From positions 7,639,001-7,703,000 of the forward strand of contig OX387202.1 in assembly GCA_947561715.1 (NCBI GenBank): a stretch of DNA of 64,000 nt, given 5' to 3'. Origin of the DNA: Ascidia mentula (Eukaryota; Chordata; Ascidiacea; Phlebobranchia; Ascidiidae). The position numbers and the translations under genes are program-made. Numbering within the stretch: position 1 is the first letter of the stretch; each line of letters starts with the position of its first letter. Below the pieces are notes generated by a model. That model made no database searches and was not told the origin of the DNA. It saw nothing but the letters and a program-made list of their open reading frames with translations. Positions 1 through 64,000 of the stretch are shown piece by piece.

Positions 1-1
1 G

Positions 2-52
2 CCGCTAGACGACGCTGAAGAGGTAGCTGATTACGATGACGAATGGGATTGA
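2..52 (+). CDS. Possible 3' end of an upstream gene (C-terminal 16 codons)
   Basis: One frame is open from the window edge to a TGA and reads PLDDAEEVADYDDEWD, a very acidic C-terminal tail. An AATAAA follows about 55 bases after the stop, which suits a 3' terminal exon. The rest of the gene lies outside the window, so the family cannot be named. A 16-codon frame could be chance; the acidic composition and the poly(A) signal are the only support. Confidence 0.35.
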   Translation, partial: PLDDAEEVADYDDEWD

Positions 53-107
53 ACTTATGTTTTAAAAGTACCACCCAGTGCAATTTTGGTGTTGTTGACT
101 GATTTGA

Positions 108-113
108 AATAAA
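108..113 (+). terminator. Poly(A) signal AATAAA
   Basis: Canonical hexamer downstream of the TGA at 50-52. It would end the transcript of the upstream gene. It is a common chance motif in AT-rich DNA. Confidence 0.35.
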
Positions 114-1506
114 GATTTAAAAGGGGGGTTTGCTAAAAGAAAGTAGTAAAACAGTTGCTAGTTCAGTGAGACGTATTAAAGACGGGCTTTCGCGTTATAC
201 ACGCAGTATTAACTTGGTGTGTGGGCCTGGGCGTATTGTGCAGATTGCTAGTTTGTTCAGGTGTAGTAAAAGTTAGCGGTTTAAAATAACAAGTGCATTA
301 TCGTAGTACAATTAGTGAAAATGTTCAAGAAAGACGTTTGTGTAAAACTAAACCACAAAAATACCTGAACGGTAAACCGTACTTTACGCAACTTATTTGT
401 GCTGTTTTAACGTATTGTAATAATTTTCAAAAGCTTCGCAATTCCAGATTTTGGCTCATAAGGTATTTTTAACCCTACATGTAAATCATTATAAGATGAC
501 TTAAAAACTAAATTGTAGGTTCACATAATGCAAGTGTGAAAAATTGTCCTTCAGTAAACAAAACTTTCGGTTTATCATCCAAGCATACCGATTCTGTTCA
601 ATTTTTTCGACAACTCCAAGTTGCTCAAACCTTGATCGCCGTAATGAACAAAATGCTCTTGAAAGCAAACTAACAAATAACTTATCCAACAAGTTATCGT
701 CTTATCCAATTTTTGTATCTGTCCACGATTAAGATAAGAGTAAAGGGGTTTACACTATGACATACATATAATAAAGAAATTAGTTGAGATTGATCCAGCT
801 CTTCAATCCTTGGTCAATATTACTTTTGTGTGGATCACTAACATCTCACATATGTTAGCCTATCTGTTTTGTCAATTGAATTCAGTTTATTTTCATTATT
901 ATCCGATAAAGTAAAAAAGGCTTGTAATATGGGTCAGAACTCCCTTAAACCAGGAGTTCTGAATCTGTGTATCAACACCAAAGCAGCCTAGGCTTTAGAC
1001 ATTCATTTACGATCATGTATTGGCGGATCATGTATTTGCGTTTTATATGGACACACATCGGTGCGCTCACGTGACACGAAAGGTCGTTTTTCTTGCGTTT
1101 TGGATTTGAGTTAAAGTTGTGTTACAGAGATGTCGCTGCAAAGCTTTCAAGACTACGGTTGAGCCAGAAGTACAAGCAGGATTACCAATGAACTAAAAAA
1201 TTAGGACGCTGCTTATTGGTGCTGAAACATTGGATGTGTGTTAGAACTCCGTCCTATTTAGCAGTTACTACTTTTTCCTCAGGATGATTGACCTTTGCCA
1301 AATTAAGCACGTTTCTTGGAAATATTTACATTTGTATTTTCTTAGATACTGCTTGTAAAAATGAGCACAAATCGTAGAAATAAGCACGGTATGGTAACAA
1401 AGTATCAGGAAGTCCATGGCAATAACCGTTGGCAATATTGCAACGTTTCTGTACTACTACATATGTTTTCTGTTTTGTTTAGAACGTTGCCAAATAATAT
1501 AAAAAT
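114..1506. other. Upstream flank of the Dbx gene, no coding exon seen
   Basis: No exon-like frame with splice sites was recognised here on either strand. A perfect short hairpin lies at 934-962, and the word GGATCATGTATT or close variants recurs near 1012-1034. The interval should contain the promoter and any 5' non-coding exon of the homeobox gene, but no specific element can be pointed to. Confidence 0.4.
934..962. repeat. Perfect 10-bp hairpin upstream of Dbx
   Basis: TCAGAACTCC is followed by a 9-nt loop and its exact reverse complement GGAGTTCTGA. It lies about 545 bp before the Dbx start codon. It may be a palindromic protein-binding site or chance; no function is assigned. Confidence 0.4.
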
Positions 1507-4500
1507 ATGCATTCAGCTGCAACAACGTATTTTAATGAGGGTCTTGAATCTACCCCAGTTACTCCAAACAGCCAAAGTTCTTGTCATGAAAACATCGCCG
1601 AGTACATGCTACCCACATCGGCTGATCTCGTGTACTTCGGAATGAGCGCTGGTTATTGGCGGGAAATCGCGCTCGGAAGGCCCGCTTGGTGCATACCCTC
1701 TTTGTCAATGTCGCCGCAAATGCAGATCGTACAGAAATTAAACGGTGGCGAGTGGATGCAGAACAGCTTGTTTGAGCGCTTGCAGGACATTCAACGCTTA
1801 GCCACACTAACACTTTCCGTACCGACGCCAATCCAAGATACATACGTTAAATACAACTCAAATGAAAAACGCAAAGAGACACCCAAGGATTTCCAGAGGA
1901 ACAATGCAGAAAATTGTAGAAAAACGATTCAAAGTGCTCCCTCTTTTTTTGAAAATTGTCACAAGAAAACAGATTTTGTTTCGTCTAATGATGATAAAAA
2001 ATACCCTGTTGATGAGGTCAAAAAAGAAACAGAGAAACCATTTTTAAAGTTTGGAGTTCGTGCTATTCTAGCCAAACACAGTACACCAAAGCCCTGTTCC
2101 GAAGGTACTTGGTTCTATTTTTTAACGTACCTATGCATGTTTAAAGTTGGTTTTGGAATAACCTGTCTGAGGTTTGGATTACTTGTAGCTTTCTTTAGAC
2201 TATACTTTGAAATATTCTTTAGAGAATACCATTTTTCCCTCAGAACTACATATGTAGTTGATAAAGGAAATCGATATGGGCTGAATTCTTTTCAAAAAGG
2301 CATTCTCACCATTTTTAAATAACATTACTGGAAACACTTTGCAAAAAACGACGTTCAATCGCTGAACATTTTACGCTTAACCATCTGCCATGAAAGTTTC
2401 AAATTACCTTTTTGAGGCAATTACTACGCAGCAATTTTCACTTTTATTGATACACAAAAGTGCATACATTTGTAAACTAACTTGGCCTACAATATGGCGA
2501 AGATAAAATATATTTCACGTGAAAATTACATTGATTTAAGCCTTGAAGCATATATGAGCCCATGTTTTTATTTCCTTTAAACAAGACGGTGTGTTTGAAA
2601 TAAAAAAGTAAAAAAAGCCAAGCCATCAAACGCGTTTTGGTCGTAACGCCACAGATTGACACTGAGACGATATTTCAGCTGTTGCAAAGACCCGCGGTTC
2701 TTTTACCTCCGTTGGCCACTCTAATACTTGACCCTGACCAAACCAAAGTGATCGACGCCATTCACAGACGGTCATTTGTCCACGACCTGGCCGAAAGCCA
2801 ATACCAGTCTACACGTCCGGCTATCTCATGATGGCGCTTTATGTTAAGTCGGGCGGCGAAAACCATCAAACCGACTGACCTATGTTCACCTAGGGCTTTA
2901 GCATCACGTTTACCCATTCTTTTTAAATACAATTCTTAACGTTAAACAATGAAAAAGAAGTTGCAAATTGATTTGGTTGCTGGCTTTCTTCGAAAAATGG
3001 ATATTTCTCTAAATTGCGCAAATATAATTTACAAACTGAACTTTTGATAAATGGCAATGACATTTTCAAATGAAAATCGTTATTAGATGGTATTTTAAAC
3101 ATTCATCAAATCTCAAACTTAAATGTCTTACGATAATTACCAAATGTACTTTCACTTCCAAATAACACTTCCTTGACCAATAAAGATTCTACGTATTACC
3201 GAGATCACGTGAGGCTTTCGCCCGCTAATGAGATGAAACCACCTATGGTCTCTCCAACGTGTCCAATTGTTGCAACGCGGAATTTTATTGGTAAGAAAAT
3301 ATATCGTCTTGAAGCAGTATACTTACCTCTGCACAAAATATGTTTAATAGCATCAAATTCAGGAGCTGCAGACAGGGTGTGTACACGCACTGTTTCGACC
3401 TGTAAGGTCTCATAGCGGGCACAATAATTTCCACTTTGTTGTACCTTTCGGTCAACGTCGATCCGTTTGGTGCCCTATACTGAGTACCGAACAACAGAGA
3501 CGAACCACTGTGGAGCGCACTATGGCCAAACGGATCTGCTTGGTAACCGATAGTACTGAAGGCAAAAACACTGTGTACACACCCTGTCTGCTGCTCCCCA
3601 ATATTATGTTTTTTTTGCACATACATAACATTAAATTCTTTCTGCAAAAAAGACTTCCATAAGTATTAGTGCTAAATTTTGTACTTTTTACTTTTAAATT
3701 TAACAAAAGCATTGTGCACGTACCTAAGTAGCCTGTTGTAAACTGTTTTTTAACACTTCAGGTCCAAAGGGGCCCTTCATGCATCACATAAACCATCAGC
3801 AAGTGTTGCCATGGTTGCCAGGGACGATTCGGGGCAAGAACCGGAGGGGGATGCTAAGGAGGGCAGTGTTTTCGGATGTTCAGCGAAAAGCTTTGGAAAA
3901 AAAGTTTCAGCAGCAGAGATACATCGGAAAACCAGACAGAAAGAAGTTGGCTTCAAAACTTGGACTGAAAGACTCGCAAGTACACTTAAATATTATAAAT
4001 TTATATACCCCGTATTTCTTTTCATAAATGTGATTAACTTACCCTCCAAGTTACTCCCTGCAAACAAAAACAATCAAAACTCGTTGGGGGCAGTATATAT
4101 GTTTGTGAAGTTACGTTTTCAGTTCCATCAATCGACATTTCCTGCCCACCCGTTCCAAATCGGTTTATGAAGGCAGCTATAAAAACAGTGCACAGATGTG
4201 TTTCTTGTAGCGCAGAAAGTGTAGACTAAACTATCGCGCCGTTTGATGTTGCTCACTGCCTTTCAACGATAAGCAATAACAATAAATTACCACGCTGTGG
4301 TATTTTTTAATACAAAACTGCAAAGAATAACTCCTCCTGTTAGACGTGACATATTGCAACGAAGTGTGTTTTTCGAGTGAAACGAAAGTAGAAATTTACA
4401 AATACAATTGTATATTTTCATTGGATTGGTGGTAAAGTCTAGAAATAATGTTGTTTTTGCAAGCCACAGGAAATGTAATAACGTAGAAATTCACATGTAA

Positions 4501-6557
4501 TCCGTTTGCGACAAAATACTTCTTAACGTCAATCCGCTTGTTGGTCAATTTTATGCGAACAGAAGTATTAAGAACGTGCTACGACCCCGAACAAGTGATA
4601 AAGAGCCAATACACATGCGGTGTTGGGAAATTTTGTGGAAATACGTTCTCATAATGCTGTCTAGAGCGGTGATTTAAATGCGATCTATCTGTACGTGTTA
4701 CAACCTGCGACGCCCAGATTGGACGAGCTTTGTTAAAGCATTTGTTATTTCAGCAACACATCAAACGAATATTGGATAAAGGCACTTTTTAATCATTTTG
4801 CGGGTAGAAATTTTACTAGTAAGCTTGTCTAAAGGATTTGATGTATATGAGTGTTATTATACAACATGATACAATGTATGATGTTGAGAAAAGCAATATT
4901 ATGTAGTGTCATAATAAGTGATCTGACATTACAGATTAACCAATGCAATGTTGTCTGTTATGTTTTTAATGTGGCTACCATTTTTTACGCTGTTGTATCA
5001 ACGTCGCCATTTTGTTAAGTGTCGTTTTAGTTAAACTCCCTCAGTTTTCACATCGCTGTTGGAATTACTAACATGAACTGAAATTGAGTCTTAAGAACGT
5101 CAATTTTGTCAGAAATTGGTTGCAACCAATTTTAAACACTCGGAATCAGCGTATCCATATACAAAAGATGTTACATTAAAAAACTGTGTAAATGTTTGCG
5201 GATGAGGCAGAGACTTACGTCATAAAACGGCGTTAAAATTAAAACAGCCGCGTTGTGTAATAAGAAGAATGAAACACGCTAAAACGAAATCAATCTCGTA
5301 TTTCCCTGAAATTACCACAATGGTTTTGACTAAAATACCCCCAAAACTGCTATAAAACAAAATAACTGTACAGCAGTCGCCGTCCCATGTATATTCCATT
5401 GCAGTTTTGTGAAAAACCTTACAGCGTTTTAACGTCATCGCTTGTCAATTGGGCGTGAACATTGAATTTCGCGACTTTCAGGCTAATTTAAATTTTGGAA
5501 TGCAGTGTATCATTATGTATAATGGAATTATAAAATATCATAAACTAATAGTTTACACTATAGACTACACATATTTCAAATGTTTTTTTGTTGCTTAACT
5601 CCACCCTGTAAACATTTTACTGCAGGTCAATGTATGAAACCAGATATTCAGTTACACACATGCGCCATTATAGGCTCGCAAGTAATCCCACCTTAAAAGC
5701 TGAGCCTTCGATAGGCTTAGCACACCTATCCGGGTCGCAGCACTTTGAAATGGGGCACAACAACCAAAGTCATGCTTTTGTGAATTTACCCGTGATGTTT
5801 TCAGTGTAGCCGTTGTTACTGATTAGGCGTGGTGACCCTGAGTAACCTCAAGTTACTTGGTTTTGACCTCTAGGCACATCGACACTTAATTGGACTGTCA
5901 CATAGGTACTGATATATAGCTTTTTTACCTCTTACTGTTTCAAAACCGACGTTGTGTGTGGGAATATTTTGACTGTCTGTTTTTAGTGAAGTGCTAGCTG
6001 TATAGTGCACGGCAAAAGTCGCGACTTTGTTGTTTTAGCAAATTCCAAACGTGCGCCTTGTTTCGGTACTTCTCTTGCCGGACCAGAGGATACAACTTTT
6101 ACGCTTGATAATTTTAAGGCCCAATATCTCTATGTCAGCTTTACAAGTATGTTTTTAGTAAGGTGCAATGACTTTTGAAACGCCAATAACCGCAATTTAA
6201 AACAACTTGTTGAAATCGCCATTTCATTTGAGTCTTTTGCGGATATTTTACTGTGTGTATTGCCAAAACAATACTATGCGTCGGTACAAACTCCAACTGT
6301 ATACGCAGGTAAAAATTTGGTTTCAAAATCGGCGAATGAAATGGAGAAATTCTAAGGAACGCCAGATGCTCAACACAATGGACTGTTCAGAAAACACAGA
6401 CGGTACCCCAACCTCGTGTGACGTTATCACCGCGGGTGACAGTCTCACATCGGTAATTCATGATCACACAGAACAAACAAGTCCTTCAGTGAATCCTGAC
6501 AATTGTAATCAAAGCATTGTGATGTCAGAAATTAAAAATAACACCATTTATGATTAG
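1507..6557 (+). CDS. Dbx: Dbx-type homeobox transcription factor, 3 exons, 354 aa
   Basis: Homeodomain transcription factor of the Dbx family, which patterns interneurons in animals. Coding exons are 1507-2104, 3762-3979 and 6309-6557; lengths 598+218+249 give 355 codons with matching phases (1, then 0). Exon 1 encodes FLKFGVRAIL at about residues 179-188, the conserved Dbx N-terminal motif. Exon 2 supplies the basic lead-in RRGMLRRAVFSD and homeodomain helices 1-2, including KPDRKKLASKLGLKDSQ. Exon 3 opens with helix 3, VKIWFQNRRMKWRNSKERQ, which is the Dbx signature. The intron splits the homeodomain just before V-K-I-W. A Ser/Thr-rich tail of about 65 residues follows to TAG. The ATG at 1507 is the first Met in the open frame of exon 1; an upstream non-coding exon is possible. 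Intron 1 carries a MITE. The name rests on the near-canonical homeodomain and the N-terminal motif. Confidence 0.93.
3362..3596. mobile_element. MITE family A, full copy, in Dbx intron 1
   Basis: Terminal inverted repeats: the left end has GCAGACAGGGTGTGTACAC and the right end has its reverse complement GTGTACACACCCTGTCTGC (one or two differences), with flanking GGAGC/GCTCC extending the arms. No ORF is present. Internal words such as CTGTAAGGTCTCAT and CACTATGGCCAAACG recur at 36257-36534, 42209-42489 and 50705-50790, which defines a dispersed family. The superfamily was not determined. Confidence 0.75.
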
Positions 6558-8789
6558 TATCTCATGTTTTCATGTTATTATATGTTTTCAAAAAACCATC
6601 AGATCATTTGTTAATATTATCATTTCCTTGGTTGTGTAGCTTTGCTAATACAAGCACAACAATACCGAGCAATCGAAAGAATGTTGTCAATTAGATTTGT
6701 GTAGAAGCTGGTTTATTCGAGAAGCCTCTTGCTGAGACAGGAACAAAACTTATTTCTGGTTTTTAATCAAGATTAATAGACCAGACATAAAAATGAAAAG
6801 TGCATTTTCGCGAGTGCAAGTCTCAGTTTTCTTCGTTCTTACTTAATGGGGTTGCATATATTGGGAAACATTCACAATTTTATTTCGCACTGTTTTTGCT
6901 TCCAGGAATTTTTTATGGGGTGAAAATTATCAAAATTCATTTTTATTTGGCGCTAAAAACTACAACACTAGTGTACGATACATACAAAAGTAAAAATGGC
7001 TTTGACACCGCAAAAAATCCTTCGAAATTATCGAGTCAGACTTCCATGTGAAGGTGGTTTGCTCGCGGAGAATCTGCACCGTTTGTCACAGGATCGCAGC
7101 CGATGCGCTGTTCCTGCTGCTCTGTGCAATACAGTAAAATAACAATTTCCACGCTTCGACTGATGCTATTACAAAACAACAGACTCGAAATTCGTTTGCA
7201 CTTTTTTGAGCAATAGCTGTGTTTTGCTTGCAAAGCATCGCTTGCAATTCGAACCCAACTGTATCACGAAGAGAATTTGCTGTAAAAATTTTTACAGACG
7301 GTAAGTATTCCATTTCCTTTTTACATTTTGTTGTCCATTAGACAAAGTGTTCGTAAAAGATTGATTTGATTTTAGCCAAATACTTAAGTTGCGTACATTT
7401 GAATATGTTTTCGAAAACAACTTAATAACTTCATGCACGTAACGACCCCCGACAAAAGCTATTGTCAATAGAAATCGGCACATCCTTTGATGTAATTAGA
7501 TTAAGTGCCAAATAATACCTTTCTAACGTGACAAATCCCCAATCTATAATGTCTGATTCCTTTTTCAATTTCTGGTATTTGCTGAGGTCAAATGTTGACC
7601 AAACGCTGTCATTTATTCATGCCATTGTTTGCTTTTCTCTGTGCGTTCAGATGTGGAGACATTTATTACATCCGTACACGACTCACGTGTTCTTTTATCT
7701 CTGGTTTCATCAACACGTATTGTAAATACCTGCCAATGTGGAGCAGCCATCTGAACCAACCTATTTCGTAGAGATTTAGTTTGTTTTCTCTCCCTGTCGG
7801 AAATTCTTTGTTTGCATTCCCGTTAGTTCTCTCACTTGCTACCTCGAGCTGTTATGACAGATGTTTTAAAACGTTTTAAGTTATGAGACCAAAGTTGTTA
7901 TTAAAGATTCAAATAAAATTTTGCAAGCTGGTAATAAAATGCGTTCAATTTGTTTTTGTTTGATGCGCGTTGACCACTAAAAAAACGTGTTTGTTTGCAT
8001 GTACGAGCATTCAACACTTCGTGAATTTATTGACGCCACGTGTCCCGAAATTTACGACTTGCATGACTTCTCTGACAGTCACAACCGATAAGTTTGTTTT
8101 TTCAACATTTCTATATCGGTTGGTATTGTTTTGAGTGTTCATGTTGTATGTCGACCAACCAATTAAGTGATTGCATTTTGCGTTGTTCTTGGATCGATGC
8201 TGGTTTCCGGCCGAATTTTTTCCAATCTGCAAACTTTTGACTGTAGAATGTGACAGATGCTTCGAATTTCATATATTAAAGATCTTCTCACGAAACTTGC
8301 AATTTATTGACTTATGGTCAATTTTTCCGGCCGTGCTTGACATTTGACTGGGAAAGTATTTCCAGGGTTTATTAACATCGTTTGGCAGTGCATCATTGCA
8401 ACACTCTTTTAATGCCATAAAAACCAAGAATCCTCTAGCAGGATTTTGTATAAATCGCGTACAAATCTTTAATACGTTCCTGTGGCATTTGTGTTTTGTA
8501 AATGCTCTACATTTGTTTCATTTGCTGGTAGGCCTATCCTACATTCCGTATAAATATTACATTTATGCGTTTTCTTCAGGTTTGTATCATTTGATGATCG
8601 CGGGCGACATCCATGCTAAAAGTCCGTTTTTTGCTTCTTTTTTCCAGTGTGAACTAAATTCTAGTCCAATCAATCATGTGTAGTTCCTCCCAGAGAAGAA
8701 TACAAAGAACTTTAGTTCATAACAGCAATGTAGCAATATATACCATATATAGTCTTTTTCATCTTGAACCAACAAAATTTTCATAATTG
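6558..8789. other. Intergenic, no gene recognised
   Basis: Downstream flank of Dbx. Both strands were scanned; the open frames are short, low in complexity, lack recognisable domains and do not link through splice sites. The first few hundred bases probably hold the Dbx 3' UTR. Confidence 0.4.
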
Positions 8790-9216
8790 AGAAGTAATGC
8801 CATGCTTACGCATAGCAAGGCGGGATCGTCCCACTGTGCAGGCCCTTTATATTTGGCGATCACAGCTCTAATATTTTGATCATAAGGTTCACAGGCTACG
8901 CAGCCAAGGCATTGCAGCCAAGCTGGATCAGCCACTTTTCCCGACAAGTCGGAGCGAGATCTAAAAACGGTGGTGGAGATCCTCTACGCATGTGAAGGTC
9001 GCCTGACAAGTTGTGCGCTTGCGCACCAGTGTACCTTGGCCACAACATACCCCGTGAAGCCACTGAGGTCCTGTAGCTCAGTTGGAAAAGCGTTGGGCCT
9101 GGTTAGCCCAGGGTCGTAAGTTCAAACCTCAACGGGAGCTTGATTTTTCAGATCTCGCTCCGACTTGTCGGGAAAAGTGGCTGATCCAGCTTGGCTGCGT
9201 AGCCTGTGAACCTTAT
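8790..9216 (+). mobile_element. tRNA-derived SINE-like element with inverted tails
   Basis: A 12-bp direct repeat TTTTCATAATTG at 8778-8789 and 9217-9228 looks like a target-site duplication. Inside, 9070-9141 resembles a tRNA gene: a box-A-like TAGCTCAGTTGG and a box-B-like GTTCAAACC, but with broken stems. After it comes a tail (about 9149-9216) containing GACTTGTCGGGAAAAGTGG and CTGATCCAGCTTGGCTGCG. The reverse complement of the same tail lies at about 8882-8962, before the tRNA-like core, so the element has long inverted repeats around a Pol III-type promoter. A diverged relative with the same order lies at 14399-14582. Confidence 0.7.
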
Positions 9217-10534
9217 TTTTCATAATTGTTTTTTTTACTACTATCAAACACTCCGCACTCGGAATCTAAAAAAAATGGTTCGCTTTTTTCTGTTTTGTAA
9301 CAATACAAACATCAAACACATAGGTAAAAGTATTTTCGAAATTATATCATGGTATTTGGCTGGTGAGTCATGCTATTCAATTGGGTATTGGAAAATCATT
9401 GGAAGTTCTTGGCCACTTTTTTGTATGAATCTATTGTTCCATTGACGTGTCATTGTGCCGTTACAATTGTGCAAGACTTGACGAATAATCTTTTTAAAGC
9501 ACCTTCGCCAAGTAACACATCCGGGTCGTCACAGTTGAACGTCAATTGTATTAATATCAGATCGCCGAAGACGCCGTCTTGACGGAGACTTTGATGGTCA
9601 CAACAGTTACAAACTTCACATCTGAAAGCGGCGCACAACACAAGGCTTGACAGCTCGACTATTAGTGTCACAATGAACACGTAAGCACGACGATACGTTA
9701 TTTTAGGGATACGCCTTTGATCTTATAGGTCGTTTAGAAAAAAACTTTGTGTCTAGGCATATGAAAAGCCGCTAAAAGGTATTTTTTGTGACCAATTTTG
9801 TTCCAATTAGTTATTCCTTTTCGTTTATTTTTATTACATGCATGGCAACATTTTTCTTCCCACACAATATAGTCCACGTTAATTTTTGTCAACAAAATCC
9901 TAAAATTTGAATTGCTTTGTCAAAATTCTTAGATGCCTGATAAATTACACAAGAAAAACAAAAGCAAACGTGTTTGCTTGAAAGCACACATGAAAAAAAT
10001 AAGGATTTCGTTGAAATGTGTCGCCTATTGGTTCATTTTTGTATTTCCGAACAATTTACCATTGTGTTTACGGAAAAACGAAGCACCATGTATAGTAAAC
10101 TTTTGGGAAACGTATACAGCATAAATTTTTTTGTTTCTGTAAAGTTTCGAGTTTATTTAAAAATATATTTTAAAAACACAATAGAGATTGATATCAATAC
10201 GAAAAATTGCAACTTTTTTTCTTAAATGAGCCACAACAATCAAGATAAACCTGACACAATAAATTCGCTTCAGTGGCCACTAGATGTGGAAACAGAAACT
10301 GCAGAAGAAGTGCCTATTGGCGGCAAGTGCGTGCTGCGTCTTGGTCCGTGTTGCCTACGTCTGTGGTGGGCTTTTGGGACGTCCGCATCATGGAAGTCAA
10401 CGAGATGATTAAGCGGCAACTTGTTTAGTTCTATTTCAGTCTTGCATTGCATGCCTGCAATAAAACAGTTTGCAAAGCTCCTACTAACATGGTACTAGCT
10501 ATTGATATTGTCAGATATGACCGATCGTCACGAC
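9217..10534. other. Intergenic, no gene recognised
   Basis: Only short frames without recognisable motifs. It could contain the unresolved last exon of the minus-strand WD-repeat gene, but none could be pinned down by splice phase. Confidence 0.35.
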
Positions 10535-10616
10535 GGTAGCGTGGCCGAGCGGTCTAAGGCGCTGGTTTAAGGCACCAGTCATTTCGATGGCGTGGGTTCG
10601 AATCCCACCGCTGCCA
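10535..10616 (+). tRNA. tRNA-Leu (anticodon AAG)
   Basis: An 82-nt cloverleaf. The acceptor stem GGTAGCG pairs with CGCTGCC (one G-T wobble), with discriminator A at 10616. The D arm contains GTGGCCGAGCGGTCTAAGGC. The anticodon stem CTGGT/ACCAG encloses loop TTAAGGC, giving anticodon AAG, which decodes CUU leucine. The long variable arm is typical of a class II tRNA. The T arm is GTGGG-TTCGAAT-CCCAC. There is no intron, and the A and B boxes are intact. It is a single isolated copy in this window. Confidence 0.95.
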
Positions 10617-10769
10617 AATGTTTTTGTTAAGTTACATACACCATTTTTTTTGGAGATGTTTTACCAATTCATCACAAACCACGTTATTAAAATAATAACG
10701 TTATAGAAAATTGTAAACAGGGCAAATTTATGCAAACGCTGGACCTTAAAAACCTATTGCTCACTGACA

Positions 10770-11002
10770 TATGGGCGGCCAGAAGGGTCATAATTCGTCT
10801 GAATCAACACGTTGCTTATTCGGGACACGTAGGCTAACGAAGCGTGCGTCGAGACCTACCAATCTCTCTATTTCGTTTAATCCAAAATAGCTTAACGTGC
10901 AGTACAAATTTGGTACCTTAAACCAGCGATTAATAAGCAGCATGTTGGTTAAATAAGAAGCGTGTTGATTCAGACGAATTATGACCCTTCTGGCCGCCCA
11001 TA
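10770..11002. mobile_element. MITE with ~40-bp terminal inverted repeats and TA target duplication
   Basis: The left arm 10772-10811 begins TGGGCGGCCAGAAGGGTCAT and the right arm 10961-11000 is its exact reverse complement. Similarity continues more weakly inward. TA dinucleotides flank both ends (10770-10771 and 11001-11002), as expected for Tc1/mariner-type transposition. The 149-bp interior has no ORF. It lies just past the recognised 3' exons of the WD-repeat gene. Confidence 0.8.
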
Positions 11003-11216
11003 CTGACAACTTTGGTTTTGTGGATCGACTATGTTTTCCTTCATTGCAAAAAGATTGTATCGTAACTTTTTGCACGGTAAAGGTTGCCGATCATTGAACC
11101 AAACGATTGCTGTTTCAAAGTGGATAACAGTGGAATGTGAAAACCATGTTAGGGTAGGTGTTTTTATACTCTTTTGATACAAACCTGATAACACAGTACA
11201 CATAGCATATTTGTAC

Positions 11217-19301
<8,085 letters not shown>

Positions 19302-21427
19302 GTTTTTTACGCAAGTTCACATTAATCTAAATTTTTCCTCACATGAAAGTTTTAAGATTCTTACAAAGAACCAAAAGCAAAAATCCAGGAATTACACATC
19401 TTTGTCAGGTCAACCAACGACTGCTTTTTAGGAATTTCGGTTATGTTTACCTCTACTCAATTTCCGGCATTTCGTGTACGTGGGCTAGCCCTGAGAAATT
19501 GTGTGACATTATTTTAAGGTGTTTGCAAAGTTCATAAACAACAATTCTTGTTAGTCAAAAATAAGAAGGATGTGGCAGCCCGCAAGGTTTGCTGTGCTGT
19601 AAAACCAAATCACCCTAAAATATTTCACCATCCCCGCAAACATTTTATTCACACTGGGGTTACAGTGCATGTGACACGGTCATGGCAACTTTGCGTAAAA
19701 CTGGAGGTACATCTACAACACACATATATCCAAAGTTTTTCGGTTCTACGTCAACCAAAAAAACGCCATACAAGGCGCTCGCATCAAAAAAGGGGAAGGC
19801 GCCTTATATTGCAGATATCAAATAGTTTCAAAAATAGGAGAATCCACAAATTACGTTACCTCAAAATTCAGGACATGGTTTTACAACATAAAAAAATATG
19901 TCAATGTGAAGTCACAAACCCAAGGCTTATTTGTGATTATTTGTGACCCTGATTATCGGAAGACCAAAGGGTCTAGCAGCAACGACACTACTCCGTACTT
20001 CGACAAGACGCGGATGATGCGTTTCTTTGCGCAATGACATTATGACGTCATTTTAGGTTGGATGTCATGACTTTAACCTCACCTTTGTGTTGACTTTAAT
20101 TTGATGATTCCAACATTTCTAGTTACGAACTATATTGCGAAAAATACAGAAGTGGTTGATTGTGACGAATTAATCATATCACTTATGACGCGAAATCGGA
20201 GGCAACTCTACTGCCAGACAAAAAGTGGTACCAAGACAGAATAACTGTGTTGCATAATCGGTTTTTCTCGGCAGGTATTATTACGCAAATAAATAAGACC
20301 TAATAGGTCGAAACAACGGCCATCTGTTTGCAGCTCAAATTAACATTAAACTCCGTTTGTCACAAACCGGTCGCCGTATCAAGCTACTTTTTTCGGCAAA
20401 AATGTTTAATTTAATTATTATTAAGTTTTATTTTTCCGTGTTACATGCACTTTAAGGAATACTTGTATACAAACAAGTTAGAGCCTATATTACATTTTCA
20501 CACGAGAAAAACTTCGCACGTAAGTTAGCGTTTAACAACTGCACATGGCGGGCGGGTAATTGGTTGACGAACCGTTTCAATTGTTCAGAACAGACTAAGA
20601 GTCATTGAACATATATGAAAGTGGTACTCTGCCATGTTAAGTGCTTGCTCAGGTTTTCGCTATAAGTATACTGCACGCAAACAAGAATTTATTAGGAATT
20701 AAACTACTAGTTTATTGTCAAAATGCGTTTACTTTCAAAAACTTTGTTTTGAGCGTGTTATATAAAAAATGGCGTAATTGTGTTATTGTCGTTACGCATG
20801 GTCAATGAAGCGCATATACCAGTTTAATTATCACAAAATATATTGTAAAAACCAGCTCTTTTGCTTAAAACACTGTGTGTGGTGTTTTTTTAACAAGATG
20901 CGAGTGTTTAAATCGTAGAAAACTTTTCAGATATCGCCAAGCACAACTATCGTTTAAAAGCGGAAGTGAAAGTTAAGGGGGCGCATAAATAACATAAAAG
21001 AGAAATGTCGCAACTACCAAATTTCAGGTACCGGTATTTATACTCTTCTCATAGTAGCAATAATGGTATTTACAATCCATTTATTGAGATAAACACATAT
21101 TTTAGCGCAGACTTACTACTTTTACATGTAATGGAAATTAATTACGATGAAAAAAAAACGTTAAATATACTTCGCGCGTTGTCCCTCGCTCAATTATTTC
21201 CAATACAAGCACAAACAGGAACACGACAAAAAATATGTACTAGTACCAATCCGTCGTACTGTCGTCCATTGCATGTTCATGTTAATAACGCCTCTTTCAC
21301 AACTTTTTACCTTCAAGTGTGTGTTTGATGGCGTTTAATATTTACCAAACATTTGTCTCAGAATATGAAGTAAAACTGCACTGCAGTTTTTAGACAAATA
21401 TGCCTCATGTACCAACAAAGTTCAAAC
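19302..21427. other. Intergenic, no gene recognised
   Basis: This is upstream of the minus-strand WD-repeat gene start and downstream of the unrecognised gene at 21428. Frames such as 19548-19946 (+) are rich in His, Lys and Arg, lack motifs and look like chance. The WD-gene promoter should lie just to the right of 19301. Confidence 0.35.
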
Positions 21428-22740
21428 TCATTTAAGGGTAAAACACATTTCCTCAATTACTGTGTCAATATCGGATGAAACTGCACCTACATCCTATACT
21501 TATATCGCAAGACAAAATGACCCGACGTGCTAAATCGCGACATCACAACATTGTACAGACACATGAACCCAAGACAATATTGACAATCTTACCAAAACAT
21601 TTACACTGGACGACCATCGCGTCAACCCCTTATTCACGTCGCATTCACTCGCTGAGAGTCTACAAAATGCGTCACCATGACAATCAACAGCGCGTCGGGT
21701 TAATGATTAATAGGCGACAAAGGGCACCCCAGTGCGCACACAAGTTCCTTACCTGCTGTAGTCGTCCGAGACAGTGCTTTCTGCTCGGCTGTAGTTGGAT
21801 GCGGCCGATTCCAAGTCACGTCTCTAGGAAAATGATGCAGTTAAGGAACACGTTTTCAAAAGTTATTCGGAATCCAATAAGGATTTTAGTTTCGATGTAT
21901 TTTCACAAAAGTCAATTGTTTGCTCATAAAAAAAACTTGCACATAAAACAAAAAATATATATGCACTGCATGTGTCATAATGGCGGGTTTCCAATTTGTT
22001 GGATGCAATAAATTGAAATATTTTTTATGTTCAAAAAGGTTTAACTTGAAAAGGAAACCCATTGGTGAAATACTAGAAACATGTGATTTTATTTCTTTTG
22101 CACATTTACAAACAAAACAAAACGTATTATATCTAAATTTGTTACCGGACTTAAACATCTTCTCAAAAGGCGATCGTTTTCGTTCTGGATTGAATTGACT
22201 CTCCGTTCATATCGTCGCTTGGTGGTGTGAGAACGGTAGCGGGATGCGATGTTAACTGGATTCGCTATTGAAGTACGCGCTAAGGTTCGACTTGCCCAAT
22301 TTTCTGGACCTTAAACAAAAATGCGGAATGTTTACTAAATAACACATGGTTACTTATGTGTTCAATGAATAGTTTTAGTGCCATATTTCTAAACAAACTT
22401 TAACTTCTCAAAACACTGTGTTTGAAATATTGCAACAGAAATCATGTCGTATTTTTGAAAAACAGCTTTGTGACGAAATACTGTGATGATCCACGGTTTA
22501 TTGCGCCTTCATATATACCACTACATGGGGATTTTAGGCCTATCCGCTTAGTAATAAAAAAACTCGGTTTGTAGTTTAAATGCCAAAAGGCAATTCATAC
22601 TTTGCTGTCGTATCAGATGTAAAGATTTGGATCTTTGCCAATAATGCGGCATCTTGAAATCATCATCCTCCGCTTTTTTTGCGTGCCAAGAGACAGCCCG
22701 GTCATTGGTGGAAAGGTAATAGTTCTCCTCGCCCTCCAAA
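21428..22740 (-). CDS. Unrecognised gene, five phase-compatible exons (5' end not found)
   Basis: Five consecutive minus-strand exons with consensus splice sites join in one frame: 22740-22601, 22309-22146, 21823-21753, 21659-21593 and 21493-21428 (stop TGA). Phases are 1, 0, 2, 0 and stop; the first exon needs two bases from an upstream exon that was not found. The ~169-residue product is hydrophilic. It starts LEGEENYYLSTNDRAVSWH, has a basic helical stretch (HTTKRRYERRVNSIQNENDR, then LLRR), a Ser-rich segment (SAASNYSRAESTVSDD) and ends SSDIDTVIEEMCFTLK. No enzyme motif, signal peptide or membrane segment is seen. The R-V-x-x-I-x-x-E-N-x-R-L-L pattern faintly recalls the helix of CFAP97/Hemingway-type axonemal proteins, but this is only a hint. 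The plus-strand frame at 21475-22011 is its antisense shadow. Confidence 0.6.
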
Positions 22741-24651
22741 CTGAACAAACAATGCATATAGGTCACTGGTTGAGTCCTTTTATATGGTCACCTATCTAAT
22801 TTATTTTTAGATTGTTAAACAATAACAAAAACACTTTACTGAAAAAATGGATTTGTTCCTAAACAGTACATGCCAGCATATTACTGTAGTACTGGCATTC
22901 AAGCCCATGCCGGGACTTACCGACCTCATCAGTGGGTCCCATATTTCTAATGTTAAATATTTAAGATGCGCATTACTGTTAAGTTTACATACATCCCCTA
23001 ATAGTATGTTATCGTAGCAAAATGCAGGATCAACACGGGTATATTTAAAAGATATCAGTCCAGTTTCCTGATAGTTCTGTATTGCGACCTATTGCTTTAC
23101 TGACCACATGTTACTATAGAAGTTCAAATAGACTGTTGATCTTGCATTTTTTCGGCCTAATAGAGTGCTGTGATTAATTCACACTGGTACGCAAGCGCTT
23201 AACTTGCCTGGCGATCGATTTTTAAAAATACCTGGGTGTGGGCGATTCTTCCAAATATGCTGTCGGTATACTTCTACGGCAACTCAAGGTGCTGTGCATA
23301 TTTTGGCCTAAAAGCTCCATTATAATTTTTTTCTGGCAAACACTATATGTTCAGATCATTAGATTAATGGCTTTCGATTATTAAAATGGAAAGTGCACCA
23401 AGGCCTTTACGAATGAAGTACCACACCTATACAAACACCTATTCAACTTCCTTCCGCATTTCTAAAGGCCCAAACCAACAATATGCTCGATGTAAGTGGA
23501 CCTTTCGAAGTAGCCTATATGTGCAATGACATCAGTAACTTCAAAAAAATAGGAGCACAGCACATAATAAAAACTGGAATATACGTTTTGTGTCATACAA
23601 TTGACATCTGTTTCCAAGAAACAAAGTCTCGACTAGTATATTTTAGTACAATTGCCATCCAGACTTTTGCATACTTCGCTACACCAATGGGTGAGTGATT
23701 ATCAAGGCCCTGGTTTATCTGTATTGCGATTTAGGTCGTGTTTCACGTGAATAAGCACATGGGTTGTGAATTAGTCGTGTTATTGTAATGTTCCTTGCCG
23801 CTAAATAAAAGTCTACAAAAGATTAATTTGAGTACTAAGTCCAATGACTTGTAACTGTAACTCTATGTCAGGGTGTAAACAGCAAAGTAAAACTTTTCAC
23901 ATAACTTTGCTACTTTTTAACTGAAAATACGCAATTTAAAACATGGATTAGTCTGTTCTTAGACTCACTTTGTCCTACGCTACACTTATCACTTCGGAAA
24001 TGAACAATACACACCACCGCATCTACATGTTTTTGCGGCCGTTACCGAGGTTATGTATAAGCCTCACTGAAGGAGTACATGAGCATCTATGTTGGTGTGT
24101 GGTTTTCTTTCAATCAAACGGCAAGATATTTGCCCTGACCAAACACAAGAATGTTTTTGAATAGAGTGCGCTAAACTTTCGATTCTTTCGAGACGAAGAG
24201 TATATTAAATCGTGACGTGTATGTTTGGTTTGTGTACATGGAGGTTACGGCGTTGGAATGAGTCATAAATCAAAGAGTGTTTTTGTTATATTGGCATTGG
24301 CATATCCTGAAGTACAATCACCTCAATTTAATGAAAGTTTTCTTTTATTAATTGCATGATTTACAGGAGGCACATATAACATTATTTTATTCTCATATTT
24401 TAATTAGTCGGAGTATATAAAGCATTTTTCCTGGTAAGAATGTCACGTTTTAAATCCTTCGTATATGCCTGATTGTCAGCTTGTAGTGTTGTAATGGACA
24501 CTTAGCAGTAAAATAACAATACGCAGATGAGTTTATACACAAGAACAGAGATAATTTTTTCCTTTAAATGTTCACAGAATTGTTAGTACAAAGCTTCGAA
24601 ATTGCAAATCTGTTTATTAAATGGAAAATTAAGCAAAGTTAATGATCCGAG
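22741..24651. other. Intergenic, may hide a 5' exon of the gene at 21428-22740
   Basis: The 5' exon of the unrecognised gene should be here. A small candidate, ATGGGACCCACTGATGAGG near 22945 on the minus strand followed by GTAAGT, ends in phase 1 whereas phase 2 is required, so it was not accepted. No other coding signal was recognised. Confidence 0.35.
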
Positions 24652-27600
24652 TTACATTAGATAGCGATTTAAAATAGTTTCATATTTTTCTTGTTGTCCT
24701 GATGTTTTTGAGGGATTCCCGTTTGTAAAGACAAAAGCCTCGCAATCCTCCAATGTGGCGACTCCAACCTTTATCTTAGCACCAAGCTCACTAGAAAAGC
24801 TGGAGTATCGTTCCTTTAAAAATGCAGAAGCACAACTTTAATTAGAAACTATTCATCACCATCATGTCTGCCTTCTTCAAATATTCAAAGTTTTAATATG
24901 TTCGCCGAAAAGCCCTTCCTGACCTTTTTCATTTTGTCCAGGATGCCGTCTTCATGAAGTTTTGCTGCAACTTTTAACGCTTTGGCAAAGCAATCCATCG
25001 CGCCAACATGAGAAATCAACATGTCCACCACATCAGTCGACTCGCGACGAACTTTGCAATCAAAGTTTAAACCTCCAGGAGCAATTCCGCCTTGTTCTAA
25101 AACTACCTAAAATGCAAGCATATGTGATTTGTGTCACAATGCAGCTGAAACTAAAAGCATCCTTAACAAAGGCTTGGTTAATCTTTAAGTAGCTTAAACA
25201 AAGGCGTGGTGTACATTATGTTAGTAGTTGTACATTTTTACAAATCGTTATTTCTTCTTATGCTTTTTTGCCAATGCCTTGTAAATATATTAGATTATCC
25301 GTATTTTATATCACAGCTTAGCTTCTAAATGTCATAATGCTCTTTGAGAAAGTATTACTTTTGTCAATTAAATGCGAGGTGCCCAGTAATCATGTTGTAG
25401 AAAAAGAGTATCTTAAAGTTTATCCATTTTCGGAAAATATTGCCTCCCATTCGACAAAACAAGTTGATGAAATAAATAACGGTTACTTTGACATAAAATA
25501 ACCACAAGGAACTGTAGGATTTGCTTTTGGGCTGAACTAAAATTATGGCACAAAGTAAAAAAAAATTTCAATTTTACTTTCATGATCATTGTTGCGTTCT
25601 TAACATCCATTGGAAATTGGTCAGTGTCCCACCCTAGATCAGGAGAACCTGTGTTGGAGTCAATTGAACCCAGAAGAGAAAAGGCTGACGCCATAGCCAC
25701 ATCATGTTCGTGGCAATGGCCGGCCAATGTCGTGTGGTTAGGTTCGATGTTAAGCTGAGTAGAACAAATGTGTTTGTTTTAACTTTTAGCTGGTATAAAA
25801 TCATACACATAAATTATTTTCCTTCAGCCTACCTTGAAGTCTTTATCCAAGCCATAAGTTTTGAGAAAGGCAATGACTGTCATGGCATCTGTTAATTTTT
25901 TTGTTTATACTTAAACGTGTAATGAAATATATTTAAGCCCAATAAAAATTAAAGTATGTAGTACACTATATTTAAATAATTTAGTGTGCCACTTCGCTCG
26001 GATCATTTAATCTTTAGTGATATATGCTATTTGCAATGGCATACCAACCATAATCATATTGATGCTTCGTGGGTTCCTTTGGCTTCGGCTCAATAAGAAA
26101 TTGTCCAGCAAAGCCAATCTGCTTTTTGTAAGCTACAACAGAATGTATCGTTTACAGAAACTAAAAAATACATTTTTTTTTTGATAAAATCGTTTTATGA
26201 CTCATTTTTTAAACTCGTAATTTTATTTTTTGTAAAACTAAGTTATTTGAAGCAGTGTCTTCTTAAACAGTCATACTAACCAAGAACCATTTTAAAAAAA
26301 CTAGCCATCTGGTCAATTTCGGTGCGTAGATTGGTATTGAGAAGTGTGTGGTATCCCTCACGCCCTCCCCAGAATACAAAGTTCTCTGCCCCCAACTTTT
26401 TTCCAACTTCCAGAGACTTTTTTACTTGGGCAGCTGCATAGGCAAATACGTGAAGGTCGGGATTTGTGGCGGCGCCATTGCTATACCTGTCGAAAGAAGT
26501 TTTGTAACTATGGGTACTCCAGAATATAATTAAATATTTTGTAATAATTTCTTATTTAAAACTCTGGTAAAAACATTAATGCCCCCAAGTGAAGTACTGA
26601 GATAACATGTTTGATACACCAAATATCGAAGTTACATTACACTTGATAACAAGACTAAGTTAAAACAAACTTCAACTTTATCTCATGAAACATTGCGGCA
26701 AAGTAGATTTTACTTTCTGCGATCAGCATTCAATGTCACCATTCAATATAGGTTTCCTCCACTACCATTACCTTGGGTGAGCAAATAGGTTGCAAGTGTT
26801 CCACAAAAGTTTAATTCCAGTTTGTTTCTGCAGGTCGCAAGCTAGATTCACCATGTGGTCAAGGTTTTCATTAGTTTCCTGGAGAGTACTTCCTTCAGGA
26901 GCTATGTCGCGGTCATGAAAAGACCAGTACTATATATACCAAGCAGTGTTTATATTTTGCCAAGTTGTAGGGCTTTTATTGGGTATTTTGTACATTTTAA
27001 TTGCTTATATATTGCAATTTGTAAATTTCTGAAACAGCAAAATGTAAGTATTGTACCGACTGTTGCGTTTAACGCATAAATACCTTGACTCCCAACTTTG
27101 ACATGAAGTCAAACGCCACTTTCATGCGACGTTCTGCGTTTTCAATGCTGTCGGTTGCGTCATCCCAGGGTCTCATTAATGTGGGAAAACCAAATGGATC
27201 AGCTCCTATTGTTAATGCACCATCCGAAACATTATTTTAGCATTAAATACACTTATTGTAACAAAATGATTGTTTACTAAAATGACATATACCATTTCAA
27301 TTGATACATGACATAGTTTATAGCTGGAAATATTGCTTCGTATAAACGTGACATGTGTTTTGTACAGTTTTTTATTGTGTTTTGTGTTTCATATGTAAAA
27401 GTTGTGTTTAGTGATTTTTCATTATCGTTTCAAGAAAATCTTGAATGCAACAGGCGGGCCGGCCACACCGCCAGCAATAACAACTTTATTCGATATATAG
27501 TGCTTTATTGACAAGTACTTTAACCAATTTAAAAAAATATTATGTCTTATCATTGAAATGTCCGTCAAATCCGAAATCCTTCAAATTTTTTTGGGGTCAA

Positions 27601-28262
27601 AACGAAAAACATGTACTGCATTTCGTAACCACACGCCAATTGTAGAAACATATTCTCACCTGTGCCTCTAAATGTATGCCAGTAACAAACAGAGAACCTT
27701 AACCAATCTTTCATCTTTTTCCCCATTACCAATTCATCTTCGTTGTAATGGCGGTAGCAGAGAACATCTGTAACGGCCGCGTCTGGCTTGTATGGAATTT
27801 TTTCCAGGTCTAAAATTGTACAATTGTTCGTATTCACTCAACGTGTGTCATGCAACCTAATTTGGCCCGGACTATCGAATCGACCGAAAACGTGTTAATT
27901 GAGGATTATTAGGTATATATATTTTGCCTGTTTGTTAATTTGCAGCAATATTTAATATTTTGTTTAAGAAAGTATAGACGGGAAAGAATATTTAGCTTAT
28001 CCAAGAACAGTGGCTGGGTGCAAAAATATGAGAATTTTTTGTATCCCCTTAATTAAGTGATGTAATTTTGTTTAGGCAATTTCAAAATCATCTTGATCTA
28101 CTTTTCGTTGTCTTTGGGCCATTTCCTGTGACAGTCGGGCTTATAGGATAGAACAACATAGGCTACAAGCTATTGTTTACACTTACCCACAGGAAATTTA
28201 TTCATTAACTTTCGGTTTTCATTTGACATTGAATTGCTTGATGCTGGAGCAAATGACGACAT
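24652..28262 (-). CDS. xylA-like: Xylose isomerase (class II type), 10 exons, 457 aa
   Basis: Xylose isomerase interconverts D-xylose and D-xylulose (and glucose/fructose) in a TIM barrel with two divalent metals. Exons: 28262-28187, 27809-27660, 27205-27084, 26929-26772, 26486-26281, 26132-26049, 25888-25833, 25754-25578, 25106-24924 and 24813-24652; total 1374 nt, all in phase. Family motifs in order: [13 protein letters not shown]; the catalytic His/Asp segment [12 protein letters not shown] (about 117-128); [32 protein letters not shown] (about 248-265) with metal-ligand Glu and Lys; [13 protein letters not shown] (about 285) with ligand Glu and His; LGWDTDQFP (about 323) with ligand Asp residues; [15 protein letters not shown]. 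Length and all active-site residues are normal for the family, so it should be active. There is no clear signal peptide. Nine introns in the local style show an established animal gene rather than bacterial contamination. It is divergent from BBS4. Confidence 0.93.
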
Positions 28263-29364
28263 TATACTAAAATCACACGTGCTGTACTTCTGTCACTATT
28301 TTTTGTTGACATAAAATATAAGCTTAGAGTTACAAACACGAACACCGGTTTGTTCAACTACTACATAGCATTTCCAGCTGCATGTCAGCGAGTCTTGTAG
28401 TACACTCTAGTAGTCTACTATTGTTATTACCATATCGCCGTTAGGTTTGCTCTGACTCCAGCTAATTGATGCAACATTGCGGCACCCACGATGAAACGGT
28501 TTGGCACAGTTTTTTTCTGTGCTGTCAGCTGAGCCCAGGAAGTCAATTATTAGCCACCAACTGATAAGAGTTGTGCGCAGTCTGCAAAGCAATCAGCCAG
28601 TGGCAACTCGTGCCATAAAGAATCGCATGTCATTTCCGGTGTTTTACATGCTTCGTGAATACAAATGACTTGTATTGGACAATTTGAATAAAAGTATTAT
28701 ACAAAGGTGCTAAATGATATTTGCCATACAATGTTTGTTTCTTTTGCGACACAAGGATATTGTTTGGTAAATGAATGGGGTTCTAATTAAAATTTGATTG
28801 AATATGGGATGGAACTTATTTTTTTTTTGCTCCAGCAGCACTGCGAAACTTCCAGTATTTAAATGGAGTGTACTCCAGTATGCTACGTTTTTTTTCGCGT
28901 ATTGGAAAACCCGTTTCCTTGCCGAAAAAGCTAAATTGACAAAAAATCCCAGTCTGTAGCATAGGTAGGGAGGACAGCGACATCTTATGACTATAGAGGG
29001 TTTTATACTCACTTGACAAAGGGATTAACTCAGAATGAACCCTTTTGTTAGATTCCTTTTGACATGATTAGTCCTTAATCGGAGTCACAGTACTTCAGCA
29101 TTTTCTTACTTCAACATTTTCAACTTTCATGTAATGTTTAATGAACCTGTTATTCTTAAGCACGACAACAGTTTAATAATGTCAGTAACTACGTTTATGA
29201 TATATATCTTTGCAACACTATTATTATGTCAAGTCCCTCAGAAGTGTGGTTTGGGAATTGCTGTGTTGTGCAACATATGTGATTGTGATATACATAATTC
29301 ATATATTCTGTTTGTTTAGTACTTCTGCGTAACAGTATAGTAGTGACCTAATTTATTTAATAAA
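28263..29364. promoter_or_regulatory. Divergent intergenic region between xylose isomerase and BBS4
   Basis: About 1.1 kb separates two start codons pointing away from each other. The promoters of both genes and their 5' UTRs must lie here. No conserved element, TATA placement or repeat could be assigned by eye. Confidence 0.5.
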
Positions 29365-32300
29365 ATGTCAGCTATGGCAGAGAATTCAACTACTGGAAGT
29401 GTAAGTCAGAAAAATCAAATATTCTTTCTAATTGGTGCGAATTAGTAGTTTTTTTTTATGCAGGAAGAAAGGACTGAAATCCCTTACAAGAGTAAAAATG
29501 ATCATCCACCAATAACATCAGGACCTAGACGAAAAATTAAGGCAAGAAAGGGTAGGAATGTGTTACATTTACTTCGTTTGTTTCATTTGCAAAATGTATG
29601 CTACAGCAGATGTTGGCACCCTTATGGGTCTTTCAATCTGGCCCTCCAAACTTTGTTATAAATTAGTGTTACTTAAGAAAAATGTTCATGCTGAAGTTTG
29701 ATGCAATTTTATGTTTTTTTTTACTTTCTGTTGCAACTTGAATATTGTAAATAGTTTAGTTTATCAGATTATGTGGTAGGTATAATAGTTTTTGTATGAA
29801 AAAGTTATTTTTTTAGCGGCCAAGCTTCCAACTATTGAGAGAAGAAATTGGTTAATTCATGCACACTTTATCAGAAAGGAATTTAGTGCTTGTAAGGTGA
29901 GCAGTAGGTCGGGTGATTTTCTTGAGAAATTTTGAAGCCTTGCCATGTTTATTTTATTGCGATAAACTTGTCAATTATTAGACTGGCCTGACTGGCATTA
30001 TTCTATCAGTAATTTGCAAATATGTACCGGGAAATGAAATGTCATAAAAACTAATGAAGTTGTGGGTATTATTGTAACTGCCAATTGCTAATGGCATAGA
30101 ATTGTACAAAAAATAAAAAACATGGGGTTTTTGTGCTTTTGGGCAGTGGTTTTAAACCTTTTAATGTCATTTGTGCACATTTAAATTTAGTCAGTCCAAA
30201 TTCGGTTCATACATACATTCAATGTAGTGAACTGATCGTACAATAAAAACGTCAACATCAAGCATTATGACCTAACTTTTACTTTGCCAAACGCAGAGCC
30301 TTGTACAAGAACAGCTCACTGAAACAAATGGACAGTGTGAATATGCAATATACATTCAGGTAAGTTTTTTGCTTTGAAGTTGTAACAATATTTATGTAAA
30401 CAAGATAATTTTATGTATGTATGTTTGTGTTTATGTGTTGTAGGGTTTAATGATGAGAATGGAAGGTGAAATTCAGCAATCTCTTGAGCTCTTTCAAGCC
30501 TGTCATCAACTTAATCCGATAAATGCAGACAACATGAAGCAGATAGCAAAAAATTTGTAAGGCATATTAATGTTTGAAATGTACAGTAACAAGAAAAGTT
30601 AATAGTTATCACACATCCAATACAATCATTGCACAATTTAGTTGAGAAACCCTGTTCTATAGCTGATCATAATGTGTACTTTAAAAGTTATACCACTGTT
30701 GCTTTGGTCACATAATTTTATGTTATCTTCCTGACCACTGTATTTTTAAGGATTTTGCTTGGAAAACATAAAGGAGCAATTGAGTGTTATAGTACTGCTA
30801 TTGATCTTGGTGAAAAAGACTGGGAGATTTGTCACTGCTTAGGGGTGTGTTACCAATTTCTAAAGCAGTTAAAGAAGGTAAAATTATTTGGTTTGTATTT
30901 GCCAAATAGATGTGTTTTTAAAAAATAGATGATGTGTTTTTATTGGTGTTTTTACACTTATCAAATCAATGAATAAAATAGGGGTATTTAGTTGCAGTGT
31001 ATTATTGATTAAGTAGATAGAAAATTTGACAATGTAATTTTTACACACCTTGGTTTGTTTTTTAATTATTGAGCAATTATTGGGCATTAAATAATAATAA
31101 AAATTCTTTAATATGTTACTTGATCAAATGATCCACCAGTGTTGTTTATTAAGTTATTGTTTGTTATAAGTTTTGAACTGGCTTGATTGGCCATCAATCT
31201 GAAAAAAAGTTTAAAAAAGAGTTAAACATTTTACAATAATAAGCAGTGCATTTTGGAATTTCATTCCTCTTTGGTTGGTAACATAGCTGTGCCATTTGAA
31301 CAAAGCTAAATATTTTTAGGCTGAGGATTGCTACGTAGAAGCACTTTCTAAAAGCAAACGAGTTGTTACTTACAATACCCTTGCTAAACTGTATTTGGAA
31401 CAAAAAGATAATGAAAAGGCTATTGCAGTTCTTCAGAAAGGTAGCATTTCATTGTAGTTCATCATGTTAATGGATTTCCTAATTGTGTATGTCAACTGTT
31501 TTAGAGGAGCTAGTTAAGATAGTAACACCTATTCAAAACTTAACTTAGCTCTTGTTTTCCAATTGAAAATCAATCTAAAGTAAATGATTCAACTCTTCAT
31601 TTAATTTTATTTTAGAAATTCGGAACAAGTGTAATCTAAAACAGTGGTTCTCAACCTTTTAGGTCCTGACAGACCCTTTTAATTATGTTGATAAGACATA
31701 AAAGCCCTTTTAAATATGAAACAGCTCATCACATTATTGTACTATGTTATGCTGCAGGTGTAGAGTTTGCCCCGGAAAACACTGAGCTTCTTACATCACT
31801 TGGTCTTTTGCATTTACGAAAAGAAAACTTTCACAGAGCATTTGAACTTCTGGGAAAAGCTCTTACTTATGACCCAGAAAACTATAAGGTGGTCATAGTT
31901 GTGAAATAATTGTTAATTTTTTTTTGCAATTGCTTTGCACAGTTAAATAATGACTTTTACAAGGAAAATAACTGTTGGTTAAATTTTCTATAATATATTA
32001 TCAGGCCATTTTAGCTGCTGGATCTTTAATGCAAAAGCATGGTGATTATGATGTGGCACTGACAAAATACAGAGTTGCAGCCCAAAGAGTTCCAGAAAGT
32101 TCATCTCTGTGGAACAATATAGCCATGTGCTTTTTTGGGAAAAAAAAGAATGTTGCTGTAAGTTTTAAGTAGAAATGTTAAATTATCCACAAAATTTAAT
32201 AAATTTGCATGCAGTTAGAGCAGACACAAGCAAACTATAGCCTGCAGGCCGAATACAGCCCTTTAGGTCTTTTAATATGGCCCACCAAACGATTTGAAAT

Positions 32301-34206
32301 TAATCGTGCTTCCGAACATTGTCCATACTAAAGTTTAATACAATTTTATTTTAGGTTTTAAATGACCATTTTGAGTAAATAATTTGTTCGTAAACTGTGT
32401 TGAAAAAACACTCTTTGTCCACTTTATGCTTGCATGGACCATTGGCCCGCCTGCCAAAATTTTGGCCTGTGAGTCAAAAAGTTTGCCCACTCCCGAGTCA
32501 GTGTGTGCATTTAACATCTGGTAAAATTTTGCATAACTTTAGGCTATCAGTTGTTTGAAGAGAGCAAACTACCTGTCACCTTTTGATTGGAGAATCTTGT
32601 TCAACCTCAGTCTTCTTCATCTTACCATGCAACAATATGCGAGTGCTTTTCAATTTGCATCCACTGCCATTGGGTTGAAAACAGATCATGGACCACTTTA
32701 CATGCTTTTAGCTGGTTGGTAATCAAGGTGGACTTGCTTTAATTCAGTATTAGTTGTGTTATGACATATTTGTAGTTTCTCTAACCAACTTGGGACAGGA
32801 CCTCAATGCAAAACGAGCGTACATGAAAGCAGTAGAGTTTGATGCGTAAGTATTTTTCATGTTTACATTCTGTTTCAACATATTTTCTTTAGTTTAAAAT
32901 TGCATATGTAATGTTTACTGATTAACCCCAAAAAGACAGACCTATATGTTATGCAGGGCTACAAAGTGGGCATTTCCTGCAAGGTCCCTTATTTTAACAG
33001 AAATACAGATATTCTGTGTGCAACTTTGTGTTAATACAAAAACAGGTAAAAAAATAATTGTGACACAATACATCAGTGAATCTCTTTTATAGCAAAAATC
33101 CAACCTTACTTATCAACTATTGTGTGTTTTTACACAACCATGGAGAGTCACAAAAAGCTGCAAGCTATTTGGGAAATTTTGTGAAGCTTGAAGATGAAGA
33201 ACACTCAATTAGCAAAGAGGTCATTTTTTGCAATTTGCCACCTAAACTTGTAATAGCAGTTATCCATTAGTTTAAAATTTGACAGTACATGTGTGACTAT
33301 ACATACAGTACATGTGTGAAAAGTTAAGATACTTGCAGCTAAAAGAAATGGGAAAACGCTTGTCTGCTGCACTAAATGTTGGAGAAAAAATTGTTGCTGA
33401 AAAGGTTGCAACAGAGAAACAGCAAAGAAAGAAGGGTAATCTAATTTACAATTTATATTTTATTGTCGGAATCATAGATTTGAATCAATACTAGCCAATC
33501 CAATAAAAAATATGGTATATATACTTTATAATTCATTCACAGTTACAGGATCCACAACATCAAAAAATATTGTTCTTCATCAATGCATATTGTTACATTA
33601 GTTTGATGGTTATCAATTATTTTGTTTATAAACTTATAAGAACATAGTGCAATGTTTTGAAACACACACACATATTTATATATATATATGTAGGTTCAAA
33701 AAAAACAAAAAGTGTGTCTTCACTGGCTGAGACAGAGCAGCAAAATAACATTGAAGCACTTGCCTCCCCCTCTGGTGACGTGAAAACAAAGAAACCTACA
33801 CCTTTAGGGTATGTCGGACGAATTAGTGCAATTTGCAGGAGTTGAAGAAAAAAATTTGAAAGATTTTGAAAAAATAAACTAAAATTGAATTGAACAAATA
33901 CACATGTCCAGTATAAATCAGTACAAAAAAAATCATATTCTGCTAAATCATTGGTATTACAACCAATCACAGTGATCTTAAAGTCATTCCAAGACTACTC
34001 AATCAAACATTAAAACTTTTGTTTTGATTTCCAGACCACTTCCACAAGTTACAAGCCCCACCAAGCTTCCCCCTCTTCAATCCACCATGAACCTCTCTCC
34101 TCTAATGAACCCAAGTGTCATCTTGGGACAAATGCCCACTGTACCTAATCATAAACCCGAAGTGTATAGTAAAGCCCCTAATAGAAAACAAGCAGTTGAT
34201 GAGTAG
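29365..34206 (+). CDS. BBS4: Bardet-Biedl syndrome 4 protein (BBSome TPR subunit), 15 exons, 554 aa
   Basis: BBS4 is a tetratricopeptide subunit of the BBSome, which carries membrane proteins to and from cilia and associates with centriolar satellites. Exons: 29365-29400, 29464-29551, 29817-29896, 30297-30359, 30444-30556, 30751-30877, 31320-31440, 31758-31888, 32005-32157, 32543-32714, 32776-32845, 33093-33219, 33339-33435, 33694-33808 and 34035-34206; 1665 nt, all phases consistent. Diagnostic segments are [17 protein letters not shown], the run [73 protein letters not shown] and [15 protein letters not shown], all close to vertebrate BBS4. TPR helices fill roughly residues 70-430. The C-terminal ~110 residues are Lys-rich, then Ser/Pro-rich and likely disordered. 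Length is slightly above the human protein. Introns contain hAT-like relics. Confidence 0.95.
29600..29712 (+). mobile_element. Fragment of a hAT-like element in BBS4 intron 2
   Basis: The stretch CACCCTTATGGGTCTTTCAA...GGCCCTCCAAAC...TGCAATTTTATG is recognisably related, with the same order of words, to the left half of the element at 32221-32491 (CCCTTTAGGTCTTTTAATATGGCCCACCAAAC...TACAATTTTATT). The ends are not preserved. Confidence 0.4.
31641..31757 (+). mobile_element. Possible hAT-like element end in BBS4 intron 7
   Basis: ACAGTGGTTCTCAACCTTTT is the classic start of many hAT elements (CAGTGGTTCTCAACC). Only one end is convincing, and the boundary on the exon side is undefined. Confidence 0.35.
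32221..32491 (+). mobile_element. Non-autonomous hAT-like element in BBS4 intron 9
   Basis: The left end CAGACACAAGCAAACTATAG and the right end CAAAAAGTTTGCCCACTCCC form imperfect inverted repeats of the hAT type (CAGnnnnGGGCAAACT). They are flanked by diverged 8-bp repeats AGTTAGAG and AGTCAGTG. No ORF. A related fragment lies at 29600-29712. Confidence 0.5.
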
Positions 34207-34817
34207 TTAATGTTGATAAACACCTTTATTTGAACATGGCAAAAATCTCTTTCAAGCTGTCTATTCAGGTTGCACTTTGACTTATAAACCAAACCTATTG
34301 GTTTATAATGTACATGTATTTTGTTAGCATACATAATAAAATATTTCCAAAAATACCCACAAAGAGTGTTTGGCTATATGTTGCACATATTTGCAGTCAT
34401 TTACTGATCTGTAATACACCATTAACGAAAGAAGGGACTTTCTCTACATACTGTACCTTTGCATTGGCATGGGAATACCATGTCCTTGATGAATTCTTAT
34501 GTTACTATTATTGTAGTTTGTTTTAAAAGGCAGAATTGCTAATCATTAAATCAAGCTGCAATACTATCTTATCCTGTTTTTTTCTCTTCTCATTTGACTC
34601 AAATCTACATCATCATTGACCCCCATATCAATACAAGATTGGAGAAAAACCTGGAACTCTTGAGCTGAAGGGTGATGTTCACATTTCAGTAAAGATCATT
34701 TCATGTTCTAACAAAGAACAAAATCTTCTTTTAACGCTGAGATACTGATTTTATCATATTGCTAAAAGTAACACTCAATGACAAGAAGCGAAAATTTTGA
34801 AAAAGTGTATTTGCTAG
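34207..34817. other. Convergent 3' flank of BBS4 and thioredoxin
   Basis: 611 bp separate the two stop codons. An AATAAA occurs around 34336 on the plus strand and would serve BBS4. No other feature was seen. Confidence 0.4.
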
Positions 34818-35526
34818 TTATTTAATGGCCTTGTTCATGAAAATTTCCAGGTCTTTATCCTCTATATTTCCTTCGAATTTGTCCACAACCTCGCCATTCT
34901 TGAATAGCATTACGGTTGGAACAGCCATAATCTAAAAGATACATGCAGTGTTAAGACACAACCCTGGAAACTTGTAGAAAAACTACAAGCTAAAAAAGCT
35001 ATGTTTAGGAAGTTTGTATTTGGGACATTACTTGATACTATTTTGTCACAAATTAATAATGTTGGGTTTGTGTTTACTTACCACCTTAACATTGTACTAT
35101 TATTCAAAAAGGTTTACATTTCAAGAGGTTGGTTGACCAATAGTGATGATTTCCCTGCCTAAATGATGATTTCCCTACCTTGTATTTCATAGCTATTAGA
35201 CCATGGTCATCAACATCCACTTTTGCCAACAATACTTTTCCTTTTTTATTGTCAACAGCTGTTTCCAATTTTGGTCCCAGAACTTTACACGGACCACACC
35301 ATCTAAATAAGCCATATATATAAAGGGTACACATTTATAATTATAAAGCAGTCACATACTCTGCATGAAAGTCCACAATCATCGGCCCAGGGGCTTTAAT
35401 AACCTTTTCGTGAAATTCATCTTCATCTTGAACATTGAAATTTGTGGATACTTGGTTTTGAAAAAAGGAGGTGCCAAGGTGAATTTGGCGACAGGTGGTG
35501 AATATTTGTGCTGATGAAGGAATCAT
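34818..35526 (-). CDS. TXN2: Mitochondrial thioredoxin, 3 exons, 134 aa
   Basis: Thioredoxin is a dithiol reductant recycled by thioredoxin reductase. Exons are 35526-35360, 35302-35179 and 34931-34818; 167+124+114 = 405 nt in phase. The N-terminus MIPSSAQIFTTCRQIHLGTS has basic and hydroxylated but no acidic residues, as expected of a mitochondrial presequence. The thioredoxin fold follows: [20 protein letters not shown] with the redox CGPC split next to an intron, then LLAKVDVDDHGLIAMKYKV and the cis-Pro segment IMAVPTVMLFKNG, ending MNKAIK. The order of segments and the VDVDDH motif match TXN2 rather than cytosolic thioredoxin. It is somewhat shorter than human TXN2 because of a shorter leader. 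The direct repeat of ATGATGATTTCCCT near 35144-35176 sits just inside intron 2. Confidence 0.93.
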
Positions 35527-36025
35527 TCGCTCTAATAAAGGTATTGCAAAATGGAATACAGATTTATTGTAGTAATATTTTATCAAACACTATAATTTAT
35601 TATCCAACACACTATAGTAATGGAACATTTTGTGGTAAAATATTGATGTAGTTAATATTAGGGATGCACCTAAAGTTCGGTTTGCTGAATTTATTCCACT
35701 GAAACTAAGGTTTGTACAATTATTCGGTTCCGGCCGTACATTCCTACAAAATTGGGCTAAAACCAAAATTTTTTCACTGCATGTATGCTATGCGTATACA
35801 AATAATTCAACAGGTCTTAGTGTTGTTTAAATGTATGAAAGCTACACTTATGTTTGTTTTATTTTTTATTTATAACAGAAATGATGAAAAAAACTTTATG
35901 CAGTTGGTACAGCAGTCAAAGATATTTTGTAAGTGTTGATAAAAGGCTGGGTGACAGGAGTAGATCCCGTACATGTTTTAGTTAAATTTATGCATTTAAA
36001 GGGATGAACACCAAAATTAACTTCA
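35527..36025. other. Intergenic, upstream of thioredoxin
   Basis: It holds the thioredoxin promoter. TTAGGGATGCACCTAAAGTTCGG at about 35658 resembles one end of a hAT element (AGGGATGCACC), but no partner end was found. Confidence 0.35.
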
Positions 36026-36210
36026 AAAATTGAAATATTGGGATCTACCCAAAACTGCAGATGCAGGCCTAGCGATCACTGCAACTTATTTTATAATACT
36101 AAAAAAAGCAGTAGCTTTTTATACAGGATCAGCCTGGCTTATAAATCAGGAATATATATTTCGCCCCATGGGCATCTTCAGTTCCTTCAGTAAACACATT
36201 AAATGATATA

Positions 36211-36253
36211 AAAACGTCTTATTCAAATAGAATCATTTTGAATAAGACGTTTT
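36211..36253. repeat. Perfect 17-bp hairpin (copy 1)
   Basis: AAAACGTCTTATTCAAA, a 9-nt spacer, then its exact reverse complement TTTGAATAAGACGTTTT, abutting the MITE family A sequence at 36257. The same hairpin is at 42166-42208 in copy 2. Perhaps a remnant terminus of another element. Confidence 0.7.
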
Positions 36254-36256
36254 TGT

Positions 36257-36534
36257 CCTGTAAGGTCTCATCGGTGCCGCTGTTAACTGTGGCACTCGGC
36301 TAGCAGATTTCCACTTTGTGGTACCAAAACAACAGAGACAAACCACCGTCGGAGGCACTATGGCCAAACGACTGCTTGGTATCTGATAGTGTTACCGTCT
36401 CGGGTTCACCCAATTCATATATGTGCAAAAGAACTGTTAAAGCTACTAGAGTAAAAGCTAGTCTAGTGTCACAGACAATAGCTGCATTGACGAGATCTTA
36501 CAGAACAAAACAGTGTGTACAGACAATATCTGCA
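36257..36534. mobile_element. MITE family A copy in duplication copy 1
   Basis: It shares CCTGTAAGGTCTCAT, GATTTCCACTTTGTGGTACC, AACAACAGAGACAAACCACC and CACTATGGCCAAACG with the element at 3362-3596. A right terminal region (AGATCTTACAG...ACAGTGTGTACAGAC...TCTGCA) matches the inverted repeat in diverged form. The outermost left repeat is missing where the hairpin abuts. Confidence 0.6.
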
Positions 36535-37738
36535 ACTCTCCAAAATGTATTGTATGAACTTTATGTTATTATTTTAAATAATAGATTTATTTTTTCAACC
36601 AAGATTTATTTCAAAACAATTGCATATCTACCTACTACTACATGGTTACGATGCGTAACAAACTGCTGCAAAGCATTTCGAGATCTTTGTACATTCTTTT
36701 GTAGCACAACATTCCTCAATAACAACCTTGTGCAAGGTAACATTATGCTGTAGAAGTGTTTATGCTTGTAACTACAATAAACAACATTGTATGCTTTGAT
36801 ATTTCATGCAAAGCTATTATCATGTTGCTTTTTATTGAATTACTCCTGTCACTATACCATGCAACTCAGTAAAAACAACATTTGACTGCTAAAAAAAATA
36901 TATATATACAATATTTAACAATCCATTAAACGGCGATGTGTCTGATCATATCACTATTTTTAGCAAGAGTATATTATTACCACCATTACTCCACTTTTCA
37001 AAACTTCTTGCGATAATGATTGCATTACAAAATACGTAACATGTTGAATAAAATATAAAAAAAAAGAGCTGAACGGAGCCGGTATTTAAACCAGCCATCG
37101 TGGATGCGACGCCGCACTCGCACTGCACACATCTGATTAACATAGGGAAATACCCTATTAAGAAACCCGTTACTTCTGCAAGCGCACCTTTCCTTGGACA
37201 ATTTAAAAATCTCTCCCGTCAAGCATCGTTTTTATCAAACTTATCAAATATCGATATACCTTCTCCAGACACGTACGAAACTAAAATAAAATAAATCTAC
37301 TTTTAAAAATTTGCGAGTTTGTTGACTCAAAAACCACAACAAGACAACAATAAAATATTTTACTGGACACACACAAACAAAAATGTTCCCAAGTATAGTA
37401 AAATTACGTTTAAATTTGCAAAAGGTTTATTTGAATTTTCACATTGCCGAGTTAAGAACTATGGGAGTAAACGAAGTTATAAGAAATGCACTGCACAAAA
37501 AGACAATATTTTTTATACGTCTTACTTGAAGTTGCATATGAAAGAATGTTGATGGAATGTAATTTCACACACAGGGTACACTATGTCCTTTTAAAGTCCC
37601 AGAAAAATAAAGCGGTTAGCACAATTTAAACTGCTGATTAATAATAAATACAATGACAAACAACAAAGCAAAATTGTGAATAAACTACACAATTTATCCT
37701 AACAGTATTGCCACTTTTACACTTCTTCAAATAAGTCT

Positions 37739-40700
37739 TCACCTTGATTTCATCATGGATGCTATTGTAAAGTTTAAAATTCCTCCATGTGAATAATATG
37801 CAATTTCAACATCTGTGTCAAATCTTAGTTGCATGCTAAACGACTTTCCACATTCCGTCTACAAAAAAGTTCAACGAAAATTTTATCCAAGTTTAAAAAG
37901 TTGTTCATAAAAACAAAAACATACCTCAACCGTAACTTGCATATGTGGCTCAATATTTTTTGGCAGGATAACATTAAACTTTTCCAAACCAGACAGATTG
38001 TGCGTCATTGCAGATTCACCTTTATTAAATTGAAGAGGAATAATACCCATTCCCACCAAGTTAGAACGATGAATTCTCTCAAATGACTCAGCTAGTACAG
38101 CTTTGACACCCTGAATAATTTAAACATAAATCAAGTTAACAACACACTTTGTTTTATGAACTAAGAACAAATAATTTGGACAAGGTTCATTAAACATTAC
38201 TTTTTTACTTACTTAGGCAAGAATTAACAATATTATTCACATCAACAACATACAACAACTATTGTGCAGTTAAACACACATCAAATTTGTGTTTAGTTTC
38301 CAAAGTCAAATATTTTACCACTACACAAAAATCTTTTTTCACAATATGCTGTTAAGAAATTATTTGCTAACATTACTGTTGTGTTTTGTAAAAAGCTGTT
38401 TTGTACATTGCAATTACAAAAATTTGTTGTTCATACCAATATCCATGGCCCTTTTGCTGCCCAATCTCTACTGGAACCACTTCCATAATCCTTTCCAGCA
38501 ATGATAATAAGTGGTATGGTAGATTCTTGGTATTTCATGGCAGCATCAAAAACATCCATCTTGGAAAAAATATTGCTAAATAATATACACATAAAACAAT
38601 AAATATTCAATCCCGGTATTTTAATATGAATTTCACAGAAGTTTTTAAAAATAACCACCAGTTTAAATGTCTTGAATGTGTTGTAAACAAGTATTTTCAT
38701 CACGAGTAAACATGAATAATTTTATACATCAATTTTTCTATCACTAATCAGTAGGCAACCCAGAGCTTCTTAACTTTTAGAGAATACCATTTATGAAAAC
38801 TAAAGAGTGTAACAGACGAATAAAAAAAATTTTAGTTCTTGTATGAGGTTACCAAAAATTCATCATGTGCATTTGACATCAAAAAGCAAAAAATTTAAAA
38901 AAACTTAAAAGGGGTAACAAATAACATTGCCACCACTTGTAGCATCACATGACTAGGTGTGCAACAGGGTGCAGCAATTACAAGTTGTAAACCCCTCGAA
39001 AGTACATACATTGCTCCTTGTCAATGGTTGTTCCTATGTATGTAAAGCATTTCCAGAAATAGACGTTTCATATGATTGTCTTTCATCACTAGGACTCGGC
39101 CGTTCTTTGCTGCAACATCACAGCCAGGCTCTTTTAACCAAGTCTGTAACACTCTTTACCAATACCAATATATACTCCACCACAGGCCTTGCATGGAATC
39201 AAATTTCAATTCCTCTTGGGTACAATATTATCCTGTTTAGAGTTCTATGAGGCTTGGTTAGACCACAATGCCATTGTCCTACATCACAACAAGTGAAAGG
39301 TTACATCAAATTCACTTTAGAAAAGGGAAGTGGTGATAAATTACCCTTTTGGATAGAGTGGTTATTTATGAATGGTATGATCAGCACCAGTGTGTATCAG
39401 AAGCCAACGCACACCAATCGGTACATATTATTTAGGATACATTACATTTGATACAACACAAGACAGCGGTGGTGATGTCGCTGATAAAGCGAGCCAAGGC
39501 TCTGAGCAAAAGAGGTGAATTTCATCTGCGAAAGAATTTGCATTCGTCATGGATGATAAGAAGACGACAATAGAGCCACAAGAAGCAGAACCAACTACCG
39601 ACATGATCATTGTGTCGTATGTTCCTGTTTTAACAGACACGCTAAGCCTTATGATATTGGATTATTGCATTGCAGTCTACATTAAGCCTCATAGAACTCT
39701 GGGCAGGATGATATCGAACCATATCAAGGGAGTTGTGTATTTGATTCCGTGCACTGTAAGCGAGCATATCAAGGTGAAACCTTAAGAGTCCGTTAAAAGA
39801 GTACCGCCGCAACTCTGTAGCAAAAGAATGGCACTAATGAACCAATGTTGCCGGAGTCCCAGAGAAGGAGGACAACCATTCAGAATGTGTATTTCTGGAA
39901 ACGCCCCACATCCATAAGAATAAGCCTTGTGTTAATGACAAGTAGCAATGTATGTACTTTCCAGCGGTTTACAACAACTTGTTGCAATTGTTGCACTTTG
40001 TTACACACCTGGTCATGTGATGCTAGTAAGCGGTGCCAATGTTATTTGTTACCCCTTTTTCTTTTTCTGGTGTTTTCTTATGCTTTTTTTCAATTTTTTG
40101 TTATATGTGCATAATGAATTGTTGTTACGTAAAAGCCTCGTAGGATGGTAGTTGAAATGTTGGTTGTAATAAAAAACTCGTAACTTTATGCCAAAAGAAC
40201 AGTTTTTTTAAATTTACAATGCCTGGCAGAAAATATAACACTATGAATAAGGAATAATTGCCAACAAAGTGCTTTGGATGCTACATTTACACAGTGAAAA
40301 TTCACACCTCTTCCATATTTGGAATATGTATGGTTTTGGGTGCTTCTCTTCCCACAAGTTTGTTTTTAATTCGAATATTAGCAAATGTTCCCCGACTCAT
40401 GATGGCATCGTTGCCTCTTCTGCTTCCATATGAGTTGAAGTCCCGCGGTTTTATGCTAAACAGGAATTTTGGTTGGGACTACCCTACAAACAACTTCCTG
40501 AATCATGCAAGTGATATAAATCAGACAAGAAATTACCCTCTTTTTGAAAGGTATCTTGCAGCAGGAGACGATCGACTTATAGAACCAGCAGGAGAAATAT
40601 GGTCTGTTGTTACACTATCCCCAAGAAAAAGTAGTGCATGCATACCTTTGAGGTTGGTTTGTTCTTGCTTTTCCGTCTAAAACAAATCATGATGCTAATG

Positions 40701-41980
40701 ACTCACATGTGAAGTATCTAATTAAGTAGAAATAAGACTATCTGTACCTCAAACAGCATATTTGCATGTTGTACAATAACTTTGTTTCAGGTCATTTACA
40801 ACAATCACAGATAAATCACACAATATACTTTTGACACACACCATACCAATAACCATGTTTAAATCAGAAAGCTTTCCATCACTTACTAATGCCTTAAAAA
40901 ATGGGGGAGCTTTAATGTATGTTGAAGAAGGATTCCATTCATACAAAGTGCTGCTAGAACATTCAAGTGCATTCCAATTTGCGTTTCCAGTCTAGAAGTA
41001 AATATTTTGAGTATTGTTAGTAGTAAAGAAGTCATTGCTCACTAAAAAAAAATACAATGCACCAATGCATTTTTTACACAATAAAACACATTTCTAAACT
41101 ACCTTCTACTCAGTTTGAGTAACTTTGCACTGACGTTATGAGGCACTGTTTGTTTACATAGTGTTTTATAAAGTAAAAAAAAAACTTTTTAAAGTTAAAG
41201 GAAATTTTTGACACTGAAAGTAATCAAGGCACTTTCGTAGTAATAAAAAATTACTAGCGTTACACAACCAGAGTTGGGTTGTGGAGTTGGGGTTGACTGG
41301 GTTGCAAGGATTTAACTGTTGTTAATATGGCTGTTGACTCAGGTAATGCAAAATTTGTAGTGATGTTGCAAAACAAAATTACTCAGAGAATAAGTGACAT
41401 TTCAACTGCAACCACTTAACTGAAGTTACCCTCACTTCTAAACAAAAGGAGTGAGGGTTAAACAAAAATATTTTCACAGAGTTGGGATTAGAGGCCCAGA
41501 CTGAGGCTTACAAATGTTACATAGAACTATTAATATTATGAAGTATTATCAAAAATTGTATTATAACCTTTGATCGCCAAAAACCAGTAGTTTTCTTGCC
41601 ATTAGTGTTTATTTAATTGTTACCTTGATTTTTCCGTAAACTTCTTTAAACATGTTGGGAAGAACAGACTTCTTTTCCATTTCTTGAATATCTAGTCTTG
41701 AAGGCCATATATCTCTCAGAAAAACTGGTTTACCTTCCTGTCCAAATCCTAAATATTTTGTTCTTGTTTAGAATGCCTAACTACCTCAACAAACAAAAGT
41801 TCAAACAACTACAAATCTTGTTATTTTTGTACAATCCATTATTTCATTAAAAAAAAATTATACTCAACCTAAAGGTTCTTTTTCAAAGTCAATAAGAACT
41901 GTTCCTGCCAAAGCATATGCAACAACCAACATAGGTGAAGCTAGGTAGTTGGCTCTAGTTGACTGATGGATTCTGCCCTC
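37739..41980 (-). pseudogene. ACO1: Orphan 3' block of cytosolic aconitase/IRP1 (exons 14-20 plus truncated exon 13)
   Basis: Exon copies, 5' to 3': truncated 13 at 41980-41869, then 41748-41624, 40991-40887, 40676-40537, 40455-40308, 38559-38437, 38110-37925 and 37858-37739 (stop). No base difference from the intact gene's exons was seen, so every frame and splice site is open. Exon 13 has lost its first 45 bp and its acceptor at the duplication breakpoint, and no exons 1-12 or promoter precede it. It can make protein only as a read-through extension of the upstream full copy: splicing from the main exon 13 into this exon 14 would even restore the same reading frame. It is most simply a non-functional by-product of a very recent duplication, or an assembly duplicate. 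Confidence 0.85.
38908..40058 (+). mobile_element. Penelope-like retroelement relic with long inverted flanks (copy 1)
   Basis: On the plus strand 39254-39451 encodes [15 protein letters not shown]...[18 protein letters not shown], which matches the end of Penelope-like reverse transcriptase (LPFLD...TSVYRKPTHTDRY). 39549-39785 encodes [14 protein letters not shown]...KGVVYLIPC, the linker before the GIY-YIG endonuclease. Stops and frameshifts break it. It is bounded by inverted repeats of roughly 100 bp, starting AGGGGTAACAAATAACATTG at 38910 and its complement near 40056. Inserted in the intron between exons 18 and 17 of the orphan aconitase block, antisense to the gene. Confidence 0.65.
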
Positions 41981-42165
41981 AAAATTGAAATATTGGGATC
42001 TACCCAAAACTGCAGATGCAGGCCTAGCGATCACTGCAACTTATTTTATAATACTAAAAAAAGCAGTAGCTTTTTATACAGGATCAGCCTGGCTTATAAA
42101 TCAGGAATATATATTTCGCCCCATGGACATCTTCAGTTCCTTCAGTAAACACATTAAATGATATA

Positions 42166-42208
42166 AAAACGTCTTATTCAAATAGAATCATTTTGAATAA
42201 GACGTTTT
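42166..42208. repeat. Perfect 17-bp hairpin (copy 2)
   Basis: Duplicate of the hairpin at 36211-36253. Confidence 0.7.
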
Positions 42209-42489
42209 TGTCCTGTAAGGTCTCATCGGTGCCGCTGTTAACTGTGGCACTCGGCTAGCAGATTTCCACTTTGTGGTACCAAAACAACAGAGACAAACCA
42301 CCGTCGGAGGCACTATGGCCAAACGACTGCTTGGTATCTGATAGTGTTACCGTCTCGGGTTCACCCAATTTATATATGTGCAAAAGAACCGTTAAAGCTA
42401 CTAGAGTAAAAGCTAGTCTAGTGTCACAGACAATAGCTGCATTGACGAGATCTTACAGAACAAAACAGTGTGTACAGACAATATCTGCA
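42209..42489. mobile_element. MITE family A copy in duplication copy 2
   Basis: Duplicate of 36257-36534. It carries two of the three substitutions that separate the two duplication copies (42371 and 42390). Confidence 0.6.
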
Positions 42490-43693
42490 ACTCTCCAAAA
42501 TGTATTGTATGAACTTTATGTTATTATTTTAAATAATAGATTTATTTTTTCAACCAAGATTTATTTCAAAACAATTGCATATCTACCTACTACTACATGG
42601 TTACGATGCGTAACAAACTGCTGCAAAGCATTTCGAGATCTTTGTACATTCTTTTGTAGCACAACATTCCTCAATAACAACCTTGTGCAAGGTAACATTA
42701 TGCTGTAGAAGTGTTTATGCTTGTAACTACAATAAACAACATTGTATGCTTTGATATTTCATGCAAAGCTATTATCATGTTGCTTTTTATTGAATTACTC
42801 CTGTCACTATACCATGCAACTCAGTAAAAACAACATTTGACTGCTAAAAAAAATATATATATACAATATTTAACAATCCATTAAACGGCGATGTGTCTGA
42901 TCATATCACTATTTTTAGCAAGAGTATATTATTACCACCATTACTCCACTTTTCAAAACTTCTTGCGATAATGATTGCATTACAAAATACGTAACATGTT
43001 GAATAAAATATAAAAAAAAAGAGCTGAACGGAGCCGGTATTTAAACCAGCCATCGTGGATGCGACGCCGCACTCGCACTGCACACATCTGATTAACATAG
43101 GGAAATACCCTATTAAGAAACCCGTTACTTCTGCAAGCGCACCTTTCCTTGGACAATTTAAAAATCTCTCCCGTCAAGCATCGTTTTTATCAAACTTATC
43201 AAATATCGATATACCTTCTCCAGACACGTACGAAACTAAAATAAAATAAATCTACTTTTAAAAATTTGCGAGTTTGTTGACTCAAAAACCACAACAAGAC
43301 AACAATAAAATATTTTACTGGACACACACAAACAAAAATGTTCCCAAGTATAGTAAAATTACGTTTAAATTTGCAAAAGGTTTATTTGAATTTTCACATT
43401 GCCGAGTTAAGAACTATGGGAGTAAACGAAGTTATAAGAAATGCACTGCACAAAAAGACAATATTTTTTATACGTCTTACTTGAAGTTGCATATGAAAGA
43501 ATGTTGATGGAATGTAATTTCACACACAGGGTACACTATGTCCTTTTAAAGTCCCAGAAAAATAAAGCGGTTAGCACAATTTAAACTGCTGATTAATAAT
43601 AAATACAATGACAAACAACAAAGCAAAATTGTGAATAAACTACACAATTTATCCTAACAGTATTGCCACTTTTACACTTCTTCAAATAAGTCT

Positions 43694-46600
43694 TCACCTT
43701 GATTTCATCATGGATGCTATTGTAAAGTTTAAAATTCCTCCATGTGAATAATATGCAATTTCAACATCTGTGTCAAATCTTAGTTGCATGCTAAACGACT
43801 TTCCACATTCCGTCTACAAAAAAGTTCAACGAAAATTTTATCCAAGTTTAAAAAGTTGTTCATAAAAACAAAAACATACCTCAACCGTAACTTGCATATG
43901 TGGCTCAATATTTTTTGGCAGGATAACATTAAACTTTTCCAAACCAGACAGATTGTGCGTCATTGCAGATTCACCTTTATTAAATTGAAGAGGAATAATA
44001 CCCATTCCCACCAAGTTAGAACGATGAATTCTCTCAAATGACTCAGCTAGTACAGCTTTGACACCCTGAATAATTTAAACATAAATCAAGTTAACAACAC
44101 ACTTTGTTTTATGAACTAAGAACAAATAATTTGGACAAGGTTCATTAAACATTACTTTTTTACTTACTTAGGCAAGAATTAACAATATTATTCACATCAA
44201 CAACATACAACAACTATTGTGCAGTTAAACACACATCAAATTTGTGTTTAGTTTCCAAAGTCAAATATTTTACCACTACACAAAAATCTTTTTTCACAAT
44301 ATGCTGTTAAGAAATTATTTGCTAACATTACTGTTGTGTTTTGTAAAAAGCTGTTTTGTACATTGCAATTACAAAAATTTGTTGTTCATACCAATATCCA
44401 TGGCCCTTTTGCTGCCCAATCTCTACTGGAACCACTTCCATAATCCTTTCCAGCAATGATAATAAGTGGTATGGTAGATTCTTGGTATTTCATGGCAGCA
44501 TCAAAAACATCCATCTTGGAAAAAATATTGCTAAATAATATACACATAAAACAATAAATATTCAATCCCGGTATTTTAATATGAATTTCACAGAAGTTTT
44601 TAAAAATAACCACCAGTTTAAATGTCTTGAATGTGTTGTAAACAAGTATTTTCATCACGAGTAAACATGAATAATTTTATACATCAATTTTTCTATCACT
44701 AATCAGTAGGCAACCCAGAGCTTCTTAACTTTTAGAGAATACCATTTATGAAAACTAAAGAGTGTAACAGACGAATAAAAAAAATTTTAGTTCTTGTATG
44801 AGGTTACCAAAAATTCATCATGTGCATTTGACATCAAAAAGCAAAAAATTTAAAAAAACTTAAAAGGGGTAACAAATAACATTGCCACCACTTGTAGCAT
44901 CACATGACTAGGTGTGCAACAGGGTGCAGCAATTACAAGTTGTAAACCCCTCGAAAGTACATACATTGCTCCTTGTCAATGGTTGTTCCTATGTATGTAA
45001 AGCATTTCCAGAAATAGACGTTTCATATGATTGTCTTTCATCACTAGGACTCGGCCGTTCTTTGCTGCAACATCACAGCCAGGCTCTTTTAACCAAGTCT
45101 GTAACACTCTTTACCAATACCAATATATACTCCACCACAGGCCTTGCATGGAATCAAATTTCAATTCCTCTTGGGTACAATATTATCCTGTTTAGAGTTC
45201 TATGAGGCTTGGTTAGACCACAATGCCATTGTCCTACATCACAACAAGTGAAAGGTTACATCAAATTCACTTTAGAAAAGGGAAGTGGTGATAAATTACC
45301 CTTTTGGATAGAGTGGTTATTTATGAATGGTATGATCAGCACCAGTGTGTATCAGAAGCCAACGCACACCAATCGGTACATATTATTTAGGATACATTAC
45401 ATTTGATACAACACAAGACAGCGGTGGTGATGTCGCTGATAAAGCGAGCCAAGGCTCTGAGCAAAAGAGGTGAATTTCATCTGCGAAAGAATTTGCATTC
45501 GTCATGGATGATAAGAAGACGACAATAGAGCCACAAGAAGCAGAACCAACTACCGACATGATCATTGTGTCGTATGTTCCTGTTTTAACAGACACGCTAA
45601 GCCTTATGATATTGGATTATTGCATTGCAGTCTACATTAAGCCTCATAGAACTCTGGGCAGGATGATATCGAACCATATCAAGGGAGTTGTGTATTTGAT
45701 TCCGTGCACTGTAAGCGAGCATATCAAGGTGAAACCTTAAGAGTCCGTTAAAAGAGTACCGCCGCAACTCTGTAGCAAAAGAATGGCACTAATGAACCAA
45801 TGTTGCCGGAGTCCCAGAGAAGGAGGACAACCATTCAGAATGTGTATTTCTGGAAACGCCCCACATCCATAAGAATAAGCCTTGTGTTAATGACAAGTAG
45901 CAATGTATGTACTTTCCAGCGGTTTACAACAACTTGTTGCAATTGTTGCACTTTGTTACACACCTGGTCATGTGATGCTAGTAAGCGGTGCCAATGTTAT
46001 TTGTTACCCCTTTTTCTTTTTCTGGTGTTTTCTTATGCTTTTTTTCAATTTTTTGTTATATGTGCATAATGAATTGTTGTTACGTAAAAGCCTCGTAGGA
46101 TGGTAGTTGAAATGTTGGTTGTAATAAAAAACTCGTAACTTTATGCCAAAAGAACAGTTTTTTTAAATTTACAATGCCTGGCAGAAAATATAACACTATG
46201 AATAAGGAATAATTGCCAACAAAGTGCTTTGGATGCTACATTTACACAGTGAAAATTCACACCTCTTCCATATTTGGAATATGTATGGTTTTGGGTGCTT
46301 CTCTTCCCACAAGTTTGTTTTTAATTCGAATATTAGCAAATGTTCCCCGACTCATGATGGCATCGTTGCCTCTTCTGCTTCCATATGAGTTGAAGTCCCG
46401 CGGTTTTATGCTAAACAGGAATTTTGGTTGGGACTACCCTACAAACAACTTCCTGAATCATGCAAGTGATATAAATCAGACAAGAAATTACCCTCTTTTT
46501 GAAAGGTATCTTGCAGCAGGAGACGATCGACTTATAGAACCAGCAGGAGAAATATGGTCTGTTGTTACACTATCCCCAAGAAAAAGTAGTGCATGCATAC

Positions 46601-49600
46601 CTTTGAGGTTGGTTTGTTCTTGCTTTTCCGTCTAAAACAAATCATGATGCTAATGACTCACATGTGAAGTATCTAATTAAGTAGAAATAAGACTATCTGT
46701 ACCTCAAACAGCATATTTGCATGTTGTACAATAACTTTGTTTCAGGTCATTTACAACAATCACAGATAAATCACACAATATACTTTTGACACACACCATA
46801 CCAATAACCATGTTTAAATCAGAAAGCTTTCCATCACTTACTAATGCCTTAAAAAATGGGGGAGCTTTAATGTATGTTGAAGAAGGATTCCATTCATACA
46901 AAGTGCTGCTAGAACATTCAAGTGCATTCCAATTTGCGTTTCCAGTCTAGAAGTAAATATTTTGAGTATTGTTAGTAGTAAAGAAGTCATTGCTCACTAA
47001 AAAAAAATACAATGCACCAATGCATTTTTTACACAATAAAACACATTTCTAAACTACCTTCTACTCAGTTTGAGTAACTTTGCACTGACGTTATGAGGCA
47101 CTGTTTGTTTACATAGTGTTTTATAAAGTAAAAAAAAAACTTTTTAAAGTTAAAGGAAATTTTTGACACTGAAAGTAATCAAGGCACTTTCGTAGTAATA
47201 AAAAATTACTAGCGTTACACAACCAGAGTTGGGTTGTGGAGTTGGGGTTGACTGGGTTGCAAGGATTTAACTGTTGTTAATATGGCTGTTGACTCAGGTA
47301 ATGCAAAATTTGTAGTGATGTTGCAAAACAAAATTACTCAGAGAATAAGTGACATTTCAACTGCAACCACTTAACTGAAGTTACCCTCACTTCTAAACAA
47401 AAGGAGTGAGGGTTAAACAAAAATATTTTCACAGAGTTGGGATTAGAGGCCCAGACTGAGGCTTACAAATGTTACATAGAACTATTAATATTATGAAGTA
47501 TTATCAAAAATTGTATTATAACCTTTGATCGCCAAAAACCAGTAGTTTTCTTGCCATTAGTGTTTATTTAATTGTTACCTTGATTTTTCCGTAAACTTCT
47601 TTAAACATGTTGGGAAGAACAGACTTCTTTTCCATTTCTTGAATATCTAGTCTTGAAGGCCATATATCTCTCAGAAAAACTGGTTTACCTTCCTGTCCAA
47701 ATCCTAAATATTTTGTTCTTGTTTAGAATGCCTAACTACCTCAACAAACAAAAGTTCAAACAACTACAAATCTTGTTATTTTTGTACAATCCATTATTTC
47801 ATTAAAAAAAAATTATACTCAACCTAAAGGTTCTTTTTCAAAGTCAATAAGAACTGTTCCTGCCAAAGCATATGCAACAACCAACATAGGTGAAGCTAGG
47901 TAGTTGGCTCTAGTTGACTGATGGATTCTGCCCTCAAAATTTCGATTTCCAGATAATACACCACAAGTAACCAAATCACCCTGAATAGGTATTGATAAAA
48001 AATAATTACTTCCATGTTTGTAAAAACCTTTGGTACTTTAAGTGTTTTGTGTTCAATATATATTACAGCTTTTAATACAGCGGTTCCCAACTGGTGGCAC
48101 ACAAAAACTTAATATTATTGGATGAAACTTGAACCCATTAAAATTAAGGTTGGGAATCACTGCTTAAACAACATGAGCATGTGTATGCAAAACAGACATA
48201 CTCCAGGGAAAGACCACAGTTCAACTCCATAAAGTTATATATATATAAGCAGAACAATAAATTTAAGATAATTTAATATACCTCTGATATTGCAGCATCC
48301 ACTTCTTCAGGCAATGGTCCACTGTTTCCTATGCATGTCATGCACCCATACCCCACAACATCAAAACTGTGTAAAAACAATAACATCATTATCTACGACT
48401 TTAAAAATGTTGACAGGTTTTTCCCCTTTGTACAAGGGATAAGTTAAATTACAATGCAAGTGACAGTCTCTTCAAAGTTTTTTTATTACAGTGGAATATG
48501 AAAAAAAGGTAATGACATCATAAGCATGATGAAAGTAAAAGAGATAAACTATTTTTTGGGTAAAATATTGCCTAACATTTTTCAATTGAATTGACAGAAG
48601 TTTTATAAGTACGGTTTGGTTAGTTGTTATTAAGATTATAAATAAAAATAATTAAATGCACTTACAACAACAACAAAAAAGCATAGTTTAGCACCAGTAG
48701 CATTTAAGTTTGTATACATCTACTGCAAGGGTGCAAAACCTGCGTATGTAGGGCCTTATAAAATTGTTAAATATAATATTTCATTACACTTATAGACATA
48801 AGTAAGTTACACTTATAGACATAAGTAAATTACACTAATAGACATAAGTAAATGCGAAGTTTTAGGCATGAACTCACTGGCAGCCGTTAGTGAAATAAAG
48901 TCTGTGTGATGTGGCTGGCATTAATAAAAAGGTTGTGCACCCCTGATCTACTGATTCAATAAATCAGGTTTTATTATTCAAATATAACAGTCAACAGTGA
49001 TCACACAAACATGATTAAAATGTGAGCTACCCAAGCTTTTGCAGAAATGCAAGTACACCACTGTCTTTCAGGTAGTATGTGACAACACCGCTGCCTGGTG
49101 ATAAACTGGTTTTAATGTAAGGATCAACATTTAATCCTGCATAGACAGCATTCCTGGCAAGTAAACCTGAAAGAAAAAAATATTTCTGGAGCAAGATAAC
49201 AGAAATAATGTAAAATCTTCGCTATCTTCATACATTGCTCAATAGCTTGTATGAAATTTAAACCAAAATTTTGATCAATCAAAGTGACGATCCAGTTTTA
49301 TAGTCTTGAAATCTTAGTACATTGTTTTACAAACGTTTATTTACAAAGTTGGCCAGGAATCCGCGATAAGTATTATATTTAAGTGAAGAAACAAATCATG
49401 GTCACTTTTAGGTTATTTAATACAAAACAAAATTAGGCACAACAAAAAGGAGCCATAAACAGTTCACCAACAAAAACAGCAAGCTAACAATAGTTTTTGC
49501 CTTGCGTTTTTATGGTATATACCCATGGGCGTATCCAGGGGGGGGGTCCGAGGGGTCCGGACCCCCCCCCTTTTGTGAAATATTTTGGTCTTTTTTGATA

Positions 49601-52600
49601 ACTAAACAAACGCCACGGTATTTTTTTGTCAAAGTCCGCATGAAAAACAGAAATTTTCTTTGATGTTGACCTAAAAACCGCATCGTGCTTGCATTCGCCA
49701 TTGTTTCCAAACAGGGAGCATCGTTACCGAACACTTGGCATTGTTACGAAACAAGTGTCATTTTTCGTCAGTTTACGGACGAAACGTCATTTTTCACGTT
49801 GTAATGACAAGCGGTTTACTTGCGTGAAAGTTAATTAGTTTAGTTGTTAAACTTTCCATAGCGTTACACAATTGCCCAAGCCAGAAAGTCACCGTGTATG
49901 TGACGATTGACGCAAACACCGGCTTTCGTATTTTGCGATTCTCGCCCACAAATAACCTTAGTTTATACCTAAAAATCGGGGAATACCCTAAAAAATTTGG
50001 ACCCCCCCTTTAAAAATTCCTGGATACGCCCCTGTATATACCTCATCATCTCATCAAGTTATTCCATGAAAGTTTTAAGGTTTTGCAAAACCCAGATTGG
50101 AAATAACTACTATACCACATATTCCTGTCTAAAATAATGTAATCCCCCTATTTTTGTAGATACCTGCCCCAAGCATAACAGTTGGATTGCTTGTGTTTGT
50201 ACATGATGTGATGGCTGCTATGACAACTGAGCCATGTTTCAACTTATATGATTTTCCACAATATGAAAAGTCTACAGATGTCTTTGACTTTTCTTCTGGA
50301 ATACCAAACCCTTTAAATGAAATCTTAACAAAAACAATTTTAGTGAACAACAGATCATAAAATAACAAGTAATGGAACAAACCTTGTTGGTTAAACATGC
50401 TTTGAAGTCTTCTTTCATATCAGAAACTGCAACACGATCATGGGGTCTTTTAGGGCCACTGAGAGAAGGCACTATGCTTCCCAAGTCAAGGTTAAAAACC
50501 TGCAAATAAAATACTTTTAGCTCTCAGATTCTTAAACACCACCTCAATGTCTACAAAGTTGTAATTTTTGATCTGTTTAGTGAAAATTGTACCTCTTTAA
50601 TGACTGTATGGTATGCATTAAAAATGCAGCTATGTAGGGAAAAGGTGTCCACATTATTTGAAAATATTTCCATTAATATATGTGCAAAAAAAGCCATAAT
50701 ATTGCAAAGCTGCAGACAGGGTGTGTACACGCACTGTTTCGACCTGTAAGGTCTCATCAGTGCAGCTGTTGAGTGGCACTGTGCTAGCTGTCATTAAAAT
50801 ACTAAAATGAATTATATTGTCATGAATAACCTCATGATAAGACTATGTGTAGTATAAGCAAAATGCAAGTTCAACAAAACTCATAAATAGTATTATTTTT
50901 GTGAACTGAGCCAACAATGCTTTAGCAAGCTAATTGTGTTTGTCAGACATAGTCAAACATTCCCAACTGAAAAATGTTTAATATGTGTAAACCAATGTTT
51001 CGAGAAAAAATACCTGCAATTTGATTTGATTTTATGAGCAGAATATTTCAGACATAGAACCCTTGTCAGGTGAAATAGTGTAAATTTAAGTGGGAAAAAT
51101 ATAGCTGCAACTATAAGGTACTTGATTATAATGGATAAACTATTTTTACAAATAGATTTACAGGCAATTTTGATCATACAAAAGTCTGACTGCAGAAGTT
51201 GTTTCTGGGAATTCAAATTATGATTTTATTACTTTTAGTCAAATAATGTTAATTTTGTAAACATACTTCAGTAAACTTGGGGTCTTGAGATTCATCACTG
51301 TAGTCTCTAAACAGCTTTGTTGCTCTTAAATACTTCTCAACAATTTGTATTTTCTTCTGATCTCTGGCTAAAATAATAAATGCAATTACATAAAATTTAC
51401 ATAAATCGGCGGATGTACATTTTTCTCACCAGTTTGTTTGAGATATTCCAAGGAAATTTTGTCCACAGGGAAAAACCCTACAGTGGCACCATATTCAGGA
51501 CACATGTTTGATATTGTAGCTCTATCAGCAATCGAAAGCTTAGTAACACCAGGACCAAAAAATTCAACAAATTTTCCAACCACACCAATTTGACGCAGAT
51601 GCTGCAATATAAAACCTCTGAAGGTAAAGGTTTCTGTGCAGCAACAAATTTGTTGTAAGTTATACATATGGCAAAGTTTGCAATTTACTCCCCCTAAAAT
51701 ACTGAAACAAAAAGCCCCAATTATAATTTAATAAAACCACAGAAAACAATTGGGCACATCTTCAGCAATAGCAAGAAATACTACATTTTGTTGGATTTAC
51801 CTTAGTAACAGTTAAAACAACATCTGTACTTGTTGCCAAAGGATTTATTTCACCAGTAAGTTTGTAACCAACTACTTTAGGCAGTATCATGGATATTGCT
51901 TGCCCAAGCATGACAGCTTCTGCCTCTATTCCTCCCACACCTAAAGTATAGGTTGTGTTTGCTTTTTATAAAGTATGGCTGTGTAATGTAGCCAACTAGC
52001 GATGGGCAATATAGAATAATACACTATTCTAGAACATTCTAGAATAGTTAAATCGAATCCAGAATACCGAATCCTATTCTGTTTTTGTTTTAGCTTGAGC
52101 ACTGAAGCACAATAAACATAAAAGGTTTTTTACACTCCAACAACAAAGCACAATCAAAGAAATAAATTTATTGCACTGTAATATATTTAGGTCCCCCTGT
52201 GTGCTTGCCTGTCAAGCGACAACGTAATTTTGTGGCTGACAAACCTGCACGTCACAACCATAGCAGAAGATTGACGAAAAAAGATACGCACCGTATTTAC
52301 TCTATAGTAAGCCGCGGCTTTCAAAGTTGTTTAAGCTACCGCTTGTGATGCTTACAATCGAGGGCGACTTATATTATTTAATGTCAAGCCGATAATTTGT
52401 CTGTGGCTCTGAGTTTTAATGAAATTCACCTTTAACTAGCTCAGATTTGTTGACAATTATTGTAGGTCACCAAAGTTTGCCTCATAACATCTACGTGCAT
52501 CTTGCATTTGAGGGCGGCTAATATTAATTTTTTACCACCGTCGCATGCGCAAATACGGAAAGTTACCACACATAGAAGATAAATAACGAAACCTATTATT

Positions 52601-55600
52601 CGGTTTGAAGACAATTTGGACTCCGGTTTCCCTATTGTAAATTGCCCATCTCTATGGCCAATGCAAACATAGTGTTGCAATTTAAATTTTTTTAACTTCT
52701 CACCAGAAAAGTACACATATAAAACAAAGTACAAATACTAACTTTATGAATAAAAAATACAAAAAATACTCTACAGTTCTTGAAACTCAACAGAAAAATA
52801 TCCTGTATGGAAAGAAAATTGATTTTTTATCAAAAACATGTTGTTGAAAAATTGTACAATATTTATTTCAATTTGCTGTAAGTTGCATTGTTAAACTGAC
52901 ATTTCTTGAAATCAATGGGGATTTTGAGTTCTTACCCCATCCTAGTATGCCCAATCCATTAATCATGGTTGTATGAGAATCAGTTCCTATAAGTGTGTCG
53001 GGAAATAAGTAATCCCCGTCGTCAAACACCACTCGAGCTAAATACTCCAAATTAACCTGATGAACAATCCCAGATCCAGGTGGTAAAATGTTTAGGTTAT
53101 CAAAGGCTTGGGCTCCCCACTGCAAAATAAGCATTTTTACTAGTTTTGTACTAAAAATCTATCAAGCAATGTCACAAAAAACTAGTATAATTATGAGCAA
53201 GGCAAATAATAACAAAAATTTTATTTTCACTTTAACTACTAGTATTTTTGTTTAAATAAAGTTTTTCTACTAGCAAATGGAACTAGTCTTCTATTATCTA
53301 TTTATTGTCAGTGTAGTGTGCAAATTGAACAGTGCAATATTTTATTTTCTACTTAAATACGAAGAGGGTTCCTCCCTGTTGGATATATTTAATCGCTTTT
53401 TAATATTGTCTATGGATTTCTGTTAATGTTAGTTAGGAGTAAATGTTGAGCTTTGCTTTTGTTTGTTTCTATTCTTTTTAGTACAAAACCTGTCTATGCC
53501 ATTAAGGCAAAACCAATATTTCTGCAGAGAAGCTGATCATCAATCACTTTTTGTGAGTAATTTTGGACAAATTCAAACAACCACTAAATTTACACAGCTC
53601 TATTTATGTATAATGTTACATTACATGAAGAATATCTTTACCCTTGTAAAGAAATGTTTACTTTACAATAGTACAAAAGTTACCAAAAGTTGGTATATAA
53701 CATTTACTTTTAAAAATGCAAATCGTTCTTGGTTTCTTTCAAATTCCCTTTGTAGGTTCTTTGAAGCAGCATCTTCACTGTAAATAAAAGGCAAAAAAGT
53801 GTCATATGAGCTGGGGCAATGGGTATTATTCATATCCACTGTTTAATCATATATATATTTTTAAGTTAGAAGATAAATTTTTCACTTTCTCGGGATACCG
53901 TATTTTACGGACCATAAAGCGCACCCGATTATAAGGCGCACTGTCAATAAATTGCTTTGATTAGTTTTTTGTTCATACATAAGGCGCAACGGGCTATAGA
54001 ACGCAACGTATTTTAAGGAGTATGGGTTACCGTATAAAGCTGTATATATAAGCAGTATTCGCATTATACAATTATGAGGAGCAAGAGAAATAAAAGTTTA
54101 CTTGTTAGGTAATCAATGTAAAGCAAGTCACAATAGTAAAATGAGCAAAAGAAAAAATGAGCCTAGTGAATATCACAGTTGCTAGTTGCTTTTACCGTAG
54201 TTTATTGTGTAAGATGGTGGTTTATTTATATTATAATAGTATCGGTACTGGTTTTGAGTGTAGGCAATAAGGCACTACTTGATCCATACATTAGGCGCTC
54301 CGGCTTATAAGGCGCACGATCAATTTATGAGGAAAAAAAAGGATTTAAATTGCGCCTTATGGTCCGTAAAATACGGTAATATATATATTACGGATGTAAA
54401 AATACAAACAACAAATCAGAATTTACAATTGCAGATTGTTGCAATTAGAAAAAGTACATCAAAATTTATTTGCATGGGTAACAAACATACGACTCCTTTA
54501 ACTGATCACCATCTCAAATAAACATCAAAATGTTACTTAAACCTGCACAACCAGGATTTTAGTAAGAGTGATGCGGTGTGAATATGACTCAATTTAAAGA
54601 CACAATCATAACCTAAGGCCAAAAATTATCGAAGCACATCTGAGCCCGTTTCACACCTTTCACAGCGCACTGCACATAGGTTGAAAAACCTCGACTCAAA
54701 CCAAAGAAACACCAAGGGCTAAAACAAGTCAATACAAATAAACTTATTGTTTTATTGTTGCCTCAACGAATTTCAGAGGGTGTTTAATTGCAATTGCTCT
54801 ACTTGAATTAGATGATTGTTGCTTAAACACAAAACATTGCAACAGCTGCATTTTAAATTTTCATTTTCTATCATTTAACAAAACAAATCACCACTATCAC
54901 ATAATTTCACACAAACCTTCTGGAGAAGTCAACTTGTACAGAGTGATCAATAACAAGATCAACAGGACAAACTGGATTTATCATTTCTGGTTTCCCCCCA
55001 AGCTCTGCAACAGCATTTCTCATTCCAGCAAAATCAACAACAGCAGGAACACCCCTGTTAAAGATATGTTTAGCAAGAAATTTGCAGTAGTGGGATGTGT
55101 GCATTGGGTGAAATCACATAAATAACATTCCTTAATGAGCCAACATGATTTAAAGTTTGCCCATTAGGCTGCCCCAAGTAATTGCAGGTTAAAACTTATG
55201 CAGTTGTTCTGAACTGGAGGTCACCAAAGTATTATCAGGGGTTTTGTAGTATTACTTTGATATTTTAAGATTATGAAAAACATTTGCTGTTTACTGCTTT
55301 GGCATTAAATTTACTGTTTACCAGGTGGTAATGTATGTAAATGCAGCATTTGTGTAGAATTGCCATGTAACAGAAAGATTGCTATCTAAAATTCTCTGCG
55401 GTAAATCACATGTGAAACATTGGAGATGGTAATGAAAGTCTACGGCAAACATACCACAGGTTTTTTGAAATATGTTATGTCTGTCCAGGATTTTGAATTA
55501 ATTGGAAATAGGGGACTTACGTAAAATCTTGCAAAACAACTCTAGCTGGCTTGAACTTTATTTCAACTTCTTTTAACGAAGTTTTTTTCCAATTAATAGT

Positions 55601-55912
55601 TTTGTCAATATCATCCTCCTTGATATGGAAATTGTCACAGTTTCTGATCACAGACTCCACCAAAACACGAATTGAGTAAGGTAATTCATCTAGCAAAACA
55701 AGACCTTGCTTCAATTCAAAATTGTTATCGTCAAGTTTGTATAAATCTTTTTGATAATTTCACATATTCTCCTTCAAACTTGATATTTGTATATGCATAA
55801 TACAAAGTAAATTCAGTTACAAATTCTCACCAAGAACATCTTTTTCCACAGCTTGAGTTATGTCGATGTACTTGAATGTTTTTCCATCTACTTCCATTAA
55901 ATTTATGGACAT
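43694..55912 (-). CDS. ACO1: Cytosolic aconitase / iron regulatory protein 1, 20 exons, 904 aa
   Basis: A bifunctional [4Fe-4S] aconitase that, when the cluster is lost, binds iron-responsive elements in mRNA. Exons: 55912-55831, 55746-55521, 55054-54917, 53777-53708, 53119-52936, 51940-51801, 51601-51430, 51367-51267, 50499-50383, 50323-50164, 49166-49031, 48366-48282, 47980-47824, 47703-47579, 46946-46842, 46631-46492, 46410-46263, 44514-44392, 44065-43880 and 43813-43694. Total 2715 nt with all phases matching; human IRP1 is 889 aa. Visible motifs: [72 protein letters not shown], the cluster Cys in SCTNTSNP and the pair in [42 protein letters not shown] and [13 protein letters not shown]. 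All three cluster cysteines and the substrate/RNA-binding arginines of the family are present. There is no IRP2-specific insert and no mitochondrial presequence. Exons 14-20 and part of 13 lie in the tandem duplication. The introns are loaded with transposons. Confidence 0.95.
44863..46013 (+). mobile_element. Penelope-like retroelement relic with long inverted flanks (copy 2)
   Basis: Identical in all inspected parts to 38908-40058, shifted by 5,955 bp. It lies in the intron between exons 17 and 18 of the intact aconitase gene. The retroelement therefore inserted and decayed before the duplication. Confidence 0.65.
48078..48162. mobile_element. Short hAT-like MITE in aconitase intron 12
   Basis: CAGCGGTTCCCAAC at the left and GTTGGGAATCACTG at the right form hAT-type terminal inverted repeats. 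The 85-bp unit has no coding capacity. The flanking 8 bp (TTTTAATA and CTTAAACA) match only in part. Confidence 0.5.
48726..48945. mobile_element. hAT-like MITE with perfect 8-bp target duplication
   Basis: Perfect 8-bp direct repeat ATCTACTG at 48718-48725 and 48946-48953. The ends are CAAGGGTGCAAAACCT and AGGTTGTGCACCCCTG, inverted repeats of hAT type. The 220-bp body holds three tandem units of about 24 bp (TTACACTTATAGACATAAG with variants) at about 48785-48852. It lies in the intron between exons 11 and 12 of the aconitase gene. Confidence 0.85.
49524..50034. mobile_element. Non-autonomous hAT-like element, 511 bp, with 8-bp target duplication
   Basis: Perfect 8-bp repeat TATATACC at 49516-49523 and 50035-50042. 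The ends are CATGGGCGTATCCAGG and CCTGGATACGCCCCTG, inverted repeats of the CAGGGGCGTA hAT type, followed at both ends by a run of G/C (GGGGGGGTCC and GGACCCCCCC). No transposase. It lies in the intron between exons 10 and 11 of the aconitase gene. Its higher GC content and CpG use differ from the surrounding intron, which suggests a recent insertion. Confidence 0.85.
50705..50790. mobile_element. MITE family A, solo end
   Basis: GCAGACAGGGTGTGTACACG and ACCTGTAAGGTCTCATC match the left end of the element at 3362-3596 nearly exactly; the other end is absent. It lies in the intron between exons 8 and 9 of the aconitase gene. Confidence 0.65.
51997..52654. mobile_element. Non-autonomous hAT-like element, about 658 bp
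   Basis: The left end TAGCGATGGGCAATATAGAA and the right end, complement TAGAGATGGGCAATTTACAA, are hAT-type inverted repeats. The flanking 8 bp, TAGCCAAC and TGGCCAAT, are a diverged target duplication. The interior has palindromic TTCTAGAA runs (ATTCTAGAACATTCTAGAAT) and no transposase. It lies in the intron between exons 5 and 6 of the aconitase gene. Confidence 0.7.
53896..54378. mobile_element. Inverted-repeat element with TACCGTATTTTACGG ends
   Basis: The left end TACCGTATTTTACGGACCAT and the right end ATGGTCCGTAAAATACGGTA are exact reverse complements; GCGCCTTAT/ATAAGGCGC words recur several times inside near both ends. TA at each border fits a TA target duplication. No transposase. 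It lies in the intron between exons 3 and 4 of the aconitase gene. Confidence 0.8.
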
Positions 55913-57641
55913 TTTCTTCTGTTCTGAAGATACACAATAAATGCACAGTCACAATTGTGGATATGTCGTTTTAGAAAATATTTATTTTTTACATGTGCAT
56001 AAATTTTTTACATGTACAAGCCAGATTGGAAAAAATGTCTGATAAATTATCCGCGCACTTTAGCGAAAATTTACAGATAATCCAAATCCACGCAATATTA
56101 TTTAGCTTATGCATTAACATACAGAAAAACGTTGCGATCGTAAATAAAAAATTTTAAAAATAGGGTTTCAAAATCAAATAGTTAAGGTTGGTCCACTAAT
56201 CAAGATGTTTTTGAAGCAAAAAACAAGTAAGATGATTGCTTCATTTATGTTAATATTATTGACACAACAATTCCTATATATAGGCTATATTATATCCACA
56301 CATTATTAACTTGGCTATTTCATACCACACATAGCTTCATTTTTCTCTTGATATTCCATTGTCTTGAAGAAGATCACAGAAATAATAGGTACCTACGTTG
56401 GGGTTTACATGAAACTTAAATTATAATTGTTTGTGCAGAGTGACTTGTCAAGGATATGATATCTATGACTAGAGTTAGTAATGATATGATTAAAAAATTG
56501 CCAAATTTGAAAATGGTCAAATAGATGAAATAAAATAGTAGATGTTGCTTTTGTGATTGTGCATGCATTGGAATAAAAACCAAAGAGACGCTGGTCGACA
56601 AAACTTTTTTCCAGTCGACAAAACTTTAAACGCCCATAACTTTGCCGTTTCCCAATGGATTTCAAACATTTTTGCACAAGTTGCATGGAATAGCATGTAG
56701 TTTCAAAAAATTTAAAAAAATGGAAAAAAATCCAACGATTTATGGGACGGATATTAATGTAAATTGTCCCGAACTGCGGCCACGACCATTCATACACCGA
56801 TGGAAACTACATTAATAACCCTTCCCAACCATACCAAACTTGTCTAATTTTCGCATCTAAATGTAAACCTACTGACCGAATATTATTCAAAACCGTCATA
56901 AAAAAATACACTTTTTCGTCAACACTTTTGTCCTTCATATTCCGTCACATTTCTCGACCATGCTGAAGGGTCGCATGGGCGAAGACCCGACATCAAGCTC
57001 CCGACACCGATGGTCTGTTCTTGGAGCGAAGTTCGGACTGAGACCAAAACAGAGATCTGGGACCGAACACGCTGATCTATGAGATCACGTTGTGATCTGT
57101 TAAACCGGATCTGTTTCTTGTGGAAAGGGTCGCAAATATATAGGGATACATTAAAGACGAGACAGAAACAAAGAGATAATTGCTGCGATTACGCGACAAA
57201 GAACTTAGAAGAAGTAACGCAATTTGAAAGACGTAACGCAAGCGAGATAACTCGTGTATAGGCGCCAGAAAGACGAATGTAAATGAAAAAGAGTACAAAG
57301 CGGTTTCAAAATACCAAGTTTATACAAAATATTAATAAATATTCGAACTACGACAAGCCAAAATCCCTACATAGCTTCCCAACCGAACAAGCGTTTTCCG
57401 AAAACTGATTAATGCGCGCGCAGATATCCAAGTCTTGCACATATAAAAAAAGTCCATCGTGGCATGCTCTTCTTATCGCTTGACATATAACGTCGTGAAG
57501 TAGGAATTGACGAGCATTGCCACGGACTTCATCTTTGTTGCTTGGACGTGGGTGCGTCGATTTTGCGCCGCGGTTTCGGGAAAACTTGTGTGGAATAGGC
57601 GTAGTCAATCGTCGTAAAAATGCTTTGAAACGGTTGAATTA
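55913..57641. other. Upstream flank of aconitase/IRP1, no gene recognised
   Basis: It should hold the promoter and 5' UTR of the aconitase gene. Frames at 56405-56797 and 57348-57608 on the minus strand lack motifs and splice partners. The part from about 56930 to 57620 is richer in CpG than its surroundings and may be an old unrecognised repeat. Confidence 0.35.
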
Positions 57642-58998
57642 GGGGAAAGTCGTGTAATTTGGACCACTTAAGTTAAAACCCCAATAAAAAAAAATATAGT
57701 AGTTGATCGGAAGAGTTATTGACACGATTTGGTATGTTATCACCCAAACTATTGTCAAGCAAAAAAACAGATTCTAGTTGTTATCATGTAGGGAATAATT
57801 AGTAATTAAAAATTTTGGACCGAGTGGTCCAATTTACACACTCCGTGTGTAATTTGGACCAGTAGTGTGTGTAAATTGGACCACTCACAATCCATGTGAT
57901 TTCTCTTTCACTAAGTTGCTAAAAAGTAATGACAACCTTACACAAAAAACATTGTCACAATTTTTTGTACATTTCCACAATATTTAATTTGAGCTCATAA
58001 GTTTTATTAAACAGTATTTCTAAAATATGAAACAGTAAAATAACTAAAAATGACAAACAAACTTGAACACTGCAAAACAATACCATAAAATAAAGATATT
58101 CAAAGAAAAAAAAACTTAACAACCATTGAAAACAACTACAATCTTATGCAAAAAAGCCATAATAATTGAAGAGCTGCAGACATGTTCAACCAGTTGATGT
58201 TCTAAATCTTCGGGAAGGTCTGTGCACATTCCTATGTGTTTCTTGGAGGCCACAGCATGCATATTTTTGCCTTCAACATGTCTCCTTAATGTGGTTTTTG
58301 GTACATTATAGGTCTTTGCCCAATTTTCCTTCAGTAACTGACTTAATTACTCAGTTGCATTGCCTCTTCCGACCAATTCAGATACATTCCTTACATGCCT
58401 AGATTTTCTAGACTCTCGTGTTGACATATTTAATGCTTATGACAACAGGCAGTTATGGTATATAAACATATAATAGATTGTTAGCAAAATTTTATTCAGA
58501 TGTGACCTTATGATATATTATGCAAATTTTACCATATGTGTTAACTGTGTGCCTTTAATAATGCAAAAAATAATTAATATCAGTCCCTGTCGCCCAGTCC
58601 AAATTACACACATCATAGGGGTCCAAATTACACACTATCAACACATTTTTTGTACCTACTCTACTTTACTCTTGAGAAGCAGTAGTAGATTGGGCTTAAT
58701 ATACCGAAAGCAGTTACAGTTATATAACGCAAAAATCATGCCCAGCTGGATTTGCAATACACAGTAGGGAGATAATCACTAACAGTTTAATTTTTAAAAC
58801 AAATATCAATTGGAGATTTTTTACAATTCCTCTTCTAACTACCGGGCTGTACTGCGCACAGTTTCAACTCGTCTGCTTTTCCCGTTTTATCGGGTCTTCT
58901 TTCAAGCTGTACAAAAGATTTTTCGCCATCTAGCGTATATTTAAAAAAAAACGGGTAAACCAAATTACACGCAGGGTCCAAATTACACGACTTTCCCC
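57642..58998. mobile_element. Pogo-like DNA transposon relic with subterminal repeats
   Basis: Perfect 24-bp terminal inverted repeats begin GGGGAAAGTCGTGTAATTTG and are flanked by TA at 57640-57641 and 58999-59000. The word GTCCAAATTACAC, or its complement GTGTAATTTGGAC, recurs in both orientations near the left end (about 57828-57888), near 58595-58640 and near the right end (58970-58990), forming subterminal repeats. The minus strand holds a decayed transposase N-terminus (58165-58340). At 1,357 bp it is too short to be autonomous. Confidence 0.8.
58165..58340 (-). pseudogene. Transposase N-terminal fragment (HTH_psq-like)
   Basis: An open stretch of about 53 codons reads LKENWAKTYNVPKTTLRRH, then VEGKN...GMCTDLPEDLEHQLVEHV. 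This is the helix-turn-helix arrangement (K-x-Y-N-V-P-x-T-T-L-R-R) and linker found at the start of pogo/Tigger-type transposases. In-frame stops lie upstream and no DDE catalytic domain follows. It lies inside the TA-flanked inverted-repeat element. Confidence 0.55.
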
Positions 58999-60389
58999 TA
59001 TAACTGGAGAAGGCAAAATTACACGAAAGAGTAAACTGTCGATTAAGATTACAAAGAAATGTGATAATTTTAGGCTAGGTTGGCCATACGCATGTCGGTA
59101 AGCAAACTTGCCAAATCATTAAAAACCATACATGGAATATCTAGGGGGCATAAACGGCCTAGTGGGTTGCTTAGGAAATTAGGCTAACTTACTTTTGTGC
59201 TATGTGTAGAGGAGAGATATGGGCGTAACATAAAACCACAATAGATAGAATACTTAAACGTGTAACATATACTTCACAGAAATCAGTGCTTGTATTTCGT
59301 AATGTTTTTGTGCAGCATTGCACAGGCATTTCATAATTCATTTCGTTGGCAGCATTGCATAAGCATTTGCAAGCCCGTAACCAAACGTATTAAATATTTC
59401 CCAAGTTTCAACTCAAATGACAAACCTACGAATGTTCTGAACGTGTGAACCAATGACTCCCCAGCACGCGTGAATCATCTATATCCGTTCCCACATATAA
59501 TCTCGATGTGTACTGTATTTTATGCTCTTGTATTAGGCTATATTACTTCGACCTTTTGGTGATATCACTTGACATTATTGACCAATCCGCGCTCATTGAC
59601 AAGACACTGCTATTATTACTGAGACTCTACAAACTATTTGCCGGCTTGGGATTTATTCCCATAGCCTGATAATGAACTGTTTATTTGGATTCAGCGGCTG
59701 GTGAGAACGAGGCAGAAGCAGGCTTAACAATCGAAGAGGCTCAATTCGCGCTCAAGCTATCGAGACCCTGTTAAATATCTCTGAGACACATTAAGAGTTA
59801 TTTACAAAAGATTCATTTTCCTGCAAATTCCGATTGCATGTTTTGTTGCTCTTATATAACCCTAAATAATGTCCCACTGGGGGGATCAAATGCCCCCAGG
59901 GATAAAAAAATGCACCTGTACAGCACCCAATTTTGACCAGAATGCGCAGATAGGGGGGAGGAGATCTTTTATAAAACTACAAATGGCTGGGCAGTTTTCT
60001 GTAAATATAGCTGCCTATTAATTTAATTTCCTCAGCAACCGGCACCAAGTGGCTATACCGGATTCAAACGCCACCAAAAGTGGGATTTCCCGCTGGCGAC
60101 ACTTTTTTTGATAGAAATACCAACCTGCGTCCTATTTTTTAGAGCGCCAAAACTAACGAAAACCTTCAGTTTTTCGGGTTTGCTTTTCGTTTACCGATAC
60201 AGTATCAATTTACACTATAAAAGGAAGCCTTGTATTATGCGTGCAGTTGTTTATTGGTGGTTTGATTGGAACTCAATTCGAAAGACCAATGTACAGGTTT
60301 TGAAGCTTCACTTTCTTTTCCTATTCGAACTCCTCTAGTACATGGGATCAAAGAGTATTCAAAGTTTTAGCAATATATATATTTGGATT
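58999..60389. other. Intergenic between the pogo-like element and the NUP93 3' end
   Basis: No gene or clear repeat was recognised. The NUP93 3' UTR and poly(A) site lie just left of 60390. Confidence 0.35.
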
Positions 60390-62717
60390 TTATTTGATTT
60401 GCACTTCTTGTTTGACCAATACAGAAGTAGTGTCAGCAGGCAAATGATAAGGAAGCATTCCTGCAAAAATTATCAATGCCCTTGCAGATTTTTTCAGTAC
60501 ACTTCTTTCCTTATTTGAAACACTGCCAAATAAAAAGAGGAATTAAAAATGCAAAATGGGCAACTTTTATGCAAAACACCTCTGAGATCGTTTGGTCAAG
60601 AGATTCATCGCTGCCAAAAGAAGGGGAGATATGTTTTGACGAATTTCATCTGAATACATTTTGAATCTCTGTGCAACCTCAGAAACCTAAAATTTTGCAT
60701 CGTTTCATTTGGAAATACATGCTATATTCCTAACCAAACGCCCAAAGAAAACATTTTAATGCATTGTTGTTAAAATGCTTTAATTTGGTGCATTGCATGA
60801 TCTAATTGGGAGTGGAATAAGTTTTAAATAATGTGATGTTTCTCATACCCATGACATTACGCAAATCTTGTAGAAGTGATTCTATTCTTGTAAACTACAC
60901 TATTTCCATAAACAAATACCTACTTTTGGTGTATTTGCATATAAACTATGCAAAAAATCAATTATTCTATATTCAGACAATATATTCAGACTCTTTTTGA
61001 AAACAGCTACACCAAAAACCTGTTCAGTATCAAGGGGTAGAAGTTGCAATTCTGTTAATACATCCAACGCCTGATCATGTCGTTCTGAATGATACAGATC
61101 AAAAAATGCCACCAAATCCAACAACAAATGGAAAGTTGACAGAAGGGAAGCAGAAGTTTCTACACCCTGTAAAACCATCAACTTTTAGTAAAAGTTATAG
61201 AAGTAGCCATTCAATTCTTTTTATGTATGACATATTTATTAATATTCTTTATGTTTACTTGAGATGAATCACTTGGCAATAATGCTAGTTAATTGTTCTT
61301 TGGAATTTAACCGTTTTCCTTTTTCTTATTTTTGTGATACAATTGAAACATTTTTCTGTTGTTAAATTTCAGTGTGTGAAGTTAACAATGATCCTTGAAC
61401 CTGTTTCTGATATCTGTGAGCAATATCAAGAGCAAGCTTCTTTATTCTGGGCCGGTCAGGTTGATATTGATCATTCTTGCTACATGTAGCTGATAACAAC
61501 CTGTGGCAGAGATAGCCTTAATATCGGTTATATGAATCTAACAGGTTGTTTCTATTGTTTAGGGTAACTGGTTGTTTTGATTGTTCAAAATAACAGGTTT
61601 TATTTGTTCAAAACCTAAAATACTAAACAATTCAAAATTTAGTGCACAACTAGCCAACACATTTGTCAAATCTAACTGTACTATCACTTTTGTTACAATA
61701 GTAGCAGAAAATACAACAATTATTTCTGTACAAACACCGTGTCTTGCAACATGTTTAGTTGTCCTTAATTGTTTAAAATGTTCTGGTGTATCACAATTTA
61801 AACATACAAAATCAAAGTTCTTTGGGGGATCAGCAAAGAACAAGTTAAGTCAGCTTTAATTTTAGACTAAAACTTTAAACATTGCAACAAATTGTCCTGG
61901 TAGATTTATGATTGGTTTGTTAAATGTGCTGTTAATTATTTTAAAGTGTGTCACATGCAAAAAATATTAAGAACTACTAAAACTGAAATTCACAAAAACA
62001 TCAAACTGGTTCAGTAAAATTTGCCCTTTCTTAACTGACAAATGTTTAACCAGTAAACTTCAGACAAAACTACTTCCACTATACAAGTTTACTTTAAATT
62101 GAGACAACTTAACCAAACTCAGATGTGTGACCAAAAAATAAATATTTACCTGTTAAGAAGATTCAAAACTTTATCGACATTTCCAGAAAGATCATGCAGT
62201 AAAATGGCATCTTCATGAAGACCCTTGCTTTCAGTAAATTCTGCAATCTGTGTGAAATATATTTTAATGTAAATAGAAGTATTTGATTTTTGTTCTTATC
62301 CAAAAATATTGTTGTGGAATCACAAGACGCTGCACACTTTTGCTAGAACCGCTACAATTGTTTGAAAAAGAAAATCAATTAAATACCTGAGATATTATTT
62401 TCTTTGTGTTGGAACAATACTTGTCAATTAAACCAACTCTCCGACTGCCATCAGCATTAAGTTTACCAAGCAACAAGTCATACTCTGCAGTTTCCTGAAC
62501 CTGATTTAAAAGTTTGTGTCAAAAAAAACTTATTAGTAATAATTTAATAAGTAGAAATACCAGTTCATGCAAACATTTTTCAAAAAAAGAGTATCCTTCA
62601 ACTTTGATATCCCTTATCAGATAGTAGTAGCAAATGGCAACAGATGGTTTTCCTAATTCGAATCTTTGCGTATAAAGCATGACAAGTCTAGCGATATTAA
62701 GTTGACATGAGGTGAGC
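60390..62717 (-). CDS. NUP93: Nucleoporin NUP93, C-terminal exons (5' part outside window)
   Basis: NUP93 is a scaffold nucleoporin of the inner ring of the nuclear pore; its alpha-helical solenoid links NUP205/NUP188 and NUP155. Seven exons, 5' to 3': 62717-62561, 62500-62387, 62247-62150, 61479-61401, 61166-61020, 60686-60580 and 60522-60390 (stop TAA); all phases match. Family segments are LNIARLVMLYTQRFELGKP, AEYDLLLGKLNADGSRRVG, IDKYCSNTKKIISQIAEF, RIKKLALDIAHRYQKQ, TFHLLLDLVAFFDLYHSE, YSDEIRQNISPLLLAAMNLL and the terminal ARALIIFAGMLPYHLPADTT. These line up in order with the last ~280 residues of vertebrate NUP93. Exon 62717 starts in phase 2, so more exons lie upstream, beyond 64000 or unrecognised in 62.7-64 kb. 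The last intron is only 57 bp. The final residues (VKQEVQIK) differ from the vertebrate end. Confidence 0.93.
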
Positions 62718-63068
62718 CTGGTAAAACACCAAATAAATGATAAGTTGAAACATCTTGTGCAATACAACACATTCGCATAAAATGTTGGACGCATCATCAT
62801 GTTTGTTCTTGTTTACATAAGTAAATAAATCGATCTATAAATATATTAACATACATTTTGTGAAATTTGACCCAACTCTAGCTTCTGATCTTAATCATAA
62901 ATGTGTATACACTCCTTAATAAATACATCAAAAAATCTAGACCGAACAGATACAAAACAAAAAAGTGACCTTGTATTAATTTGACTCATTTCAATTAACT
63001 GCACCAATTCTGAAACGATAACCATGCTGAAATATAGTTACCATGTCTACATACCTATAAGAGAAAGA
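62718..63068. other. NUP93 intron or flank, nothing recognised
   Basis: AT-rich, no exon seen; expected to be intronic because the preceding exon begins in phase 2. Confidence 0.4.
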
Positions 63069-63420
63069 ATTCATGGTTCTGACTTGGGCCTGTTGTCACA
63101 ATGCTGCAGGTAAAGATTGGCTGAGAATGCATTGGTTTAGATAAAAGTTTTTTAATAAAGTACAGGTAGTGCAATGGTAAATGTTCTTTGGTGAAAATTT
63201 AAAAAAACTAACAGTGAACCTCTATCCGCTGAATTTTCTTTGGTGCTTGGTACTTATATTCCCCGACAATTTCTGCTGAGCCCAAACATTAAATTTTTAC
63301 TAAATAGGATTAACCACTGTGCCGCACATGTTTTATTGTAGTACCCCTATCTAAACCAATGCATTTTCAACCAATCTTAATTTGCAGACTAATAGTAGAC
63401 ATGAAGTTGGAACCATGAAT
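63069..63420. mobile_element. Fold-back element with ~75-bp imperfect inverted repeats
   Basis: The left arm 63069-63141 starts ATTCATGGTTCTGACTT and ends AATGCATTGGTTTAGAT. The right arm, about 63349-63420, is its reverse complement at roughly three quarters identity, with ATCTAAACCAATGCATT and GGAACCATGAAT. The ~200-bp interior is non-coding. It is probably a MITE inside a NUP93 intron. No clear target duplication was seen. Confidence 0.7.
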
Positions 63421-64000
63421 ATAAAGCATTATTTTAGAATCCTGCAAAACCAATTAAATCTAGGTATTAAAAAAAAAGCAATAAAAATGAAGTGAGCTGC
63501 AGATGGGAACACTGTTCGACCAATTAAACTTATCAGTGCAACTTGGTGCCTTATTAATTATGTATGATTTTCATTGGACGAATTTATTTAATGCATGTAT
63601 TTATTTATAGTTTTGCTTATACAGTAAAACACTACACTGCCAAACCGGGTTTTTTTATTTCAATACAAAAATTCTGAGAAATGTCCGAAATGGCTGCAGA
63701 AATTTTGTTTTGGACATTTACCATGTATATTTAGAATTTAAAATCCGAGCGAGTATTACACGACAATGCAAATCCTGTTGCGTATCATGGGCTGTCAAGA
63801 CTCAACAACAAAGCACCATGAATCATGATAATGACGCCCTAAGCACTGCAAGGCAAACTTGCGCGACGCACAATAGGATGCACTTTGCGCTCGCTGTTAT
63901 TTCCTTGCCAAAATGCATTCGGACATTATGTCCGACATGGCTTGAATTTTTACTGACATTTCGTAAAAAAAATCGGTCAATGAACGGCAAATGACACACA
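63421..64000. other. Window end, no exon recognised
   Basis: GAGCTGCAGATGGGAACACTGTTCGACC at about 63494 weakly resembles a MITE family A end. The frame at 63710-63994 (+) has no motif. Confidence 0.3.

Follow-up and report, generated by a model that had tools for sequence, protein, structure and literature searches.

Microhomology-mediated duplications, attributed to MMBIR/FoSTeS or to alternative end joining, are known from human CNVs, and mutations occur near the junctions of such variants. The tandem duplication described here lies in a window of 64,000 nucleotides, the whole stretch of DNA that was analysed, from the ascidian Ascidia mentula. It resembles the human cases in its single head-to-tail junction, its short microhomology, and the lack of long homology at its breakpoints, one of which falls in repeat DNA. 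It differs from them in being apparently natural, in occurring in an ascidian, in having no templated insertion at the junction, and in being described here from an assembly.

The repeat at this breakpoint invites comparison with a second system. Dinoflagellate retrogenes carry a DNA-encoded remnant of the spliced leader (SL) at the 5′ end of the retroposed copies (PMC12014239), and the Ciona SL is given as ATTCTATTTGAATAAG (PMC7986045). The breakpoint element contains an exact 16-nt match to this leader, and an SL remnant in the DNA at the 5′ end of a retroposed copy is common to both systems. In contrast to the dinoflagellate retrogenes, the tagged RNA here would be that of a short, high-copy retroelement, the leader is of the Ciona type, and the element happens to form a duplication breakpoint. 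Moreover, the SL in the window is fused to AC... and lacks the GT donor of an SL RNA gene. The Ciona type of the leader is itself indirect support for an ascidian source.

If real, the duplication is an unusually young duplication of part of a gene in a chordate, resolved at the level of single bases, with a coding exon and the end of a retroelement as its breakpoints and, beside the junction, a few changes that can be polarised. Unless it is an assembly error, it is a neat but ordinary type of mutation, and the SL-tagged element may outweigh it in importance.

Anatomy of the duplication and its breakpoints

The features of the duplicated gene and of the junction are as follows.

36026 to 41980, minus strand (that of the gene): unit copy 1, distal and orphan; partial IRP1 exon, remaining 3′ exons, stop, 3′ flank and retroelement
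41981 to 47935, minus strand: copy 2 of the unit, proximal; 3′ portion of the apparently complete IRP1 gene, 3′ flank and junction-truncated retroelement
41975 to 41987, no strand: novel junction; exon GCCCTC, then AAAATT, then retroelement interior G(AAATATTGGG)
36026 to 36031, no strand: left-breakpoint copy of the microhomology AAAATT, lying within the retroelement 6 bp from its end; repeated at 41981 to 41986 and 47936 to 47941
43694 to 55684, minus strand: IRP1 coding exons, 18 exons chained, stop at 43694
47824 to 47980, minus strand: exon cut by the right breakpoint; encodes an 11-residue motif, AAAATT being its NF codon pair
36020 to 36254, minus strand: SL-tagged putative retroelement; 3′ end complete, reading TGAAGT on the minus strand; SL at 36218 to 36233
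41981 to 42209, minus strand: the same element in copy 2, cut short by 6 bp where it meets the junction; SL at 42173 to 42188
38848 to 40250 (also in copy 2), no strand: older fold-back repeat in the IRP1 3′ part; matches elsewhere 65–83% identical

The two copies, each of 5,955 bp, align without gaps at an offset of 5955 and differ at 3 of 5,955 positions, all in the first ~410 bp, just as the initial annotation had described them. Self-BLAST pairs 36026–41986 with 41981–47941 at 99.95% identity over 5,961 bp, the shared AAAATT being counted in, and its sole other matches at E ≤ 1e-20 come from a fold-back repeat within the unit. The window contains no N, which means that no scaffold gap lies at the junction, and a search of the 195.8-Mb assembly found two full copies of the unit and no third.

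By its sequence the duplicated gene is of the IRP1/cytosolic aconitase type, and the original call of aconitase/IRP1 was right. The exon translations, once joined, score 1196 bits against 2b3x (IRP1, the nearest solved structure), 1039 against 6vcd (IRP2), and 172 against mitochondrial aconitase. The gene product has the 11-residue motif and the motif TSCTNTSNP in common with AcnA/IRP1, and 434 of 855 alignment columns are identical to E. coli AcnA, gaps counted. The exon chain, built from hand-given blocks, is missing the first exon and one or more short stretches, which were not found.

Three points go beyond the initial annotation, namely that the gene runs along the minus strand, that the right breakpoint is exonic, and that a retroelement lies at the left one. 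Given this orientation, the gene has its 3′ end at the left end of the unit. The exon fragment of copy 1 has no 3′ splice site of its own, and its stop lies at 37739 (by offset from copy 2); the 5′ part of the gene and copy 2 together seem to make up a complete, retained IRP1, with copy 1 as an orphan downstream. Introns and repeats are kept in both copies, the introns being identical, which indicates copying at the DNA level, and processed retroduplication was rejected on these grounds.

The microhomology is exactly 6 bp, as first reported, and self-BLAST detects no homology between the two breakpoints beyond it; among 200,000 random position pairs from 30–50 kb of the window, a match of at least 6 bp had a chance of 0.003. 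The left breakpoint falls 6 bp inside the end of a high-copy retroelement, which is what NAHR between repeat copies would call for, but the right breakpoint falls in a coding exon, where there is no such element, and homology by self-BLAST is at most 6 bp. NAHR, which needs homologous repeats at both breakpoints, was therefore rejected as highly improbable, and the earlier view that this was not homologous exchange between repeats is borne out. The terminal hexamer of the element, missing from the junction copy, is present in 26 of the 26 other loci examined (21 exact, 5 with 1–2 substitutions), as expected if the join fell inside a pre-existing element.

Differences between the copies and the origin of the duplication

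The three differences, and the repeat family that served to polarise two of them, are located as follows.

36172 (copy 1, G) and 42127 (copy 2, A), no strand: difference 1, unit position +147 (first base = 1)
36416 (copy 1, C) and 42371 (copy 2, T), no strand: difference 2, unit position +391
36435 (copy 1, T) and 42390 (copy 2, C), no strand: difference 3, unit position +410
36251 to 36553 (also in copy 2), no strand: second repeat family, source of polarity for differences 2 and 3; matches 69–97% identical, the longer ones 69–89%

There are thus 3 differences in 410 bp (0.7%) against 0 in 5,545 bp (95% upper bound 0.054%). Under uniform placement, all three would fall in the first 410 of 5,955 bp with P = 3.3e-4, or 6.5e-4 for either end, both values being post hoc. 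The clustering, earlier called odd, now has two concrete candidate explanations: error-prone synthesis near the junction, or a crossover or phase switch within copy 1. Natural Ciona populations are given a heterozygosity of 1.1–1.2% (PMC6836712); at this rate, which may not be that of Ascidia mentula, 66–71 differences would be expected, with P(≤3) < 1e-23, and the divergence is indeed far below the allelic level, as had been proposed. With the same rate as yardstick, haplotypic false duplication was discarded, there being no allele-level divergence along the whole copy, no N, and no third copy found.

Polarity was taken from repeat paralogues, an indirect outgroup, after positions in the first four columns of each match had been dropped. 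At difference 1, G stands in 36 of 37 repeat alignments from 26 loci, with a gap in the remaining one (both fold-back arms are included, and loci L003 and L004 overlap), and on this comparison G is firmly ancestral and the A of copy 2 derived. At difference 2, the 18 repeat alignments (L061 and L062 being duplicates) have C in 14, T in 3 and G in 1, so that C is probably ancestral and the T of copy 2 derived. For difference 3, T occurs in 2 of 2 alignments, which are a duplicated pair, poorly aligned there, and amount to one independent copy; T is possibly, on this weak count, ancestral and C in copy 2 derived. Taken together, the comparison suggests that the derived base sits in copy 2 each time, firmly at difference 1, probably at difference 2 and weakly at difference 3.

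We infer, tentatively, a real and very recent tandem duplication, produced by one microhomology template switch of the MMBIR/FoSTeS type or by an equivalent alternative end joining, with the three changes as repair errors. While the chromosome still had one copy, the 3′ end of a plus strand, with CCCTCAAAATT as its last bases, would have stalled or been broken within the IRP1 exon (at what is now ~47941). It would then have used AAAATT to anneal 5,955 bp farther back, at the end of the retroelement (now 36026). Synthesis would then have re-copied the 5,955 bp before continuing onward; alternatively, repair of a break by alternative end joining would give the same product. Because the whole 3′ part and its flank would be re-copied, the gene beside the 5′ exons would stay complete and the extra copy would become the downstream orphan. 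The single junction, the short, above-chance microhomology and the breakpoints without long homology are those of a microhomology-mediated duplication. The three derived changes would reflect error-prone synthesis over the first few hundred bases of the newly started copy. Since the derived bases are all assigned to copy 2, which would be the newly made side (3 of 3: one firm, one probable, one weak), the changes sit 147–410 bp past the new junction, which fits error-prone synthesis after a template switch. Against junction error, an allelic origin would also place all three in copy 2 at about 1 in 8, a chance too large to neglect, and three substitutions in 410 bp with zero indels are dense for repair synthesis.

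All three differences are transitions and none is an indel; transitions are frequent in ordinary polymorphism too, an observation that counts against junction error.

Almost as probable as junction error is a crossover, or a change of haplotype, within copy 1. The duplication would again be real and recent, and the differences would be allelic, the sequence passing from the unduplicated to the duplicated haplotype between 36435 and 41980, either through meiotic crossover or conversion in the ancestry or through a phase switch by the assembler; heterozygous structural variants are natural sites of phase switches. Such a passage, which we consider possible, accounts jointly for the absence of differences in 5,545 bp and for 0.7% at one end, of the order of the 1.1–1.2% given for Ciona (PMC6836712). 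However, it predicts derived bases on both sides, and copy 2 is assigned the derived base at 3 of 3 sites (about 1 in 8), an argument weakened by the less certain polarity of sites 2 and 3. An alternative haplotig of the locus was not found in the assembly either, although none would be left in one that had been purged. One unduplicated allele would separate error-prone synthesis from allelic exchange.

The initial annotation had left a choice between a very recent event, a gene-converted pair and an artefact. The real, recent event is favoured by the gap-free junction, the three distinguishing sites and the failure to find a third copy. That the locus is single-copy, with a chimeric molecule, an assembly or library product, linking exon and retroelement end through AAAATT so that the loop was walked twice, is unlikely: divergence near zero and one end in a high-copy repeat would suit it, and polymerase chimaeras too arise at short homologies, but the junction is free of N, the copies are told apart at three sites, their divergence is not allele-like, and an overlap assembler should need at least one read containing the junction before it makes a join over 6 bp. 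Gene conversion fares worse. Conversion between tandem copies does tend to leave differences at unit ends, and an older duplication could have been homogenised except for 410 bp at one end, yet this would need one or more tracts over 5.5 kb without a residual difference, and the other end is identical right up to the breakpoint; we regard it as very improbable.

A reading in which the retroelement itself caused the duplication seems a long shot. Here, broken DNA in the IRP1 exon would pair by AAAATT with the element RNA, 6 nt short of the 3′ end of that RNA, and prime reverse transcription, the new cDNA would invade the nearby resident element, 5.9 kb would be copied by break-induced replication, and its error-prone start would leave the three mutations on the junction side.

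The spliced leader in the breakpoint element and in the assembly

Copies of the breakpoint element have a constant 3′ end and variable 5′ ends, and many look fold-back. A MITE with terminal inverted repeats was considered and dropped, since these ends, together with an SL at a splice boundary, favour a retroelement, which fits better. Its boundary reads SL|ACGTTTTT in the window, compared with GCTGTTTTTCAG|ACGTTTTT in 20 of 29 rows from relatives, 5 of the others being SL-type and 4 different; rows were counted by eye with both fold-back arms included, the 4 rows of the overlapping loci L003 and L004 represent 2 places, and 4 of the 26 element loci gave no row. The SL in the window element replaces the sequence 5′ of the 3′ splice site, exactly at AG|. 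Because it sits exactly at the splice-acceptor position of most relatives, the element looks like a retrocopied trans-spliced RNA. Among the partial records returned by a literature search on spliced leaders or hammerheads together with retroelements, no title concerned ascidian SL-tagged retroelements.

At gathering thresholds, Rfam gave two tRNA matches in the window and nothing in the six loci submitted with it; on 36000–36300 at E ≤ 10 it gave 13 weak matches, none near a gathering score. A CTGAWGA...GAAA hairpin near the 5′ end of the element resembles a hammerhead core; with one base too many and nothing from Rfam behind it, it is not claimed as one. None of ten ORFs at 28.7–37.6 kb had a Pfam match over the curated cut-off, two lying under it. 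No target site duplication was seen at the window copy; by eye, an 11-bp candidate, CAAACAACATT, is present at L077 and its duplicate L078.

The Ciona leader occurs in the assembly as 2,157 exact copies, 1,830 of them followed by GT and 327 not. A pattern for an SL RNA with the Ciona Sm motif within 4–20 nt had 0 matches in the assembly, which argues against a simple Ciona-like SL RNA, and, set against the 1,830 SL copies with GT, this suggests that the body of the SL RNA differs from that of Ciona. Among the 30 non-GT copies examined, 8 have a common upstream flank and may be internal to a larger repeat. If most of the 327 resemble the 30 examined, many trans-spliced RNAs would have been retrocopied, leaving a DNA record of trans-splicing.

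The duplicated unit and the IRP1 gene

The two copies of the 5,955-bp unit (copy 1, 36026-41980; copy 2, 41981-47935) align without gaps at a 5,955-bp offset, and their sole differences, here numbered 1 to 3, are G/A at 36172, C/T at 36416, and T/C at 36435 (copy 1/copy 2). Self-BLAST of the window gives 99.95% identity across 5,961 bp, the 6 bp beyond the unit being the common AAAATT, and its remaining matches (E up to 1e-20) represent a fold-back repeat within the unit. The near-identical repeat of the aconitase/IRP1 3' half with AAAATT microhomology, described in the initial annotation, is thus borne out, as is the clustering of differences at one end, with all three in the first 410 bp of the unit (P = 3.3e-4 under uniform placement, a post hoc figure). 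Between random position pairs, matches of at least 6 bp have a frequency of 0.003.

When 36300-41980 was searched against the assembly (40 of 721 candidates scored), two full-length matches were obtained, both within the window, and no haplotig carrying a single-copy allele was found. The other matches, among 141 listed in all, were confined to 38848-40250, a fold-back repeat that is old, at 65-83% identity. It appears unlikely that the duplication is an artefact.

Regarding the gene, tblastn with E. coli AcnA locates the aconitase exons in two minus-strand runs, one between 55684 and 43703 and the other between 41986 and 37748. The joined exon translations score 1196 bits with IRP1 (2b3x), 1039 with IRP2, and 172 with mitochondrial aconitase. 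The chained coding sequence is a guided model, built from 18 hand-given blocks and lacking the first exon as well as one or more short stretches, which were not located; it stays open as far as the stop codon at 43694. Aligned with AcnA, it has the same residue in 434 of 855 columns, gaps counted. Exon 47824-47980 contains the right breakpoint (47935/47936) in a loop-coding part, and AAAATT corresponds to an N-F codon pair of that exon. This position indicates that the complete IRP1 gene consists of the 5' part joined to copy 2, with copy 1 as an orphan 3' part, starting mid-exon and lacking the splice acceptor of that exon.

The left breakpoint and the origin of the duplication

At the left breakpoint lies a high-copy retroelement, present twice in the window:

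36020-36254, minus strand, left copy of the element
41981-42209, minus strand, junction copy, truncated at the novel junction (41980/41981)

In the 195.8-Mb assembly, a 401-bp probe across the junction gave at least 52 matches (40 of 354 candidates were scored). Among the matches listed, 49 are external to the window, and for 32 of them the alignment starts, by eye, at base 182 of the probe, where the unit begins. We examined 26 element loci, six returned by this search and twenty fetched afterwards, some being mutual duplicates as judged by their flanks (L077/L078, L004/L084, and L087/L090). All 26 have a conserved hexamer directly outside AAAATT, either as exact ACTTCA (21 loci) or with one or two substitutions (five). 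The hexamer is present in the left copy of the window (36020-36025) and absent from the junction copy, which argues that the duplication cut a pre-existing element 6 bp short of its end. The 3' end of the element is constant, its 5' ends are variable, and the fold-back form is frequent. A second repeat family, more diverged and with inverted halves, adjoins it at 36251-36553.

The junction would be accounted for by a template switch through microhomology, leading from the exon to the end of the element. Recombination between repeats is excluded because the breakpoints are without homology, in agreement with the non-homologous origin first proposed, and processed retroduplication because the introns are kept. 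At the Ciona heterozygosity of 1.1-1.2%, as given in an excerpt of PMC6836712, 66-71 differences would be expected between the copies versus the three observed; allele-level divergence is therefore excluded, and the claim that the copies diverge far less than two haplotypes holds, provided that this species matches Ciona in its polymorphism. As a type of event the duplication is ordinary; it is unusually young, and its structure is cleanly resolved.

For difference 1, element-copy alignments (26 loci, both fold-back arms counted) carry G in 36 of 37 cases and a gap in one, indicating that the A of copy 2 is derived. Difference 2 sits in the second repeat family (20 regions fetched, 74 matches listed), where 18 alignments give C 14 times, T three times, and G once, so that the T of copy 2 is probably derived. 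For difference 3, both covering loci, duplicates of each other, have T, a weak hint of a change on copy 2. All three changes may thus be assigned to copy 2, firmly for the first, probably for the second, and weakly for the third; they lie downstream of the novel junction at distances of 147 to 410 bp. If synthesis was error-prone at the start of the new copy, all differences should be derived in copy 2, which matches this assignment. The cluster could also mark a passage, inside copy 1, from an unduplicated to a duplicated haplotype, either in ancestry or in the assembly; this, however, predicts derived states on either side, and the pattern found would be 1 in 8 by our own arithmetic. We rank error-prone synthesis slightly above haplotype passage, and a mutation cluster near the junction is testable.

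A spliced leader on the element

The element at the edge of the duplication, tagged with a spliced leader (SL), is a more unusual lead than the duplication itself. On the minus strand, the window element copy reads ATTCTATTTGAATAAG directly followed by ACGTTTTTATATC, and the first 16 nt of this reading are exactly the Ciona SL as quoted in an excerpt of PMC7986045. The window holds it in both element copies:

36218-36233, minus strand, exact Ciona SL fused to AC..., left copy
42173-42188, minus strand, exact Ciona SL fused to AC..., junction copy

At the same point in other loci, 20 of 29 rows have GCTGTTTTTCAG directly followed by ACGTTTTT (also written TTTTTCAG), five are of the SL type, and four are of other types; these counts were made by eye, and the rows include dependent ones, such as those of the overlapping L003 and L004. 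The sequence GCTGTTTTTCAG with ACGTTTTT looks like a 3' splice site, and since the SL stands where most rows show it, the window copy resembles a reverse-transcribed, i.e., retrocopied, trans-spliced RNA. A putative 11-bp target site duplication is visible by eye at one SL copy, L077 (duplicate, L078), and none was seen at the window copy.

In the assembly, SL followed by AC occurs at 39 sites and the reversed pattern at none. The 30 loci returned, two being the window's own, comprise several element families by eye, and eight of them have a common upstream flank, with the SL within a larger repeat (L027, L028, L029, L037, L038, L040, L045, and L046); L040 has two tandem SLs, as if the leader sequence had been added twice. 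The SL alone has 2,157 sites, 1,830 followed by GT and 327 not, the inspected part of the latter being the 30 SL+AC loci. Many of the listed SL+GT sites lie in 719-720-bp tandem arrays on contig C1 (L096-L125; C1:15.24-15.32 Mb of assembly G000), arranged as would be expected for SL RNA genes. The Ciona Sm motif AGCTTTGG has no site in the assembly 4-20 nt after SL+GT, which counts against a simple Ciona-like picture.

A hairpin motif, CTGAWGA-T-stem-GAAA (36158-36181, minus strand), is found repeatedly, close to the 5' end, in several families tagged with the SL, shows compensating stem changes across SL loci by eye, and contains difference 1 (36172). It is similar to a hammerhead core but carries one extra base and has no Rfam match. 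Elsewhere, the window contains two tRNA matches:

10535-10616, plus strand, tRNA gene with a long variable region, 56 bits
14442-14514, plus strand, weak tRNA-like match, 32 bits
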